Source of the DNA: Micrococcales bacterium | GTDB taxonomy: Bacteria > Actinomycetota > Actinomycetes > Actinomycetales > Microbacteriaceae | Reading direction: 5' to 3' | DNA length: 64,000 nt | Assembly (NCBI GenBank): GCA_024639965.1 | Contig: JAHEGC010000006.1 | Location: 6,796 to 70,795, forward strand | Shown: positions 1-64,000 of the stretch, in pieces | How positions within the stretch are numbered: the first letter of the stretch is position 1 | Layout: each line of letters begins with the position of its first letter | Notes under the pieces: generated by a model | What the model was told of the DNA's origin: nothing | Database searches by the model: none | The model's input: the letters and a program-made list of their open reading frames with translations, nothing else | Translations under genes and position numbers: made by a program

Positions 1-194
1 CCCATGTCGTAGTTTCGACGTTGTTCCGGGTCGCCGAGTACGTCGAACGCGTGCGTGACGGCCTTGAAGCGTTCCGACGCCTCCGGCTCGGCGTTGACGT
101 CGGGGTGCAGTTCGCGGGCGAGCTTACGGTACGCCTTCTTGATGTCGTCTTGGCTGGCGTCGCGTGCAACACCGAGCACTTCGTAGTGGTCCAC
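1..194 (-). CDS. dnaJ: Chaperone DnaJ, N-terminal part (runs off window)
   Basis: Reverse strand reads [34 protein letters not shown]...; J-domain with HPD; adjacent to hrcA. Confidence 0.9.
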
Positions 195-1214
195 TTAGGC
201 CTCGTCCCCCAGCACCTGCGAGAGGTACCGTGCCACGGCTTCGACCGCGGCCATGTTGAGCGGATAGTTCATGCGCGTGGGTCCCAGAATCGCCACGCGC
301 GCGGAATCTCCCCCCGTTGCCGAATAGGTGCGGGAGACGATCGCAGTGTCGGACAAATCGTCGACCATCTCGCGACCGATTCGAACACCCGAGTCGGCGT
401 CGTCGGCACGCATCTCGGTGAAGAGCCGAAGCAACGTGACCTGTTCCTCAATGGCATCAAGAACGGGGGCGGCAGAGCGAATGTCCGAGTCGGCGCGAAC
501 CAGCGATGGGGTGCCGGCCACGACCAGTCGGTCACGGCGGTGGGCATCGACCTGGAGGGCAAGTGCAACGCGAAGCGATACGACGGGAACACGGATTGCC
601 GTATCGATGGATTCGGCCAGCGCGGCCATACGCGCATCGACCTCGCCGAGTGTGGCGTTCGCAAGATGCGCATTGAGAGTGATCTGGAGATCGGCGACGG
701 TTGTTTCGTCGAGCTCGACTCCCCACTCCACGATTCCTCGGTCGACCGCTCCACCCGTCGTCACGAGTACGACGTAGGCCTTGGTCGGCGAAGCGGGCAC
801 GAGCACGAGCTGCGAAATTCGGTCGACGCCGAGCGTGGGGTACTGCACCAGCGCAACCTGATTGGTGAGATCGGATAACAACTTGACGGTGCGCGCGAAG
901 AAGTCGTCGAGGTCGAGGGATTCGTCGAGGAACCGCTGGATTGCGCTCACCTGTCGGTCAGAGAGCGGCCGAATCGCGCCGAGATTGTCCACGAATCGGC
1001 GGTAACCGAGGTCGGTGGGAACGCGGCCCGCCGACGTGTGCGGCGCATGAATGAGGTTCGCCTCTTCGAGCGCCGCCATGTCGTTTCGAATCGTGGCCGC
1101 TGAGACTCCGAATGCGTGGCGTTCCACGATCGACTTCGACCCGACGGGTTCGCGCGAATCGACGTAGTCCTCCACGATGACGCGAAGAACCTCAAGGGCT
1201 CGACCGGAAATCAC
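195..1214 (-). CDS. hrcA: Heat-inducible transcription repressor HrcA
   Basis: VISGRALEVLRVIVEDYVDSREPVGSKS...; GTG start chosen inside the longer ORF. Confidence 0.93.
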   Translation of the reverse strand: MISGRALEVLRVIVEDYVDSREPVGSKSIVERHAFGVSAATIRNDMAALEEANLIHAPHTSAGRVPTDLGYRRFVDNLGAIRPLSDRQVSAIQRFLDESLDLDDFFARTVKLLSDLTNQVALVQYPTLGVDRISQLVLVPASPTKAYVVLVTTGGAVDRGIVEWGVELDETTVADLQITLNAHLANATLGEVDARMAALAESIDTAIRVPVVSLRVALALQVDAHRRDRLVVAGTPSLVRADSDIRSAAPVLDAIEEQVTLLRLFTEMRADDADSGVRIGREMVDDLSDTAIVSRTYSATGGDSARVAILGPTRMNYPLNMAAVEAVARYLSQVLGDEA

Positions 1215-1227
1215 GGGAACCTCCTCG

Positions 1228-1254
1228 CTAGCACTCTCACCTGTCGATTGCCAA
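1228..1254 (-). promoter_or_regulatory. Degenerate CIRCE-like element upstream of hrcA
   Basis: Plus strand CTAGCACTC-N9-GATTGCCAA; one half matches CIRCE, the other is degenerate; 9-9-9 geometry; 14 nt upstream of the hrcA start. Confidence 0.6.
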
Positions 1255-1275
1255 TTTACCGTATACGAGCGTGCG

Positions 1276-2490
1276 TCAGTCGTCGGTGAGAGTTCGAACG
1301 ACGAGGTCGGCGAGAAGGCGTCCGCGCAGAGTGAGCACGATTCGACCCCGAACCGCTTCGGCTCCGTCGACGAGTCCGTCGGCAATCAACTCCGCAACAC
1401 GGAGTCGCGCGGGAGGAGTGAGCGAATCGACCGCGATACCCTCGCGGATGCGCACCCCGAGCATGACCGCTTCGAGCGCGCGATTTTCGGTGTCGAGCAC
1501 TTCCCGCTCGAGCGCGGGAGAAGTGCCCGTGGTGAGTCGTTCGGCGTAGGCAGCCGGGTGTTTGACGTTCCACCACCGCGTTCCGTTGACGTGACTGTGT
1601 GCGCCGGGACCGAACCCCCACCAATCGCTCCCCCGCCAATAGGCGAGGTTGTGGCGCGAGCGGGAGGATGGGGTTGTCGACCAGTTCGAGACCTCGTACC
1701 ACTCGAAACCAGCTTCGCCGAGAAGACGATCGGCAAGTTCATAGGCGTCAGCGTGCAGGTCGGGGTCGACCTCAGGGAGTTCGCCTCGGCGAATTCGCCG
1801 TTCAAGGGCCGTGCCCTCCTCAACGATGAGCGAATAAGCAGAGAGGTGATCTGTTCCGAGTTCGATGGCGGTGCGCAACGAGATCTCCCAATCGGCGAGA
1901 GTCTCGGTGGGGGTTCCGTAAATGAGGTCGACCGAAACCTGTAACCCGGCCCCGCGGGCGAGCGACACCGCGACCTCGACGTTGTCGGGGTTGTGTGTGC
2001 GGTCGAGAATTCCGAGAACTCGGGGAACCGCCGACTGCATTCCGATCGACAGCCGAGTGACGCCCGCTACCGCGAGTGCGTCGATCGATTCGGCGGTGAC
2101 GGTGTCGGGGTTCGCCTCGACCGTGACCTCGGCGTCGGTGGCGATTCCGAAGCGTTGGCGCAACGCCTCGAGCATTCGAGCGAGATCTCCCGCGGGCAAC
2201 AGCGTTGGCGTTCCGCCGCCGACGAACACGGTGTCGAATTCTCGAGCGGGTGTTCCCGACCTCTCGAGAACGTCACCGGCAAACGCGATTTCGGCGAGCA
2301 GGTCGTCGACAAACGATTGCCGTGTCACTCCACGAAGTTCGCTCGCGGTGTAGGTGTTGAAGTCGCAATAGCCGCAGCGCACCGTGCAGAACGGAACGTG
2401 CAGGTAGGCCGAGAACGGTACGCCACCGACTCCCGGCGCGGGCAGCGCCCCGTCGGCGGGCGCGAGCTCACCGCGCGGAAGTGCCGCCAT
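1276..2490 (-). CDS. hemW: Radical SAM HemW (coproporphyrinogen III oxidase-like)
   Basis: YLHVPFCTVRCGYCDFNTY radical-SAM motif; downstream of hrcA-dnaJ locus. Confidence 0.9.
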   Translation of the reverse strand: MAALPRGELAPADGALPAPGVGGVPFSAYLHVPFCTVRCGYCDFNTYTASELRGVTRQSFVDDLLAEIAFAGDVLERSGTPAREFDTVFVGGGTPTLLPAGDLARMLEALRQRFGIATDAEVTVEANPDTVTAESIDALAVAGVTRLSIGMQSAVPRVLGILDRTHNPDNVEVAVSLARGAGLQVSVDLIYGTPTETLADWEISLRTAIELGTDHLSAYSLIVEEGTALERRIRRGELPEVDPDLHADAYELADRLLGEAGFEWYEVSNWSTTPSSRSRHNLAYWRGSDWWGFGPGAHSHVNGTRWWNVKHPAAYAERLTTGTSPALEREVLDTENRALEAVMLGVRIREGIAVDSLTPPARLRVAELIADGLVDGAEAVRGRIVLTLRGRLLADLVVRTLTDD

Positions 2491-2849
2491 CAGCCGAACC
2501 AGATCGTGTTCATGCGCACGATCATCACGGAAATGGCAAGACCGACAACGCCAAGCGCGACGGTTCCGAATCGAGTCCGGTCGGCGATCGACCAGACGAT
2601 AACGATCGGGGGCATGAGCAGGGCTGTGCCCAGATACATCCAAAATTCGAGCAAATCCCCCGTCGGCGGATTACCGAAGAGTGGCGCGGCGATCGCGACA
2701 CCACCGAGCGCGATGAGGAACAACTCGATGAGCGCGAGCCCGCCCACCGTGATGTCGCTCGGGGTTCGACCGCGGACACCGGCCACGAGAGCGACGACGC
2801 CAGCCAGGAGGGCGACGGCAACGCTCGTCCAGGTCAGTCCGTCAATCAT
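2490..2849 (-). CDS. Small integral membrane protein
   Basis: 119 aa hydrophobic ORF; start overlaps hemW start region, co-directional. Confidence 0.6.
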   Translation of the reverse strand: MIDGLTWTSVAVALLAGVVALVAGVRGRTPSDITVGGLALIELFLIALGGVAIAAPLFGNPPTGDLLEFWMYLGTALLMPPIVIVWSIADRTRFGTVALGVVGLAISVMIVRMNTIWFG

Positions 2850-3726
2850 GGGGAAATCCTGTCACGACCCGGGCGGTTCCCGAGGTGACGGCGACGATGG
2901 CGACGAGTCGATCACCGTGGATCGCCGCGACGAGAGGTGCGTCGGCGGCGTCCGTGGCGACCCGCTTACCATGACCCAGGTCGATCGCTTCGGCGTCAGT
3001 CAATTCCCACGCCGGCATCAGCGCTCGGGCCACATCGGCGGCGGACATCAACCGTTCGCGCGTGATGGATTCTGGGTCACACGAATCGACGACGTCGAAA
3101 CCGCCGACCCGCGTTCGACGCAGAGCGGTGAGGTGGCCGCCCACCCCGAGCGCGTTGCCGAGATCGCGTGCGAGGGCACGGATGTAGGTGCCCGACGAAC
3201 AATCGACGATCACATCGAGGTCGATGACCGCGTTGGTGCGGCGCATCGTCGTCACCGCGAATCGGGAGACCGTGACCTCACGGGCGGCGAGTACGACCTC
3301 CTCACCGGCGCGTACGCGGTCGTAGGCTCGTTCGCCGTCGACCTTGATCGCCGAGACCGCGGAGGGTCGCTGGTTGATGACACCGGTGAGTTTCGCAATT
3401 TCCGCGGCGATTTCGTCGTCCGCGACCTCGGCAATCGCCGACGTCGACGCCGTGGTGAGGGTCTCCCCTTCGGCATCGTCCGTCACGGTTGACGACCCGA
3501 GTCGGATAGTCGCGGTGTACGTTTTGTCGGCACCGACCAGGTACGTCAGCAACCGTGTCGAGGTTCCGACCCCGAGAACGAGCAACCCGGTTGCCATCGG
3601 ATCGAGTGTTCCCGCGTGCCCCACTTTGCGTGTGCCGAGTAGACGCCGGGCGATCGCAACAACCGTGTGGCTCGACGGCCCGTGCGGTTTGTCGACGAGG
3701 AGAACGCCGTGGGGCGAATCGGTCAC
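2842..3726 (-). CDS. truB: tRNA pseudouridine(55) synthase TruB
   Basis: GVLLVDKPHGPSSHTVVAIARRLLGTRKVGHAGTLDPMATGLLVL motif. Confidence 0.93.
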   Translation of the reverse strand: MTDSPHGVLLVDKPHGPSSHTVVAIARRLLGTRKVGHAGTLDPMATGLLVLGVGTSTRLLTYLVGADKTYTATIRLGSSTVTDDAEGETLTTASTSAIAEVADDEIAAEIAKLTGVINQRPSAVSAIKVDGERAYDRVRAGEEVVLAAREVTVSRFAVTTMRRTNAVIDLDVIVDCSSGTYIRALARDLGNALGVGGHLTALRRTRVGGFDVVDSCDPESITRERLMSAADVARALMPAWELTDAEAIDLGHGKRVATDAADAPLVAAIHGDRLVAIVAVTSGTARVVTGFPHD

Positions 3727-4586
3727 GCGAGGGACTTCGTGTGCCACACCGTCTTCGCTTCGACGAATCGTGCGATTCGATCGAAGGATTTTTCGGTGGC
3801 GCCGAACGTGCGAGGGCGAATGACGCGCATGAGGGTCTCGGCGGCCGAGCGTTCCGCCTCGACGGCGACCTCGCCCTCGACACCCGTGAGGTCGAGTGAA
3901 TTGACGTCGGCGTGTGACGCGAGCCACGGCAGAATCTCGGCAACGTTCCCCGTGAGGATGTTCACCACACCCCCGGGTACATCGCTTGTCGCGAGCACCT
4001 CGGCGAAGGACATCGCCACGCACGGTGCCGACTCACTCGCCAGAACCACGACGCTGTTGCCCATCGTGAGGATCGGAGCGATTGATGCGACCAGTCCGAG
4101 CAACGAGGACCCCTCGGCGTTCGGCGCGACGGCGACCGCCACCCCGACCGAATCCGGGACCGTGAGGTTGAAGAACGGACCGGCGACGGGGTTCGCCCCA
4201 CCGAAGACTTGCGCGAATTTGTCGGTCCACCCCGCGTACCACACGAGAGTGTCGATGGCCGCGCGAACTTCGGCCTTCGCCGCCGCGGGTGTTGCGCCGG
4301 TCGAATCGATGATTTCCTGGGCGAACTGAGCGCCGCGCCCCTCGAGCATCTCGGCGACGCGATAGAGAACCTGCCCTCGGTTGTACGCGGTGGCACCGGC
4401 CCAGCTGGACCAAGCGGAACGCGCGGCGACGACCGCATCCCGCGCGTCCTTACGGCTCGCGGTCGCGACGTTGGCGAGGAACCCGCCGTCGGGTCGATTG
4501 ACGGCGTGGGTGCGACCCGATTCCGAGCGGGGGAATTTACCGCCGACGAAGAGCTTGTAGGTCTTGGGGATTGTCATGTCGCTCAT
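3723..4586 (-). CDS. Half-length aldehyde dehydrogenase-like protein lacking the catalytic region (pseudo-ALDH)
   Basis: N-terminal ALDH/Rossmann half (KLFVGGKF...VVNILTGN...LDLTGVEGE) but no ELGGK Glu and no catalytic Cys; 4-bp ATGA overlap with the upstream ALDH. Confidence 0.8.
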   Translation of the reverse strand: MSDMTIPKTYKLFVGGKFPRSESGRTHAVNRPDGGFLANVATASRKDARDAVVAARSAWSSWAGATAYNRGQVLYRVAEMLEGRGAQFAQEIIDSTGATPAAAKAEVRAAIDTLVWYAGWTDKFAQVFGGANPVAGPFFNLTVPDSVGVAVAVAPNAEGSSLLGLVASIAPILTMGNSVVVLASESAPCVAMSFAEVLATSDVPGGVVNILTGNVAEILPWLASHADVNSLDLTGVEGEVAVEAERSAAETLMRVIRPRTFGATEKSFDRIARFVEAKTVWHTKSLA

Positions 4587-6031
4587 CGCGCGCCTCCCGC
4601 CGCGAGATACGCGGTCACTCCGTGTCGGCCGCCCTCGCGACCGAATCCCGATTCCTTGTAGCCGCCGAACGGACTCGTCGGATCGAACTGGTTGAACGTG
4701 TTCGACCAGACGACACCGGCACGAAGTCCGTCCGCCATCGTCAACATGCGACTCGCCGTTTGAGTCCAGACACCCGCGCTGAGACCGTACGGCGAGTTGT
4801 TTGCCTTGTCGAGCGCCTCCTGCGGGGTGCGGAAGGTCAGGACCGAGAGCACCGGCCCGAAAATCTCTTCGCGGGCGATCGTGTTACTCGTCGAGACGCC
4901 CGTGAAAATGGTGGGGCGGAACCAGAAACCCGCCTTCGGGACCGCACACTCGAGAGTCCACCGGCTCGCCCCTTCCGGCTCGCCCGTCGCTGAGATCGCT
5001 TCGATGCGATCGAGCTGTTCGCGCGAATTGATCGCACCCACATCGGTGTTTTTATCGAGCGGATCGCCCACGCGGAGCGTCGAGACGCGCCGCTTCAACT
5101 TCTCGACAAACTCGTCGTGGACGTTCTCTTGCACGAGAAGGCGCGAACCAGCGCAACAGACGTGACCTTGGTTGAAGAAGATGCCGTTGACCGTTCCTTC
5201 GACCGCTTCGTCGATCGCGGCGTCGTCGAAGACGATGTTGGCGCCCTTGCCGCCGAGTTCGAGAGTGAGGGCGACATCCGTGCCAGCGAGTTCCCGCGCG
5301 ATGTGGCGACCAACCGAGGTCGACCCCGTGAAGGCGATCTTGTTGACCCCGGGGTGAGTGACGAGCGCTTGACCGGCGACCTCACCGAGTCCCGGAACGA
5401 TGTTGACGACACCGGCGGGCAAACCCGCCTGTTCGCAGATGTCGACGAACATGAGCGCCGTGAGCGGGGTCGTTTCGGCGGGTTTGAGCACCACGGTGTT
5501 CCCTGCAGCCAGTGCCGGGGCGACCTTCCACGCGAGCATGAGCAACGGAAAGTTCCACGGGATGATCTGGCCAGCGACGCCGAGCGCCCTCGGATTGGTG
5601 CCGAGGCCAGCGAAGTCCAGTTTGTCGGCCCAGCCGGCGTAGTGGAAAAACCACGCGGCCACGAGCGGGATGTCGATATCTCGGGTTTCGCGAATCGGCT
5701 TGCCGTTGTCGACCGTCTCGGCGACGGCGAACTCACGGGCGCGCTCCTGGAGAAGCCGCGCGATACGGAACAGGTACTTGCCGCGCTCACTTCCGCTCAT
5801 GCGCGACCACACCGTGTCGTACGCTTTCCGCGCGGCCTTCACTGCGAGGTCGATGTCGCCCGCGTTGGCGAGACCGATCTCGGCGATGGGCTTTTCGGTT
5901 GCGGGGGAAATCGTCGCCATCGAGCCGCCGTGGGCGTCGACCCATCGACCGTCGATATAAAGGCCGTAGGAATCGCGAAGGTTGAGAATCGCAGTTGATT
6001 CGGGTGCTGGGGCGAGTTCGCGCAAATTCAT
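4583..6031 (-). CDS. Aldehyde dehydrogenase family protein
   Basis: LTLELGGKGANIVFDDA and FFNQGHVCCAGSRLLVQ active-site motifs. Confidence 0.92.
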   Translation of the reverse strand: MNLRELAPAPESTAILNLRDSYGLYIDGRWVDAHGGSMATISPATEKPIAEIGLANAGDIDLAVKAARKAYDTVWSRMSGSERGKYLFRIARLLQERAREFAVAETVDNGKPIRETRDIDIPLVAAWFFHYAGWADKLDFAGLGTNPRALGVAGQIIPWNFPLLMLAWKVAPALAAGNTVVLKPAETTPLTALMFVDICEQAGLPAGVVNIVPGLGEVAGQALVTHPGVNKIAFTGSTSVGRHIARELAGTDVALTLELGGKGANIVFDDAAIDEAVEGTVNGIFFNQGHVCCAGSRLLVQENVHDEFVEKLKRRVSTLRVGDPLDKNTDVGAINSREQLDRIEAISATGEPEGASRWTLECAVPKAGFWFRPTIFTGVSTSNTIAREEIFGPVLSVLTFRTPQEALDKANNSPYGLSAGVWTQTASRMLTMADGLRAGVVWSNTFNQFDPTSPFGGYKESGFGREGGRHGVTAYLAAGGAR

Positions 6032-6041
6032 CGTCGTTCCT

Positions 6042-7229
6042 TTAGTCGATCGTCACGTAGTCGGCGCCGCTGTAATGACCGCTCGTCATGCGCTGGCGTT
6101 GGAGGAGAACGTCGTTGAGCAAGCTCGACGCCCCGAAGCGGAAGAGGTAGGGGTGGAGCCATTCATCGCCCGCGATCTCGGAGACTGCGACGAGGTAGCG
6201 GATGGCGTCTTTGGATTGGCGGATTCCGCCGGCCGGCTTGACCCCGATTCGCTCGCCCGTGAGAGCGAACCAATCGCGCACCACTTCGAGCATGAGCACG
6301 GTCGTGGGGAGCGTCGCCGCGGGTTGTACCTTTCCGGTCGACGTTTTGATGAAGTCGGCACCGGCGAGGATGGCGAGCCACGACGCGCGTTTGATGTTGT
6401 CGTAGGTGCGCAGTTCGCCCGTCTCCAGGATGACCTTGAGGTGGGCGTGTGTTCCGTCGGGGCGTTCACACGCTCGCCGAACGGCGGCAATCTCTCGGAA
6501 CACCAGGTCGAGGTCACCGGCGAGGAACGCTCCGCGATCGATGACCATGTCGATTTCGGTCGCCCCTTTCGACACCGCGTAGCGCGTATCGGCGAGTTTG
6601 ACCTCGAGAATCGACCGGCCACTCGGGAACGCGGTCGCGACGGATGCGACTCCTATACCCGTGAGGCCATCTCCCGCGCGATCCCCGAGGGCCGCGACCG
6701 CGTGTTCCACCATGTCGGGATAGACGCACACCGCAGCGACACGGGGAGCCGTCGGGTCGGCGGGGTCCGGGACGACCGCTTTCTGCACGAGTGACCGCAC
6801 CTTGCCCGGAGTGTCAGCGCCCTCGAGAGTGGTCAGGTCGATGAGCCGAATGATGGTGTCGAGCGCCTCGCGCTTCGATTCGTTCTTGACGGATCGTGTC
6901 GCGATTCGTGCAGCACGCCCCTCCAGTCCGATCGCATCGACGCCCGGAAGGGCAGTCACGAAGGCGCGCAACGAGGCTGAGTCCACGACGCCGTGGGCGC
7001 GCGAACGCGCGGTCGGGATGATTCCCGACGACGGGGCGGCTGCGGGCGAAGCCGCGTCGTTCGCAATGGTGATGGAAACGAGCCCCGACTCGCGCGCGAG
7101 AGCGAGCAGTCGACCCGCCTTCCACCGCGTGATGGAGAGAATCTCCCCGATCTCGTCCTGGGTCTTGCCCTCGTCGTAATACAGACGCGCCGCGCGGAGC
7201 GCGAGAGCGGAATCGCTGTTCTCGGTCAC
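6042..7229 (-). CDS. deoC: SorC/DeoR-type HTH fused to deoxyribose-phosphate aldolase
   Basis: N-term ALRAARLYYDEGKTQDEIGEILSITRWKAGRLLALARESGLVSITI (HTH); C-term IDLTTLEGADTP...AVCVYP...GADFIKTSTGK...GVKPAGGIR (DERA). Confidence 0.88.
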   Translation of the reverse strand: MTENSDSALALRAARLYYDEGKTQDEIGEILSITRWKAGRLLALARESGLVSITIANDAASPAAAPSSGIIPTARSRAHGVVDSASLRAFVTALPGVDAIGLEGRAARIATRSVKNESKREALDTIIRLIDLTTLEGADTPGKVRSLVQKAVVPDPADPTAPRVAAVCVYPDMVEHAVAALGDRAGDGLTGIGVASVATAFPSGRSILEVKLADTRYAVSKGATEIDMVIDRGAFLAGDLDLVFREIAAVRRACERPDGTHAHLKVILETGELRTYDNIKRASWLAILAGADFIKTSTGKVQPAATLPTTVLMLEVVRDWFALTGERIGVKPAGGIRQSKDAIRYLVAVSEIAGDEWLHPYLFRFGASSLLNDVLLQRQRMTSGHYSGADYVTID

Positions 7230-7295
7230 GCGTTCATGTTACGCGCAAATGAGCAGAACGCCAACATCTGCGCAACTGGCGCAACAGCAGTGGCG

Positions 7296-8210
7296 CTACT
7301 CGAGTTCCATGCCGCGAATAACCGCGATGTCCTCATGGATGGCAACGATGAGCTCCTCGACGGAACCGAACGCAACGATGTCGCGAACACGCGCATCGAA
7401 CGCAATCTCCGCGACCTGACCGTACGCATCGAATTCCGCGTCGAGCGCATGGGCTTCGACCTGATCCCGTGTCACATCGGTGAACGTGGGGTTCTTGCCC
7501 ACGGAGATTCCGGCGACGAATTCGTTGCCCACCACCGCCAGGTGCCCCGCATAGACCCCGGCGCGGGGCACGAACCCTTCGCAGTTCTCTTCGAGATTGA
7601 CCGTGGGGTATCCGAGGTTGCGCCCGCGTTGGTGGCCGTGCACAACAAGTCCGCGAACACGGTGCGCCCGGCCCAACAACCGAGCGGCCCGCTCAACGTC
7701 TCCGGCGAGCAACGCGTCACGGATGGCCGAGGAGGAAACTTTCTCTGCACCGTCCAGACACACGTCATCGGCGATCACCACGGTGAACCCGGAGGCCTCC
7801 CCCGCAGCGGTCAAGGTCGACACATCCCCCGCCCCACCGTTTCCGTATCGAAAATCCTTGCCCACCAACACCAGCGAGGTCGTGAGTCCGGCGACGAGGA
7901 CGTCTCGAACGAACTCGTCGGGAGATTGAGCCGCGAACTGCTCGGTGAAGGGCATCACCACGACGAGATCGGCGCCGGCGGCTTCCAGCGCCTCGACCTT
8001 CTGCGCAACCGAAAGAAGGGGCTTCGGCGCACGCTCGGGGTCGAAGAGTTCGAGGGGGTGCCGATCAAACGTCACCGCGACCACTCGGCGCCCCTCTGCT
8101 CGTTCGCGCAACTCGGCGACGACACGATGGTGACCGATGTGTACGCCGTCGAACTTGCCGACGGTGACAACGGAGTCGACTCCGTCGCGCGGGAGTGGCC
8201 AGGTCGTCAT
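7296..8210 (-). CDS. ribF: Bifunctional riboflavin kinase/FAD synthetase
   Basis: VTVGKFDGVHIGHHRVV...; GYPTVNLE motif. Confidence 0.92.
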   Translation of the reverse strand: MTTWPLPRDGVDSVVTVGKFDGVHIGHHRVVAELRERAEGRRVVAVTFDRHPLELFDPERAPKPLLSVAQKVEALEAAGADLVVVMPFTEQFAAQSPDEFVRDVLVAGLTTSLVLVGKDFRYGNGGAGDVSTLTAAGEASGFTVVIADDVCLDGAEKVSSSAIRDALLAGDVERAARLLGRAHRVRGLVVHGHQRGRNLGYPTVNLEENCEGFVPRAGVYAGHLAVVGNEFVAGISVGKNPTFTDVTRDQVEAHALDAEFDAYGQVAEIAFDARVRDIVAFGSVEELIVAIHEDIAVIRGMELE

Positions 8211-8575
8211 CGCGGCTGCCTCGTCCACCAAAGCCCGACCAAAGGAAGAAGGACGGGGATGTAGCCGTACCCTTGCCCGAATCGCGACCACACGGTGTCG
8301 GCGGGGAACATCGACGCGTCAATGAGGGTGAGCATCCCGACGGAAAGCACGCCGATCAATTCGAACACCATCGCGACCGTCGCAACGGTGTGCCAGCGTG
8401 CGGCGAGCGCAATCACGACGAGGAGGTAAACCGCGGCAGCGAGCGCGGAGAGCGAGTACGGAATGGGGGCGGTGTCGAACTTGGTCGCGATTTGATAGAC
8501 ACTGCGTCCGATCGCCGCAAGAGCGAGAACACCGTAGAGAACGATGAGCACTCGGGAGAAACCGCTCGACTTCAC
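8207..8575 (-). CDS. Small integral membrane protein
   Basis: 122 aa hydrophobic ORF overlapping ribF and lepA by 4 bp. Confidence 0.65.
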
Positions 8576-10425
8576 TTCTTGTCCTTGTCCTTCTTCTCCA
8601 CGTCGCCCGAGAGTGCGGCGATGAACGCTTCCTGGGGAACTTCCACGCGTCCGACCATCTTCATGCGCTTCTTTCCCGCCTTCTGCTTCTCGAGAAGCTT
8701 GCGCTTGCGGCTGATGTCACCGCCGTAGCATTTCGCGAGAACGTCCTTGCGCATCGCGCGGATGCTCTCGCGGGCGATGATGCGCGCACCGATTGCGGCC
8801 TGAATTGGAACTTCGAACTGTTGACGAGGGATGAGTTCGCGAAGTCGACCCGTCATCATCACCCCGTAGGCGTAGGCCTTGTCGCGGTGGACAATCGCCG
8901 AGAACGCGTCGACCTGCTCCCCCTGCAACAGGATGTCGACCTTGACCAGGTCGGCCTCTTCCTCGCCGGCGGGCTCGTAATCGAGCGAGGCGTACCCCGC
9001 CGTGCGTGACTTGAGGTTGTCGAAGAAGTCGAAGACGATTTCGCCGAGCGGGATCGTGTACTTGATTTCGACTCGGTCCTCCCCGAGGTAATCCATGCCG
9101 ATGAGCGTTCCGCGACGCGATTGGCAGAGTTCCATGATCGTGCCGACGTAATCCTTGGGCGCCAGCACGGCGGCGCGAACGATGGGCTCACGAACGGACG
9201 AGATTCGTCCGACCGGGTATTCCGACGGGTTCGTCACAACCACGAGCTTGCCGTCATCCGTTGTGACGTTGTAAATGACGCTCGGTGCCGTTGCGATGAG
9301 GTCCAACCCGAATTCGCGCTCGAGACGCTCGGTGATGATCTCGAGGTGCAGCAAGCCGAGGAAGCCGCAGCGGAAACCGAAACCGAGTGCAACCGAGGTT
9401 TCGGGTTCGTACACGAGCGACGCGTCGGACAGCTTGAGCTTGTCGAGCGCCTCGCGAAGTTCGGGGAAGTCGCTGCCGTCGATCGGATAGAGACCGGAGA
9501 ACACCATCGGTTTGGGGTCGGTGTACCCCGGGAGCGCGGCTTTCGCCGGCTTGCCGTGGTTCGTGACCGTGTCGCCCACCTTCGATTGGCGCACGTCCTT
9601 CACGCCCGTGATGAGGTAACCGACCTCGCCCACGCCGAGACCCGCGCTGGGAGTGGGCTCGGGCGAGGACACCCCGATTTCGAGAAGTTCGTGTGTCGCG
9701 CGCGTCGACATCATCTGGATGCGTTCGCGGGGACTCAGCGACCCGTCGATGACACGGACGTAGGTCACGACCCCGCGATAGGCGTCGTAAACGGAGTCGA
9801 AGATCATCGCACGAGCGGGAGCGTCGGCATCGCCCACGGGCGAGGGAATCTTCTCCACCACGCGGTCGAGGAGCGCTTCGACTCCGACGCCGGTCTTGCC
9901 CGACACGCGCATCACATCGTCGGGATCTCCACCGATGAGCGATGCGAGTTCCTTCGCGTACTTCTCCGGGTCGGCCGCGGGCAGGTCAATCTTGTTGAGC
10001 ACGGGGATGATTTCGAGGTCGTTTTCCAGCGCGAGATAGAGGTTCGCGAGAGTCTGAGCCTCGATTCCCTGTGCCGCATCGACGAGCAGGATTGCTCCCT
10101 CACACGCGGCGAGCGACCGTGACACCTCGTAGGTGAAGTCGACGTGGCCGGGAGTGTCGATCATGTTGAGGGCGTAGTCGACGCCGTCAACTTCCCACGG
10201 CATGCGCACCGCCTGGCTCTTGATCGTGATTCCACGCTCGCGTTCAATGTCCATGCGATCGAGGTACTGGGCGCGCATCTCGCGGTCGCCAACGATTCCG
10301 GTGATGCCGAGCATTCGGTCGGCGAGTGTCGATTTGCCGTGATCGATGTGGGCGATGATGCAGAAATTGCGGATGACCGACGGGTCCGTGCGGGACGGAA
10401 CGGGGGGCTTCACGGAACGGGACAT
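8572..10425 (-). CDS. lepA: Elongation factor 4 (LepA)
   Basis: [20 protein letters not shown]...; full-length translational GTPase. Confidence 0.96.
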
Positions 10426-10622
10426 CGGGTTCTATTGTTTCACGAACGACGGCCGCCGAAATGCGCGGCGGTGAGTGGGTGTGCGCGCCCGAACCGCTCG
10501 TTTCTGGTAGCGTGGACTTTTGGCTTACGCACTCACGCCCTCTCTCGTGATTGCGGAACGACATCGGGATTCGCTTACCCCATCCCGATTCGACAACCAC
10601 TCATCACATAAGGAATCCATTC

Positions 10623-11069
10623 GTGGCAAACATCAAGTCGCAGATCAAGCGAATCAAGACCAACCTCAAGGCTCAGGAGCGCAACAAGGCGGTCAAGAGC
10701 GAACTCAAGACCGTCATTCGTGCCGCCAAGAAGGCGATCGAATCCGGAGACAAGACCGCGGCCGTCAACGCCGTTGCAGTGGCGACTCGTCGACTCGACA
10801 AAGCCGTCTCCAAGGGCGTCATTCACAAGAACCAGGCAGCCAACCGCAAGTCGGCAATCGCGGGTCAAGCCGCGGCGCTGTCGGGCGACGCGAAGGTAAC
10901 GAAGTCGGCGCCCAAGGCCGCCGCAAAGACCGCCACCAAGGCACCCGCGAAGGCGGCTGCGAAGCCCGCCGCTAAGGCTCCGGCCAAGGCCGCTGCCGCT
11001 AAGCCGGCAACCAAGGTCGCCGCTGCAAAGCCGGCAACCAAGGCCGCACCGAAGAAGTCGGCCGAGTAG
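10623..11069 (+). CDS. rpsT: 30S ribosomal protein S20 with long Lys/Ala/Pro-rich C-terminal extension
   Basis: [30 protein letters not shown]...; start GTG at 10623; tail [26 protein letters not shown]... Confidence 0.92.
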
Positions 11070-11089
11070 GTCAACTCACACATCGTTCG

Positions 11090-11115
11090 ATGGCTCCCGG
11101 CTCGCCGGGGGCCAT
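11090..11115. terminator. Hairpin terminator after rpsT
   Basis: ATGGCTCCCGG-CTCG-CCGGGGGCCAT inverted repeat between rpsT and convergent holA. Confidence 0.6.
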
Positions 11116-11121
11116 TGTCGT

Positions 11122-12105
11122 TTAACTGCGAGACGCGATTCGGTCGACCATGCGTTCAACCGCGAATTCGGCGTCACGCCCAGCACCCTTGACCATCGAA
11201 TCTGCTTCGGCGACGGCGAGAATCGCGCGGCCGAGCGTTGGGCCTGTCCAGTTCCGCAACGACCGACGCGCCTTGTCCACCATCCACGGCGGCATTCCCA
11301 AATCCTTAGCGGCATTACCCGCCGAGCCCGTGTAACCACCGACGCGCGCGAGCTGGCGGAGCTTCGCAGCGAACGCCGCGATGAGCGGAACCGGATCGAC
11401 CCCCGACTCAATCGCGTGGCGCAGCAGGCGTAACGCTTCACTCCGATCGCCGTCGATGGCGGCGTCGGCGACGGCGAACGAGGTGACCTCTTCGTGGCCA
11501 CCGTAATAGCGATCCACGAAATCCTTCGAGACGGGCTGTCCCTGTGCGTCACTGGCGATCTGGTCGCAGGCGGCGGCGAGTTCGGAGAGGTTTCCCGCGA
11601 ACGCCCCCACGAGTGCGGCCACGGCGGCTCGGTCCGCCTTGGCGCCGAGACGCGCCAACTCGCCAGCGACAAACTGCTCGCGGTCGGCGTCCTTCTTAAT
11701 CTCGGCACACTCGACCTCGAGTACTCGGTCGTTGCCGCGGAGCGCATCGAGCATGCGTTTACCGCGATTTCCACCAGAGTGCCGAATCATGACGATGACG
11801 TCGTCGGCGATGGAGTCCAGATAGGCGATGGCATCGTCGAGAAACTCGTCGCTCGCCGATTCGCCGTTGATGATGCGGATCATGCGGGGTTCACCGAAGA
11901 GCGACGGGCTCGCGTAATCGAACAACGACTTCGACGCGTAGGCGGCCGCGTCGAGATCGGTGACCTCGAGCTCCGGACTTGCGATGCGGACGCGGTCGCG
12001 CAGTTCGCGAAACACTCGTTCGGCAAGATACGTCTCGGGGCCACTGACGAGTACGACGGGAGATTCACGAACTCCGTGCCACGGCACGACCGAATTTTTC
12101 GCCAC
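11122..12105 (-). CDS. holA: DNA polymerase III subunit delta
   Basis: PVVLVSGPETYLAERVFRELRDRV...; opposite rpsT, downstream of comEC. Confidence 0.88.
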   Translation of the reverse strand: MAKNSVVPWHGVRESPVVLVSGPETYLAERVFRELRDRVRIASPELEVTDLDAAAYASKSLFDYASPSLFGEPRMIRIINGESASDEFLDDAIAYLDSIADDVIVMIRHSGGNRGKRMLDALRGNDRVLEVECAEIKKDADREQFVAGELARLGAKADRAAVAALVGAFAGNLSELAAACDQIASDAQGQPVSKDFVDRYYGGHEEVTSFAVADAAIDGDRSEALRLLRHAIESGVDPVPLIAAFAAKLRQLARVGGYTGSAGNAAKDLGMPPWMVDKARRSLRNWTGPTLGRAILAVAEADSMVKGAGRDAEFAVERMVDRIASRS

Positions 12106-12140
12106 GACCCCTCCTCGACTGCCAGTGTACGGCGAGCCTC

Positions 12141-13979
12141 TCACGACCTTTCCCGCCACACCCGAAGCTCACCGGCGCGGTCACGCGAAATGAGGACAAT
12201 ACCGTTGTGGTCGCTCCGAAGGGCAAGCGTTCCGGTCGACGCGAGCATGTCGAGCGCCTCATCGGTGGGGTGTCCGTAGTCGTTGTCGGCACCAACACCG
12301 ATAAGCCCCACGCTGGAGTGCAGGAGTCGGTAGAGGTTCGGGTCCTGGTCGCGCGACCCGTGGTGACTCACTTTGACAACCGTGGCGGTGGCGAGCGCGC
12401 CCAACCGCAGAAGGCGGGTCTGTTCCGCGGCGGGAAGGTCACCGAGATCGACTCCGTCCACACAGAAGGCATCACACCCCGATCCCGCATCGAATCGCAC
12501 CACGACGCTCGCGGGGTTGCCCGGTTCCACCGGCACCCCGTCGGCGGGCCAGAGAACACTCCAATTCAGGTGACCCAATGCGCCAGCGATCCCTCGGTGA
12601 GCGTCGACGAGTCGCGCACCCGACTCCGTGAGCAGGCGCAGAATGACCTCGTCGGCAATACCGTCAGTCGGCCCGTGCACGACGACGTCGACCTTGCCGT
12701 ACAACGCGCCGATGGCACCGACGTGGTCGATATCGAAGTGCGTCAAGACAAGAAGATCGACGTGATCGACTCCCAGTCGCCCCAGGCACTCGCGAATCGC
12801 CGGCTCATCGCGGCCCACATCGATGAGGGCGACGAGGCCCGAATCGCGAACGAGCACAGCGTCGCCCTGCCCAACATCGCACTGAGCCCACGTCCAGTCT
12901 CGGGGCGCGGTCGACCACGCGAGAACGTTCCCTCCCGCCGTGAGCGACAGCGCGAGCGCCGTGGCTGTTGTGGGAACCCACAACACACGGTTTGGTGCAC
13001 GACCGAGAATCCACAGCGCGAGCCCGATGGAGATGACCGCCCCAAGCACAAAGCCCGCCACACCTGCTGGCCACGGGATTCTCGCGACGGGAAGCGCGGC
13101 GGTGACGCGCGCGATTGCCGCAACAACCGAAGCGAACAGCCAACCGACCCCGGCGAAACCCGTCGACAACCACGGCAGCGGTGCCGTGATGAGGGCGAGC
13201 AACCCGGCGATCGTCGCAACGGGCACAAGAGGGTCGGCGAGTGCGTTGGCGATGACGCCGTAGGTCGGCACGTAAGGCGCGAGCAGGAACACGATGGGCT
13301 GACAGGCGATGCTCGCTGACAGGGGAACCGCCAACACCGTCGCGAGCCACCGAGGGAGACGAGCGGCGAGACGCTCGCTGAGCGGACGGGCCAGCACGAG
13401 AAGACCGAGAGTTGCGGCGACAGAGAGTGCGAAGCCCACCGAATGTGACAACGCGGGGTCGAGCGCGAGACACCCGAGAACGGCGAGGCAGAGGAGTGTG
13501 ACTCCCGCGATCGAGGTGCCGATGGCGAGCGTCGCGAGTGCGATGAGAGCCATGGCGCTTGCGCGCAGGACACTCGGCTCACCACCAACCAAAACTACGA
13601 ACCCCACGAGCGAGGCCGCGGCGAGACCGATGCGCCACCACAGGCCAAGACCGACGAGCGCCGCCAGACCAAACACGAGTCCGGTGACGACCGCGCAATT
13701 CGATCCGCTCACTGCCATGAGGTGCGTGAGCGAGCTGACGCGCATCGCGTCGGCGAGTGATTCGGAAACGGCCGAGGTGTCCCCCACAACCAGTCCGGGC
13801 AATAACGCTCCGCCGTCGCCGCCGAATCGGGCGGCGCTGGACGCGAACGACGTTCGAATCGACGCGACCCACGGGCTCGCCGCGTCCATTGAAGGGCGAT
13901 ATTCCGACTCGCCCGTTACAAACCAGGCGGCGACCCAGGCCATCGCCGTCGCCCCCGTGAGGACGGGCCAACGGCTCAC
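12141..13979 (-). CDS. comEC: ComEC/Rec2 family competence protein
   Basis: LTHLMAVSGSNCAVV motif plus C-terminal metallo-beta-lactamase domain (LTHFDIDHVGAI). Confidence 0.9.
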   Translation of the reverse strand: MSRWPVLTGATAMAWVAAWFVTGESEYRPSMDAASPWVASIRTSFASSAARFGGDGGALLPGLVVGDTSAVSESLADAMRVSSLTHLMAVSGSNCAVVTGLVFGLAALVGLGLWWRIGLAAASLVGFVVLVGGEPSVLRASAMALIALATLAIGTSIAGVTLLCLAVLGCLALDPALSHSVGFALSVAATLGLLVLARPLSERLAARLPRWLATVLAVPLSASIACQPIVFLLAPYVPTYGVIANALADPLVPVATIAGLLALITAPLPWLSTGFAGVGWLFASVVAAIARVTAALPVARIPWPAGVAGFVLGAVISIGLALWILGRAPNRVLWVPTTATALALSLTAGGNVLAWSTAPRDWTWAQCDVGQGDAVLVRDSGLVALIDVGRDEPAIRECLGRLGVDHVDLLVLTHFDIDHVGAIGALYGKVDVVVHGPTDGIADEVILRLLTESGARLVDAHRGIAGALGHLNWSVLWPADGVPVEPGNPASVVVRFDAGSGCDAFCVDGVDLGDLPAAEQTRLLRLGALATATVVKVSHHGSRDQDPNLYRLLHSSVGLIGVGADNDYGHPTDEALDMLASTGTLALRSDHNGIVLISRDRAGELRVWRERS

Positions 13980-14569
13980 AGGGTGAGGTGGTCGCGCATA
14001 CCGTCAAGGGTGAGTTGGCCGATGCCCGGAACATCGAGAAGCGCGTCGACGGAGGGAAACGGACCGTTGTCGTCCCGGTAAGCGACGATGCGTTCGGCGA
14101 GGGCGGGGCCTATTCGCGGTAGCCCCTCGAGGTCGGCCGTCGTCGCGCGGTTGATGTTGATGCGATTGTTCGTCGATGCCGGGGACGTGCCGCCCGCTCT
14201 ACCCATTTCGCCGACGAGAATCTGCTCGCCGTCGTCGACGATCCGAGCGAGGTTGAGGGAGGCGGGGTCGGCCGAGTCGCTCAACCCGCCGGCGAGATCG
14301 ATTGCGTCGAGCACCCGTGAACCGCTCGGCAGTTCGTAGACACCGGGCGCGGCTACCGCCCCCACCACCTGCACGATGAGTGTGGCGGCGGGCGCCGCGG
14401 TGGGAACGATCGCGTTGGCGTCGACTGCGATGTCACCCGCACCGCTCGTTGCATTCGACCACACGGCGCCCGTCAGGGCGATGAGAACGACGCCCCCCGC
14501 AGCGGCGAACGCCAACTTCTTTCGAGACGGCTTTTCCGTCGACGCGATTGCGGTGTACCACTCGGCCAT
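13976..14569 (-). CDS. comEA: ComEA family helix-hairpin-helix DNA-binding protein
   Basis: SLBB-like VVGAVAAPGVYELPSGSRVLDAI plus HhH ININRATTADLEGLPRIGPALAERIV. Confidence 0.9.
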   Translation of the reverse strand: MAEWYTAIASTEKPSRKKLAFAAAGGVVLIALTGAVWSNATSGAGDIAVDANAIVPTAAPAATLIVQVVGAVAAPGVYELPSGSRVLDAIDLAGGLSDSADPASLNLARIVDDGEQILVGEMGRAGGTSPASTNNRININRATTADLEGLPRIGPALAERIVAYRDDNGPFPSVDALLDVPGIGQLTLDGMRDHLTL

Positions 14570-14628
14570 TCCGCCACGTTAGGCGAGTGGCCGAAGCCAC
14601 GGAGCAACCGCGGAAAAGTTGTGGAGAA

Positions 14629-17106
14629 CTAGTCGGAGACGACGATGTTGACGAGTTTCGGGGGACGCACGATCGTCTGGCGAATCGTCTTCCCCGCAAG
14701 TGAACTCTCGACCGCCGCGAGAGCGAGCGCGGAGAGTTCCTCCTCGGTGATCGACGTCGCCACCTCGAGCCGTTCCTTGACCTTGCCGTTGATTTGCACG
14801 ATCGCGGTGACCGAATCCTCGACGAGGAACGCCGGGTCGGCCTCGGGGAACTTCTGGAGACCCACGAATCGTTCGTGACCGAGCATCGACCACATGTCCT
14901 CGGCGACATGAGGAGCGAACATCGACAACGCCAACGCGACGACTTCGGCCGCCTCGCGAACCGCACCGTCGGCAGCACCCGCTCCGGTGTCGATTTCCTT
15001 GCGAAGGTGATTCACCACATCCATGAGTCGCGCGACGACGACGTTGAACTTGTAAGCCTCGATCAGTGGCGCGATGTCGGCGAGGAACCGGTGGGTCACA
15101 CGGCGAAGAGCAGGGGAACCGGTCGCGGCGTCTGCACCGACCGAACTCGTCACGTCGTGTGCGACGCGCCACGCGCGGGCGAGGAACTTGTGTGAACCGG
15201 TGACGGACACGTCGGCCCAGTCGATGTCGTCCTCGGGAGGTCCGGCGAACGCCATGGTGAGTCGAACGGCGTCGACGCCGAACTTGTCAAGCTCTTCACC
15301 GAAGAAGACGATGTTGCCCTTGGACTTCGACATCTTCGACCCGTCGAGAATGACCATCCCCTGGTTGAGGAGTGCGGAGAAGGGCTCGTCGAAGTTGATG
15401 TGTCCGAGATCGAAGAGGACTTTGGTGATAAAGCGCGCGTACAGCAGGTGGAGGATCGCGTGTTCGACGCCACCGACGTATTGGTCGACAGGCGCCCACG
15501 CCTTGACCTGCTCGGGATCAAACGCACGCGTTGTATCTCTGGGCGACAGGAAGCGAAGGAAATACCACGACGAATCAACAAACGTGTCCATCGTGTCGGC
15601 GTCGCGGGTGGCTGCGCTGCCGTCACGCGGGTCGGGAACGTTGACCCACTCCTCGGCCGCGCCGAGCGGCGAGGAACCCTTGGGACGCAAATCGAGCCCC
15701 TCGGTCGGCGGCAACTCGACGGGAAGGTCGGCGAGGTCCACGGGGATCTCGGCTCCGTCGGCTCCGTGAATGATCGGGATGGGCGTTCCCCAATAGCGCT
15801 GACGTGAGATGAGCCAGTCGCGAAGGCGATAGGTAATCGCACCTTTACCCGCACCAATCGATTCAAGTCGCTCGATCGCCGCGGCGATCGCGTCGGCCTT
15901 GTTGAGCCCGTCGAGGAAGTCGGAGTTGATGTGGGGGCCGTCGCCCGTCGTCGCGACGCCGGACTGCGCGGGGTCGTTGGGCTCATCCGACGCAACATCG
16001 ACGACGACGCGCACGGGAAGGTCGTACTTTCTGGCGAAATCGAGGTCGCGCTGGTCGTGCGCGGGGACCGCCATGATCGCGCCAGAGCCGTAATCTGCGA
16101 GCACGTAATCGGCGACCCACACCGGCACCGACTCGCCGTTGAGGGGGTTAATGGCGTTCACCCCGAGCGAGACGCCCGTCTTGGTGCGCGTGGCATCCTG
16201 ACGCTCGATTTCCGTTTTCTTCTGCACCTCGGTGAGGTATTCGGCGAATTGCTGGCGAACGATCGGATCGGCTCCGGCTGCGAGTTCGCTCGCGAGATCC
16301 GAGTCGGGTGCAACGACCATGAAGGTTGCCCCGAACAACGTGTCGGGTCTCGTTGTGAACACGGGGATGGCGCGGCCGGTGCCCTCCACCGTGAAGGTGA
16401 CTTCGGCGCCGCGCGACTTTCCGATCCAGTTGCGTTGCATCGTGAGGACCTTGGCGGGCCAGGTGTTTTCGAGTCGATCGAGATCGGCGAGGAGTCTCTC
16501 CGCGTAATCGGTGATGCGGAAGTACCACTGGGTTAGCTTCTTCTTGACGACGACGGCGCCGCTTCGATCACTCGTTCCGTCGGGCAGGACTTGCTCGTTC
16601 GCAAGCACGGTCTGATCGACCGGGTCCCAGTTGACCCAGGAATCCTTGCGGTACGCAAGCCCCTTCGAATAGAGCTCGAGGAACAGCCATTGGTTCCACT
16701 TGTAATACTCGGGGTCCGACGTGTGAAGTACACGGCTCCAATCGAACGACGCCGCGTACCGCTTCATCGAGGCGCGCTGCTGAGCGATGTTGTCGTAAGT
16801 CCAGTCGCGGGGGTTCACACCGCGTTTGATCGCCGCGTTTTCCGCGGGGAGACCGAATGAGTCCCACCCGATCGGGTGGAGCACGCGATAGCCGCGCAGA
16901 CGCCAGTATCGCGCGAGAACGTCACCGAGCGCGTAGACCTCGGCGTGCCCCATGTGAAGGTCACCCGACGGGTACGGAAACATGTCGAGAATGTACTTGT
17001 GTGGCCGCGAATCGACGGTGTCAGGCACGTCGAACGGTCGCTCGGCCTCCCAGACCGGCGCCCACTTCGCCTCGATTCGGCGAAAGTCGTACTCGTTCTC
17101 GTCCAC
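14629..17106 (-). CDS. leuS: Leucyl-tRNA synthetase
   Basis: [16 protein letters not shown] and KMSKSKGN motifs. Confidence 0.95.
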
Positions 17107-17147
17107 GAATCCCCTCACACACTCGCGCACAGACGCGCGAATTCAGT

Positions 17148-18428
17148 CTATTCCGTGTAGAGGTAGGGATTCGGCGATGCGCCGAGCACGCGGAGCAGAG
17201 CTGCCGCCTTCACCCCGACCTCGGTGATTTCGGCATCGGGGATTGAATCGGCAGTGATGCCACCACCCACCCCGATGTGGGCGCCCTCGTCATCGACAAC
17301 GATGGTTCGAATTGTCATCGCGAGCGTGAGGTCGCCCGCTCCCCCGTAACCGAATACGCCCGCGTAGATTCCGCGTTCCCCCGTTTCGAGTCGCCCGAGA
17401 ATTTCCACCGCTCGCAGTTTGGGTGCACCCGTCATCGAGCCGGCGGGGAAAAGCGCTCGGGCCGCATCGGCGGCGGAACTTCCTTCCGCGAGTTGCCCGG
17501 TGACCGTTGAGACGAGCTGGTGCACGGTCGAATAGGTCTCGATCTCGTGAAGCGCACTCACCGCGACCGTTCCATCGGCACACACCTTGGAGAGGTCGTT
17601 TCGGCACAGGTCGACGATCATGAGATTTTCGGCGCGCTCCTTGTCCGATTCCTGCAGCTCCCGTCGAAGCACGAAGTCTTCGGCGGGGTCGGTGGATCGA
17701 GGTCTCGTGCCTTTGATCGGGCTCGTGCTGGCCCTATCCCCTCGGACGGTGAGGAACGACTCGGGCGACGCGGAGAGGAGCACCACTCCGCTCGCACGAA
17801 GGTACGCACCGTAACGGGTGGGCGCCACGTCGCGCAGGGCGAGGTACGTGTCGATCGGATCGATTTCACCCGACACGTCAACGCGCGTGGTGAGACACAG
17901 TTGGTACGCGTCACCGTCACGAATGTGGGTGAGGCACGCGTCGATGAAACCTGAGTATCGCGCGGGAGAGTCACGCCAAATTGCCTCGCGTGGCGGCGGA
18001 TCGCGCCGTGGTTCGACGACGACGCCCTCGAGTGCCGTGACCATCGCGATGAGTGCGCGGAATTCGGCGTCGTCCTCCCGGGCGATGACGGAGACTTCGT
18101 TGTCACGGTGATCGATCTCGATCGCGTGGGTGACATCGAGCACCGCCACGCGGGGGTCGCGACTCAGTCCGACAGCGACACCGAGCGTGCGCTCACGCTC
18201 CCCGTAGGAAGCCCATCCGACTCGGGAGACGGGAAAGGGCACTTCCGATGCGAGCTCGCTGAAACCGTCGGTGGTAGGGATGGGCTTACCGACGCCGAGG
18301 TAGGAAATCGTCGAACCGAGAGAATCGTCGAGCCAGAACCCTCCGTCGTGCCCGGCGACAATCTCCCGAAAGAGCAACGCCGGGTCAAATTTGCCTCCGA
18401 CGACGTGCCGCGCGTACTCGCCTGCCAT
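17148..18428 (-). CDS. pabB: Anthranilate/aminodeoxychorismate synthase component I
   Basis: SPIKGTRPR, LMIVDLCRNDLSKV, GSMTGAPKLRAVEIL motifs; adjacent to a PabC-like gene. Confidence 0.85.
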   Translation of the reverse strand: MAGEYARHVVGGKFDPALLFREIVAGHDGGFWLDDSLGSTISYLGVGKPIPTTDGFSELASEVPFPVSRVGWASYGERERTLGVAVGLSRDPRVAVLDVTHAIEIDHRDNEVSVIAREDDAEFRALIAMVTALEGVVVEPRRDPPPREAIWRDSPARYSGFIDACLTHIRDGDAYQLCLTTRVDVSGEIDPIDTYLALRDVAPTRYGAYLRASGVVLLSASPESFLTVRGDRASTSPIKGTRPRSTDPAEDFVLRRELQESDKERAENLMIVDLCRNDLSKVCADGTVAVSALHEIETYSTVHQLVSTVTGQLAEGSSAADAARALFPAGSMTGAPKLRAVEILGRLETGERGIYAGVFGYGGAGDLTLAMTIRTIVVDDEGAHIGVGGGITADSIPDAEITEVGVKAAALLRVLGASPNPYLYTE

Positions 18429-18440
18429 AGCCTTTACTCT

Positions 18441-19214
18441 ATGGGCGATTCGCGTGTGTTCCGGTGGTCGGCGGGCGCTCTCGCCGAGGAAGATTGGTGC
18501 GACCCGCACGCGGGGAGGGTGCGCGTTGCGGATTCGTTTCTCGCGGTCGACGGAGCGGTCGTTGCCCTCGACGACCACCTCCAGCGTTTTGGGCGGTCGC
18601 TGGGCCGAGTCGCTCCCGAGTTGGATGCCGAGAAATTTGCGCGTGACGCCCTCGCACTTCTTCCGCGCGCCGGTCGCTGGTTTCCCCGCCTCGAAGCGAT
18701 CGATTACGGCGATGGCACGCTCCTCCGTTTCCATCTTCGACCCGCCCCGGAACCGCTCACCGAGGTGACCCTCGCCACATCGAGCCACGACCCGAGAACC
18801 GACCCGGGGACAAAAGGTCCGGACCTTCTCGCACTCGGTGCGCTTCGCCGCGAGTTCGATTGCGGTGAGGCGATTCTGCTCGACAACGGCAACATCGCCG
18901 AAGGCGCCTGGTCGAGCATTCTGTGGTGGGTAGACGACAGAATTCACGTTGTCGCAGGGGACATCCCGCGCCTCGACAGCGTCACCGAACGCGCGCTCCG
19001 CAGACACGCAGCATTCATTGGGGCACCCGTGTTCGAAACTCGGGCGACCCCCGATGACCTCGATGGCGCCGAAGTGTGGATTCTTTCCGCGTTGCACGGA
19101 ATTCGTGTGGCGACGGAGTGGCGCAACGGACCGTCGCTTCACGCTGAACCGGGTCGCGTCGAATATTGGCGCCAACAGTACGTCAATCAGCGAACGGTAC
19201 TCTCGACACCATGA
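18441..19214 (+). CDS. pabC: Class IV aminotransferase, aminodeoxychorismate lyase-like
   Basis: TKGPDLLALGALRREF...EAILLDNGNIAEGAWSSILWW typical of the BCAT/ADCL fold; divergent from pabB. Confidence 0.8.
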   Translation: MGDSRVFRWSAGALAEEDWCDPHAGRVRVADSFLAVDGAVVALDDHLQRFGRSLGRVAPELDAEKFARDALALLPRAGRWFPRLEAIDYGDGTLLRFHLRPAPEPLTEVTLATSSHDPRTDPGTKGPDLLALGALRREFDCGEAILLDNGNIAEGAWSSILWWVDDRIHVVAGDIPRLDSVTERALRRHAAFIGAPVFETRATPDDLDGAEVWILSALHGIRVATEWRNGPSLHAEPGRVEYWRQQYVNQRTVLSTP

Positions 19215-19843
19215 ACACTTTTCTTGATTGGTTCCTCAGCGGAGTGGGTGCGGTCGATCCGATCCTCCGCATTGGGCTGGCTGGGCTCGCCATCCTTCTC
19301 GAGACGAGCGTGCTCATCGGTCTTGTCATCCCCGGCGACACCGTCGTACTCGTCGCCGCAACGGGAACTCAATCGACCGGTGAATATATCGGGTTGATTG
19401 CGACGATCGTTGTTGGCGCACTCATCGGGGAATCGATTGGATTTGCCCTCGGTCACTGGTTCGGGCCAGCAATTCAACATTCCCGGCTCGGAAAATGGAT
19501 TGGCCACAAAAACTGGACCGCGGCCGAGCGGTTCCTCGAGCATCGTGGCGGCTGGGCAATCTTCCTCTCGCGCTTCTTGCCCGTTTTACACAGCATCGTT
19601 CCGCTCACGGCCGGCATCACGGGCATGCACTATCGCCGATTCATCGCGTGGACCGCGCCGGCGTGCCTCATCTGGTCGGCGGTGTACGTAACCGTCGGAC
19701 GATCGGCTGCTCTCACCTACGAGCAACTCAATCAGAGCCTGCACTTCGCCGGCTACCTGTTCGTCGGAATCATCCTGCTGTTCATCGTCATCATGGCCTT
19801 CGTCAAGAAAGCACTGGGGCGCTACACCCCGAACGACGACTAG
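19211..19843 (+). CDS. DedA family membrane protein
   Basis: ETSVLIGLVIPGDTVVL...FLSRFLPVLHSIVPLTAGITGM; ATGA overlap with upstream gene. Confidence 0.9.
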   Translation: MNTFLDWFLSGVGAVDPILRIGLAGLAILLETSVLIGLVIPGDTVVLVAATGTQSTGEYIGLIATIVVGALIGESIGFALGHWFGPAIQHSRLGKWIGHKNWTAAERFLEHRGGWAIFLSRFLPVLHSIVPLTAGITGMHYRRFIAWTAPACLIWSAVYVTVGRSAALTYEQLNQSLHFAGYLFVGIILLFIVIMAFVKKALGRYTPNDD

Positions 19844-20478
19844 CGGAAGTCGTTCGCGACGTATTCGGCGACGGCGCGAGCCGATGTGATGAACGCGGGG
19901 TCACCCTTCTCGTCTGCCCAGAATGCGCGGGCGAGAAGTGCGTCTACCAGAACGAAACCCTGTTCGAGCTTGGTTTCCGTAGCGTCATCCTGCGAGCATC
20001 CGTACTTGTCGTGCAACATGCTGAGCACGGTGCGCGACGCCTGACGCGACCACGGTGAGTTGGCGTGCGGTCGGATGTCGAGTACGTCCCCGAGTCGGAG
20101 TGAGCGATAGCCCTTTTCGGTTCGGAACAATTCGAGATACATGTCGAACAATCCGACGATAGCGTCGCGCGCAGTGGCGTGGTTTGATTCGATCGCGATG
20201 CGAAGGTGAGCGTCGGTTCGTTCAAAGTTTCGGACGGCAAGCGATTCCAACACGGCAACCCGGTCTTTGAAGTAGCGATAGACGGTACCGATCGAGGCTC
20301 CCGCCTCTTTCGCCACATCAGCGGTGGTGAGGTTTTCGTAGCCCTGACGGTGAACGACGCGCGCTGCGGCATCGAGCAGCGCGGCGACGCGCTGGTTGCT
20401 GCGCGCCTGCTTCGGCTTGTTGATGAGCAACGGCGATTCGTAGAGCCGTTCACTCGCGGGGGTGTGGGCAATTGCCAC
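19840..20478 (-). CDS. TetR family transcriptional regulator
   Basis: LLDAAARVVHRQGYENLTTADVAKEAGASIGTVYRYFKDR HTH. Confidence 0.9.
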   Translation of the reverse strand: MAIAHTPASERLYESPLLINKPKQARSNQRVAALLDAAARVVHRQGYENLTTADVAKEAGASIGTVYRYFKDRVAVLESLAVRNFERTDAHLRIAIESNHATARDAIVGLFDMYLELFRTEKGYRSLRLGDVLDIRPHANSPWSRQASRTVLSMLHDKYGCSQDDATETKLEQGFVLVDALLARAFWADEKGDPAFITSARAVAEYVANDFR

Positions 20479-20643
20479 GGTTCGCTCTTCTCATGTTGTG
20501 GTGTTATCGCGTGTTTTATCAAAACAATTTAGTAATGCTAAAACCTCTGATGCTGATGGTATCCCCAAAGTGTAAGAACGCTCTATGAGTTAGACAACTT
20601 TGTGAATAACCATCGAATTCCCCTGAACGATAGTCTGGACGCG

Positions 20644-21687
20644 ATGTCCACCCCATCGGCCCCCTCCGCCACGCTGCACATCGCCGCGCGCATCGAAGAT
20701 GCATACACCGCGATGCGAGCCCGGGCCGCTCGAGCGTCGGGCAAGGTTCCGACCGTCGTCGTGTTTCGCGGATACGGGTCCGAGAAGTCGGTGCGGGTGC
20801 TCGCCCGCGTTCTCTACGTCGATCCCGACCCGTCGACCCAGAAGAATCGCAAGTACGTTCGCGGCTGGCGGGCCTTCATCGGGGTTCCGGTCGCACACAC
20901 GAATGTGACGGTCAAGCTCGGCAACCAGAAGTTCACGGTGGAGAGCGATCGGGGTGGAGTTGTGGACGCGACCCTCGATGTCGCTCTTGCGCCGGGAATT
21001 CACACCGTGTTGATGCGCGTCGGCAAGGGAACAGGCTGGGCGTCGAACGACATTTTCGTCGTCGGCTCGAAAACCACGGTCGGCATCGTCAGTGACATCG
21101 ATGACACCGTCATGGTCACAGCGCTCCCCCGCCTGATGCTCGCCGCGTGGAACACGTTCGTTCTCGACGAACATGCCCGTCGCCCGGTCCCCGGGATGGC
21201 GGTGTTCATCAACAAACTCGGAGCGCACTACACGGACGCCCCCGCGATGTACCTCTCGACCGGCCCGTGGAACGTCGCGCCCACACTCGAACGCTTCCTC
21301 ACGCGACACATGTATCCGCGCGGGCCACTCCTTCTCACCGATTGGGGCGCGACACCCGATCGCGTGTTCCGCAGCGGCCGTGAACACAAGAATTCCTCCC
21401 TCGACCTCCTCGTCGAGATGTTCCCCACGGTCAAGTGGATACTCATCGGAGACGACGGACAACACGACGAGACGACCTACGGCAACTTCGCTCGCCGACA
21501 CCCGAACAACGTTCTCGCGGTCGCGATCCGACGTCTCTCACGTCCCGAGGCCGTCTTGGCGGGGGCGCCCATCGTGCACCCCGAGCCCGTCGCGGGCGTT
21601 CCGTGGATGTACGGCCACGATGGCGCCGAACTCGCCGAAAAATTCTTTGATGCCGGCCTTCTCGGCGGCACCCTCCGCCACCGCTAA
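20644..21687 (+). CDS. App1-like phosphatase domain protein (LNS2/DUF2183 type)
   Basis: VGIVSDIDDTVMVT...YLSTGPWNVAPTLERFLTR...LIGDDGQHDETTYGNFAR. Confidence 0.82.
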   Translation: MSTPSAPSATLHIAARIEDAYTAMRARAARASGKVPTVVVFRGYGSEKSVRVLARVLYVDPDPSTQKNRKYVRGWRAFIGVPVAHTNVTVKLGNQKFTVESDRGGVVDATLDVALAPGIHTVLMRVGKGTGWASNDIFVVGSKTTVGIVSDIDDTVMVTALPRLMLAAWNTFVLDEHARRPVPGMAVFINKLGAHYTDAPAMYLSTGPWNVAPTLERFLTRHMYPRGPLLLTDWGATPDRVFRSGREHKNSSLDLLVEMFPTVKWILIGDDGQHDETTYGNFARRHPNNVLAVAIRRLSRPEAVLAGAPIVHPEPVAGVPWMYGHDGAELAEKFFDAGLLGGTLRHR

Positions 21688-22535
21688 GAGTCGAAGACGA
21701 CAGTTCGCATCCCGTTGGGGAACACACGATCTTCGGCATGAAGTCGAACCGCGCGGGCGAGAACTCGACGTTCGACGTCACGCCCGATGGAGACGAGTTG
21801 ATCGGCGCTGTGGTGGTGCCCGACGCGAACGACATCCTGTTCGATGATCGGCCCCTCGTCGAGGTCGGCCGTCACGTAATGCGCCGTGGCGCCGATGAGT
21901 TTGACTCCGCGGTCGTAGGCCTGGTGATAGGGCTTCGCGCCCTTGAATCCAGGCAGGAACGAGTGATGGATGTTGATGATGCGACCGGGGTGGCGAGCAC
22001 AAAACTCATCCGACAGTACCTGCATGTATCGCGCGAGAACGAGGAAGTCGGCGTCGGTCTCGGTTACGATTTCGTCGAGTCGCGCCTCGGCCAGAGGCTT
22101 GCTATTGGGAGCGACGGGCACGTGAAAAAACGGGACATCGAATTGCTCGGCAATGGGTTGAAGGACCCCGTGGTTGGAAACGATTCCGGCGATGTCCGCG
22201 CTCAACTCGCCCGCCTGAGCGAGATAGAGCAATTCGCGAAGGCAGTGGTCGGCCGTCGTGGCGAGAATCAGGGCGCGTCGAAGCCGTGCGATGGGGCGAA
22301 CCGAGATGTTCGGCGAAAACTCCGCGAGATTCGCGATGAGTGAGGATTCCAAGGTGGCAATGGAACCTTCGTCGACTTGGATTTCCATTCGGAGAGAGAA
22401 CGAATCACTCGGTCGATCCCAAAACTGCGCGGAGTCAACGATGTTGCCGTGCACCTCGAACACCGTGTCGGCAACGGTTTTCACGATGCCGCGCTGGTCG
22501 GTGCAGCGAAGAGTAACGACGACGGTCGGGGTCAT
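21684..22535 (-). CDS. purU: Formyltetrahydrofolate deformylase
   Basis: N-terminal ACT domain plus INIHHSFLPGFKGAKPYHQAYDRGVKLIGATAHYVT. Confidence 0.92.
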   Translation of the reverse strand: MTPTVVVTLRCTDQRGIVKTVADTVFEVHGNIVDSAQFWDRPSDSFSLRMEIQVDEGSIATLESSLIANLAEFSPNISVRPIARLRRALILATTADHCLRELLYLAQAGELSADIAGIVSNHGVLQPIAEQFDVPFFHVPVAPNSKPLAEARLDEIVTETDADFLVLARYMQVLSDEFCARHPGRIINIHHSFLPGFKGAKPYHQAYDRGVKLIGATAHYVTADLDEGPIIEQDVVRVGHHHSADQLVSIGRDVERRVLARAVRLHAEDRVFPNGMRTVVFDS

Positions 22536-23587
22536 CCCGCCAGAATATCGCGAACAAGCGGGGCCACACGTGTGCCGTAGAGCTCGATGGACCGAGCGAG
22601 AAGGGAGTGCGGCATCGGTCCGTTCGCAAATTTGAGGTCGAAGCGGTCCGCGCCGACCGCGGTGACTGCTCGCGCGATCTTCGCGGCGACCGTTTCGGGG
22701 GAACCCGCATAGATCGAACCGAACTCGACCTCGTTGAGGAAGTGCTCCTTCGTGATGGGGCCCCAGCCCCGCTCGCGGCCGATTCGACCGAATCCCGTGA
22801 GGTAGTGCGGCCACAATTCTTCGCGCGCCTGCTCATCTGTCTCGGCGATGTGGCCCGGCGAGTGGATGGCGACGGGTAGTTCGGTGCTTCCGAATTCCGT
22901 GAGCTGATCACGATACAACTTCGCGAACGGTGCGAATCGTGCGGCGTCCCCGCCAATGATGGCGAGGACGAGTGGCAAGCCGAGACGCGCTGCGCGCACG
23001 ACCGATTCGGGGCTTCCGCCAACTCCCACCCGCAGCGGAATGCGTCCGCGCTCGGTCTTGGGGAAAACGTGCTGGTCCTTCAACGGTGCGCGCACGGTTC
23101 CCGACCACGTCACCGGATCTTCCTCGACGAGTTGGGCGAGTAATTCGAGCTTCTCCTCGAACAGCGCGTGATAATCGGCAAGGTTGAATCCGAAGAGCGG
23201 GAACGATTCGGTGAACGAACCGCGTCCGGCGGTGATCTCGGCTCGACCGTTGGACAGAGCGTCAATCGTCGCGAATCGTTGATACACGCGCACCGGGTCA
23301 TCGCTCGAAAGGACGGTGACGGCGGTTCCGAGGGTGATGCGCTCGGTCCGTGTCGCGATTCCTGCAAGGACCGTGTCGGGTGCGCTCACCGCATAGTCGT
23401 CGCGGTGGTGTTCGCCGACGTTGAAGGCGTCGAGGCCCACCTGTTCGGCGATGACGGCTTGCTCCACGATGTTTCGAATGACCTGGCCCGCCGATTCGGG
23501 CGTTCCCTTGTCATCGACCGTCATGTCCCCAAACGTGTCGAGGCCGAAGAGGAGGGGTGTCGTCGTTGTGCTCATACTCGTTTCCAT
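22532..23587 (-). CDS. LLM-class flavin-dependent oxidoreductase
   Basis: AEQVGLDAFNVGEHHRDDYAVSAPDTVLAGIA... luciferase-like fold motifs. Confidence 0.88.
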   Translation of the reverse strand: METSMSTTTTPLLFGLDTFGDMTVDDKGTPESAGQVIRNIVEQAVIAEQVGLDAFNVGEHHRDDYAVSAPDTVLAGIATRTERITLGTAVTVLSSDDPVRVYQRFATIDALSNGRAEITAGRGSFTESFPLFGFNLADYHALFEEKLELLAQLVEEDPVTWSGTVRAPLKDQHVFPKTERGRIPLRVGVGGSPESVVRAARLGLPLVLAIIGGDAARFAPFAKLYRDQLTEFGSTELPVAIHSPGHIAETDEQAREELWPHYLTGFGRIGRERGWGPITKEHFLNEVEFGSIYAGSPETVAAKIARAVTAVGADRFDLKFANGPMPHSLLARSIELYGTRVAPLVRDILAG

Positions 23588-23610
23588 GTCAAGTTGGTCG
23601 GGGGTATTCC

Positions 23611-24246
23611 CTAGGGCTGTAATCGGGTGACGCGCCAGCCGTCGCCGTCGCGTTCGAAGGCAATGCGATCGTGCATTCGATTCGATCGACCCTTCCAGAA
23701 CTCGATGCGGTCGGGCACGATTCGATACCCACCCCAGTGCGGCGGTCGCTCAACGGGTGAGTCATCGCCGAACCGCGCGAGAAGGTCGCCGTAGTGAGCG
23801 TCAAGACGATTCCGCGACTCGACCGGAGTGGATTGGTCACTCGCCCACGCGGCGACCTGAGACCCGCGAGGTCGCGACGCGAAATACTCGTCGGATTCGG
23901 CTGGAGTGACACGGGTGGCATTCCCTTCGATGAGAACCTGACGGTGAATCGAATACCACCCGAACACCGCCGAGACGCGAGAGTTGGCGTCGATGGCGCG
24001 ACCTTTTCGCGAGAGATAGTTCGTCACGAAGACGAGACCCGAATCGAGTTGCTTGAGGAGTACCGTGCGCGCCGTCGGAGTAACCGTCGGGTCGATGGTT
24101 CCGAGAACGAAGGCGTTCGGTTCGTAGATCCCCGCGGCGTCCGCGTCAATCACCCACTGGCGAAGCGTCTCGAGCGGATCCTCGTGCACGTGAGACTCGT
24201 CGAACTCCTCGTGCCCATAATCGGAGTGACGCGCGAGGGGATCCAT
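23611..24246 (-). CDS. pdxH: Pyridoxamine 5'-phosphate oxidase
   Basis: RTVLLKQLDSGLVFVTNYLSRKG...RPPHWGGYRIVPDRIEFWKGRSNRMHDR. Confidence 0.93.
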   Translation of the reverse strand: MDPLARHSDYGHEEFDESHVHEDPLETLRQWVIDADAAGIYEPNAFVLGTIDPTVTPTARTVLLKQLDSGLVFVTNYLSRKGRAIDANSRVSAVFGWYSIHRQVLIEGNATRVTPAESDEYFASRPRGSQVAAWASDQSTPVESRNRLDAHYGDLLARFGDDSPVERPPHWGGYRIVPDRIEFWKGRSNRMHDRIAFERDGDGWRVTRLQP

Positions 24247-24268
24247 GCGTCCTATTCTCGCACTCCCG

Positions 24269-25015
24269 CTAGACGCGAAGTCGACGGGAGATGTCGGCGG
24301 CGACCAGGATTGCGGCGTCAACGAGGTCGGCGCCATCGCCGCGCGAATCGGGGAAGGTCACGGCGAGAGCCGCGAGAGGCCACCCGACGCGGTCGAGAAT
24401 CGGCACCGCGATGGAGGAGAGCCCTTCGGTGACATCGCCGGTCTCCATACCGAAACCGCGCTGCCGAGTTTCGCGCAGCACCTCGCGCAGTTGTCGACGG
24501 GTTGAGGGGAATCCCCCGCGACTCGACAGTGCAGCATCGTCGGGGTACAGCGCTCGGATTTGCTCGGGCGGGAGGCAAGCGAGCATCGATCGACCACTCG
24601 CCGTGAGGTGGGCGGGAAGGCGAACGCCCACGTCGGTCACGAGCGAGGGACGACCGGGAGCGCGCTCTTCGACGACATAAACGACGTCGCGGTCGTTGAG
24701 TACCGCGAGGTGGGCGTTCTCGCCCACGCTGTCGACGAATCGTGCGATTGCTGTGCGTCCCGCGAGTGCGAGCGGTTGTTGACGCAAATACCCCGACCCA
24801 AGATCGTGGGCGGCGAGACCGAGCGCCCAACGCCGGTCGCCATTGACGACGAAGCCGTGGTCGAGGAGCGTCGCGAGCAGGTGATAAGTGGTCGATCGCG
24901 GCAGGTCGAGTGCCGAGGCGACCGTCGCCGCCGGGACGCTCGCCCTCTGGCGTGCGAGGTAGGACAGTATCCGCAGCGTCTGGTCCGCTGCCGGCACCTG
25001 AACCTTGTCTGGCAT
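24269..25015 (-). CDS. IclR family transcriptional regulator
   Basis: ATVASALDLPRSTTYHLLATLLDHGFV HTH and IclR effector domain; divergent from hutH. Confidence 0.9.
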   Translation of the reverse strand: MPDKVQVPAADQTLRILSYLARQRASVPAATVASALDLPRSTTYHLLATLLDHGFVVNGDRRWALGLAAHDLGSGYLRQQPLALAGRTAIARFVDSVGENAHLAVLNDRDVVYVVEERAPGRPSLVTDVGVRLPAHLTASGRSMLACLPPEQIRALYPDDAALSSRGGFPSTRRQLREVLRETRQRGFGMETGDVTEGLSSIAVPILDRVGWPLAALAVTFPDSRGDGADLVDAAILVAADISRRLRV

Positions 25016-25023
25016 ATCAGACA
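25006..25023. promoter_or_regulatory. Palindrome TGTCTG-N6-CAGACA in the iclR/hutH intergenic region
   Basis: Perfect 6-bp arms centred on the iclR start codon. Confidence 0.5.
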
Positions 25024-25076
25024 GAATAGCGCCGTGCCGCATCGCCATTGCGCGCGCGGACGGGTTCAATCGAATC

Positions 25077-26609
25077 ATGACCGTCGTACTCGGAACCGGA
25101 CCGCTCTCTCCGGACCAACTCGTCGACATCGCGCGGAATGGCGTCGCGATCGAACTCGACGCTGCTGCCGTCGCCGTTGTCGCCGCGACCCGCAACGCCA
25201 TTGACGATCTGGCCAACGACCCGGAACCCCACTACGGAATCTCAACCGGCTTCGGTGCCCTCGCGACCCAGTTCATCCCGCTGGACCTGCGCGTGCAGTT
25301 GCAGAAGTCCCTCGTGCGCAGCCATGCCGCCGGCAGCGGCACCGAGGTGGAGCGTGAGGTGGTCCGCGCACTCATGGCGCAACGACTCTCGACACTCATG
25401 ACGGGTCGCACCGGCGTACGCACCGTCGTCGTCGAAACCTACGCGGCGATGCTCAACGCCGGCATCACTCCGATCGTGCGCGAGTACGGTTCGCTCGGCT
25501 GCTCGGGCGACCTTGCGCCGCTGTCGCACTGCGCGCTTGCCCTCATGGGCGAAGGGGACGTGCGCGACTCCCACGGCGAAATTCGCACGGCTGCCGACGC
25601 ACTCGCCGCAGCCGGAATCGCGCCCGTTGAACTTCGCGAGAAGGAGGGCCTCGCCCTCATCAACGGCACCGACGGGATGACGGGGATGCTCGTTCTCGCG
25701 ATTCGGGACCTTCGCAACCTGCTGCGCGTCGCCGACATTTCCGTGTCGCTCTCGCTCGAGGGGCTTCGTGGGAATGCGGCCGTGTTCGCTGACGACCTCC
25801 AAGAACTGCGCCCCCACCCCGGCCAACGCGCGTCAGCATCGAATATCCGAACGCTTCTCGAGGGAAGCGCCCTCGTCCACGGGGCGCGCACCCCCGAGAC
25901 CGTTCGCGTGCAGGACGCCTACTCGCTTCGGTGCTCGCCCCAGGTGCACGGAGCCGCTCGCGACACCGTCGACCACGCTGCACGCGTGGCCGGTCACGAA
26001 CTCAATTCGTCGATCGACAATCCGGTGGTCACCCACGACTATCGCGTCGAATCGAATGGCAACTTCCACGGTGCCCCCGTCGGTTACGTGCTCGACTTCC
26101 TCGCAATCGCTGTCGCCGATGTCGCCTCGATGAGCGAGCGACGCACCGACCGCTTCCTCGACAAAGCGCGCAATTTCGGGCTGCCCCCGTTCCTCGCTGA
26201 GCAAGCGGGGGTCGACAGCGGTCTCATGATTGCGCAGTACACCGCCGCGGGAATCGTCAGCGAACTCAAGCGCCTCGCGGTTCCCGCCTCCGTCGACTCG
26301 ATCCCGTCGTCGGCGATGCAGGAAGACCACGTGTCGATGGGGTGGGCCGCCGGCCGCAAACTCCGCCGCGCCATCGACGGTCTCACGCGCGTTCTCGCCA
26401 TCGAGATTCTCACCGCCTCCCGCGCGATCGCGATGCGCGAAGAGTCCCCGTCGCCCGCTCTCGCCCACGTCGTCGACCTCGTCAATGGCGTGACCGGCGG
26501 CCCTGGGCCCGACCGATTCCTCTCCCCCGCGATCGAAGCCGTCGTCGACCTCGTCGCGTCGGGTCGCGTTCTCGGCGTCGCCGAAGCATCCACCGGAAAC
26601 CTCGACTAA
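25077..26609 (+). CDS. hutH: Histidine ammonia-lyase
   Basis: GSLGCSGDLAPLSH MIO-forming ASG-type region; HAL signature. Confidence 0.95.
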   Translation: MTVVLGTGPLSPDQLVDIARNGVAIELDAAAVAVVAATRNAIDDLANDPEPHYGISTGFGALATQFIPLDLRVQLQKSLVRSHAAGSGTEVEREVVRALMAQRLSTLMTGRTGVRTVVVETYAAMLNAGITPIVREYGSLGCSGDLAPLSHCALALMGEGDVRDSHGEIRTAADALAAAGIAPVELREKEGLALINGTDGMTGMLVLAIRDLRNLLRVADISVSLSLEGLRGNAAVFADDLQELRPHPGQRASASNIRTLLEGSALVHGARTPETVRVQDAYSLRCSPQVHGAARDTVDHAARVAGHELNSSIDNPVVTHDYRVESNGNFHGAPVGYVLDFLAIAVADVASMSERRTDRFLDKARNFGLPPFLAEQAGVDSGLMIAQYTAAGIVSELKRLAVPASVDSIPSSAMQEDHVSMGWAAGRKLRRAIDGLTRVLAIEILTASRAIAMREESPSPALAHVVDLVNGVTGGPGPDRFLSPAIEAVVDLVASGRVLGVAEASTGNLD

Positions 26610-26621
26610 AAGGAGCCCACC

Positions 26622-28310
26622 ATGACCGTCATCCCTGTCGGCGGAGGTGTCCCCGGACACGAATCCCGCACCGTGCGCGCCGCCCGCGGCAACACCATCT
26701 CGACCAAGCACTGGACCACCGAAGCGGCGAAGCGCATGCTCATGAACAACCTCGACCCCGACGTGGCCGAGCGTCCCGAGGACCTCGTCGTCTACGGCGG
26801 AACGGGACGCGCGGCTCGCAACTGGCTCGCGTTCGACGCTATCGTGCACGCGCTCGACAACCTGGAGCCGAACGAGACGCTCCTCGTTCAGTCGGGTAAG
26901 CCGGTGGGAATCTTCACGACCCACGAGTGGGCTCCGCGCGTGCTCATTGCGAACTCGAACCTCGTGGGCGACTGGGCAACGTGGCCCGAGTTCCGCAAAC
27001 TCGAGGCGGAGGGTCTCACAATGTACGGCCAAATGACGGCCGGCTCGTGGATTTACATCGGTTCCCAGGGAATCCTCCAAGGAACCTACGAAACCTTCGG
27101 TGCGGTGGCGCGCGAAAAGTTCAACGGAACGCTCGCCGGCACATTCACCCTCACTGGCGGGTGCGGCGGAATGGGTGGCGCCCAGCCGCTCGCCGTGACC
27201 CTCAACGACGGCGCGGTGCTCATCGTGGATGTGGATGCCGAGCGACTTCAGCGCCGCGTCGACCACGGATACCTCGACGAGATGACCGACGACCTTGACG
27301 TCGCGCTCGAACGAGTCCTCGACGCCAAGGAGAAGCGCATCCCGCGCTCGGTCGGTCTTGTCGGCAATGCCGCAACGGTCTTCACCGAAATTCTCCACCG
27401 CGACGTTCACGTGGACATTGTCACCGACCAGACGAGCGCCCACGACCCTCTCTCCTACCTTCCCGAGGATGAGACCGTCGCGGCCTGGCACACCGACGCC
27501 GATGGTGACCCCGAGGGTTTCACCGACCGTTCGCGCAAGGCGATGGCCAAGCAGGTCAAGGCGATGGTCGAGTTCCAGGACAAGGGTTCGGTCGTGTTCG
27601 ACTACGGCAACTCCATCCGTCGGGAGGCGGAACTCGGCGGCTATGACCGAGCGTTCGATTTCCCCGGATTCGTTCCCGCGTACATTCGCCCGCTCTTCGC
27701 CGAGGGCAAGGGGCCATTCCGGTGGGTTGCGCTTTCGGGCGACCCCGCCGACATCGCCGCGACCGACAAGGCAATCGTCGAGTTGTTCCCCGAGGACGAA
27801 CACCTCAAGCGCTGGATTGAGAAGGCAGGCGAAAAAGTTCACTTCGAGGGACTCCCCGCACGTATCTGCTGGCTCGGCTACAAGGAGCGGCACCTCGCGG
27901 GTCTGCGCTTCAACGAGATGGTCAAGAACGGTGAGGTCAGCGCCCCGATCGTCATCGGGCGTGACCACCTCGATTCCGGTTCCGTCGCTTCGCCCTACCG
28001 CGAGACCGAGGCGATGCTCGACGGCAGCGACGCGATCGCCGACTGGCCCCTCCTCAATGCTCTCCTCAACACCGCCAGCGGTGCGACCTGGGTGTCACTT
28101 CACCACGGCGGTGGGGTCGGAATCGGGCGCTCCATCCACTGCGGACAGGTGCTCGTCGTCGACGGAACAGACCTCGCCGCCGAGAAAGTCTCCCGCGTGC
28201 TCGTCAACGACCCGGGAACCGGAGTCATGCGTCACGTCGACGCGGGTTACGAGCGCGCGGCCGAGGTCGCCCGCGAACGCGGCCTTCGCGTTCCGATGTG
28301 GGAGATTTGA
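26622..28310 (+). CDS. hutU: Urocanate hydratase
   Basis: [32 protein letters not shown]; full-length. Confidence 0.96.
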
Positions 28311-28323
28311 GTAGCCTGAGCAA

Positions 28324-29478
28324 ATGACCACCCTCCTCCGCAACATCGGCGAACTCGTCACGAACGATCCGTCGAGGGGTGATCGGTACGGCATCGTCTC
28401 CAACGCGGCCATCGAATTCGACGAGGGCGTGGTTTTGTGGGCGGGAACAGACTCGGAGGCGCGTGAGCGACCCGAATACGACCGTGGAATCGACTGCGAG
28501 GGACGTGCGGTGATTCCCGGTTTCGTCGACTCCCACACCCATCTCGTTTTTGCGGGCGACCGTTCCCACGAGTTCGAGGCGCGCATGGCGGGAACCGCCT
28601 ATTCTGCGGGGGGAATCGCGACGACAGTTTCCGCAACCCGCGCCGCGAGCGACGACCAGCTTCGAGCACTTCTCGCGGAGCGCGTCACCGAAGCTCGCGC
28701 GCAGGGAACAACCACGATTGAAATCAAGACGGGCTACGGTCTCACCGTCGAACACGAGGAACGCCTCGCACGAATCGCGCGAGAATTCACCGACCACGTC
28801 ACATTCCTCGGCGCTCACGTAGTTCCCGCCGAGTTTGTTGGGCGCGAGGACGAGTACGTCGAACTCGTCGAGGGGCCGATGCTCGACGCCGTCGCGCCGA
28901 AGGTTTCAGCGGTCGACGTGTTCTGCGAGGACGGGGCGTTCACCGTCGATCAATGCCGTCGGATTCTCCAGGCCGCTCGCGCGCGCGGACTGCGCACCCA
29001 CATTCACGCCGCGCAACTCGGAACGTCGGACTCTGTGCGGATGGCGTTGGAAAAGGGTGTTGCCAGCGTCGACCACGGCACGTACCTCACCGACGACGAC
29101 GTCGCCGCGCTCGCTGGAAGCGACGCGGTTCTGACCCTTCTTCCTGGCGCCGACTTCTCGACCCGACAGCCCTATCCCGACGCTCGGCGACTACTCGACG
29201 CGGGAGTCACCGTCGCACTCGCAACGAACTGCAATCCTGGCTCGTCGTTCACCCAGTCGATGGCATTCTGCATCGCGATTGCTGTGCGCGAGATGGGCAT
29301 GACTCCGCGCGAGGCGTTGTGGTCGGCCACGATGGGCGGCGCCCTGTCACTCGGCGACACACGAATCGGAAAACTCGCTGTCGGATCTCGGGCTCACCTG
29401 GTCGAACTCGATGCGCCGAACCACATCCACCTCGCCTATCGGCCGGGGATGAATCTGGTTCGAACCGTCTGGGCCTAA
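28324..29478 (+). CDS. hutI: Imidazolonepropionase
   Basis: [31 protein letters not shown]. Confidence 0.95.
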
Positions 29479-30368
29479 CGCTCAGTTAGTCCGGCGAGGG
29501 CGTCGAGCACACACAGCGCCGCGAGGCGAATGGTTCGACCGTCGGGGGCATCCATGGCCGCGTCAATCTCCGCGAGATCGATGCTGACGACTCGGTCATC
29601 GCGCGCAAACAGTCGTGCAAAACGGCGCATCTCATAGGCGCTGAATCCACCGGGGAGGGACGCGGGGCAGGCGGGAGCGACTGAGCGATCGCAGGCGTCG
29701 ATATCGAGGTCGATGTGAATCGGTCCGCCCTCGGAGCCGGCGATGGCGAGAGCCTCCCGCACGACCGCGTCGACGCCGCGTTCGGCGACGTCGTCCCGGG
29801 TAATGACCGTAACTCCCCAATCGCGAACCCGCGCCAGGTAATCGGTGGAGTTGGCGAAGTCCGCGATTCCCACCTGCACCACACGGGCAGGATCTACATT
29901 GAATTCTTCAATAAGTCGGCGGACGGGCGAGCCGTTGCTCACGCCGTCGCGCACATCGAGGTGGGCGTCCACCGTGATGAGACCCGCCGTCGTGATGTTG
30001 TCGCCCCACGCTCCCAGCGCGACGGGAACGGTGAGCGCGTTGTCGCCACCGAGAGCGACGAGAAGTCGCGTTCGCGCTGCTGCAGCGCTGAGCACCCGAA
30101 TCGCGCCCGCCTCGTCACCGTCGGGGTTGTCCACGTCACCGAAGTCGTGCCTGATCAGTCGAGCGGCGGTGTGTATCTCGCCACCCGACACGAACGCCTC
30201 GGAATAGCGCGGTATGGCCGCGCGTATCGCCGCGGGAGTCTCGTTCGCGTTGCCCGGGGTAATCGACGTCGAATAGGTCGGGATGCCGATGATTCCGAAG
30301 TCGACGGCCCCGTCGGGCGCGTGCCAGTCACCGGCCCGAGGCCAGCGAGAGTCATGGGACAAAGTCAT
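29475..30368 (-). CDS. hutG: Ureohydrolase family, probable formimidoylglutamase
   Basis: [46 protein letters not shown] arginase-fold metal motifs; next to hutI. Confidence 0.82.
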
Positions 30369-30389
30369 GAATTCAGCCGCGCGGTGTGG

Positions 30390-31325
30390 CTATTCGAGAT
30401 ACCACTTGATTGACCTCGCGGCACCCATGTCGGCCACCACTAGGACCCCGCTGTCGTCGAAATCGAATCCCATCAAATGGTTTGTCGCGATGGACGACGA
30501 GGGGTACCACGTCGCCGGAGCCTGATTGTCGCCCGATTCGTCCAAGGGGAAGATGCCGACACCCTGGTATTCCGCACACACCGCGAGCTTGCCGTCGGCG
30601 GTGAACGAAATGTCGGTCGGGTAGCCCGTGCTGTATTCCGACGAGATTGTGAACGAGCGCGCCGGTGTGACCGTGCCGCTTTGCAGCGGTGTGAACACGT
30701 CGACACCACCGCCGGCTGTCGACCCTTGGGTCACGTAGACGGTTCGGTCGTCTCCCGCGATCATTCGCGACCAGGACTCGATCGGAGTCACGATAGTACG
30801 CACGGGCTTGGACTTCCGGGTGAGTGGCAGTTTGTACTCCGCGATTCGGTTGTCGAACTGGAGAAAGATGCGTCCCGCACCCGTCGGGTAGGCGTCCAAC
30901 GGCCGATCGTTTTTCTTGAATTTGAGCTTGGAGACCTTCTTCACCGTGCCGTCGATTTTGAACGAGACGATGAGGAGTTCGCTGGTGCCGTAATGGGTGT
31001 TCGTCACGTACATGCGGTTGCTGTCGTCGAAGCGCACGGTGGTGGGGTCGAAATTCCTGCGCGTCAACCTGTAGGAATGTTCCCAATCACCCAAATCGTT
31101 CTTGTCAAAGACATTCAGCTGGGGCCCGAAGCCGAGTTCCGGAGAGTAACCCCAGTTCCACGCCCACAGTCGTCCGTCTGCGCCGAACTGAACGTTGTAG
31201 ACGTCGCCCCCCATCCAATCGATGCTTGACGTGACCGAGGGGGTGACCGTCGCCGCCGTGGCGGGGGTACCAACTACACCGAGCGCGACCAGGAACGCGA
31301 CCGCTACCGCGAGAACTCGTTTCAT
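30390..31325 (-). CDS. Secreted protein with repeated beta-strand motifs (possible beta-propeller), paralog of the next gene
   Basis: Signal peptide MKRVLAVAVAFLVALGVVGTPATAA; EYKLPLTRKSKPVRTI motif shared with the neighbour. Confidence 0.7.
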   Translation of the reverse strand: MKRVLAVAVAFLVALGVVGTPATAATVTPSVTSSIDWMGGDVYNVQFGADGRLWAWNWGYSPELGFGPQLNVFDKNDLGDWEHSYRLTRRNFDPTTVRFDDSNRMYVTNTHYGTSELLIVSFKIDGTVKKVSKLKFKKNDRPLDAYPTGAGRIFLQFDNRIAEYKLPLTRKSKPVRTIVTPIESWSRMIAGDDRTVYVTQGSTAGGGVDVFTPLQSGTVTPARSFTISSEYSTGYPTDISFTADGKLAVCAEYQGVGIFPLDESGDNQAPATWYPSSSIATNHLMGFDFDDSGVLVVADMGAARSIKWYLE

Positions 31326-31361
31326 GAAAACATACTAACTTTGAAATGATTTTGTGACAGG

Positions 31362-32330
31362 TCAGCAGCGCGGACCCCGCGGGAGCCCGCAGACGGGCGC
31401 GGTGTAAAAGGAGAGCGATCCTCCCCAGCCGAGAATTCCGATGTTTCCGGATGCGCTGATGTCGAAATCTAACGCATTGACACCCGGCAGGTTGTAGCTG
31501 TACCAAAGTTCAGGGTCAACGGGGTTTCCGTTTGTCGCGTTTGCCCACACCGCCACTCCGCCACTCGCTCCGAATCCTTGTAGGCTAGCGAGTCGACCGT
31601 CGGACCACGTCGCCAATCCGTTAGTGAGTTGCTCTGCGTCCCACGACGTGTTGATTCCCAATTGTCGTGACCAATCCGAAGTGCCTGACGTGTCGGACGA
31701 GTATCCAACGATCAAGTTATGGGATGCCCGATTCCCGATGTGCACATAATCCGCTGCGTCGGCAACCATCACGGGCCAGGTGCCCCAGCCAAGCGAATCG
31801 GAAATGGTGCGAATCGGCTTATTGGCTCTCTTCTTCAGCGGGAGCCGAAATTCTTGGATTCGAGTGGACGAGAGAACGTAGAGGTGATTCGTCGGGCTCA
31901 CCGCAACGGCACGGGCGCCACGGGAATTTTTGACGGAGAAGAATTTGGTCGTTTTGATGGAACCGAGATTGGTGAACGTCGTGACGCCGATTTTTGAATT
32001 GCGGCTAGAAATTGAGTACATGGTGCCGTTCGTCGCAAAATCGAGATCGATAATTTTGAGCTTCGAGTCATTGACCGCGAAAGCTTCGCTCCACGTTCCC
32101 AACTCGTCGACATAAACCTTTACTTCTTCGGAACCGAATCCATCAGCCCAAATCCATGCTCGTCCAGACGGGTCGAATCGCACATGATTGGCTTGCGTGA
32201 TTCCGATGTCAATGCGAGTGCTCAGCGCTAGAGCGTGAGTCACGGTGGCGTGAGCGGGTGGAGCAACGAACACGGAAAAGGTGATGGCGAGCGCAGAAAC
32301 GGACGCAAGAACTTTCGACGATCGGGGCAT
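31362..32330 (-). CDS. Secreted protein, paralog of the 30390-31325 product
   Basis: Signal peptide; EFRLPLKKRANKPIRTI motif; similar layout. Confidence 0.7.
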   Translation of the reverse strand: MPRSSKVLASVSALAITFSVFVAPPAHATVTHALALSTRIDIGITQANHVRFDPSGRAWIWADGFGSEEVKVYVDELGTWSEAFAVNDSKLKIIDLDFATNGTMYSISSRNSKIGVTTFTNLGSIKTTKFFSVKNSRGARAVAVSPTNHLYVLSSTRIQEFRLPLKKRANKPIRTISDSLGWGTWPVMVADAADYVHIGNRASHNLIVGYSSDTSGTSDWSRQLGINTSWDAEQLTNGLATWSDGRLASLQGFGASGGVAVWANATNGNPVDPELWYSYNLPGVNALDFDISASGNIGILGWGGSLSFYTAPVCGLPRGPRC

Positions 32331-32368
32331 ACCCCGATTGTATTCCGCTAAGACGGTGTGGTCGCGGG

Positions 32369-33538
32369 CTAGCGGAACGCGTCCTCGCCCGTCAACGCAC
32401 GACCGACAACGAGCGCGTGAACCTCGTCGGTTCCCTCGTAGGTGCGCACGGATTCGAGGTTCATCATGTGACGCATGATTGGGTAATCTGCCGTCACGCC
32501 GTCGCCACCGAGGATGGAACGTACCGTCGACACGATTCCAACCGCTTCGCGGACGTTGTTCAACTTGCCGACCGAGATTTGCTCGTGCGTGAGCGTGCCA
32601 GAATCCTTCAACTTGCCAATGTGGTGCGACAACAGCACACCCTTCTCGAATTCGAGGAAGCAATCGGCGAGTTTGGTCTGCGTGATTTGAGTCGCGGCGA
32701 GAGGCTTACCGAACAGGATTCGCTCTTGTGAGAACTTGACCGCAACGTCGATGGACGCGCGAGCCGCACCCATAACACCCCAGATGATGCCGTAACGCGC
32801 TTCGGTGAGGCACTTGAACGGAGCGCCGAGCCCTTCGGCGGTCGGCAAGCGAAGCGACTCGAGGATTCGGACGTTGTCGAGGTGGATGTCACACTGAATC
32901 GAGGCGCGCATCGACAACTTGTTCGAAATCGGCGTCGCCGTGAATCCGGGGGTGTCCGTCGGGACGATGAAGCCCCGGACGCCGTCGGCGGTCTGCGCCC
33001 AGATGATGGCGTAATCGGCGATGTTCGCGATTCCGATCCAACGTTTCGCACCGTTGATGACCCAGTGGTCACCGTCCTTGACCGCCGTGGTCAACATGTT
33101 CGACGGGTCAGAACCACCATGCGGCTCCGTCAAACCGAAACATCCGGCCATTTCACCGCGGGCGGAGGCGGGCAGGTACTCCTGCTTTTGCTCTTCGGAG
33201 CCGAACTTCGCGATCGCTGACATGGCGAGCGAACCGAGAACACTGACGTGCGTGCGCCACGAGGTGTCGACCGCTTCGAGCTCGTAACACACGAGACCGT
33301 AGGACACCGCGGATGCGCCCGCGCATCCGTAACCCTTGATGTGCATGCCCAACATGCCGAGGTCGCCCATCTCGCCGATGAGCTCCGTGCGAAGGCGCTG
33401 AATCTCGAAATCTTCGTCGATCTGCGGCTGAATGCGCTCGAGCGAGAACTTTCGCGCCTTATCGCGCCACGCGAGTTCGTCCTTCGAGAACAGGGCGTCG
33501 AAGCCCATGACGTCTTCTGCGGTAGAAAAACCGGACAT
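32369..33538 (-). CDS. Acyl-CoA dehydrogenase, glutaryl-CoA dehydrogenase-like
   Basis: GCFGLTEPHGGSDPSNMLTTA...YEGTDEVHALVVGRALTG. Confidence 0.85.
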   Translation of the reverse strand: MSGFSTAEDVMGFDALFSKDELAWRDKARKFSLERIQPQIDEDFEIQRLRTELIGEMGDLGMLGMHIKGYGCAGASAVSYGLVCYELEAVDTSWRTHVSVLGSLAMSAIAKFGSEEQKQEYLPASARGEMAGCFGLTEPHGGSDPSNMLTTAVKDGDHWVINGAKRWIGIANIADYAIIWAQTADGVRGFIVPTDTPGFTATPISNKLSMRASIQCDIHLDNVRILESLRLPTAEGLGAPFKCLTEARYGIIWGVMGAARASIDVAVKFSQERILFGKPLAATQITQTKLADCFLEFEKGVLLSHHIGKLKDSGTLTHEQISVGKLNNVREAVGIVSTVRSILGGDGVTADYPIMRHMMNLESVRTYEGTDEVHALVVGRALTGEDAFR

Positions 33539-33593
33539 GCTGACTCCTTCGTAAATCCGTAATTACTCTACTCTTAGAGTTTTTACTCTGCGC

Positions 33594-33917
33594 CTATTTC
33601 CAGGACTTTCCCCACGCCGAGAGTGCATCGAGAACGGGCGCGAGCGCTACTCCCTTCGGAGTGAGCGCGTATTCGACAATCGGCGGGCGCGCATCGGTGA
33701 CGTCGCGTTGCACGATAGCTGCGGCTTCGAGCTCGCGAAGGCGTTCGGTGAGGAGTCGATCCGAAAGGCCGGGAATCGCATTGCGAATGTCGCACGCGTG
33801 GTTCGCTCCGGAGAGCATTACCGAGATTATCGCGCCGGTCCACCGCTTGCCGATCAGCTCCACGGATTCGTGAAGTTCGGCACAAACCTCTGTGGCTACT
33901 TCGACGCGCTCTGACAT
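33594..33917 (-). CDS. HxlR (DUF24) family transcriptional regulator
   Basis: CAELHESVELIGKRWTGAIISVMLSGANHACDIRNAIPGLSDRLLTERLREL. Confidence 0.92.
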   Translation of the reverse strand: MSERVEVATEVCAELHESVELIGKRWTGAIISVMLSGANHACDIRNAIPGLSDRLLTERLRELEAAAIVQRDVTDARPPIVEYALTPKGVALAPVLDALSAWGKSWK

Positions 33918-33961
33918 GCCCACCTCCCGTTTGCGTTATCTCTGAGTGTACTGTACGTTGG

Positions 33962-33986
33962 GTAAGTTACTTACGAAAAGTAAGTA
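33962..33986. promoter_or_regulatory. Overlapping palindromes GTAAGT-T-ACTTAC and TACTTAC-GAAAA-GTAAGTA (candidate HxlR operator)
   Basis: Perfect inverted repeats in the divergent HxlR/DoxX intergenic region; contains TACT-N7-AGTA. Confidence 0.65.
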
Positions 33987-34009
33987 TATCGACGACAGAA
34001 AGTTTCATC

Positions 34010-34417
34010 ATGGAAAACATCGACCTCGGTCTCCTCGTCCTTCGCCTCGCCGTCGGACTCATCATCGCCCCTCACGGTGCGCAGAAGCTCTTCGGCTGGT
34101 TCGGCGGGCACGGCGTCAAGGGTACGGGCGCTTGGCTCGACTCGATGGGCGCCAAGAACGGAGCGCTCATTGCCCTCTTCGCCGGCATCGGCGAATTCTT
34201 CGGTGGCCTCGGGGTCGCCCTCGGCTTCCTCACCCCGATTGCTGCTGCAGGCGTCGCCATCGTCATGCTCGGTGCGATCGCCACGGCACACAAGGGTAAG
34301 GGCTTCTTCAACACCAACGGTGGTTGGGAGTTCCCCGTGCTCATCGCACTCGGCGCAATCGGAATTGCGATCACGGGCCCCGGCGCGTACTCGCTCTCCG
34401 CGGTCGTCGGCTTCTAA
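34010..34417 (+). CDS. DoxX family membrane protein
   Basis: LVLRLAVGLIIAPHGAQKLFGWFGGHGVKGTGAWLDSMG. Confidence 0.92.
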   Translation: MENIDLGLLVLRLAVGLIIAPHGAQKLFGWFGGHGVKGTGAWLDSMGAKNGALIALFAGIGEFFGGLGVALGFLTPIAAAGVAIVMLGAIATAHKGKGFFNTNGGWEFPVLIALGAIGIAITGPGAYSLSAVVGF

Positions 34418-34431
34418 ACCCGCAACTCAAC

Positions 34432-34470
34432 AATTCGGCCTCGGCTCCCCTGTGGAGCCGAGGCCGAATT
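34432..34470. terminator. Bidirectional hairpin terminator
   Basis: AATTCGGCCTCGGCTCC-CCTGT-GGAGCCGAGGCCGAATT, 17-bp perfect stem between convergent genes. Confidence 0.85.
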
Positions 34471-34481
34471 CGTTTGGGGCG

Positions 34482-35351
34482 TTACTTGACCGCGCCGGCG
34501 GTGAGACCGCGCACGAAGTAACGCTGAAGCGCGAAGAACACAATCAACGGCACCATCATCGAGATGAAGGATGCGGCGGCGACGTTCTGCCAACCGTCAC
34601 CGTACTGCCCAAGCAGGCGAAGCACCTGGTAGGTCATGACGGGGTTTTTGGTACCAACGAAGATGAACGCGATGAGGTAGTCGTTCCACACCCACAGGAA
34701 CTGGAAAATGGCGAACGATGCGAGCGCGGGCACCGACATCGGCATGACGAGACGCCAGAAGATCTGCCACCACGATGCACCGTCGATGCGGGCGGCTTCG
34801 ATGAGCGCGTTGGGCAACGTCATCATGTAGTTGCGCAGGATGTAAATCGCCAGTGGGAGCGCGAACGCCGAGTGAAGCAGCCACGTTCCCGCGAAGTTCC
34901 CGATGAGCGAGAACCCAGTCGCCTGCTTGATGGCCACCAGGCCGCGAAGAACGGGAATCAGCGCCGCCTGAAGCGGGATGACCATCAACGCGACGATCCC
35001 CGCGAAGTAGATTTCGCGCCCCTTGAACTGTAGGAAAGTGAAGGCGAATGCGGCGAACGCCGCCGCCATGATCGGCAGGACCGTCGCCGGCACGGTCACG
35101 ACGAGCGTGTTGATGAACGCCGAACCGAGCCCGTTGAGGTTGAGTGATTTCTCGTAAGCCGCAAAAGTCCAGTCTTGGTTGAGTGGGTCGAGGAACACCT
35201 CCCACCACGGGGAAGCGTTGGCGAGGTCGCGCCCGCGGAACGACGTGAGCAACAACGAGATGGTGGGGACCGACCAGATTCCCACCACGACGATGAGGAG
35301 GAGTGTCGAACCCCAGCGGAAGTTCGACATCTTGGCTGTGAGCTTGCTCAT
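34482..35351 (-). CDS. Carbohydrate ABC transporter permease (MalG/AglG type)
   Basis: EAARIDGASWWQIFWRLVMPMSVPAL EAA loop; multi-TM. Confidence 0.9.
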   Translation of the reverse strand: MSKLTAKMSNFRWGSTLLLIVVVGIWSVPTISLLLTSFRGRDLANASPWWEVFLDPLNQDWTFAAYEKSLNLNGLGSAFINTLVVTVPATVLPIMAAAFAAFAFTFLQFKGREIYFAGIVALMVIPLQAALIPVLRGLVAIKQATGFSLIGNFAGTWLLHSAFALPLAIYILRNYMMTLPNALIEAARIDGASWWQIFWRLVMPMSVPALASFAIFQFLWVWNDYLIAFIFVGTKNPVMTYQVLRLLGQYGDGWQNVAAASFISMMVPLIVFFALQRYFVRGLTAGAVK

Positions 35352-36331
35352 CGCATGGCCTCCTGACGGCGGAACGACACGACCTGGACGATCATGAGCG
35401 GAATGATGAGCAACGTGAGCACCGCGACGATCGCTGACGCCTTACCCGTGTTGCCATTGAGGAAGAACTCTTGGTAGAACATGTAACCGAGCACGGAGGT
35501 CTGGAACTGACCACCCGTCATCGCGAGGACGATGTCGAAGATTTTCATGACCATGATGACCGTGGTGATGAACACCGACATCACCGTTCCCCAGATTTGC
35601 GGGAATACGATTCGCCAGAAGAGTTGGAGGCTCGACGCGCCGTCGACGCGGGCCGCCTCGATGGTCTCTTCCGGAACGGACTTGATGGCCGACGAGATGA
35701 GCACCATGGAGAAACCGGTCTGCAGCCACACGATGATGATCATGAGCAAGAGTGAGTTGACACGCCAGTCGGTCAGCTGAAGCCATGCTTGGGGCTCGCC
35801 GCCGAAGAGCTTCACAATCGCGTTGAACAGGCCGATTTCGGGTCGGCCTGGCGGAACGTTCGCGTACATGAACCGCCAGATGGTCGCGGCCGACACGAAC
35901 GAGATCGCCATCGGCATGAAGATTAGAGATTTGAAGATTTTCTCGCGACGAGGACCGACGTTGTTGGTGAGGCTCGCGAACATTAGTCCCGCTGCAACGG
36001 TGAACGCGGGAACGAATGCGATCCAGAGGAAATTGTTGATGAGGACGTCGATGAAGACCGGGTCAGTGAACAGGTCGACGAAGTTGTCGAAGCCCACGAA
36101 ACCTCGTTGCGAATCGTTCATGAACGCGTAGAGGAAGGTGAGAAGGAGCGGGACGAGAAGGATGAGCACGAGAAGGGTCATCGCGGGGAGCAAATATGCC
36201 CACGCACGCAGTGCTTTTTGGAGTTTCTCGGGGAGCCGGTTGACCAGTTGATCGAGGAGCCAATAGAGGCCGTAACTCGCTCCGATTCCGATGACGATCG
36301 ATGCCAGACCAAAGAGAATGTCGGAGATCAT
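35348..36331 (-). CDS. Sugar ABC transporter permease (MalF/AglF type)
   Basis: EAARVDGASSLQLFWRIVFPQIWGTV EAA loop; multi-TM. Confidence 0.9.
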   Translation of the reverse strand: MISDILFGLASIVIGIGASYGLYWLLDQLVNRLPEKLQKALRAWAYLLPAMTLLVLILLVPLLLTFLYAFMNDSQRGFVGFDNFVDLFTDPVFIDVLINNFLWIAFVPAFTVAAGLMFASLTNNVGPRREKIFKSLIFMPMAISFVSAATIWRFMYANVPPGRPEIGLFNAIVKLFGGEPQAWLQLTDWRVNSLLLMIIIVWLQTGFSMVLISSAIKSVPEETIEAARVDGASSLQLFWRIVFPQIWGTVMSVFITTVIMVMKIFDIVLAMTGGQFQTSVLGYMFYQEFFLNGNTGKASAIVAVLTLLIIPLMIVQVVSFRRQEAMR

Positions 36332-36380
36332 GAGCCAACTCCATCGTTGTGTTTTAGTAAATCTGGTTGTGAGAATACTA

Positions 36381-36436
36381 CGGGGGGAGCCTTTCGACTC
36401 CCCCCGCAGTTGTGCTTCTGCGAACTAACTAGTTCG
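36381..36436 (-). terminator. Intercistronic hairpins between binding-protein and permease genes
   Basis: CGGGGGGAG-N8-CTCCCCCCG (36381-36406) and CGAACTA-AC-TAGTTCG (36421-36436). Confidence 0.5.
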
Positions 36437-36446
36437 TGGGAGCGGT

Positions 36447-37760
36447 TTAGTACTTGGCCTGGATGCGACCGGCAGCAGTTGCCCAGTCGATCTTTCCGGC
36501 GATGTACTCGGTTCCGGCAGCCCAGAACTCGGCGTTGACCTCGGTCGGCATCTGGTCAGATGCGTCGAATCCGAAGAACGCGGCGTCAGCCATCGTCTTA
36601 CCAACAGCCTGAGTCAGCTCGTTCGGGTAGAGCGAGTTGTCGAAGGTGGCGTGAGGCGAGACGAAGCTCGACTTGCCGGCCATGACGGTTCCGACCTGGT
36701 CCGAAGCGATGAACTGAGCGACCTTGGCAACGTCAGCGTCGATGTGGTCGGCGAAGACACCGAACGAGTCTCCACCACCGAGGACACCAGCGCCAGCGCC
36801 GTCCGACGGAGCGGGGAGCGGGAAGACACCGACGTGGGTGAAGTCACCAGCGGCGACCTCAGCCTTGATCGCGTCGGGGAAGAAGTCCGTGATGAACGAA
36901 CCCTGACGGATCATGAAGCACTGGCCAGCAGCCTGTCCACCGGTCTCGAAGAGAGGGGCGGTGTTTCCGAAGCCGTCGGTCGACATCGCTGCGCCACCAC
37001 CGTTGACGTTTCCGTCGGTGAGGAGGAGCGAAGCAACCTTGTCAACAGCCTTGGTAACCTCAGGCGAATCGAAGGTGACGTCACCGGTGATCCACTTGTT
37101 GTAGACCTCGGTTCCGTTGTAGTCGAGGACGTACTGCTCGAGCCAGTCAGTGAAGGCCCAACCGGTCGCGCCACCCGACTCGATGCCGGCGCAGAACGGG
37201 TAGCCCGAACCGTCAGCCTTGATCTGGTCGATGAGAGCGGTGAGCTCGGCGTCGGTCGTGGGGACCGTGTAGCCCGCAGCGGTGAACGCTTCGGGGTTGT
37301 AGAAGACGAGGGTCTTCACGTTGGCCGAGACGGGGAGACCGTAAAGCTTTCCGTCAGCAGCGACGTTGAGCGTGTCCCAACCAGGAACGAGCGTGCTGGT
37401 GGCGGCGGCGATGTCGAAGCCGGTCACCGAGTCAAGCGGGACAAGAACGCCGGCGTCAGCCTGCTTCTTGAGACCACCAGGCTGGGGCCACATTCCGATG
37501 TCAGGGGTGTCGCCAGCGGCGATCTTGGCCTGAATGTCGGTGTCGAACGAGGCGAGCGAGGTGAAGGTGACCTTAACTCCGCTGGTCTTCGACCATTCGT
37601 CGAGCTCAGCCTGGAACGCAGCGGTCTGGGCCTCACCGTATCCACCGAAGATGGTGACTTCACCGTCACCGGCGGGCGCCGAAGCGGCACATCCGGTGAG
37701 GGCAAGACCGGTAGCGGCAACCGCGGCGGCTGCTACCGAAAAGCGAATCGCTTTCTTCAT
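36447..37760 (-). CDS. Extracellular sugar-binding lipoprotein of ABC transporter
   Basis: Lipobox LALTGCAAS; solute-binding fold sequence; upstream of permeases. Confidence 0.9.
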   Translation of the reverse strand: MKKAIRFSVAAAAVAATGLALTGCAASAPAGDGEVTIFGGYGEAQTAAFQAELDEWSKTSGVKVTFTSLASFDTDIQAKIAAGDTPDIGMWPQPGGLKKQADAGVLVPLDSVTGFDIAAATSTLVPGWDTLNVAADGKLYGLPVSANVKTLVFYNPEAFTAAGYTVPTTDAELTALIDQIKADGSGYPFCAGIESGGATGWAFTDWLEQYVLDYNGTEVYNKWITGDVTFDSPEVTKAVDKVASLLLTDGNVNGGGAAMSTDGFGNTAPLFETGGQAAGQCFMIRQGSFITDFFPDAIKAEVAAGDFTHVGVFPLPAPSDGAGAGVLGGGDSFGVFADHIDADVAKVAQFIASDQVGTVMAGKSSFVSPHATFDNSLYPNELTQAVGKTMADAAFFGFDASDQMPTEVNAEFWAAGTEYIAGKIDWATAAGRIQAKY

Positions 37761-37849
37761 TACTTGTCCTTTCAAGTGTTACAGCGGTCACGATTGAGCA
37801 CGCTGCTTCTCCAATCTAAGACAGCCGACACCTTTTCGTAAGGGGTTTC

Positions 37850-37924
37850 GGTAACGTTTTGGAAACGCTTTCACCCTTTATTTGTAAGGACATTAGGTTT
37901 TTCACGCAAGCGCAAAACGTTACC
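37850..37924. promoter_or_regulatory. LacI-family-like operator cluster upstream of sugar ABC operon
   Basis: GGTAACGTTTTG (37850-37861), TGGAAACGCTTTCA (37860-37873), CAAAACGTTACC (37913-37924). Confidence 0.55.
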
Positions 37925-38040
37925 CGCGTTTGGGCAAAAACCATGACGATCGCGATCGCTTCCGACCATGGCGGCTGAGCGCAGCGCAGCGAATTCGTTG
38001 GGGGCAGCCAACACGTTTTCTCTAAGAATGGACCTGAGGG

Positions 38041-38065
38041 CGCGAGAGTCCTGCGGACTCTCGCG
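38041..38065. repeat. Palindrome B: CGCGAGAGTCC-TGC-GGACTCTCGCG
   Basis: Perfect 11-bp inverted repeat. Confidence 0.95.
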
Positions 38066-38133
38066 TCTGAGCGCAGCGAAGCGAATTCGTTGGGGGCAGC
38101 CAACACGTTTTCTCTAAGAGTGGACCTGAGGGG

Positions 38134-38158
38134 CATGGCAGTCCAGTGGACTGCCATG
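38134..38158. repeat. Palindrome A1: CATGGCAGTCC-AGT-GGACTGCCATG
   Basis: Perfect 11-bp inverted repeat. Confidence 0.95.
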
Positions 38159-38199
38159 TTTGGCACGCTGTACCGCTGTCTAAGAGTGGACCTGCGGGG

Positions 38200-38224
38200 C
38201 ATGGCAGTCCAGTGGACTGCCATG
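38200..38224. repeat. Palindrome A2, identical to A1
   Basis: Perfect 11-bp inverted repeat, 66 nt from A1. Confidence 0.95.
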
Positions 38225-38252
38225 TTTGGCACGCTGTACCGCTGTCTAAGAG

Positions 38253-38325
38253 TGGACCTGAGGGGACTCGAACCCCTGACCCCCTGCATGCCATGCAGGT
38301 GCGCTACCAGCTGCGCCACAGGCCC
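38253..38325 (-). tRNA. tRNA-Ala(GGC)
   Basis: GGGCCTG/TG/GCGC-AGCTGGTA-GCGC/A/CCTGC-ATGGCAT-GCAGG/GGGTC/AGGGG-TTCGAGT-CCCCT/CAGGTCC/A folds as a 73-nt cloverleaf; CCA not encoded. Confidence 0.95.
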
Positions 38326-38386
38326 ATGTCGCCCCTGAGGGCAACTCGTTCAGATTACTAGTCTGTGTACCCCGATACAAATCACG

Positions 38387-38758
38387 CTATTTGGGCGTGG
38401 AGTGGACCGTGACGGGGATGACGGGGCAGTCATGCCAGAGTCGTTCGAGACCGTAGAAGAGGCGTTCTTCTTCGTGGAAGATGTGCGCTACGACGTCGCC
38501 GTAGTCGAGGAGGATCCACCGACCAAGGTCGCGTCCTTCACGTCGTAGTGCCTTGCGCCCTGCTGCGAGAAGCGTGTCTTCGATTTCGTCGGCGATCGCC
38601 TGAACGTTTCGCTCGTTGAGGCCCGTGACAATGACGAAGGCGTCAACTATTCCGAGAGGTCCGCTGACGTCGAGTGCGACGATGTCGGATCCTTGCTTCT
38701 CGTCTGCCGCGCTGGCGATAAGGGCGACGAGGTCGATGGATTCTTGAGTGGCGGGCAC
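38387..38758 (-). CDS. rsfS: Ribosome silencing factor RsfS
   Basis: IVALDVSGPLGIVDAFVIVTGLNERNVQAIADEIE...DYGDVVAHIF. Confidence 0.93.
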   Translation of the reverse strand: MPATQESIDLVALIASAADEKQGSDIVALDVSGPLGIVDAFVIVTGLNERNVQAIADEIEDTLLAAGRKALRREGRDLGRWILLDYGDVVAHIFHEEERLFYGLERLWHDCPVIPVTVHSTPK

Positions 38759-38766
38759 GAAATTCC

Positions 38767-39360
38767 TTAGATGAGTTTGGTGACGATGGCAACGACGACG
38801 AGTGCGACGACGAGGAGTCCGAGAAATGCGGCGAATCCGGCGGAAATTCCTTGGCCGACGGAGGGAATTCGGCGCTTTTCGTCGATTGGCGCCGCGCGAC
38901 CGATGATGGAGAGGGCTTCGGTTGCACGACGGGGAATGCCGGGCTGGTGCGATTCCGCACTCGCATCGATCGGCCCTCGGGGAATGCGTTCCACGGGAAA
39001 ATCGACGATCTGGATGGGTCCGGTGAGGAGAATTTCTCCGGTCCCGTCAATCGGCCCGGTGATTTCGCCGGTCGGGAATGTTTCCACGTGGAGGGTCGTG
39101 ACCGCAATTCCGCTCGTGCCGACGGTCGGTGCGCCCAGCGCGTTCGGCGTCCAGTCGGTTGACGTCGTGGGCATTTCGGTTTCTACAATCGCCCCGGTTC
39201 GGCGGAGCGAGCGGCGGGACGGCAATTCCCCCGTCGGCGACATCGACTGTTCGGGGGCGGGCATCGAAAAGGTCGAGGGTGCCGTTTGAGCGCGTTCCGC
39301 CGCTTCGCGCGCTTCCCGTTGTGCGCGGCGACTCGGCAGGGAGTTTGTCAGGTCGCTCAT
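38767..39360 (-). CDS. Conserved-context protein, disordered N-terminus with C-terminal TM helix
   Basis: 197 aa between nadD and rsf[10 protein letters not shown] / LPSRRSLRR repeats; hydrophobic C-terminus. Confidence 0.7.
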
Positions 39361-39956
39361 GTGGACTCACGATACAACGAGTGCTTGGCGATGTACTGAA
39401 CGACGCCGTCAGGCACGAGATACCACACGGGTGAACCCGAGTTGACCCGGGCGCGACAGTCGGTGGACGAAATCGCCAGCGCAGGGATTTCGAGGTGGCT
39501 GACGTGCTCCGCGGGTAGGCCCGTGAGCGAGAGCGTGTGGCCCGGACGGGTGACCGCGACGAAGTGGGCGAATTCCCAGGCCTGGTCGATGTCTTTCCAC
39601 TCCAGAATTTGAGCAATCGCGTCGGCACCCGAAATGAAGTACAGGTCGGCGTCGGGATAATGGCGACGAAGATCGCGAAGTGTGTCGACGGTGTAGGTCG
39701 GTCCGACGCGGTCGATGTCCACCCGCGACACAGTGAAGCGCGGGTTCGATGCCGTCGCGATGACGGTCATGAGGTAGCGGTGCTCCCCCTCCGTGACGAC
39801 GCGTTTGAGGTACGGCTCGCCGGTGGGAACGAAGATGACCTCGTCGAGCGCGAAGTGCGTCGCAACCTCGCTCGCAGCGACGAGGTGGCCGTGGTGAATC
39901 GGGTCGAACGTTCCACCCATCACGCCAATGCGGCGTCGGGCGGTCGCTCCCGTCAC
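39357..39956 (-). CDS. nadD: Nicotinate-nucleotide adenylyltransferase
   Basis: [25 protein letters not shown]. Confidence 0.94.
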
Positions 39957-39964
39957 CGAGAGCC

Positions 39965-40135
39965 CTAGTGCGCGTTCTTCCCGCTGCTGCGGTGCGGGTT
40001 ACGGTGAGCGACGTCGCGGTTTGCGAGAACGACAACGGCGAGGGCGATGAACCCGGTGGCGAAAATCCCCGCCCACACGATCGGCGGGAAGACGAGGGGC
40101 GCGAGCTCCTCGGCGGCGCGAATGACGGTGTTCAC
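39965..40135 (-). CDS. Small single-TM protein (56 aa)
   Basis: Reverse-strand reading [56 protein letters not shown]; not in the supplied ORF list. Confidence 0.6.
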
Positions 40136-40171
40136 AGTGTGCTCCCAACTACAGGCTTGATGCCTCTAAGA

Positions 40172-41422
40172 CTACCTGCGCCACTGCCCATTTCCGCGCA
40201 CAATCCACTTCGTGCTCGTCAATTCGGGGAGCCCCATCGGGCCGCGCGCATGCAGCTTTTGGGTCGAAATGCCCACCTCAGCGCCGAAACCGAATTCTCC
40301 ACCGTCCGTGAAGCGGCTGGAGGCATTGACCATGACGACCGCGGAATCGACGTCGGCGAGAAACCGTTCGGCGTTGGCCATGTCGTTGGTGATGATCGAA
40401 TCGGTGTGATGGGTGGAGTATCGGCGGATGTGCTCGATAGCGTCGTCGAGCGAATCGACAATCTTCACGGCGAGATCCATCGACAAGTATTCGTGACCCC
40501 AATCGGCCTCGGTCGCGCTCACGGATTTCGGAAATATCGCGTGAGTTCGGTCGTCGGCGTGAATCGTGACGCCGGATTCGTCGAGCCGAGCAAGGATTTC
40601 GGGGAGAAGCCGCTCCGCCGCGTCGCGGTGCACGAGAAGGGCTTCGAGCGCGTTGCACACACCGACGCGTTGAGTCTTCGCGTTGTGAACGATGTCGTTC
40701 GCCATGTCGAGGTCGGCCGATTCATCGAGAAAGATGTGTACAACCCCGGCGCCCGTTTCGATGACGGGAACACTCGAATCGGAGACGACAGCCGAGATGA
40801 GCGCCGCGCTCCCCCTAGGCACCAGCACGTCAACGTATCCGCGCGCGTTCATGAGTCGCTGGGCTCCGTCACGACCGAATTCATCGATTGACTGCACCGC
40901 GGCGCGCGGAAGTCCGCTGGCTTCGAGAGCGTCTCCGATCACGTCGACCAGCACCGCGTTCGACGACTCCGCTGCGCTCCCGCCACGAAGCACAGCGACG
41001 TTGCCGCTCTTGATGAGGATCGCGGCGAGGTCGACGGTCACATTGGGTCGTGCTTCATAAATCGCACCGACGACCCCGAACGGAACACGAACCTGGCTCA
41101 GTTGGAGACCGTTGGGGAGCGTACTCCCTCGCAAAACTTCGCCAATCGGGTCGGGCAGCGCGATAATGTCACGCACCGCATCCGCCAGCGAGGTGACGCG
41201 AGCTGGCGAAAGACGGAGTCGGTCGAGGAGCCCGTCGTCTAGACCGTTCGACTTGCCCCGAGCGAGGTCGTCCGCGTTCGCTGCAACAATTCGATCGGAA
41301 TTCGCGATGAGTGCGGCGGCCACCGCGTTAAGAGCAGCGTTTTTGACCGTGGTCGAGGTGCGCGCGAGTTCGACCGATGCGGTGCGAGCATTCTCGAGAA
41401 TGGCGAGGAAGCGGTCGGTCAT
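40172..41422 (-). CDS. proA: Glutamate-5-semialdehyde dehydrogenase
   Basis: ProA motifs: VPFGVVGAIYEARPNVTVDLAAILIKSGNVAVLRGG. Confidence 0.95.
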   Translation of the reverse strand: MTDRFLAILENARTASVELARTSTTVKNAALNAVAAALIANSDRIVAANADDLARGKSNGLDDGLLDRLRLSPARVTSLADAVRDIIALPDPIGEVLRGSTLPNGLQLSQVRVPFGVVGAIYEARPNVTVDLAAILIKSGNVAVLRGGSAAESSNAVLVDVIGDALEASGLPRAAVQSIDEFGRDGAQRLMNARGYVDVLVPRGSAALISAVVSDSSVPVIETGAGVVHIFLDESADLDMANDIVHNAKTQRVGVCNALEALLVHRDAAERLLPEILARLDESGVTIHADDRTHAIFPKSVSATEADWGHEYLSMDLAVKIVDSLDDAIEHIRRYSTHHTDSIITNDMANAERFLADVDSAVVMVNASSRFTDGGEFGFGAEVGISTQKLHARGPMGLPELTSTKWIVRGNGQWRR

Positions 41423-41431
41423 GGTGCCAGT

Positions 41432-42214
41432 TTAGGTGCGCCCCGCGGCCTCAAACCAGGTTCCGACGGGCTCGCCAGCGAGTGCCGGGCCAACATTCGC
41501 CGCCGAGGTGAGGATGACGGGAACACCCGCGTGCGTCGCGTGAATGGCGGCGCCCACCTTGGTCTCTGCACCTCCGGTGCCGACGCCCGGAACGACATCG
41601 CCGATCTGAACGCCCGCGAGGTCGTCCCCGTAGGTGACAAATTCAATGGGCTCCGCATCGGGTTCTCCCGGCGGGCGCGAATACAGCGCGTCAACATCGC
41701 TGAGCAACACCAGCAAATCGGCGTCGACGAGTTCTGCAACCAGTGCCGCCAAGCGGTCGTTATCCCCGAATCGAATTTCGCTCGTGGCCACGGTGTCGTT
41801 CTCGTTGACGATCGGTAGGAAGCGGAGGCTGAGCAGCTTCTCCATCGCCGCGCGCGCGTTCGCTCGAGTGTTCTGCTGTTCAAGGTCGCCCGCGGTGAGC
41901 AGCACCTGAGCGGCGACAATTCCGAACGCATCGAGTGCGTCTTGGTATCGGACCATGAGCATCGTCTGACCGACGGCCGCCGCCGCCTGCTCGGTAACGA
42001 GGTCGTGGGTGGGGCGGGCCTCGAGCCCGAAGTGTGGCAGGGCGGTGGCAATCGCGCCCGACGACACGAGAATCGCTTCGACACCGCGGCCGTGTGCGGC
42101 GGCAAGGGCGTTGACAATCGTCGTCAACTGGCCGACGTTGTCACCGCTGATCGACGACGATCCGACTTTCACGACTATTCGCTTCGCCGCGGCGACTTCA
42201 CTCCGACTTGCCAC
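41432..42214 (-). CDS. proB: Glutamate 5-kinase
   Basis: [15 protein letters not shown]...[12 protein letters not shown]. Confidence 0.93.
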
Positions 42215-43718
42215 TGCTCTCCTCGTCACTCCAGAGCCCTGCCGCCCGTTCACGCTCAAGCTCGTCGCGTGCCGCGGTCTTAGCGTCCATTCTTTCCTTG
42301 TACGACTGGCGTTTTTGCACACGGGTCGCACGGTTGTTGAGGTCGAGGCGCGAATCGGTTCCGCGCGGGCTCGTCATGAGCTCGGCAACGCTGGTGAGAG
42401 TCGGCTCCCAATCGAAGGCGAATCGGTCGCCCTCCCCGATGTACACCGTCGCGCCGGGCACCGCACCGGCCTTGTAGAGGTGGTCGTCGAGGTCAATCTT
42501 CGCAAGTCGATCGCTGAGGTACCCGACCGCTTCGTCGTTGTTGAAGTCGGTTTGCTGAACCCATCGCTCGGGTTTCGCGCCGCGAACGCGGTAGGTGATG
42601 TCGTCACCGCGATGTTCGACGAGAACCGTGATCTCGTTCTCCCTGACCGGGCGCGGGCGGATGACAATTCGCTCACGCTCGACGGCCGCGTCGCGCTCGG
42701 CGCGTTCGGCACCGACGATCTGGCCGATTCGGAGGGTGAACTCGCGAAGTCCCTGGTGCGTGGCGGTCGACACCGCGAACACCTCGAGTCCCTTCGCTTC
42801 GAATTCGGCGCGCACGAACTCGGCGAGTTCGGCCGCTTCGGGAACGTCGACCTTGTTGAGAACGGCCACCTGCGGGCGCTCGATCAGCGGCGTCGCGCCC
42901 TCGGGAACGGGGTAGGCAGCGAGCTCGGCGAGAATGACCTCATAGTCCGATATCGGGTCACGGCCCGGGTCGAGCGTCGCGCAGTCGATGACGTGCACGA
43001 GGACACGACAGCGCTCGACGTGACGGAGGAAGTCGAGGCCGAGGCCCTTCCCCTCGGATGCCCCTTCGATGAGACCGGGCACATCGGCGATTGTGTATCG
43101 ATACTGTTCGACATCGACGACGCCGAGGTTGGGGTGAAGCGTGGTGAAGGGGTAATCGGCGATCTTCGGCTTCGCGGCGGACACCGCAGCGACGAGCGAC
43201 GACTTCCCCGCGGAGGGGTAGCCCACAAGGGCGACATCGGCGACGGTTTTGAGCTCAAGGACGATGTCGCCCTCGAATCCCATGGTTCCGAGAAGGGCGA
43301 ATCCGGGCGCCTTGCGCTTGAGCGAGGCGAGTGCCGCATTGCCGAGTCCGCCCTGACCTCCAGGCGCGACGACGAATTCCATCCCCGGTTGATCGAGGTC
43401 GACAATCTGTACGCCCTCGACATCTTTGACGACAGTGCCGACGGGAACGGGGAGCACGAGCGCTTCGCCCTTGTGCCCGCTGCGATGGTCGCCCATTCCG
43501 AACCCACCGTTCTCACTGGAACGGTGCGGTCGGTAGTGGAAGTCGAGGAGGGTGGTGACCTGAGGGTCGGAAACGAGGACGATGTCGCCGCCGTTGCCGC
43601 CGTTGCCGCCGTCGGGGCCGGCGAGGGGTTTGAACTTTTCGCGACGGACCGAGACGCAACCGTTACCGCCGTGCCCGGCACGAAGGTGCACGGTTACTTC
43701 ATCGACGAACGAGACCAT
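42198..43718 (-). CDS. obgE: GTPase ObgE/CgtA
   Basis: [26 protein letters not shown]...[34 protein letters not shown]. Confidence 0.96.
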
Positions 43719-43749
43719 GTGTCACCTCCCGGGGCTGAAAATGCGACAA

Positions 43750-43767
43750 GGCGGGCCGAAGCCCGCC
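43750..43767. terminator. Hairpin between rpmA and obgE
   Basis: GGCGGGC-CGAA-GCCCGCC. Confidence 0.55.
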
Positions 43768-43784
43768 CCGCCGACGTTGAAAAC

Positions 43785-44039
43785 TTAGGCGTTCTCGACG
43801 ATGTTGACGACCTTGCGGCCGCCCTTCGCGCCGAACTGAACGGCTCCCGCGATGAGAGCGAAGAGCGTGTCGTCACCACCACGACCGACGCCGGCGCCGG
43901 GGTGGAAGTGGGTGCCGCGCTGGCGGACGATGATTTCGCCGGCCTTGACGACCTGGCCGCCGAAGCGCTTGACGCCGAGGTACTGGGGGTTTGAGTCGCG
44001 TCCGTTACGAGTGGACGACGCTCCCTTTTTGTGTGCCAT
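43785..44039 (-). CDS. rpmA: 50S ribosomal protein L27
   Basis: [28 protein letters not shown]. Confidence 0.97.
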
Positions 44040-44059
44040 TGTCGGTGTTCTCCCTGGAC

Positions 44060-44368
44060 TTACTTGATGCTGGTGACCTTGACGCGGGTGAGGTCAGCGC
44101 GGAAACCCTGACGCTTGTGGTACCCGGTCTTGTTCTTGAACTTGTGAATGATGATCTTCGGTCCGCGGAGGTCCTCGAGGATTTCAGCGGTGACCGTCAC
44201 CTTGGAGAGCACTGCGGCGTTCGACTCGACCTTGTCTCCGTCGACGAGGAGAACGGGAGCGAGCGAGATGGTGCCCTTGTCATCGGCCTGGATGCGGTCG
44301 ACCGTGAGAATGGTGCCAACTTCGACCTTCTCCTGTCGCCCTCCGGCGCGCACGATTGCGTAAACCAC
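44060..44368 (-). CDS. rplU: 50S ribosomal protein L21
   Basis: [17 protein letters not shown]...[16 protein letters not shown]. Confidence 0.96.
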
Positions 44369-44479
44369 GGTGATGTCCTTTCGAAAAACCTTGTGCGTGC
44401 CGCGAAACGAGGCATGACGCACCAAACGTCAAGAATAGCCGAGAAACTCGGTGGAGGCAAATCCAGCGCCCCCGATGAG

Positions 44480-46531
44480 TTACTTCTCTCCGGTCGCCTT
44501 TTTCGTTGCGCGGCGGGGCTTGCGAGCAACACGCTCCCCTGCCGGAGGCGCCTCGGGAAGCGCGTCGAGGAGTGAGTCGAGATCGGCGATGGGTTTCGCC
44601 GCCACGGGTGCGGGAGTGTCATCGGCCTGTACGGTCGCCGTCGCGATCGCGGCCAGGGCGTTGCGCGCGCTGTCGGTGATCTCGTGGGTTCCGCTGTGCG
44701 AGGTGGCTGCCTGTTTCGCCGCGGCTTGCTTCCCGCCACGACCGCGACGGGACGAACCCTGCTCGGGTGCGTTTTCGGCGCGCGCCTTGGCGACGGGCTC
44801 GTGGTGAACGATGAGACCTCGACCGGCACAGTACTCACACGCCTCGCCGAACGTCTCGAGAAGCCCGAGACCGAGCTTCTTTCGGGTCATCTGGACGAGT
44901 CCGAGGCTGGTGATCTCAGCAACCTGATGCTTTGTTCGGTCACGCGAGAGGCACTCGATGAGTCGTCGCTGGACGAGATCGCGGTTGTTCTCGAGCACCA
45001 TGTCGATGAAGTCGATGACAACGATTCCGCCGATGTCCCGCAAGCGCAACTGACGAACGATCTCTTCGGCGGCCTCGAGGTTGTTCTTGGTGACGGTCTC
45101 CTCGAGGTTGCCACCGGAGCCGACAAACTTCCCGGTGTTGACGTCGATGACGGTCATCGCCTCGGTGCGGTCGATGACGAGCGAACCACCGGAAGGCAGC
45201 CAGACCTTGCGGTCGAGCGCCTTGATGATCTGCTCATTGATTCGATACGTGTCGAACGGGTCAGTTCCGTCGTTGTGGACGATGACGCGCTCGATGAGGT
45301 CGGGGGCAACCTGCTGGAGGTAGTCCTCGATGACGACGCGTGCTTCGTCTCCGTGAATGACGATGTTCTGGAAGTCTTCGTTGAACACGTCACGAATGAT
45401 CTTGACGAGCAGGTCGGGTTCCGAGTGTAGGAGCTGCGGGGCGTTCCCCGACGACACCTTCTTCTGGATCGCATCCCACTGAGCGGTGAGGCGTTCGACG
45501 TCGAGCGTGAGCTGTTCCTCGGTCGCGCCTTCCGCGGCGGTGCGCACGATGACGCCCGCGCTTTCGGGGAGCACCGACGACAGAATCTTCTTGAGGCGTG
45601 CACGCTCCGATTCGGGGAGTTTGCGCGAGATGCCGTTGATCGAGCCGCTCGGCACGTACACGACGTAACGACCGGGGAGCGAAACCTGGCTCGTCAGGCG
45701 CGCACCCTTATGTCCCACCGGGTCTTTGGTGACCTGAACGAGAACCTGGTCGCCCGATTTGAGTGCCGATTCGATTCGGCGCGGCTGGTTGGCGGCACCG
45801 TCATCACCCGCCGCGGCATCCCAGTCGACTTCGCCGGAATAGAGAACAGCGTTGCGCCCGCGTCCGATGTCGACGAACGCCGCCTCCATCGAGGGGAGAA
45901 CGTTTTGGACCTTACCGATGTAGACGTTGCCGATGATGCTCGACTCAGACGAACGTGCGACATAGTGCTCGACGAGAACGTTGTCCTCGAGCACACCAAT
46001 CTGGATGCGGCCGTCCTTGGTGCGAACGATCATCTTGCGGTCGACGCTCTCGCGTCGGGCGAGGAATTCGGTTTCCGTGACGACGGGACGGCGACGGCCG
46101 ATCTCGCGCGAGTCACGACGACGCTGGCGCTTCGCTTCGATTCGGGTCGACCCCTTGATGCGCTGCGGTTCGGTGATTTGTTCGGGCTCGATGAACACCC
46201 GTTCAACGCGCTCGGAGCGTTCCGCGCGATTCCCGCGCGAACGACGACGAACCTGGCGGTCGTCCTCCTCCATGCGGCCCATGGGGCGCGGCGGAACGAG
46301 AGCGGGGTCGGGTGCACGGAAAACCAGGGCCATGGGCGACTCGAGCACGATCGGCTCAAACGCGGGGTTGGCCGGTTCGTCGGGCGCGTCCACCGGTTCG
46401 GCAACGGTCTCGTCTGCGGGAGCCTCGGCGACCGCAACGGGGGCGGTCACGCGCCTAGCGGGAGCATCGAACGGGCTGGCAACGTATCCGTTGACGTCAA
46501 ATTCTTCGTTATCCACCATTTTCTGGTGCAC
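44480..46531 (-). CDS. rne: Ribonuclease E/G family
   Basis: S1 domain GNVYIGKVQNVLPSMEAAFVDIGRGRNAVLY; VIDFIDM catalytic region. Confidence 0.93.
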   Translation of the reverse strand: MHQKMVDNEEFDVNGYVASPFDAPARRVTAPVAVAEAPADETVAEPVDAPDEPANPAFEPIVLESPMALVFRAPDPALVPPRPMGRMEEDDRQVRRRSRGNRAERSERVERVFIEPEQITEPQRIKGSTRIEAKRQRRRDSREIGRRRPVVTETEFLARRESVDRKMIVRTKDGRIQIGVLEDNVLVEHYVARSSESSIIGNVYIGKVQNVLPSMEAAFVDIGRGRNAVLYSGEVDWDAAAGDDGAANQPRRIESALKSGDQVLVQVTKDPVGHKGARLTSQVSLPGRYVVYVPSGSINGISRKLPESERARLKKILSSVLPESAGVIVRTAAEGATEEQLTLDVERLTAQWDAIQKKVSSGNAPQLLHSEPDLLVKIIRDVFNEDFQNIVIHGDEARVVIEDYLQQVAPDLIERVIVHNDGTDPFDTYRINEQIIKALDRKVWLPSGGSLVIDRTEAMTVIDVNTGKFVGSGGNLEETVTKNNLEAAEEIVRQLRLRDIGGIVVIDFIDMVLENNRDLVQRRLIECLSRDRTKHQVAEITSLGLVQMTRKKLGLGLLETFGEACEYCAGRGLIVHHEPVAKARAENAPEQGSSRRGRGGKQAAAKQAATSHSGTHEITDSARNALAAIATATVQADDTPAPVAAKPIADLDSLLDALPEAPPAGERVARKPRRATKKATGEK

Positions 46532-46537
46532 CTCTCG

Positions 46538-46611
46538 TCGATTTCTGGAGAAATCGAATTAGGTGAGGCAAAAGCCTCAAAAATTGTGGGATTGCATCGA
46601 GTGACGCAATC
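46538..46611 (-). promoter_or_regulatory. Three consecutive hairpins in the rne 5' leader
   Basis: TCGATTTC-TGGA-GAAATCGA; TGAGGC-AAAA-GCCTCA; GATTGC-N10-GCAATC. Confidence 0.55.
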
Positions 46612-46800
46612 TGCGTGCTGTCACCACGCGCGGAGCTGACTATCCGCATGAATCAAAGCTGATTCGGTGCCCGGTAAGTCCGGAAAATCGGTGCGCTGTT
46701 ATGCGCGTTCCCCATCATACCCGACTGTGGCACTCGCACAGGACGCGGAGACATCGAACCCGGTGTTCGACTCCTGGAATCTTCGGGCGATAATGAAGGG

Positions 46801-47406
46801 GTGAACCTTTCCCCTCGCGGCCGCGTCGTGTTCGGTGTCTTCCTGCTCGTCTTCGGACTCATCTCGGTTTGGGGCTCAATCACGCTCGCGACCGAGGGGT
46901 TCTGGTTGCTCAAGGACGGACAAGAACCGTCGTGCAACATCAACCCGTTCTTCTCCTGCGGCAACGTCATGCAGTCGGACGAGGCACACGCATTCTTCAC
47001 GGTCCCCAACTACTTCTGGGGCATTTCCGGCTGGTCCGTCGTCGCCGCGACGGGTGCTGCGCTGCTCTCGGGAGCTTCGTTCCAGCGCTGGTGGTGGCGA
47101 ATCTTCGCCCTCGGAATGGTCGCGGCCTGGGGCTTCCTCATGTGGCTCTTCGTCCAGGCGGTCTACGAGATCGGCTTCCTCTGCCTCTACTGCATGCTCA
47201 CGTGGGCAACTCAGACAATCATGATGTGGATCGTGCTTCCGTGGCTCTTCCGCGAAAAGCTGCTCTTCGACAGCGCGAAGCTCGCTCGATTCGGTGAGCG
47301 CGTTCTCCCCTACGCGTGGTTCATGCCCGTGCTCAATCTGGGCGGCATCGCGATCGCGATCATCGAGCACTTCCCGATGCTGTTGCCGACGCTACTGAAC
47401 GGCTAG
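46801..47406 (+). CDS. Vitamin K epoxide reductase family protein
   Basis: [14 protein letters not shown] and CLYC cysteine pairs; multi-TM. Confidence 0.9.
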
Positions 47407-47819
47407 AACCAGAGCGCAAGCTCGCGCGCGGCCGACTCGGGCGAGTCGCTTCCGTGGACGAGGTTCTTTTGAACCTTGAGACCCCAGTCGCGGGCGAGAT
47501 CGCCGCGAATGGAACCGGGGGCTGCGGTCGTGGGGTCGGTCGTGCCCGCGAGCGAACGAAATCCCTCGATCACGCGGTGGCCACGCACCCGCGCGGCGAC
47601 GACCGGACCGCTCGACATGAACTCGACGAGCGGCTCAAAGAACGGCTTCCCCTCGTGCTCCTCGTAGTGCTTCGTGAGGAGTGCGCGGTCGGGTGTGAGC
47701 ATGCGGAGGTCGACGATCTCGTATCCCTTCGCTTCAATTCGGCGCAGAATCTCGCCGACGAGGTTGCGTTCCGTCCCGTCCGGTTTGATGAGGACGAGAG
47801 TGTCTTGGATGTCGGTCAC
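47403..47819 (-). CDS. ndk: Nucleoside diphosphate kinase
   Basis: [19 protein letters not shown]...[15 protein letters not shown]. Confidence 0.95.
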
Positions 47820-48160
47820 GAGTTTCCCTTTCGACGGTCGAGCGAACGCCCCTTGACGAGGCAATAGGTCCAGAAGATGATGCACACTGCCCAGGCGGCG
47901 GCCCACAACGGTTCGGTGATGACGGGGAGCAGAAGCACGGCCTGCGAGACGAAGACGATGGGGTTGACCCCGCGGCGGAGTGTCGCCATCGCGAGATAGA
48001 GGAAGAGGATGAGGAGAACCGCGGTGACGACGACCTCGAGGACGTGATCCTTGTGCATGCCCGCTATGGCGATGGCACCGAACAACACGGCAGCCATTTC
48101 CACCCCGTAGGCGACGGCGAGGAGGGATTCGGTCGCCGTGCGCTGGCGTCGTTCGCTCAT
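47816..48160 (-). CDS. DUF4233-like membrane protein
   Basis: 114 aa multi-TM ORF between folC and ndk, conserved actinobacterial context. Confidence 0.7.
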
Positions 48161-49497
48161 GTCCAGTTCTCCGTCTTACTCAGGGCGATGGCCTCACCGA
48201 CGAGCGTGATGGAGCCGGTAACCATAATCGCATCTCCGGGCTCGACCAACGTTCGTGCAGTCTCCAGCGCGTAGGCCAGACCCGGTTCGCCCTGCACGCG
48301 ATCCGCGCCAACAATCGAGGCAGCGAGTTCGACGAGTTCATCGGTCGGAACGGCACGATCGGAGGTCGATTCGGTGCAAATGAAACCGGCCACCACAGGG
48401 TCGAGCGCCTCGATGATTCCACGCGCGTCTTTGTCGGCGAGCACCCCGAGCACAACCCAAACGCGGGCGAAGGGTAGGTCGTCGAGAATGGCGGCCGCCA
48501 GCGCGGTGGCACCGTGCGGATTGTGCGCGGCGTCAACGATGATCGGCGGGTTGGACGAAAGATACTGCAGCCGACCGGGGCTGGTGACCGCGCTGAGGGC
48601 GACGCTGAGAATCTCGTCGGGAATGGGGCGAGTTCCGTTTCCGAGGAACGACTCCACCGCGGCGATCGCCAGCGCGGCATTGTGCGCTTGGTGGCGTCCG
48701 TGCAGGGTGACGGGAACGTCGCGGTAGATGGTCGCCCGTCCACGCACCTCGATGACTTGACCACCGACGGCGGATGTGGCGGCGAGCAACTCGAACTGGT
48801 CGCCCTCGGCGACGAACACGCTCTCCTCGACGGCCGCAGCGGAAACCAGCTCGGCGAGCGCTTCCGGCGACTGCGACGAGGTCACGACAATGCTGCCCGG
48901 TTTGATGATTCCCGCCTTTGTTCGCGCGATCTCGGCGAGGGTACCCCCAAGGAATTCGGTGTGATCAATTCCAATCGGGGTGAACACCGCGACGTCGGCG
49001 TCGGCGACGTTCGTCGAATCCCACTCCCCGCCCATCCCGACCTCGAGAACGGCAACGTCGACGGGCGCGTCGGCGAACGCGGAGAGAGTCAGCACGGTGA
49101 GCGTCTCGAAATAGGTGAGGCGCGCCTCACCTTGTTCGATCAGGTCAGCGTCGACGAGTGCGATGTAGGGCTCAATGTCACGCCAATTGTTGACGAACAC
49201 CTCGTCGGTGATCGGCTTGCCGTCGATGACGATTCGTTCGTTGACCCACTGCAAGTGCGGGCTCGTCATCAGGCCCGTGCGAAGACCGTGAGCGCGCAGC
49301 ATCGCCTCGATCATGCGTGCCGTGGATGTCTTGCCGTTCGTTCCGGTGACGTGCACGATTCCGTACATCTGCTGAGGGTTGCCTAGATACTCGACCGCTT
49401 TACGCGTCGCGTGGAGCCGAGGTTGCGGTGAACGCTCGCCGATTCGTCCGACGAGTGATTCGAAGATCTCCTGGACCTCGGCGCGAAAATCGGTCAC
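48157..49497 (-). CDS. folC: Folylpolyglutamate/dihydrofolate synthase
   Basis: [20 protein letters not shown]...DAAHNPHGA. Confidence 0.93.
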
Positions 49498-52400
49498 GCC
49501 TTGACCACCCCGATGCGAACGCGCGATCCGTCGCCAACCTCAAACGTTCCCGAATCCCCGTCGACGAATTCGAGTTCGAGAGCGAGGGTCTCCCCCGCGA
49601 TGAGATCGCCGTGTTCCCGCATCGCGACGATCGCGACGGCGTCGCTCTCAATCTCGAGCCGGATGCGGTCGCTCACGTCGAGCCCCGCGTCCTTGCGCGC
49701 TTGCTGAACCGCTCGGATGACATCGCGAGCGAGTCCCTCGGCCGCGAGTTCCGGCGTCACGACGGTGTCGAGCACGACGAACCCCCCGCTCGCAAGGAAC
49801 GACACGGCCACCGCGGTGTCGGCGACGTCGAGAACGAGGTCGTATTCACCCGCCTCCAGCGCAATCCCGCCTGCCGTGACGACGTCTCCGTCGACCGACC
49901 AATCCCCCGCCTTCGTGGCGGCGATGACCTGCTGAACCTGTCCGCCGAGTCGCGGTCCGAGCGCGCGGGCATTGACCGAAAGGCGGCGGGTGATTCCGTA
50001 TTCACCGATCGATTCTTCGCGCATCGTGACGACGGTGACGTTCTTGACGTTGAGCTCGTCGCGGAGCACGTCGGTGAACGCGGCGACGGCCGGGGCGTCG
50101 GGCACGACGACGGTGAGTTCGCCGAGAGGCAGGCGCACGCGCAACCCCTCGGATTTCCGCAACGCGAGCCCAGCGGATGCGACCTCACGGATGTGGTCCA
50201 TCGCCACGACGAGGTTGTGATCGGCGGGGAACTCGGCCGCATCGGGCCAGTCCTCGAGGTGAACACTGTCACCACCGGTGAGCCCGCGCCACACCTCTTC
50301 GGTCACGAGCGGAGCGAGTGGTGCCGCGACGCGACACACCGTTTCGAGCACCGTGTAGAGCGTGTCGACAGCATCGGTGTCGGTGCCATCCCAGAAACGG
50401 TCACGCGAACGGCGCACGTACCAGTTGGTGAGCACGTCGGCAAAGTCGCGGATCGTGGCCGCCGCCATCGGACTGTCGAGTGCATCGAGATGGGTTTGGG
50501 CCGTCTCGATGAGGTCCCGCGTTTTGGCGAGCAAGTACCGGTCGAGAACGTGTGTCGAATCGGTGCGGCGCACCGGTTCGCGATCGCCCGCGTAGAGCGT
50601 GAAGAAGTAATACGTGCTCCACAGAGGAAGGAGGAACTGGCGCACCGCCTCGCGGATTCCCTCCTCGGTGACGACGAGATTGCCACCCCGGATGACGCTG
50701 GAGGACATGAGGAACCACCGCATCGCGTCGGCCCCGTCGCGCTCGAACACCTCGGAGACGTCGGGATAGTTGCGAAGAGACTTCGACATCTTTTGGCCGT
50801 CGTTGCCGAGCACGATGCCGTGCGAGATGACGTTGGTGAACGCCGGGCGGTCGAACAGCGCGGTCGAGAGAACGTGGAGGGTGTAGAACCAGCCACGTGT
50901 TTGGCCGATGTATTCGACGATGAAGTCCGCCGGGTTGTGGCTGTCGAACCACTCACGGTTCTCGAACGGATAGTGAACCTGGGCGAACGGCATCGAACCC
51001 GAATCGAACCACACGTCGAGCACGTCGGTGATGCGCCGCATCGTCGACTTCCCCGTCGGATCGTCGGGGTTTGGGCGGGTGAGTTCGTCGATTGCCGGGC
51101 GGTGCAGGTCGGTCGGACGAACCCCGAAATCCGCTTCGAGCTCGTCGAGTGAGCCGTAAACGTCGATGCGCGGGTATTCGGGGTCGTCGCTCTTCCACAC
51201 GGGAATCGGGCTACCCCAATAACGATTGCGCGAGATGGACCAGTCGCGAGCGCCGCTCAGCCACTTGCCGAATTGACCGTCTTTGACGTTGTCGGGAACC
51301 CAGTTGATTTGTTGGTTGAGTTCGCCCATACGGTCGCGGAAGTCGGGCACGCGGATGAACCACGACGAGACTGCCTTGTAGATGAGCGGATTGCGACAAC
51401 GCCAGCAGTGCGGGTACGAGTGGTCGTAGGACTTCTGCTGAAGTAGCCGCCCCTCCGTCTTGAGTTTCTGGGTGATCGGTTTGTTCGCGTCGAACACGTG
51501 AAGGCCTGCGAAGTCGTCGACGTCGCTGAGGAATTTGCCCGAGTCGTCGATTGACACGATGACGGGGATTCCCGCCGTTGCCGTGGTGATTTGGTCGTCC
51601 TCGCCGTAGGCGGGTGCCTGGTGAACGATTCCCGTTCCCTCACCGGTCGCGACATAGTCGGCGACGAGGATCTGCCAGGCGTTTTCCATACCTTCGTGGT
51701 CGGCGTAGTAATCCCACAGGCGCGTGTAGGTGACGCCGTCGAGCTGTCGGCCCGAAATCGTCGAGGTGATCGCCGCTGTCGCATTCTCGGCGTCGTCGTA
51801 TCCGAGCTCCTTCGCGTAGGAACCCACGGTGTCAGTGGCGAGGAGGAACTTCTCCCCCTCGGCGGCAGCACCGTTCGGCCCGGCGGGGATGACGGCGTAG
51901 ACGATGTCAGGACCGACCGCGAGCGCCGCGTTGGTGGGGAGTGTCCACGGTGTGGTCGTCCAGGCGAGTGCGGCGACGCCGGCGAGGCCCAGGTCGTGAG
52001 CCGTCGAACCGGTCAACGGGAAGGTGACGGTGACGGATTGGTCTTGACGCGCCTTGTACACGTCGTCGTCCATGCGGAGTTCGTGGTTCGACAGCGGGGT
52101 CTGGTCGCGCCAGCAGTATGGCAGCACACGGTATCCCTCGTAGGCGAGACCCTTGTCGTGGAGTTGCTTGAACGCCCAAATGACGCTTTCCATGAAGGTG
52201 ATGTCGAGGGTCTTGTAGTCGTTTTCGAAGTCGACCCAGCGCGCTTGGCGCGTGACGTACTCTTCCCACTCCTTCGTGTATCGAAGGACGGCTTCCTTGG
52301 CGGTCTGGTTGAACGCCGCGAGCCCCATCTCCTCGATCTGGGATTTGTCGGTGATACCGAGTTGACGTTCCGCTTCGAGTTCGGCGGGGAGCCCATGGGT

Positions 52401-52679
52401 GTCCCACCCGAATCGGCGGTGAACCTGCTTGCCGCGCATCGTTTGATAACGGGGGAACAAATCTTTGGCGTACCCGGTGAGGAGGTGACCGTAGTGCGGG
52501 AGACCGTTGGCGAACGGTGGTCCGTCGTAAAACACCCACTCGTCGCACCCTTCGCGGTTCGCGATCGACTTGCGGAACGTGTCGTGGTTCGCCCAGTAGG
52601 TGAGCACCTCGTGCTCGATGGCCGGAAACGACGGTGACGGTTGCACTCCGATGGTGTCGCGGTGCCTCGGGTATGTCAT
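49494..52679 (-). CDS. ileS: Isoleucyl-tRNA synthetase (long, eukaryote-like type)
   Basis: [40 protein letters not shown] motifs; 1061 aa. Confidence 0.95.
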
Positions 52680-52683
52680 GGTT

Positions 52684-52845
52684 CTCCTCTGTCACTCCGA
52701 GGACGAGAATCGCTTCCCGCGGTACCACCCCGATTGCCTTGCGGCCACTCGTTGACTGCTGTGACGGGCTTACCCGCGCGGTTCTACCGGGCTCTCGCCC
52801 CTCTTCCGCGAACTCCCCGGTGATGGCCGGATCGACGTCGTTAGG
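52684..52845 (-). promoter_or_regulatory. T-box riboswitch leader of ileS
   Basis: Reverse strand has AATCGGGGTGGTACCGCGGGAAGCG T-box core (plus 52716-52730 cccgcggtaccaccc); short CCGG-CCATCA-CCGG stem with ATC in the loop. Confidence 0.92.
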
Positions 52846-54027
52846 TCATATTCTACGCGAAATCGCCCGGAGCATCAGCGCGAACGCAACGGCCTGCGCC
52901 GGAACGGTGATGGAGAGCAGCCATGTGACATCGGTGTACAACGCGCCAGCGAGAACCGAACCGAGGAAGGTGCCGACGCCCTGGAATGCGGCAAAGAGTC
53001 CGTAAGCCGCTCCACGTCGTTCGACACTGACGAGGTCGGCGATATATGCCTTGACGGTGGAGTCTTGAACTCCGGTGGCAAAGCCCCAGAGGGTGACGCC
53101 CGCGATAACGGACCAGACATCACCCGCGAAGGCGAGGAACGGCACTGCCACGGAGGCGATCGGCACGGCGAGGAACACGCTCCCCCCGACTCGGTCGTAC
53201 CAGCGGCCGGCGACGAAGGCCGCGATGGCCGCAGCAAACATCCCCCACGCGAACACGAGTGGCACGGCGGCGATGTCGACGAGGTGTGAGGCGGAAAGGT
53301 GGAACGACATCATTCCGAAGCCGACGAGACCGAGCGTGGTGAACGCGGTGGACGCGGCGAATCGATAAAACTCCGGGGGAAGTGTCCGGAATCCCGTGGT
53401 CGCGAGTGCTGGCGATTCGGGAGCGACTTCGATGAGTGCGTGCACGCGCGTGAAGTGCTTGACACCGAACAACACCGCGAGGGCGATGATGGCGGGAACG
53501 AGGAGCGCGAGGAGCGCGGTCCACATGTCCCCCGTCGCGGCGATGATCGCCGAGACGACCAGTGGGCCCGAGAACGCCCCGATTTGGTCCATCACCTTGT
53601 GAACGCCGAAACCGGTGCCTCGGCCCACCACACGCGCAGCACCCGCGAGGAGGACAGTTTTCGCCGGACTGCGCACGGCCTTGCCGATGCGCTCGACCGT
53701 CACGAGGATCGAACCGGCGATGAGCCCGCCCGCCCCGAGAAGGGGTGCAACAGCGAGGAGCGGGACGCACACCGCGGTGAGAGCGTAGCCCGCGAAGGTG
53801 TACCCCCAATAGTTGCGGGAGCGGTCGACCATCGGTCCCGTCGCGAGGCGGAGCAGGAATCCGGCCGCCTCGGAGATGCCCGAGACGAGACCCACGACAA
53901 ACGCCGACGCACCGAGTGCGGCGAGGACGGGACCGACAATCGATCGCGCACCGTCGGAGACCATGTCGGTTGTGAGGCTGACAAGACCGAAGCCGAACAC
54001 CACGCGCCATGCCGTTGACTTGTTCAT
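52846..54027 (-). CDS. MFS transporter
   Basis: 12-TM type sequence; GFGLVSLTTDMVSDGARSIVGPVL. Confidence 0.88.
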   Translation of the reverse strand: MNKSTAWRVVFGFGLVSLTTDMVSDGARSIVGPVLAALGASAFVVGLVSGISEAAGFLLRLATGPMVDRSRNYWGYTFAGYALTAVCVPLLAVAPLLGAGGLIAGSILVTVERIGKAVRSPAKTVLLAGAARVVGRGTGFGVHKVMDQIGAFSGPLVVSAIIAATGDMWTALLALLVPAIIALAVLFGVKHFTRVHALIEVAPESPALATTGFRTLPPEFYRFAASTAFTTLGLVGFGMMSFHLSASHLVDIAAVPLVFAWGMFAAAIAAFVAGRWYDRVGGSVFLAVPIASVAVPFLAFAGDVWSVIAGVTLWGFATGVQDSTVKAYIADLVSVERRGAAYGLFAAFQGVGTFLGSVLAGALYTDVTWLLSITVPAQAVAFALMLRAISRRI

Positions 54028-54065
54028 TGGGGCTATTCTTCACGAAGAAGCCCGAGGAGGATTTC

Positions 54066-54590
54066 ATGGCACGCAATTCCGTTCCCACCCAACAAACCGG
54101 TCGACGCGGAAGCGCGCTCGCCCTCGTCATCTCGATACTCGTTCCGTTCGTCATCGGCGGGCTCGGCGCACTGTCGACCGCCGGCAACGTGACGGGTTGG
54201 TACGCCGACGCGAACAAAGCTCCGTGGACTCCGCCGAACTGGGTGTTCGGCCCCGTCTGGTCGATGCTCTACACGTTCATGGGTGTCGCGTTCTGGCTCG
54301 TCTGGCGCCAGGTTGACGGCGCCCGCCGAACCAAGGGCATCCGCCTGTTCATCGCTCAGCTCGCGCTCAACGCGATCTGGACCCCCATATTCTTCTCCGG
54401 CTTCCCTGCGTGGGGGCCGATAGCGTTCTGGATCGGCGTCGTCATCATCCTCGCGATGGACGTTCTCGTGTGGCTGACGATCGTCGAGTTCAAGTACGTC
54501 AGCATCAGTGCCGCGCGACTCCTCATCCCCTATGAGGCGTGGCTGTGGATTGCCACCTCTCTCAACATCTATCTCGCCGTCGCGAACTAA
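54066..54590 (+). CDS. TspO/MBR family protein
   Basis: WYADANKAPWTPPNWVFGPVWSMLYTFMGVAFWLVWR. Confidence 0.93.
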   Translation: MARNSVPTQQTGRRGSALALVISILVPFVIGGLGALSTAGNVTGWYADANKAPWTPPNWVFGPVWSMLYTFMGVAFWLVWRQVDGARRTKGIRLFIAQLALNAIWTPIFFSGFPAWGPIAFWIGVVIILAMDVLVWLTIVEFKYVSISAARLLIPYEAWLWIATSLNIYLAVAN

Positions 54591-54680
54591 CCGCGACGCG
54601 CCGGCCCGAGCCGGTTGATAGATTGGAACTCGTTTGTGAGGCATCCACACCCGATGCCGCCGATAGTGAAAGAGGCTCCC

Positions 54681-57251
54681 GTGCCCAGCGACATCCCCGA
54701 AAAACCGGCACTCGAAGGACTGGAAGCCCACTGGGGTGACATCTGGGAACGCGAAGGGACATACGCGTTCGATCGCGCCCGTGCCGTTGAGCTGGGCAAG
54801 GACTCGGTGTTCGCCGTCGACACGCCTCCGCCGACGGCGTCGGGTTCGTTGCATATCGGACACGTGTTTTCGTACACGCACATGGACCTCGCGGCCCGCT
54901 TCCAACGCGCGAACGGCAAGGTCATCTTTTACCCCATGGGATGGGACGACAACGGACTCCCCACGGAGCGCCGCGTGCAGAACTATTACGGGGTGCGCTG
55001 CGATCCCACCCTCCCGTATGACGCGTCGTTCACGCCCCCACAGGAGGGCGGTGAAGGAACGAGCGGCAAGGCCGCCGATCAGGTTCCCATCTCGCGACGA
55101 AACTTTGTTGAACTCTGCGAACGACTGACCGTCGAGGACGAGAAGAAGTTCGAAGAGCTGTGGCGAACGCTCGGTCTCTCGGTCGACTGGGCGCAGACGT
55201 ACCGCACCATCTCCGACGAATCGCAGCGCACCGCCCAGCGGGCGTTCCTGCGCAACCTCGCCCGCGGTGAGGCGTACCAGGCCGACGCACCCACCCTGTG
55301 GGACATCACCTTCCGCACCGCGGTCGCGCAAGCGGAACTGGAGGACAAGGAGATGCCCGGCGCGTATCACCGCGTGTCGTTCCACAAGCCCGATGGCGGC
55401 ACGATCGACATCGAAACGACCCGCCCCGAACTCATCCCCGCGTGTGTCGCGCTCGTCGCGAACCCGGAAGACGAGCGCTACAAGCCGTACTTCGGCACGA
55501 CCGTTCGGACGCCGCTCTTCGGCGTCGAGGTTCCCGTGCTCGCCCATCCGCTCGCCCAGATCGACAAGGGAAGCGGCATCGCGATGATCTGTACGTTCGG
55601 TGACGTCACCGACGTCGTGTGGTGGCGTGAACTGAGCCTCCCCACGCGCCCGATGCTCGGTTTCGACGGACGCGTCATGAGCGAACCGCCGGCGGGCATC
55701 GACTCCGACGAGCAGCGCGCCCTCTACGCCGAACTCGCGGGCAAGACCGTGTTCTCGGCGAAGGCGCGCATGGTCGAACTCCTCACCGAGTCGGGAGACC
55801 TTATCGGCGAACCCCGCCCCATCACCCACCCCGTCAAGTTCTTCGAAAAGGGCGACAAGCCCCTCGAAATCGTCACGACCCGTCAGTGGTACATCTCCAA
55901 CGGCGCCAAGGACGAAGACCTGCGCTCACGCCTCCTCCAGCGCGGCGAACAGGTCGACTTCCACCCTGACTTCATGCGCGTGCGCTACGAGAACTGGGTG
56001 AGTGGACTCAACGGCGACTGGCTCATCTCGCGCCAGCGATTCTTCGGCGTTCCCATCCCTGTGTGGTACCCGCTCGACGGCGACGGTAACCCCGTCTTCG
56101 ACAAGCCGATTGTTCCCGCCGAAGATCAGCTCCCCGTCGATCCGTCGTCGCAGCCCGCCCCCGGGTACACCGACGACCAGCGCGGGGTTCCCGGCGGTTT
56201 CGTCGGCGAAGTCGACGTAATGGACACCTGGGCTACCTCCTCGCTCACCCCGCAAATCGCGGGCAAGTGGGGCGAAGACGACGAACTCTGGAACCTCGTG
56301 TTCCCCTATTCCCTTCGATCGCAGGGCCAGGACATCATCCGAACCTGGCTGTTCTCCACCGTGTTGCGCGCCGAGCTTGAGCACGGCGTCGCCCCATGGG
56401 CTCACGCGGGAATCTCGGGATTCATCGTCGACCCCGACCGAAAGAAAATGTCGAAATCGAAGGGCAACGTGGTCACCCCGCAGGGAATGCTCGACGAGCA
56501 CGGCTCCGACGCGGTTCGATACTGGGCGGCATCGAGCCGACTGGGCACCGACGCGGCCTTCGACCCCGAAAATCCGAAGCAAATCAAAATCGGTCGTCGT
56601 CTCGCCATCAAGGTGCTCAACGCGGCGAAGTTCGTCTACTCCTTCGCCCACACCGACGGTGCGCCCGTCACCGAGCCACTAGACGTCGACATGCTCCGAC
56701 GCCTCGCCGAGGTGGTGCGCGTCGCCACCGATTCTTACGAACAGTTCGACCACGCCCGCGCTCTCGAGACGACCGAACAGTTCTTCTGGACCTTCACCGA
56801 CGACTACCTCGAACTCGTCAAGGAGCGCGCCTACCGCGACGCCTCCCCCGAGCAAGCGAGTGCCGTCGCCGCGCTTCGCCTCGCGATTGACGTGTTCCTT
56901 CGCCTCCTCGCGCCGGTCCTGCCGTTCGCCACCGAGGAGGTCTGGCGCTGGACCCACGACGGGTCGATTCACGTCGCTCCGTGGCCGACCGTGAACGAGA
57001 TCCCGGTTTCGGGTGCCAGCAGCGGTCTGCTCGACCTCTGTGGTACCGCGCTCATCGGAATTCGTGGAGCGAAGACCGAAGCAAAGGCCTCGCAGAAGAC
57101 TCCGGTGACGAGTGGGACGGTCACCGGCCCGGCGTTGCTCGCCGAGGCGAAGGACGATCTCGCGGCCGTTGGACGCATCGCCGAACTCACCCTCGTCGAA
57201 TCCGACGAGGTTGCCGTTCGCGACATCGTTCTCGACGAAACCGCCGAATAA
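54681..57251 (+). CDS. valS: Valyl-tRNA synthetase
   Basis: [52 protein letters not shown] start with upstream AGAGG. Confidence 0.95.
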   Translation: MPSDIPEKPALEGLEAHWGDIWEREGTYAFDRARAVELGKDSVFAVDTPPPTASGSLHIGHVFSYTHMDLAARFQRANGKVIFYPMGWDDNGLPTERRVQNYYGVRCDPTLPYDASFTPPQEGGEGTSGKAADQVPISRRNFVELCERLTVEDEKKFEELWRTLGLSVDWAQTYRTISDESQRTAQRAFLRNLARGEAYQADAPTLWDITFRTAVAQAELEDKEMPGAYHRVSFHKPDGGTIDIETTRPELIPACVALVANPEDERYKPYFGTTVRTPLFGVEVPVLAHPLAQIDKGSGIAMICTFGDVTDVVWWRELSLPTRPMLGFDGRVMSEPPAGIDSDEQRALYAELAGKTVFSAKARMVELLTESGDLIGEPRPITHPVKFFEKGDKPLEIVTTRQWYISNGAKDEDLRSRLLQRGEQVDFHPDFMRVRYENWVSGLNGDWLISRQRFFGVPIPVWYPLDGDGNPVFDKPIVPAEDQLPVDPSSQPAPGYTDDQRGVPGGFVGEVDVMDTWATSSLTPQIAGKWGEDDELWNLVFPYSLRSQGQDIIRTWLFSTVLRAELEHGVAPWAHAGISGFIVDPDRKKMSKSKGNVVTPQGMLDEHGSDAVRYWAASSRLGTDAAFDPENPKQIKIGRRLAIKVLNAAKFVYSFAHTDGAPVTEPLDVDMLRRLAEVVRVATDSYEQFDHARALETTEQFFWTFTDDYLELVKERAYRDASPEQASAVAALRLAIDVFLRLLAPVLPFATEEVWRWTHDGSIHVAPWPTVNEIPVSGASSGLLDLCGTALIGIRGAKTEAKASQKTPVTSGTVTGPALLAEAKDDLAAVGRIAELTLVESDEVAVRDIVLDETAE

Positions 57252-57273
57252 CGACCGGGCGTACGCTGAGGAG

Positions 57274-57720
57274 ATGAGCAACATCAGCGTTCGCCCCATC
57301 GAAGCCCGTGACGAGAGCGCCTGGCGCGACCTTTGGGCGCAATACGGCGCCTTCTACAAGGCCGACTTCACCGAACCTCAGACCGCCACGGTCTGGCGCT
57401 GGTTACTCGACCAGGAGCACTCGACTAACGGGTGGGTCGCCGAACTCGACGGTCGCGTGGTGGGTTTCGCCCTCATGCGATCGCACTCCGACACCTTCAC
57501 GGGCGGTCCGGCCTGGTTCCTCGACGACCTCTTCACCGATCCAAGCGCCCGCGGCCACGGCGTTGCCACCGCTCTCATCACCGCGCTACGCTCACACGCC
57601 GACGCGAATGGTGGCGGGACTATCTCGTGGATCACAGGCGACGACAACAGCACCGCTCAAAGCGTTTACAACAAGCTGGCCACCCGCCGACCGTGGGTCA
57701 CTTACGAGATGAGTCACTAA
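57274..57720 (+). CDS. GNAT family N-acetyltransferase
   Basis: WFLDDLFTDPSARGHGVATALITAL acetyl-CoA motif. Confidence 0.9.
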   Translation: MSNISVRPIEARDESAWRDLWAQYGAFYKADFTEPQTATVWRWLLDQEHSTNGWVAELDGRVVGFALMRSHSDTFTGGPAWFLDDLFTDPSARGHGVATALITALRSHADANGGGTISWITGDDNSTAQSVYNKLATRRPWVTYEMSH

Positions 57721-57787
57721 CAAGAGTTAGTTGTCGGTTCGATAGACTTGGGCAATTGCCCCCTTCCCATCAAAGGACACACCCCCC

Positions 57788-58717
57788 ATGAAGACTCGTT
57801 CGATTGTTGCCGCCCTCGTGGGTTTTGCCATTCCGTCTTTGGCTGTCGCGCCTGCGTTCGCCGTCGACTACCCGATAAACGACCCGTCGGGAACGCTACT
57901 GGATACCGCGACGATGACCATTCCCGCGAGCCCGAAGGAGTTCAACATCCCGGGCAACCACAGCCACGCACTCGACGGCGACGACGATTGCCTCATGTCT
58001 GAGGGGAAGCACGTCTACGACCTCCAAGCCATCGACGTTGCCGTTGAAGGCGACTACACCTTCCGCGTTGTGGCGACGTCGTCGAACCAGACAGCGTATT
58101 ACCCCGGAGTGTGGGACGCGAAGTACTTTTATGGAGCCACCGATCTTCACCCGATTGAAGATTCGTTCCTTGCGATATACAAGAACGGGTTCAGCGCCAG
58201 CAACATCGACAACGACGTTGTTGGTTGCAACGACGACTCCAGCGAAGTTTGGGCGATTGTCGACGCGAATGATGGCGGCTCATACCCCAATTCCGTCGAC
58301 TATTTGGGTGGAACGGGAACGTGGGATTACCCCACCGATCAGGTTGTAACTCAGGCGGGCGATGAAGTTTCGACCAAGATGCCGTACTTCGAAGCTCACC
58401 TCAAGCCCGGCAAATACACCGTCCTCATCTCGGTGTACGAAGAGATGCCGGCGTCGTGGTGGAACGCAGGAACCGATGGCGACGGCTGGTCGTGGGCTTC
58501 GGGCAACGCGAGTGTCGACACCGAAATTTGGGGACCTGTCGGTGGTGCGAGCCTCAGTGACACTCCGTGGCAGCCGAGCGCACCGTCGGGATCGACCACA
58601 TCCGACAGTCTCGCCGCGACCGGCGCAACCGGTGTGGTTGAAAGCGCACTCGTTGGCGCACTGGCAATTACCGCCGGTGCGCTTGCGCTCGTGGCTCGCC
58701 GACGACGCAGTAACTAA
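57788..58717 (+). CDS. Secreted surface protein with LAATG-type cell-wall sorting signal
   Basis: Signal peptide; C-term SLAATGATGVVESALVGALAITAGALALVARRRRSN. Confidence 0.75.
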   Translation: MKTRSIVAALVGFAIPSLAVAPAFAVDYPINDPSGTLLDTATMTIPASPKEFNIPGNHSHALDGDDDCLMSEGKHVYDLQAIDVAVEGDYTFRVVATSSNQTAYYPGVWDAKYFYGATDLHPIEDSFLAIYKNGFSASNIDNDVVGCNDDSSEVWAIVDANDGGSYPNSVDYLGGTGTWDYPTDQVVTQAGDEVSTKMPYFEAHLKPGKYTVLISVYEEMPASWWNAGTDGDGWSWASGNASVDTEIWGPVGGASLSDTPWQPSAPSGSTTSDSLAATGATGVVESALVGALAITAGALALVARRRRSN

Positions 58718-58722
58718 ATTCT

Positions 58723-58770
58723 GAACAAGCGAAGCGGGTCGAGGTTTTCCTCGACCCGCTTCGCTTGTTC
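58723..58770. terminator. Strong bidirectional hairpin terminator
   Basis: 22-bp perfect stem GAACAAGCGAAGCGGGTCGAGG-TTTT-CCTCGACCCGCTTCGCTTGTTC. Confidence 0.9.
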
Positions 58771-58791
58771 CGCTCGAAGTGTCGTGGCGGG

Positions 58792-60072
58792 TTAGGCCGA
58801 CTTCTCTTTTGGCTGGCGTCGTTCGACGAGGGTGGGGGTGGCGTCGGTGAGCACCGAGGCCTCCGTGACGACAACCTTGGTGACAGAGTCGTTGGAGGGC
58901 GCTTCAAACATGCTCGGCGCGAGAACGTCTTCGAGAATCGCGCGCAGCCCCCGCGCGCCGGTGCCGCGCTTGACCGCAAGGTCGGCGATCGCTTCGAGGG
59001 CGGCTTTCTCGAATTCGAGTTCGACGCCGTCGATTTCGAACATGCGCTCGTACTGCTTGACAAGAGCGTTGCGCGGCCCAGTGAGAATATCGATGAGTGC
59101 GTCGCGGTCGAGAGGTGTAACCGAGGTGACAACAGGAAGACGGCCGATGAATTCGGGGATGAGCCCGAACTTGTGGAGGTCTTCGGGCTGAACTTCGGAA
59201 AAGAGCGACGTGACCTCACCCTTGAGTTGGAGGGGCGCGCCGAATCCGACGCCGTGACGGCCCACGCGCTGCGAGACGATCTCGTCGAGACCGGCGAACG
59301 CCCCAGCGACGATGAACAGGACGTTCGTGGTGTCGATCTGAAGGAATTCCTGGTGGGGGTGCTTGCGCCCACCCTGCGGTGGCACACTCGCAACGGTTCC
59401 CTCAAGAATTTTGAGGAGCGCCTGCTGTACGCCCTCGCCCGAGACGTCGCGGGTAATCGACGGGTTCTCCGCCTTGCGTGCGATCTTGTCGATTTCGTCG
59501 ATGTAAATGATGCCCATCTCGGCACGCTTCACGTCGTAGTCGGCGGCCTGGATGAGTTTGAGGAGGATGTTCTCGACGTCTTCACCGACATACCCGGCTT
59601 CGGTCAAGGCGGTGGCGTCGGCAACGCAGAACGGCACGTTGAGGCGCTTAGCGAGAGTCTGAGCGAGGTAGGTCTTGCCACACCCCGTCGGACCGATGAG
59701 AAGAATGTTCGATTTCGCGATCTCGACGTCGCCCTGCTCGTCGGCGGGACGAATGCCTTCTTGCGCGCGAATGCGCTTGTAGTGGTTGTACACGGCAACG
59801 GAGAGGGAACGCTTGGCAGCATCTTGACCAACGACATATTCGTTGAGGAATGCGGCTATCTCTTTGGGTTTCGGCAGATCGATGTCGATGACGTCATCGA
59901 GAGTGTCACCACCCGCCTCAGCGATACGCTCTTCGATGATCTCGTTGCACAGTTCGACGCACTCGTCGCAAATGTAAACCCCGGGGCCGGCGATGAGTTG
60001 GCCGACTTGTTTTTGGGTCTTTCCGCAGAAGTTGCACTTGAGCAGATCGGTGCTGTCGCCGATGCGTGACAT
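58792..60072 (-). CDS. clpX: ATP-dependent Clp protease ATP-binding subunit ClpX
   Basis: Zinc-binding domain [33 protein letters not shown] plus AAA+ [15 protein letters not shown]. Confidence 0.97.
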
Positions 60073-60170
60073 GGTGCCTCCTTCGCGGTCGATTCAAGCC
60101 TAACCCCGCGCACCGACGGGCTCGCTCAGGGGTGTGCAGAACGGTTCGGCGTGGCGCGTAGGCTGAAAAC

Positions 60171-60836
60171 ATGCAGTTGCGTTCGTTTTTCGCCACTTCG
60201 GCGATTGCTTTGGCCCTCTCCGCCAGTTCCACACTCCCCGCGTTCGCGCACGCGATGGTGCTCGACACTGCCCCATCCGATGGCAAAAAGGTCGATTCCG
60301 TCGACCACGTTTCGGTGACCGCAAACGAGGAACTCCTCGACATCGGCAAGAACTCGAAGGGGTTCGTCCTCGCCGTTCGTGACGAGGCGGGCCTCTACTA
60401 CGGCGATGGCTGTGTGACAATCGACCGAGATACCGCGTCGATGCCCGTCACTCTCGGCAACGCCGGCGAATACCGCGTCGTTTACCGAATCGTGTCGAAC
60501 GACGGACACCCCATCGAGGGCTCGTATTCGTTCCGGTTCGGGGGCGACGCGAGCGGTCTCGTCGGTGACGCATTCGCTGAGCGACCCCAATGTGGCGTTT
60601 CGCAGACCCCGGTCGCGCTAGACGACGATTCGACCAGCAACCCCGACGACGAGGCCGGAGAGACTCCGACGGACGCCCCCACCCTCATCGCCGAACCGAC
60701 CATCGAACCGGCAAGCCCGAACGACATGGGAATCATCCCGTGGCTCGCCGCATCGACAATCCCCGTCATTGGCGTTGCAATCTGGCTCCTCGTGCGCTCA
60801 CTCGGCAAGCGCGACTCAGAGGATCACCTCAACTAG
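60171..60836 (+). CDS. CopC-domain protein with C-terminal TM anchor
   Basis: AFAHAMVLDTAPSDGKKV...YRVVYRIVSNDGHPIEGSYSFRF. Confidence 0.85.
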   Translation: MQLRSFFATSAIALALSASSTLPAFAHAMVLDTAPSDGKKVDSVDHVSVTANEELLDIGKNSKGFVLAVRDEAGLYYGDGCVTIDRDTASMPVTLGNAGEYRVVYRIVSNDGHPIEGSYSFRFGGDASGLVGDAFAERPQCGVSQTPVALDDDSTSNPDDEAGETPTDAPTLIAEPTIEPASPNDMGIIPWLAASTIPVIGVAIWLLVRSLGKRDSEDHLN

Positions 60837-60838
60837 CG

Positions 60839-63800
60839 TCAGCTCTGTCGTCGGCGACGCAACACCCAGAACACAACACCGAGTGCGGCAAGCAAACCGA
60901 GAATCCAGCCGAGCGCTCCGCCCACCTGAGTGAGGACGTCGCCCGCACCAGCATTGGCCAGTTCCTCAGCGTTGTCGCTCGGCTCGGTCTTCGGTGGTGT
61001 GGTCGGTTTGTTGGTCGGCGTTGCAGTCGGTGTCGGTTTCGCGCGGTCGGCTTTCTCATGAACTTCAGTGACTACCGTCGACCCGTTGGAATTCGACGAT
61101 CCGCCATCGTGGTGTCCGCCACTGCCGTCGCGGGGGACGTCCACCTCGTATGCGGCCGAAGTCGCAGTGAATCCGGCAGCGTTGGTGACGCGCACCTTGA
61201 GTGGGTAGGTCTTTCCGGCGCGGAGACCGTCGATAACCCATTCGTGGGTCGAGGTCACGCTTCGCGGGTGGCGCGTCGCAGGGGCAATCGTCTCTTCAGC
61301 CGGTGCGGTTGTCCAGTTCACGCCGTCGTCCAACGAATAGTCGAAGGCGGTGATGTCGGCAGCGCCGTCGTTGTCAGATTCAGTGACGGAAACGGTCGCC
61401 GTGGTTCCCTCCACAACAACCGAATCGATCGTCGGGGCACCCGGCGTGCTCGGGGTCGAGGGCGTTACCGAGATGCAGTTCGAAGAAGCACTAGGGCCTT
61501 GACCGTTCACGCCGCGAACGCACACCGAATAAGTCTGTGAGTTTGTCAGTCCTGTGGCGACATCGAGGTGGCCGTCGAAGGTGAGGTTGGTCGCGAAGCT
61601 GGTCCACGCGCCTCCGTCGAGCTGGTACTCCCACGTCGTGACGGCGTCACCACCGTTGAAATCACCGGGCGTGACGAGAGCGCGGAACCCGGTGTCGCGT
61701 GGTCGCATGTCGGTGAGTACGGGGGCGTCGGCCGTTGTCGACGGAACTACCGTCTCGCACGTCGCCGAATCTCCCCATCCCGCCCAGTTGTAGGCGCGAA
61801 CACAAAGCGAGTAAGCCGTGCCGTTGGTGAGGCCCGAAGCCGTGAACTCTCCACTCGTCGCGGCGAGATCCTCGGTGATCCCGATCCAGGTCGCACCACC
61901 ATCAACCGAGTATTGGTGGTTCGTGATGTTTGCGCCGTTGCGCGCGCCGTCCGTCAACGTTGCGGTGATGCTCGCATTCTCGCCGCTCACGCCAGACATC
62001 GTCGGGGCTGCGGGCGGGATGACGTGATAAAGATCGAGATCGGAGACCGCAGCTTTGGCCTTGTTCGGTTCAGTCGGCATGCCACCGAATTCGATGATGG
62101 CGGCGCGAACGCCGTCCATGTTGTTCTCGACGTCGTTCCACTCCCCCGGGTTACCCGAGCGGTTGGTGACGGCGAAGTTCTCGTAGGTCGACGACGCGAA
62201 GAAGTGAGTGGTCTCCGTGTTGTTGGGCTCACCATCCGCCCAACTCTCGATGAACCCGTTACGCGTCGAACCGGCACCCGTATCCTGGAAGAACTGCAAA
62301 CCTGCCTCGGGCCCGGTGAACCAATACCAGTGCGTCTCGTGGCTGTCGTAGCGTTGATCGGCGACGTTGTTGATGGTTCCCGTGTCGTCGGTCGCGCCGA
62401 TCCAGGCGTTGGCCGCCGTGGTGTGGTCGGCGATGAAGACGTTCTCCTCGTCGGTGGTGACGGTGGCGAGATACCCCGTCATCCCCGCGAACGTCTGCGA
62501 ATTCGCGAAGTTCGACGCGTCGCTCACCGACGTGTCCGACCCCCAGGTCTTCACCTGGTAGTAATGGCCGTTGCCGGGGTTGTAGAAGATCCCGGATTGC
62601 CGTTCAGCGACGGACACCGACGCTGTGACCTTGCCAAACGTTGCCGGCGGGTTCCAGCGCAGGTTGCCGAGCGCGGTGACGACGTCGGCTTTCAAACCAG
62701 TGAATCCGATCGCGCGCTGTGCGGTGAAACTCGAATATCCCGTCTCGAGGGTGAGACCCGTGGTGACGGGGACGGTGAAGGTTCCGCTGTCCGCGGGGAG
62801 CGAGAGCGTGACCGCAAGCTCGCTTGCCGAGGTATTGGCGAAACGTTGAAGGTCAACCGCAAACGACTTGGGGTCGGTGTTCGCCCAGGCCGCGTTGATG
62901 GTGCCCGCGGTGAAAGTGCCACCCGAGGAAGTGCCGCCACGAATCGAATCGCTCGCGTCCAAAGTCTCCGTGGTCTCCGCGATCAACGCGGTCGGGGAAT
63001 CGGAGCCCATGTCACCGTATTCGATGAGATACCAGTCGACGTGATCGTTGTTCGCGTCGCGATTGGTGGGGTCGTCCATGAGGTCGTTCCACCGCCCGCG
63101 ATCTTCCCAGTTAATGACCGTGTTGTTTTCGTAATCGTCGTCGAAAAAGAAGTTCCAGAAGTAATGCGTGTTGCTCGGCTCACCCAACTGCCAACTCGCG
63201 AACATCCCGTTGCTGACCGATCCGTTCTCGTCGCCCGACCAGAACTGTTGACCCGATTCCGGTCCGGTACGCCAGGTGTACGACGAGCCGTTCGACCCTC
63301 CCGCGTCGCTACCGCCCAACCACATTGCACTCGTGGTGGTGTTGTAGGTGATGAAGTTGTTCTCCTGGCGCGACGTGACCGTCGCGAGATATCCCGACAT
63401 GCCGTATTTCGTTGTCGCAGCGGCCGCGTTCTTTGCCGAGCCCCACGTCACGTTGGACTGATTGACGGGCTTGTAGTAGTGGCCGTTGGCGTGGTTGTAG
63501 TAAAGACCGGCTTCCGTTTGAGCCACCGACACCGTGATGTCTCCGGTGGAGGTCGCAGGGGCGACCCACGTGACGCCTGAGGCAAGCACGCTGGTCACGT
63601 CGGCGACGGTGCCGTTGAACGCATACTCGGTGACTTCGGTGCGATCGGTGTACCCGACATCGGACGCGATCGAAGTGACTCCGGGGTCGACAGAGAAGTA
63701 CCCCTCACCGACGGGGACGGAGATTTTGACGTCGAGCTTGCTCGCCGCGCCGAAACCGCTCACCGTGATTGGCAGGGTTACCGCCGACTCCGTCGTGACC

Positions 63801-63970
63801 ACGCCGCTTCCGTTGACTCCCGCGCCCGTGGGCGTTCCAACGGTCACCGTCGGGGTCGTCGCCCACGCCGGCATCACGCTGACGGCGGCTCCGACAACGG
63901 CCAGTGATGTCGCGAGAGCCACCGCCGAACGGGTCGAAAGGGGTCGCTTCTCGAAGAGGGAGTCGAACAT
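60839..63970 (-). CDS. Large surface protein: two C-type-lectin-like modules, fibronectin-III-like repeats, C-terminal TM anchor
   Basis: Two YLATVTSxxENxFI...W-G-x-D...EPSNT/EPNNTE...WNDxxx modules; FnIII-like repeats; C-term ELANAGAGDV...ILGLLAALGVVFWVLRRRRQS. Confidence 0.8.
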   Translation of the reverse strand: MFDSLFEKRPLSTRSAVALATSLAVVGAAVSVMPAWATTPTVTVGTPTGAGVNGSGVVTTESAVTLPITVSGFGAASKLDVKISVPVGEGYFSVDPGVTSIASDVGYTDRTEVTEYAFNGTVADVTSVLASGVTWVAPATSTGDITVSVAQTEAGLYYNHANGHYYKPVNQSNVTWGSAKNAAAATTKYGMSGYLATVTSRQENNFITYNTTTSAMWLGGSDAGGSNGSSYTWRTGPESGQQFWSGDENGSVSNGMFASWQLGEPSNTHYFWNFFFDDDYENNTVINWEDRGRWNDLMDDPTNRDANNDHVDWYLIEYGDMGSDSPTALIAETTETLDASDSIRGGTSSGGTFTAGTINAAWANTDPKSFAVDLQRFANTSASELAVTLSLPADSGTFTVPVTTGLTLETGYSSFTAQRAIGFTGLKADVVTALGNLRWNPPATFGKVTASVSVAERQSGIFYNPGNGHYYQVKTWGSDTSVSDASNFANSQTFAGMTGYLATVTTDEENVFIADHTTAANAWIGATDDTGTINNVADQRYDSHETHWYWFTGPEAGLQFFQDTGAGSTRNGFIESWADGEPNNTETTHFFASSTYENFAVTNRSGNPGEWNDVENNMDGVRAAIIEFGGMPTEPNKAKAAVSDLDLYHVIPPAAPTMSGVSGENASITATLTDGARNGANITNHQYSVDGGATWIGITEDLAATSGEFTASGLTNGTAYSLCVRAYNWAGWGDSATCETVVPSTTADAPVLTDMRPRDTGFRALVTPGDFNGGDAVTTWEYQLDGGAWTSFATNLTFDGHLDVATGLTNSQTYSVCVRGVNGQGPSASSNCISVTPSTPSTPGAPTIDSVVVEGTTATVSVTESDNDGAADITAFDYSLDDGVNWTTAPAEETIAPATRHPRSVTSTHEWVIDGLRAGKTYPLKVRVTNAAGFTATSAAYEVDVPRDGSGGHHDGGSSNSNGSTVVTEVHEKADRAKPTPTATPTNKPTTPPKTEPSDNAEELANAGAGDVLTQVGGALGWILGLLAALGVVFWVLRRRRQS

Positions 63971-64000
63971 GAGGCGCCTAACTATTTCGGTACAAAAACC

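Follow-up and report, generated by a model that had tools for sequence, protein, structure and literature searches.

Does a DNA-binding domain joined to a metabolic enzyme form a repressor that controls its own operon, and if so, how did such a protein come about? The question is raised by one gene in a 64,000-nucleotide stretch of DNA from a Microbacteriaceae genome (the window), in which a helix-turn-helix (HTH) of the SorC/DeoR type precedes deoxyribose-phosphate aldolase (DERA, encoded by deoC). An earlier note on this DNA had suggested that the enzyme takes the place of the sugar-binding domain of a SorC regulator. We examined the architecture, reality and origin of the fusion, and weighed how the protein might act.

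An HTH and a complete aldolase in one reading frame

Translation of the open reading frame at 6042-7229 (minus strand) gave 395 residues with zero internal stops; its parts and the neighboring features are listed in Table 1. Pfam DeoC matched residues 126-373 above the cut-off (E 2e-20), the NCBIfam deoC equivalog TIGR00126 was reached with 164.9 bits against a cut-off of 117.3, and E. coli DERA aligned to residues 126-375 (E 1e-44). The catalytic residues D227, K295 (the Schiff-base lysine) and K331, equivalent to E. coli D102, K167 and K201, are all present. With a domain above curated cut-offs and the catalytic Asp and two Lys in place, the protein belongs to the DeoC family, and the fused aldolase is apparently catalytically active. 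At the N terminus, residues 3-59 best matched the B. subtilis-type SorC repressor DeoR (7e-9), with LsrR listed next (1e-6), and also matched the solved DNA-binding domains of DeoR and SorC. These matches were partial and far under the whole-family cut-offs, because the fusion has the HTH alone of a SorC family protein. An AlphaFold2 model predicted helices at residues 3-19, 24-30 and 35-47 with block-mean pLDDT values of 66-81, a linker with pLDDT below 50 (residues 52-66), and a DERA part that is confident from about residue 70. Altogether, the profile matches, the E. coli alignment and the HTH matches bear out the earlier note's description of an HTH and a complete DERA in one frame.

Table 1. 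Positions of the fusion gene, its parts and its neighbors in the window
Feature	Coordinates	Strand	Remarks
Half aldehyde dehydrogenase, 287 aa	3723..4586	minus	Conserved third gene of the operon; without catalytic domain
Aldehyde dehydrogenase, 482 aa	4583..6031	minus	Next gene of the operon; order conserved in genus and family
HTH::DERA fusion gene	6042..7229	minus	395 aa; GTG start at 7229-7227; kept in 13 genomes of the genus
DERA part, residues 79-395, with N-terminal helices	6045..6995	minus	D227, K295 and K331 intact
Variable linker, residues 56-78	6996..7064	minus	Site of the lost ~250-residue sugar-binding domain
V-x-I-x-I dimerization strand, residues 51-55	7065..7079	minus	From alignment; role per PMC11229326
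SorC/DeoR-type HTH, residues 8-55	7065..7208	minus	Recognition helix TRWKAGRLL; profile and structure matches, alignment
-10-like element TAACAT	7236..7241	minus	6 nt before the GTG start; putative
Putative operator palindrome TGCTCATTTGCGCG	7242..7255	minus	In the promoter spacer; conserved; only such site in the genome
-35-like element TTGGCG (most relatives TTGGCA)	7259..7264	minus	17 nt before the -10 element; putative
Second, upstream operator half-site TGCGCAGATG	7265..7274	minus	Abuts the -35 element; from conservation

The hallmark of the SorC family is a C-terminal sugar-binding domain of ~250 residues, PF04198 (PMC11229326). The fusion has the N-terminal HTH with its beta strand and, judging by conservation, an operator overlapping the promoter of the operon that would be regulated, but lacks PF04198. 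Without that hallmark it does not count as a SorC regulator, though it may work like one.

The same full-length architecture, at 79-84% identity, was found in 11 further genomes of the genus, together with one copy cut by a contig end. In all, 13 genomes of the genus are fused; one of the other two is unfused, and the second (61% complete) is without the gene. The earlier note had itself pointed out that a frameshift or assembly error joining two genes, or a translation start downstream of the HTH, would leave no fusion protein. The fused genomes seen are all MAGs and the sole isolate of the genus is unfused, which leaves some room for an artefact; against it, 13 stop-free assemblies carry the fusion, with like neighbor genes wherever these were looked at. 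Between residues 50 and 125, no ATG, GTG or TTG was common to at least six aligned fused rows, and the GTG start aligns with that of sorC in the unfused sister. We therefore ruled out both an assembly artefact and a start after the HTH, and regard any such explanation as exceedingly improbable.

The fusion arose in place, with loss of the sugar-binding domain

The closest unfused relative, the isolate Microbacteriaceae bacterium MWH-Ta3, has a complete sorC followed by a separate deoC. Its gene order, ribF-sorC-deoC-aldh-aldh', is matched at the same place in the fused genomes by ribF-[HTH::deoC]-aldh-aldh'. PF04198 is present in MWH-Ta3 and absent genome-wide from all 13 fused genomes, and no second free SorC regulator was found in the genome carrying the fusion. 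The DNA upstream of MWH-Ta3 sorC and that upstream of the fused genes align through the -35 element, the -10 element and the GTG start, with equal distances from -10 to start; the fusion gene therefore begins at the former sorC start. By this alignment, the lost segment is that from the dimerization strand to the deoC start. The comparison thus upholds the view that the enzyme stands in place of the SorC sugar-binding domain.

In a DERA tree, the fused rows made up one side of a branch (83/30 support) that 82% of the bootstrap trees recovered; their sister was MWH-Ta3, at 100/100. Read from this tree, the fusion has one origin (82% of bootstraps). The carriers are a group of small-genome bacteria, represented by MAGs that probably come from lakes; the genome of the fusion carrier is 1.37 Mb. 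Sampling of other genomes from the family (398), order (396) and phylum (396) turned up no further fusion, a survey that would overlook strongly diverged fusions whose HTH is of a different kind; the earlier note's idea of looking for this architecture in other Actinomycetota yielded nothing beyond the genus in this sample. In one MAG (G005, 79% complete), a second, different copy of the HTH::DERA N terminus lies at a contig end (locus L031, contig C36, 1501-1887); it is either a duplicate or a mixed-in strain.

The operon and a likely route of deoxynucleoside breakdown

The 482-aa aldehyde dehydrogenase encoded behind the fusion gene would convert acetaldehyde to acetate. No second DeoC-domain protein was found in the genome, the fusion being the only one, and thymidine phosphorylase is present. 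From these two findings and known pathways, deoxynucleosides are likely broken down to deoxyribose-5-phosphate and then to acetaldehyde and glyceraldehyde-3-phosphate, with acetate formed by way of the aldehyde dehydrogenase. The 287-aa protein matches the first half of the aldehyde dehydrogenase profile only. It has equal length, at 56-78% identity, across the genus, the family and other families of the order, and because its length is conserved it is not a broken gene.

The DNA-binding domain and its operator are conserved

We compared selection along the fusion and obtained pN/pS values of 0.16 for the HTH, 0.55 for the linker, whose mean identity among fused sequences is 51%, and 0.105 for the DERA part; by this measure, the HTH is under purifying selection. 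In the recognition helix, T34 (T or S in SorC), R35, W36, K37, G39, R40 and L41 are invariant across the fused rows, and R35, W36, K37, G39, R40 and L41 are identical in all SorC rows too, bar one W. The alignment to B. subtilis DeoR pairs R35 with R34 and R40 with R39, two DeoR residues seen to touch DNA bases in crystal structures (PMC11229326). A V-x-I-x-I type strand is the dimerization strand of the SorC DNA-binding domain (PMC11229326); V51, I53 and I55 of this strand are kept in the fusion, and the intervening R and E, which do not vary among the SorC rows, are changed to S, A or T. This pattern suggests that the DNA-binding dimer is kept and that contacts to the removed domain are lost. 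Within the DERA part, residues specific to the fusion, candidates for interdomain contacts, amount to four weak ones (100, 224, 274 and 352). As far as sequence tells, the HTH is still functional and would bind DNA.

A 14-mer near the SorC operator TGCTCATATGAGCA stands 5' of sorC in all 45 unfused sorC-deoC operons (11-14 of 14 positions matching) and in 12 of 12 named fused loci (11-12 of 14). At deoC loci without an upstream SorC, 19 of 21 gave matches no better than shuffles, over a search stretch that was much longer. Such loci, about 21 in number and without an upstream SorC HTH, occur in Microbacterium, Subtercola, Leifsonia and others (L081, L083, L092, L095 and others); regulator and operator seem to have been lost together there.

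In the spacer before the fused genes, the most conserved stretch is the block TGCGCAAATGTTGGCAATCTGCTCATATGCGCGTAGGGT, which comprises the upstream half-site, a -35-like TTGGCA, the palindrome inside the 17-nt spacer and the -10-like hexamer. The palindrome of the fused genes is imperfect and lies in the spacer, whereas the sites of the family lie upstream of -35 instead. The operator is unique in the genome; the target of the fusion protein would therefore be its own operon. A wider regulon was ruled out, since the remaining one-mismatch matches did not exceed the number from a reversed-pattern control. With two mismatches allowed, the pattern by itself is not rare in the window, so the operator draws its weight from conservation and not from rarity. 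The promoter assignment likewise relies on conservation, as a strict sigma-70 scan called no promoter and the elements are weak relative to the sigma-70 consensus. In the fused genes, as in MWH-Ta3 sorC, 6 nt separate the -10-like hexamer from the GTG, so the fusion mRNA is probably leaderless. Folded as DNA, the 66-base spacer gave no signal of strand structure (z -0.3). In one fused genome (L057 of G003, 4014-4103), the promoter region has clearly diverged and a symmetric site, TGCGCATCTGCGCA, is kept; it either lies immediately upstream of the -10 region or overlaps it.

DeoR likewise binds a two-part operator overlapping its own promoter (PMC11229326). Because the HTH and the operator region before the gene (7230-7295) are both conserved, self-regulation, as the earlier note had surmised, is the likeliest use of the domain. 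The HTH might instead be a remnant that no longer binds DNA, kept for its start codon and expression signals or as a folding aid; the fusion did inherit the sorC start, and HTH identity is lower between fused and SorC proteins (62%) than among SorC proteins (74%). Purifying selection on the HTH, the invariant recognition helix and the retained operator argue against such a remnant, and we consider it unlikely.

A probable autogenous repressor-enzyme, with or without a ligand

We conclude that the fusion gene probably encodes an autogenous repressor-enzyme produced by one in-frame deletion. In the ancestor of the clade, this deletion would have joined the sorC start to the adjoining deoC, giving a single gene in which the cell's only DERA bears the DNA-binding head of a repressor. 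The beta strand that was kept would hold the HTH dimers together, with the natural DERA dimer probably forming a bridge between them. Their target would be the two-part, promoter-overlapping operator at 7242-7274, and by binding there they would repress the fusion gene together with the aldehyde dehydrogenase genes that follow it. E. coli DERA is a dimer. SorC repressors are dimers of dimers in which the C-terminal domains bridge the two operator halves (PMC11229326). By analogy, a DERA dimer could take the place of this bridge.

The autogenous repressor-enzyme could respond to its substrate or be blind to it, and these sub-cases are about equally likely, because the linker is variable and modeled with low confidence and because SorC relatives have Asn for the presumed Schiff-base lysine of DeoR. 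It is quite conceivable, if short of an even chance, that deoxyribose-5-phosphate has no effect on DNA binding and that the protein is a ligand-blind autorepressor that caps the enzyme level. In a small genome, induction would then have been given up in favor of plain homeostasis when the sugar-binding domain was lost. No route for allostery is apparent in the loose linker, with its high pN/pS and low pLDDT; the dimerization strand has lost the R and E of its other face, and the fused clade has few DERA residues of its own. Against this stands the retention of the tether across 13 genomes, which suggests that it is useful; moreover, a DERA that bridges the operator halves as the SorC C-terminal domain does could let a ligand act through that bridge.

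About as plausible is a repressor whose hold on the operator is loosened when deoxyribose-5-phosphate occupies the DERA active site. That site is intact, and the inducer of B. subtilis DeoR (PMC11229326) is also the ligand of DERA. A bifunctional protein of this sort that works is Q1, an engineered chimera of an HTH and shikimate kinase: with its kinase active it repressed, but it was not inducible in vivo, which its authors link to its own catalysis (PMC3602430). Against such sensing, an active aldolase would likewise use up its own inducer. The identity of the ancestral inducer is itself uncertain. The closest solved relative of the lost repressor is DeoR (E 7e-44). The lysine of the DeoR motif VVQLKGG (position 141, in chain numbering set by R34/R39), which we take to be the Schiff-base residue, is Asn in MWH-Ta3 and, without exception, in the SorC relatives examined for this motif (39 of 39); the ancestral inducer may therefore have been bound otherwise. 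In DeoR, the effector binds covalently (PMC11229326). Somewhat more tentative is the fullest form of a ligand-responsive protein, a natural enzyme-repressor that has kept its catalysis: its aldolase active site would bind deoxyribose-5-phosphate as a Schiff base, cleave it and, in response to it, lift repression, so that flux itself would set expression.

Relation to known systems and significance

PutA, BirA and NadR are trigger enzymes or enzyme-repressor fusions in which one protein is both an enzyme and a regulator of its own pathway; HTH::DERA, with its conserved HTH and operator, would share this dual role with them, and the folds are unrelated. Enzyme-regulators are a known kind, and the pairing of HTH and DERA was not found in the searched literature: full texts, with subscription papers mostly outside, gave no description of such a fusion or of its emergence through loss of the effector domain of a SorC protein. 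Like the SorC/DeoR repressors (B. subtilis DeoR, 8r7y; E. coli LsrR; K. pneumoniae SorC), the fusion has the HTH and dimerization strand and, as predicted here, a two-part operator overlapping the promoter and control of a deoC operon; unlike them, it is without the sugar-binding domain and has an apparently active aldolase there instead. It shares with E. coli DeoC (1jcl, 1ktn) the whole catalytic domain and residues, with 250 residues aligned, but bears an N-terminal DNA-binding domain. BzdR and Q1 (HTH plus shikimate kinase) are likewise regulators made by joining a DNA-binding domain to a metabolic enzyme (PMC3602430). Catalysis is lost in BzdR and Q1 was built in the laboratory, whereas HTH::DERA is natural and its enzyme apparently active.

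Regulators are thought to arise by fusion of a DNA-binding domain with an enzyme, but intermediates whose enzyme still works have come mainly from laboratory reconstruction (PMC3602430). A single fusion event is caught here along with an unfused sister, the operator of the ancestor and 13 descendants, which makes any gain, loss or change of sensing directly measurable. In the fused genomes of this genus, the enzyme probably doubles as the switch of the operon that encodes it, which would make it a natural case of that mostly laboratory-built step. The fusion also illustrates how genome reduction can fold a regulator into the enzyme under its control, and, if the protein is ligand-responsive, the result would be a compact self-regulating enzyme module.

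Follow-up and report, generated by a model that had tools for sequence, protein, structure and literature searches.

The tRNA-Ala(GGC) gene in the DNA analysed here is followed by three short units, each made up of a piece of trailer, a 25-nt palindrome and a copy of the 3' tail of that tRNA. The same architecture is found behind Ala-GGC, Ala-CGC, Arg-CCT, Val-CAC, Val-GAC and Val-TAC genes in 11 of the 15 genomes of the genus, a group of uncultured freshwater Microbacteriaceae. Few docking sites of bacterial mobile DNA are as common as tRNA genes, and the reading that we prefer, to which we give an even chance, is that these are hairpin-ended insertion units that restore the tRNA tail and work like miniature additive tRNA cassettes.

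Array behind tRNA-Ala(GGC)

The window, i.e. the whole stretch of 64,000 nucleotides that was analysed, belongs to the genome called G000 in the following. Read from the tRNA, the order in each of the three units is trailer (28, 28 and 55 nt), palindrome and tail copy, with the palindrome directly preceding the tail copy on the tRNA strand. Each palindrome has a perfect stem of 11 bp and a loop of 3 nt, and the tail copies, CCCC(G/T)CAGGTCCA or CCCTCAGGTCCA, span tRNA positions 61 or 62 (T-stem) to 73. The features are the following:

38252-38325, minus strand: tRNA-Ala(GGC), host gene, own tail (positions 61-73) at 38253-38265; ARAGORN, Rfam RF00005 (64.4 bits)
38225-38252, minus strand: trailer/spacer of unit 1 (CTCTTAGACAGCGGTACAGCGTGCCAAA); sequence
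38200-38224, minus strand: palindrome of unit 1, 25 nt (CATGGCAGTCC-ACT-GGACTGCCATG); 11-bp perfect stem, 3-nt loop
38187-38199, minus strand: tRNA tail copy 1 (CCCCGCAGGTCCA), tRNA positions 61-73, one mismatch; sequence
38159-38186, minus strand: trailer/spacer of unit 2, identical to that of unit 1; sequence
38134-38158, minus strand: palindrome of unit 2, 25 nt, identical to that of unit 1; stem search
38121-38133, minus strand: tRNA tail copy 2 (CCCCTCAGGTCCA), exact; sequence
38066-38120, minus strand: trailer/spacer of unit 3, 55 nt (CTCTTAGAGAAAACG...CGCTCAGA); sequence
38041-38065, minus strand: palindrome of unit 3, 25 nt (CGCGAGAGTCC-GCA-GGACTCTCGCG); stem search
38029-38040, minus strand: tRNA tail copy 3 (CCCTCAGGTCCA), positions 62-73; sequence
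37975-38028, minus strand: distal trailer beyond tail copy 3, almost the same as the trailer of unit 3 (one mismatch in 46 nt) and not followed by a palindrome; presumably the original trailer or a truncated unit

Much of this had been described in an earlier note on the window. The motif TCTAAGA(A/G)TGGACCTG(A/C)GGG(G/C) is present at all four places that it gave (38021, 38113, 38179 and 38245), the periods of 92, 66 and 66 nt and the single-base difference between the two 66-nt units are correct, and the segment 37975-38020 does recur inside the 92-nt unit with one mismatch. The tRNA is confirmed by both ARAGORN and Rfam. Of the array's anatomy, the tail copies had been recognised and the 25-nt palindromes had been missed.

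The 66-nt array has a TRF score of 299. A genome-wide search for the repeat, which the earlier note had proposed, gives four matches to the 21-mer CCCCTCAGGTCCACTCTTAGA (at most three mismatches) in the 1.37-Mb genome, all of them within the array, while the reversed 21-mer used as a control has none in the same 1.37 Mb. A survey of perfect stems of at least 10 bp with loops of 3-6 nt, in which roughly 1.35 Mb were inspected, found 35 distinct stems; those with an 11-bp stem and a 3-nt loop are the three palindromes of the array and one located after tRNA-Val(CAC).

It is important to point out that the copy number of the array is taken from one short-contig assembly. Neither chance nor an assembly artefact is a likely explanation in general, since ten other genomes of the genus, each assembled independently, show the architecture too. 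In the G000 assembly, runs of N adjoin duplicated tRNA sequences at L143 (near tRNA-Val GAC), L160 (tRNA-Val TAC) and L075 (tRNA-Leu CAG), and the copy numbers there are uncertain.

Some other observations were made in the window. An ORF of 167 aa (37816-38319, minus) and others cross the tRNA and the array, and could be mis-annotated as proteins. A 48-nt palindrome at 58723-58770 has a perfect stem of 22 bp and a loop of 4 nt, and at 10912-11062 a sequence of the form CCAAGGCCGCC... is repeated in tandem, in units of 24-36 nt that likely encode a Lys/Ala-rich protein tail.

Family across the genus

The family was found by searching the 15 genomes for the palindrome core ARYCCRCWGGRYT. This search left the six outer base pairs of the stem free; they are paired in nearly all of the tRNA-adjacent core matches and unpaired in the matches that lie in coding sequences. 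About 38 palindromes were counted behind tRNAs, all of them on the tRNA strand and the first one some 27-66 nt past the tRNA, and at every locus the order is the same, namely tRNA, trailer, 25-nt palindrome and tail copy of that very tRNA. Units unrelated to tRNA ends, which the earlier note had named as the observation that would speak against a tRNA-derived origin, were not met with in relatives, where every unit follows a tRNA. Val-GAC of G209, a genome from a different genus of the family, adds one further case.

In G000, 8 of the 11 palindromes of this shape are located at most 335 nt downstream of a tRNA and on its strand, at four separate tRNA loci; this territory makes up less than 1% of the genome. 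Units are found at 4 of about 40 tRNA genes in G000, at 4 of 42 in G008 and at 1 of 41 in G014 (plus a tRNA-Ile remnant), and a pattern search of G010 (two contigs, 99% complete) gave no palindrome of this type. The units are mostly 66-104 nt long, with a duplicated trailer part of about 10 to 50 nt, and equal spacings of 74-75 nt occur in arrays. The remnant in G014 (L201 around 10249-10390, minus) is tRNA-Ile(GAT)-like and lacks the T-arm; after it come a trailer and a palindrome that belongs to the same family, and an intact tRNA-Ile lies nearby.

The palindrome has the consensus CGnnAnAGTCC-RCW-GGACTnTnnCG, and both its size and its core (CC-RCW-GG, CG ends) are kept across unrelated tRNAs. 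The two arms covary, with 8 of the 11 pairs changed on both sides among 26 distinct sequences and a covariation score of 0.597 compared to 0.09-0.15 for slid pairings. In total 96.9% of the cells are paired, a percentage that is biased upward because some of the sequences come from scans allowing at most 2 mismatches; the covariation is less affected by this. Three of the 12 departures from Watson-Crick pairing are G-U which, small as the numbers are, gives no sign of tolerance at the RNA level.

The position at which the tail copy starts is characteristic of the locus and is repeated across species, at 63 for Arg-CCT, 60-62 for both Ala genes, 56 for Val-CAC and 50 for Val-GAC. The Val-TAC locus has two palindrome types, each with its own tail start (63 or 67), and the two types alternate in the order b-a-b in one array (G002). 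Most palindromes are followed by a tail copy, and at several distal ends it is decayed or lost. At Arg-CCT, where G013, G007 and G008 share an identical palindrome and the palindrome with the preceding ca 11 nt is more conserved than the remaining trailer, the tail copies read CAGCGGC, CAAGGGC or CGAGGGC. In most species they match the host tRNA of that species; G006 and the distal copy of G001 show mismatches. From this tracking we infer that the tail copies are renewed from the host tRNA, either by reinsertion or by homogenisation through slippage.

Outside the genus, 38 tRNAs were examined at Ala-GGC and Arg-CCT loci, and 3 of them are followed by a tail copy at a distance of about 130-150 nt. 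These belong to other genera of the family (L018, Ala-GGC of G030; L249, Arg-CCT of G026; L256, Arg-CCT of G030), and at L018 and L249 the tail copy stands directly behind a long inverted repeat whose sequence is different. Perfect 25-nt palindromes of the type seen in the genus (e.g. CGAAACAGTCC-ACT-GGACTGTTTCG), some of them identical as 25-mers, are found in other phyla away from tRNAs, in Selenomonadaceae (L268, L270, L273, L275, L279, L284, L285, L290, L294, L303-L308, L314) and Atopobiaceae (L277, L289, L295, L316), with a further locus at L296. They are located inside larger dispersed intergenic repeats; the five genomes in which they were counted have 3-7 copies each and no Y1 transposase. 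Their relation to the palindromes of the genus could be either common origin or convergence.

Filled and empty sites

We now turn to the tRNA-Ala(GGC) loci of the genus, whose comparison, also proposed in the earlier note, brings out filled, empty and partly duplicated states. The filled locus of G004 and the empty one of G011 differ by one clean insertion of 77 nt after the TTCGA of the T-loop. G006 is filled as well, and the other Ala-GGC loci of the genus that were read contain no unit. In G005 (L007) the tail CCCTCAGGTCCA stands twice in tandem, a bare duplication of 12 nt with no palindrome, which is possibly an excision footprint or a product of slippage.

A single unit bears genes, all others being gene-free. 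In the Arg-CCT array of G013, three short units are followed by a segment of 1.95 kb between two palindromes (L192:9914-11839, contig 16), with genes for an Amidase_6 protein (E 4e-22) and for two further proteins that match nothing in Pfam. Its end reads GTTGAATAAGA-palindrome-CTCCAGCGGCAC, and the sequence downstream of it aligns with the flank of G007 and G005, both of which are without the segment. Although a single case, this is the best hint in the sequences that units may carry genes. A second candidate, a cassette of about 3.1 kb adjoining the Arg-CCT array in G013, G007, G005 and G001, was rejected because its far junction has neither palindrome nor tail; it looks like an ordinary gene that was lost in other lineages.

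Search for a mobilising agent

Y1 transposases are absent from all 15 genomes of the genus in a search that was positive in 5 of 14 controls. Mobilisation by Y1/RAYT was therefore discarded, there being no Y1 in the genus nor in the Selenomonadaceae and Atopobiaceae genomes with the similar palindrome. Most genomes of the genus have one to three matches to Phage_integrase. The proteins typed, which are those of G000, G008 and G014 apart from extra matches in G007, G010 and G014, are XerD/XerC-like and score 101-138 bits compared to the integron-integrase cut-off of 265, and a dedicated tyrosine integrase was rejected on this ground. With the patterns tried, no viral contig or plasmid was found to carry a unit; the matches are ordinary phage tRNA-Ala or unrelated ones, and an origin in phages, plasmids or viral contigs was set aside. 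A literature search for the palindrome core sequence returned no relevant paper.

Proposed mechanism and alternatives

A unit consists of the 3' part of the tRNA, which begins at a fixed T-arm position and runs to the discriminator base, followed by a trailer of about 28-66 nt and the 25-bp palindrome. In the mechanism that we prefer, it would enter as DNA at the boundary of T-arm and palindrome, possibly as a circle and through the action of an enzyme. As the incoming unit would supply the 3' part, the tRNA would stay intact and the old tail would be pushed downstream. The palindrome may then serve as the signal for recognition or crossover, in the manner of a tRNA-targeted cassette, and repeated entry, together with slippage between short direct repeats, would build up the arrays and keep the tail copies in agreement with the host tRNA. 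Of the two explanations offered in the earlier note, the one that fits best is that very small elements were inserted serially at an att-like site of the tRNA, considering the filled/empty pair, the six tRNA genes, the locus-characteristic tail boundary and the gene-bearing unit. There are also points against insertion. The Arg-CCT units have the look of vertical descent through much of the genus and not of recent mobility, the variable lengths of unit and duplicated trailer are not the obvious product of a precise recombinase, and no candidate enzyme stands out among the families searched in the genus.

The main rival, which we regard as possible but on the unlikely side, is template switching combined with slippage during replication. 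Here the polymerase would fold back, giving the palindrome, restart in the T-arm and copy the tail and trailer once more, while tandem slippage would shift the copy number and homogenise the tails. No enzyme is needed for this, and the variable length of the duplicated trailer and the bare duplication in G005 agree with it. The Val-CAC duplication of G000, moreover, extends into the left arm of the palindrome and the right arm resembles a snap-back copy, and repair of the palindrome in this manner would keep the arms perfect and not favour G-U pairs. Template switching does not, on the other hand, readily account for a palindrome of fixed size and conserved core at unrelated tRNAs, for the arms in G004 and G006, which have no template in the native trailer, or for the reuse of a similar 25-mer in other phyla.

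Another option considered, more doubtful still, is an integron-like cassette system anchored at tRNA genes. The palindrome and the T-arm-derived tail would together form a hairpin recombination site, the T-arms would act as anchors, and circular cassettes, either small or gene-bearing, would be captured, perhaps by the host Xer or by an undescribed enzyme.

A role at the RNA level is in our view improbable. The palindromes would in that case fold in the tRNA trailer for termination, stability or 3' processing, and the tail copies would be decoys competing for the 5' strand of the tRNA. The constant strand and the short distance downstream are in line with this, the array folds strongly as RNA (z -4.2), the tRNA 5' end can pair with the distal tail copy, and the conserved stretch at Arg-CCT could be read in the same way. 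However, the palindromes are followed by CCCC/CTCC and not by a U-tract, and the terminator scan does not flag them; an intrinsic terminator, i.e. a GC-rich hairpin with a T-run, was rejected since there is no such run. With Rfam 15 at gathering score, the only match is the tRNA. The palindromes are, furthermore, present at only about 1-4 of about 40 tRNA genes (and by pattern at none in G010), wobbles account for just 3 of the 12 departures from Watson-Crick pairing, and the filled/empty sites and the gene-bearing unit are left unexplained. The other explanation in the earlier note, RNase Z/P decoys or sRNA products, finds no support in the sequences: the array matches no Rfam family, the palindromes are not followed by a T-run, and there is no excess of G-U wobbles over what is expected without selection on the RNA.

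That the units are attL/attR remnants of ordinary phages or integrative elements, once inserted at these tRNA genes and later deleted, is very improbable: a duplicated tail at a tRNA is indeed the classical mark of integrase-mediated integration (PMC9897764), but many independent elements would each have to leave a 25-bp palindrome at the same place with an equal spacing of 74-75 nt, and integrase matches beyond the Xer-sized ones are few in the genus.

Comparison with known systems

The closest resemblance of the units in our comparison is to additive flexible genomic islands, as these are presented in the portions consulted of the papers on Ca. Actinomarinales (PMC7771536), Ca. Methylopumilus (PMC10872708) and Alteromonas (PMC4119200). 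In the streamlined marine Ca. Actinomarinales, gene cassettes with a partial tRNA repeat at their end are described as being targeted to tRNA genes (PMC7771536), and in Ca. Methylopumilus repeats of the last 20 nt of tRNA-Lys are described as preceding an additive island (PMC10872708). Common to these accounts and the present case are the tRNA gene as target (here six tRNA genes, with the filled/empty pair at Ala-GGC), partial 3' repeats of the tRNA that mark the distal end of the inserts and can recur in series, and streamlined aquatic hosts with few recognisable mobile elements. The present units differ from the islands as described there in being mostly 66-104 nt long and gene-free, and in having a conserved 25-bp palindrome before each repeat.

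With integron arrays and their attC hairpin sites, the units share the tandem arrangement, the palindromic site at the end of each unit and the occurrence of a gene-bearing unit among short ones; the typed recombinases are instead XerD/XerC-like, far below the integron-integrase cut-off, and the anchor is a tRNA gene. REP/BIME elements with RAYT likewise consist of short conserved palindromes in arrays at several loci per genome, but in the genus the units are confined to tRNA 3' ends and there is no Y1 transposase. As at the att sites of tyrosine integrases in tRNAs (phages, ICEs, tycheposons), insertion of a 3' part would restore the tRNA and leave a truncated tail; the unit is however too small to encode an integrase, and the recombinases typed are of the XerC/XerD kind.

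To our knowledge, no obvious enzyme accounts for the growth of additive islands at tRNA genes in streamlined aquatic bacteria. If the tRNA-anchored cassette system considered above were true, it would provide the missing mechanism for these integrase-less islands. The genus offers many minimal and comparable units at six tRNA genes, with a fixed and conserved palindrome adjoining each tail copy. With this palindrome as the candidate recombination signal, a size of about 75 bp and natural filled and empty sites, the movement of such cassettes becomes testable.

Follow-up and report, generated by a model that had tools for sequence, protein, structure and literature searches.

Bacterial mobile DNA lands most often at tRNA ends and, to our knowledge, the known mobile systems at these ends carry an integrase. 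Integrases that target tRNA genes classically leave a copy of the tRNA tail beside an intact tRNA gene. Insertion of the casposon or Cas1 type also takes place at a tRNA 3′ end and duplicates its target, and the resulting arrays grow at the leader. In Escherichia coli MG1655, tail copies lie 178 bp apart behind tyrT/tyrV, as we checked in the sequence. For YPAL, one of the MITE-like repeats, target duplications of 3 to 26 bp have been described, with targets in or beside dyad symmetry (PMC2229807).

Here we analyzed a stretch of 64,000 nucleotides (the window, with 0 N gaps) in which tail copies behind a tRNA gene are each joined to a 25-nt hairpin. Our preferred reading, to which we give a probability of about 45%, is that these hairpins belong to a small palindromic element that targets tRNA genes and are its sites of insertion or recombination at the DNA level. 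The features of the array in the window are as follows.

38252..38325, minus strand: tRNA-Ala(GGC), the anchor of the array (ARAGORN; Rfam RF00005, 64.4 bits)
38245..38265, minus strand: original tRNA 3′ tail with the first trailer bases, the source of the tail copies (direct-repeat family D3)
38200..38224, minus strand: hairpin A, copy 1, in the sense direction CATGGC-AGTCC-ACT-GGACT-GCCATG (read directly; match of covariance model R1)
38179..38199, minus strand: tRNA-tail copy 1, adjoining hairpin A copy 1 (D3)
38134..38158, minus strand: hairpin A, copy 2 (read directly; R1 match)
38113..38133, minus strand: tRNA-tail copy 2, adjoining hairpin A copy 2 (D3)
38067..38132, minus strand: direct repeat D1, tail and native flank beside hairpin B (64/66 identical to 37975-38040)
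38041..38065, minus strand: hairpin B, in the sense direction CGCGAG-AGTCC-GCA-GGACT-CTCGCG (best R1 match in its own genome, 46.9 bits)
37975..38040, minus strand: distal copy of tail and native flank, without a palindrome (D1)
37936..37971, minus strand: hairpin followed by a T run past the array, probably the tRNA unit's native terminator (fold and direct reading; found by the fold and absent from the list of a stricter scan)

From tRNA-Ala(GGC) outward, the tail and two rounds of spacer, hairpin A and tail copy are followed by a longer spacer, hairpin B, a tail copy, the same longer spacer once more and the T-run hairpin. The spacer of hairpin B falls inside the 66-nt direct repeat (64/66 identical) of tail and native flank. 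In an Rfam search of this region, the tRNA alone was above threshold; mir-74 and others were far under their gathering scores, and rtT RNA had no match at E-values up to 5. The sequence-only reading had recognized no described family, and indeed none matched; nor did we find a tRNA-linked hairpin family described in the literature.

The three palindromes picked out in that reading were read directly at their coordinates with exactly the letters given. Types A and B have the same inner five pairs, and their outer six pairs are different yet fully paired. That this pairing is not due to chance was borne out: the 64-kb window has no other perfect 11-bp stem with a 3-nt loop, and 20 simulated windows of matching dinucleotide content yielded 1 such stem altogether. 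Both type A copies represent a single palindrome, copied as part of a 66-nt repeat (98% identity), so that the window alone yields just two independent stems. In both unit types the palindrome adjoins the tRNA-tail copy, as had been proposed. The final array unit, at 37975-38020, has lost its palindrome or never had one.

Of 15 genomes from the window's genus, freshwater actinobacteria to which the isolate MWH-Ta3 (Microbacteriaceae) also belongs, 12 gave matches to a covariance model, R1, built from 15 hairpin sites. Each genuine copy was situated 3′ of a tRNA gene, had the same sense as this gene and was followed at once by a copy of the tRNA 3′ tail. The tRNA genes carrying hairpin units were Ala-GGC, Ala-CGC, Val-CAC, Val-GAC, Val-TAC and Arg-CCT; one Arg site (G009) was at a contig end and was assigned through its tail copy. 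A search of 396 genomes of the order with R1 returned the window's own genome and one weak match. In 400 Microbacteriaceae searched for the CG...CG form, only single, chance-like matches were detected outside the genus; their stems were incomplete, and we rejected them as family members. Among about 400 genomes each of the family and the order, the hairpin family is essentially confined to the window's genus. In the window's own genome, additional arrays follow tRNA-Val(CAC) and tRNA-Val(GAC), and tRNA-Val(TAC) is followed by a variant unit; among its 43 tRNA matches, no such hairpins were seen beyond the Ala and Val arrays.

Several observations concern neighboring or similar structures. In MWH-Ta3 (G010), the R1-type hairpin was absent, and 79-nt tail-bounded units behind tRNA-Val(GAC) (L291) bore another hairpin, CCGAGCC-TGT-GGCTCGG, with the final tail copy shortened to CTGGTTCGATC. 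At one locus behind tRNA-Ala(GGC) (L049), the tail CTCAGGTCCACC occurs twice in tandem with no hairpin. Compared with the window's own genome (L009), tRNA-Val(CAC) in G006 (L168), and likewise in G007 and G010, has the reverse orientation with respect to the Gly-Cys-Val(GAC) cluster. The window's own genome also has three 100-N gaps (L009:2061-2160, L107:1619-1718 and L151:935-1034), each flanked by 121-nt identical sequence. These are contig overlaps left unmerged, so one Val(GAC) unit and the second copies of tRNA-Val(TAC) and tRNA-Leu(CAG) are probably scaffolding artefacts. A genome from another family of the order (G056) had 35 AGTCCN3GGACT palindromes (L126-L145), mostly with a ACAGTCCACTGGACTGT-like center and some in short tandem groups. 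They were dispersed, imperfect and REP-like, with no tRNA linkage, and we treated them as separate; the resemblance of the center is possibly a coincidence.

The site set comprised 31 sites, 26 of them retained as non-redundant, with sister species included. A site consists of a T(C/A)AGA foot, an 11-bp stem with C first and G last, a 3-nt loop and, immediately after it, the tRNA tail copy. The loop was R-C-N in 30 of 31 sites (ACT in 19, GCA in 6). Among the first 15 sites, pairing held in 97% of stem cells, two-sided changes were present at 6 of 11 pairs, and the covariation score was 0.442 versus 0.126 in shuffles. Copies exist in sister species, and their flanks are still complementary, so neither of the two outcomes named as refuting the sequence-only reading was observed. 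The AGTCC core, taken from the window as shared, is not invariant: AATCC/GGATT, AACCC/GGGTT, AGCCC/GGGCT and AGTGC/GCACT were found in sister species. The stems had also been thought to resemble the tRNA end itself. The longest word common to stem and own tRNA averaged 5.19 nt, compared with 5.12 nt for other tRNAs, so derivation from the cognate tRNA was rejected. Units that share a foot, and are therefore probably homologous, were three to six two-sided pair changes apart, and close orthologous sites differed by just a few one-sided changes. Both renewal of stems and their slow decay are thus visible.

Of the 341 stem cells, 330 were Watson-Crick pairs and 3 were G-T (0.9%). In tRNA stems of those genomes, 107 of 1428 cells (7.5%) were G-T, a contrast that its P value overstates, because the site rows are related to one another. 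An old transcript helix would be expected to be richer in G-U. The scarcity of G-T suggests that a constraint, or the mechanism by which the hairpins are born, acts on DNA strands.

The main rival of the DNA-element reading is a role in RNA. Here the hairpins would act in the tRNA 3′ trailer as terminators without a U run, as pause sites or as processing or stability elements, and would have multiplied by tandem duplication along with the tRNA tail. The constant tRNA sense, the placement of the first unit, mostly 27-38 nt past the tRNA, and the strong predicted folds (mean energy -16.3 kcal/mol) agree with such a role. So does conservation: among five orthologous Arg units, the mean difference was 3.2% in the hairpin and 9% in the foot, less than the 19% in upstream coding DNA, and 48% in the spacer. 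The foot and hairpin are therefore under constraint or are renewed, which also speaks for the DNA-element reading. A hairpin conserved between orthologous loci suits a host function as well, however, and this, like the probable location of every site in transcribed DNA, counts against that reading. For an RNA role, on the other hand, the near absence of G-T is unfavorable. The sites differ from an intrinsic terminator in having a tail copy in place of a U run, and past the Ala array a hairpin with a T run is already present. Most tRNAs of the window's genome have no such hairpin, orthologous tRNAs without any hairpin unit exist, and the tail copy after every hairpin is left unexplained. We consider a role in RNA possible but rather doubtful.

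The origin of the units could be followed by comparing empty and occupied sites. Of two orthologs of tRNA-Ala(GGC) linked to rsfS, one was empty (L046) and the other had one hairpin (L048), with a 39-nt direct repeat (one mismatch) of tail and native flank. The difference between them was a hairpin that has no nearby source. Behind tRNA-Ala(CGC) in G006, the repeat extended 16 nt into native downstream sequence. These comparisons indicate that the tail copy derives from the target: at orthologous tRNA-Ala sites, each unit contributes a single hairpin and a duplication of tRNA tail and flank. In Arg arrays, the tail copy agreed with the species' own tRNA, also where the hairpin was identical. 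The tRNA was intact in all arrays, with the tail copies coming after it. Tail copies were often intact when proximal and eroded when distal, a pattern suggesting that arrays grow on the side of the tRNA. Unit size was about 66-93 nt across six tRNA genes in many species. The length of the duplicated stretch varied from about 20 to 66 nt, which is unusual for a single transposase and counts against the DNA-element reading.

The same comparisons bear on neutral tandem duplication, in which replication would slip back from a palindrome to the tRNA tail, with the palindromes kept perfect by template switching. Some units are indeed near-exact or exact whole-unit tandem copies (Ala A, 66 nt; G014 Arg, 74 nt), and template switching alters both arms of a palindrome simultaneously. 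Neutral duplication would not explain why loop, foot and stem length are common to six tRNA genes, why the hairpins are confined to a single genus, why the last copy has no hairpin, or how an occupied site differs from an empty one by a hairpin without a source nearby. We regard this origin as very unlikely.

One unit bears genes. In G013 (L156:1426-3331), a 1.9-kb segment lies between two copies of GCCACGTTGAATAAG-hairpin-CTCC. Its GC content is 54.5%, compared with 60.4% in the surroundings, and the Arg loci retrieved from relatives do not contain it. The segment has three ORFs on the same strand, one with an Amidase_6 domain; the cargo proteins included nothing defence-like or recombinase-like and had no viral relatives. 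Every other unit is empty, and the singleness of this case counts against the DNA-element reading. With the tail copies beside intact tRNA genes, which fit the mark of an integrase, the insert could also point to units that are attR scars, that is, the remains of integrase-driven islands or satellites that attached at the tRNA tail and lost their contents. Such scars should decay, whereas the hairpins are conserved. The narrow range of unit sizes is unlike that of random deletion products, one hairpin design is found at all six tRNA genes, and no phage or viral contig matched. An origin as scars is thus quite unlikely.

The sequence-only reading had pointed to a RAYT/Y1 transposase or a tyrosine recombinase. 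PF01797 was found in 0 of 15 genomes of the genus and in 5 of 14 control genomes; with no Y1 transposase in the genus, a RAYT/Y1 origin was rejected. In the window's own genome (about 94% complete), two PF00589 proteins were present, which look like XerD (L176) and XerC (L177) from their sequences, and no integron integrase was seen among the PF00589 proteins read. None of the viral contigs and phage records carried a hairpin site beside a tRNA tail. They gave just chance matches with incomplete stems, and a phage or viral carrier was rejected. That neither a recombinase nor a viral or phage carrier was found for the units counts against the DNA-element reading.

According to the DNA-element reading, a small DNA element consisting of the T(C/A)AGA foot and the 25-nt hairpin would enter beside the 3′ end of certain tRNA genes and duplicate the tRNA tail together with some native flank. 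The tRNA would thereby be kept intact, and the next unit could be added at the tRNA-proximal end. By analogy with attC or REP sites, the hairpin would most likely be a folded single-strand insertion or recombination site. A protein would recognize the R-C-N loop together with the foot; of the stem, only pairing would be required. Foreign DNA may occasionally enter at a hairpin site, as the G013 segment might have done. An extension is possible, though unlikely: that the hairpins by tRNA tails serve as recombination sites in an integron-like cassette array of streamlined freshwater actinobacteria. It is founded on the one insert. An as yet unrecognized or borrowed (e.g. Xer) recombinase would run such a system, taking up genes behind essential tRNAs and leaving these unharmed.

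Empty, single, multiple and gene-bearing sites occur naturally as a series in this family, and the folded site is short and sharply defined; target choice and site structure are therefore directly testable. If the hairpin is an RNA signal instead, it would be a new lineage-specific element of tRNA trailers.

The units resemble the tyrT tail repeats, REP elements and attC sites, but defining features of each are missing. Like the tyrT/tyrV repeats of E. coli with rttR (rtT RNA), they are tandem units behind a tRNA, bounded by tail copies; the E. coli units are 178 bp long, occur at one tRNA locus, have no 25-nt hairpin before the tail copy and encode a small RNA and a small protein. With REP/BIME elements, which are mobilized by RAYT/Y1, they share a short palindrome, a conserved 5′ foot and variable arms, but they are confined to tRNA 3′ ends, instead of being dispersed in extragenic DNA, in a genus without Y1. 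MITE-like repeats (YPAL/RU-2, RPE) are also non-coding and palindromic with variable target duplications; the hairpin units are far shorter and tRNA-specific, with a fixed orientation and a covarying hairpin as their core. Islands integrated in tRNA genes likewise have a tail copy and an intact tRNA, whereas the units here are about 66-93 nt and the one cargo (G013) has no recombinase. In comparison with casposon or Cas1-type insertion, the inserted piece is one constant kind of hairpin. Integron attC arrays differ in that here a tRNA gene is the platform, the 25-nt sites have no attC boxes and nearly all units are empty. The two have in common a folded site whose structure is conserved and whose stem varies, tandem units that probably grow at one end and, perhaps, a gene-bearing unit between two sites (one case here).
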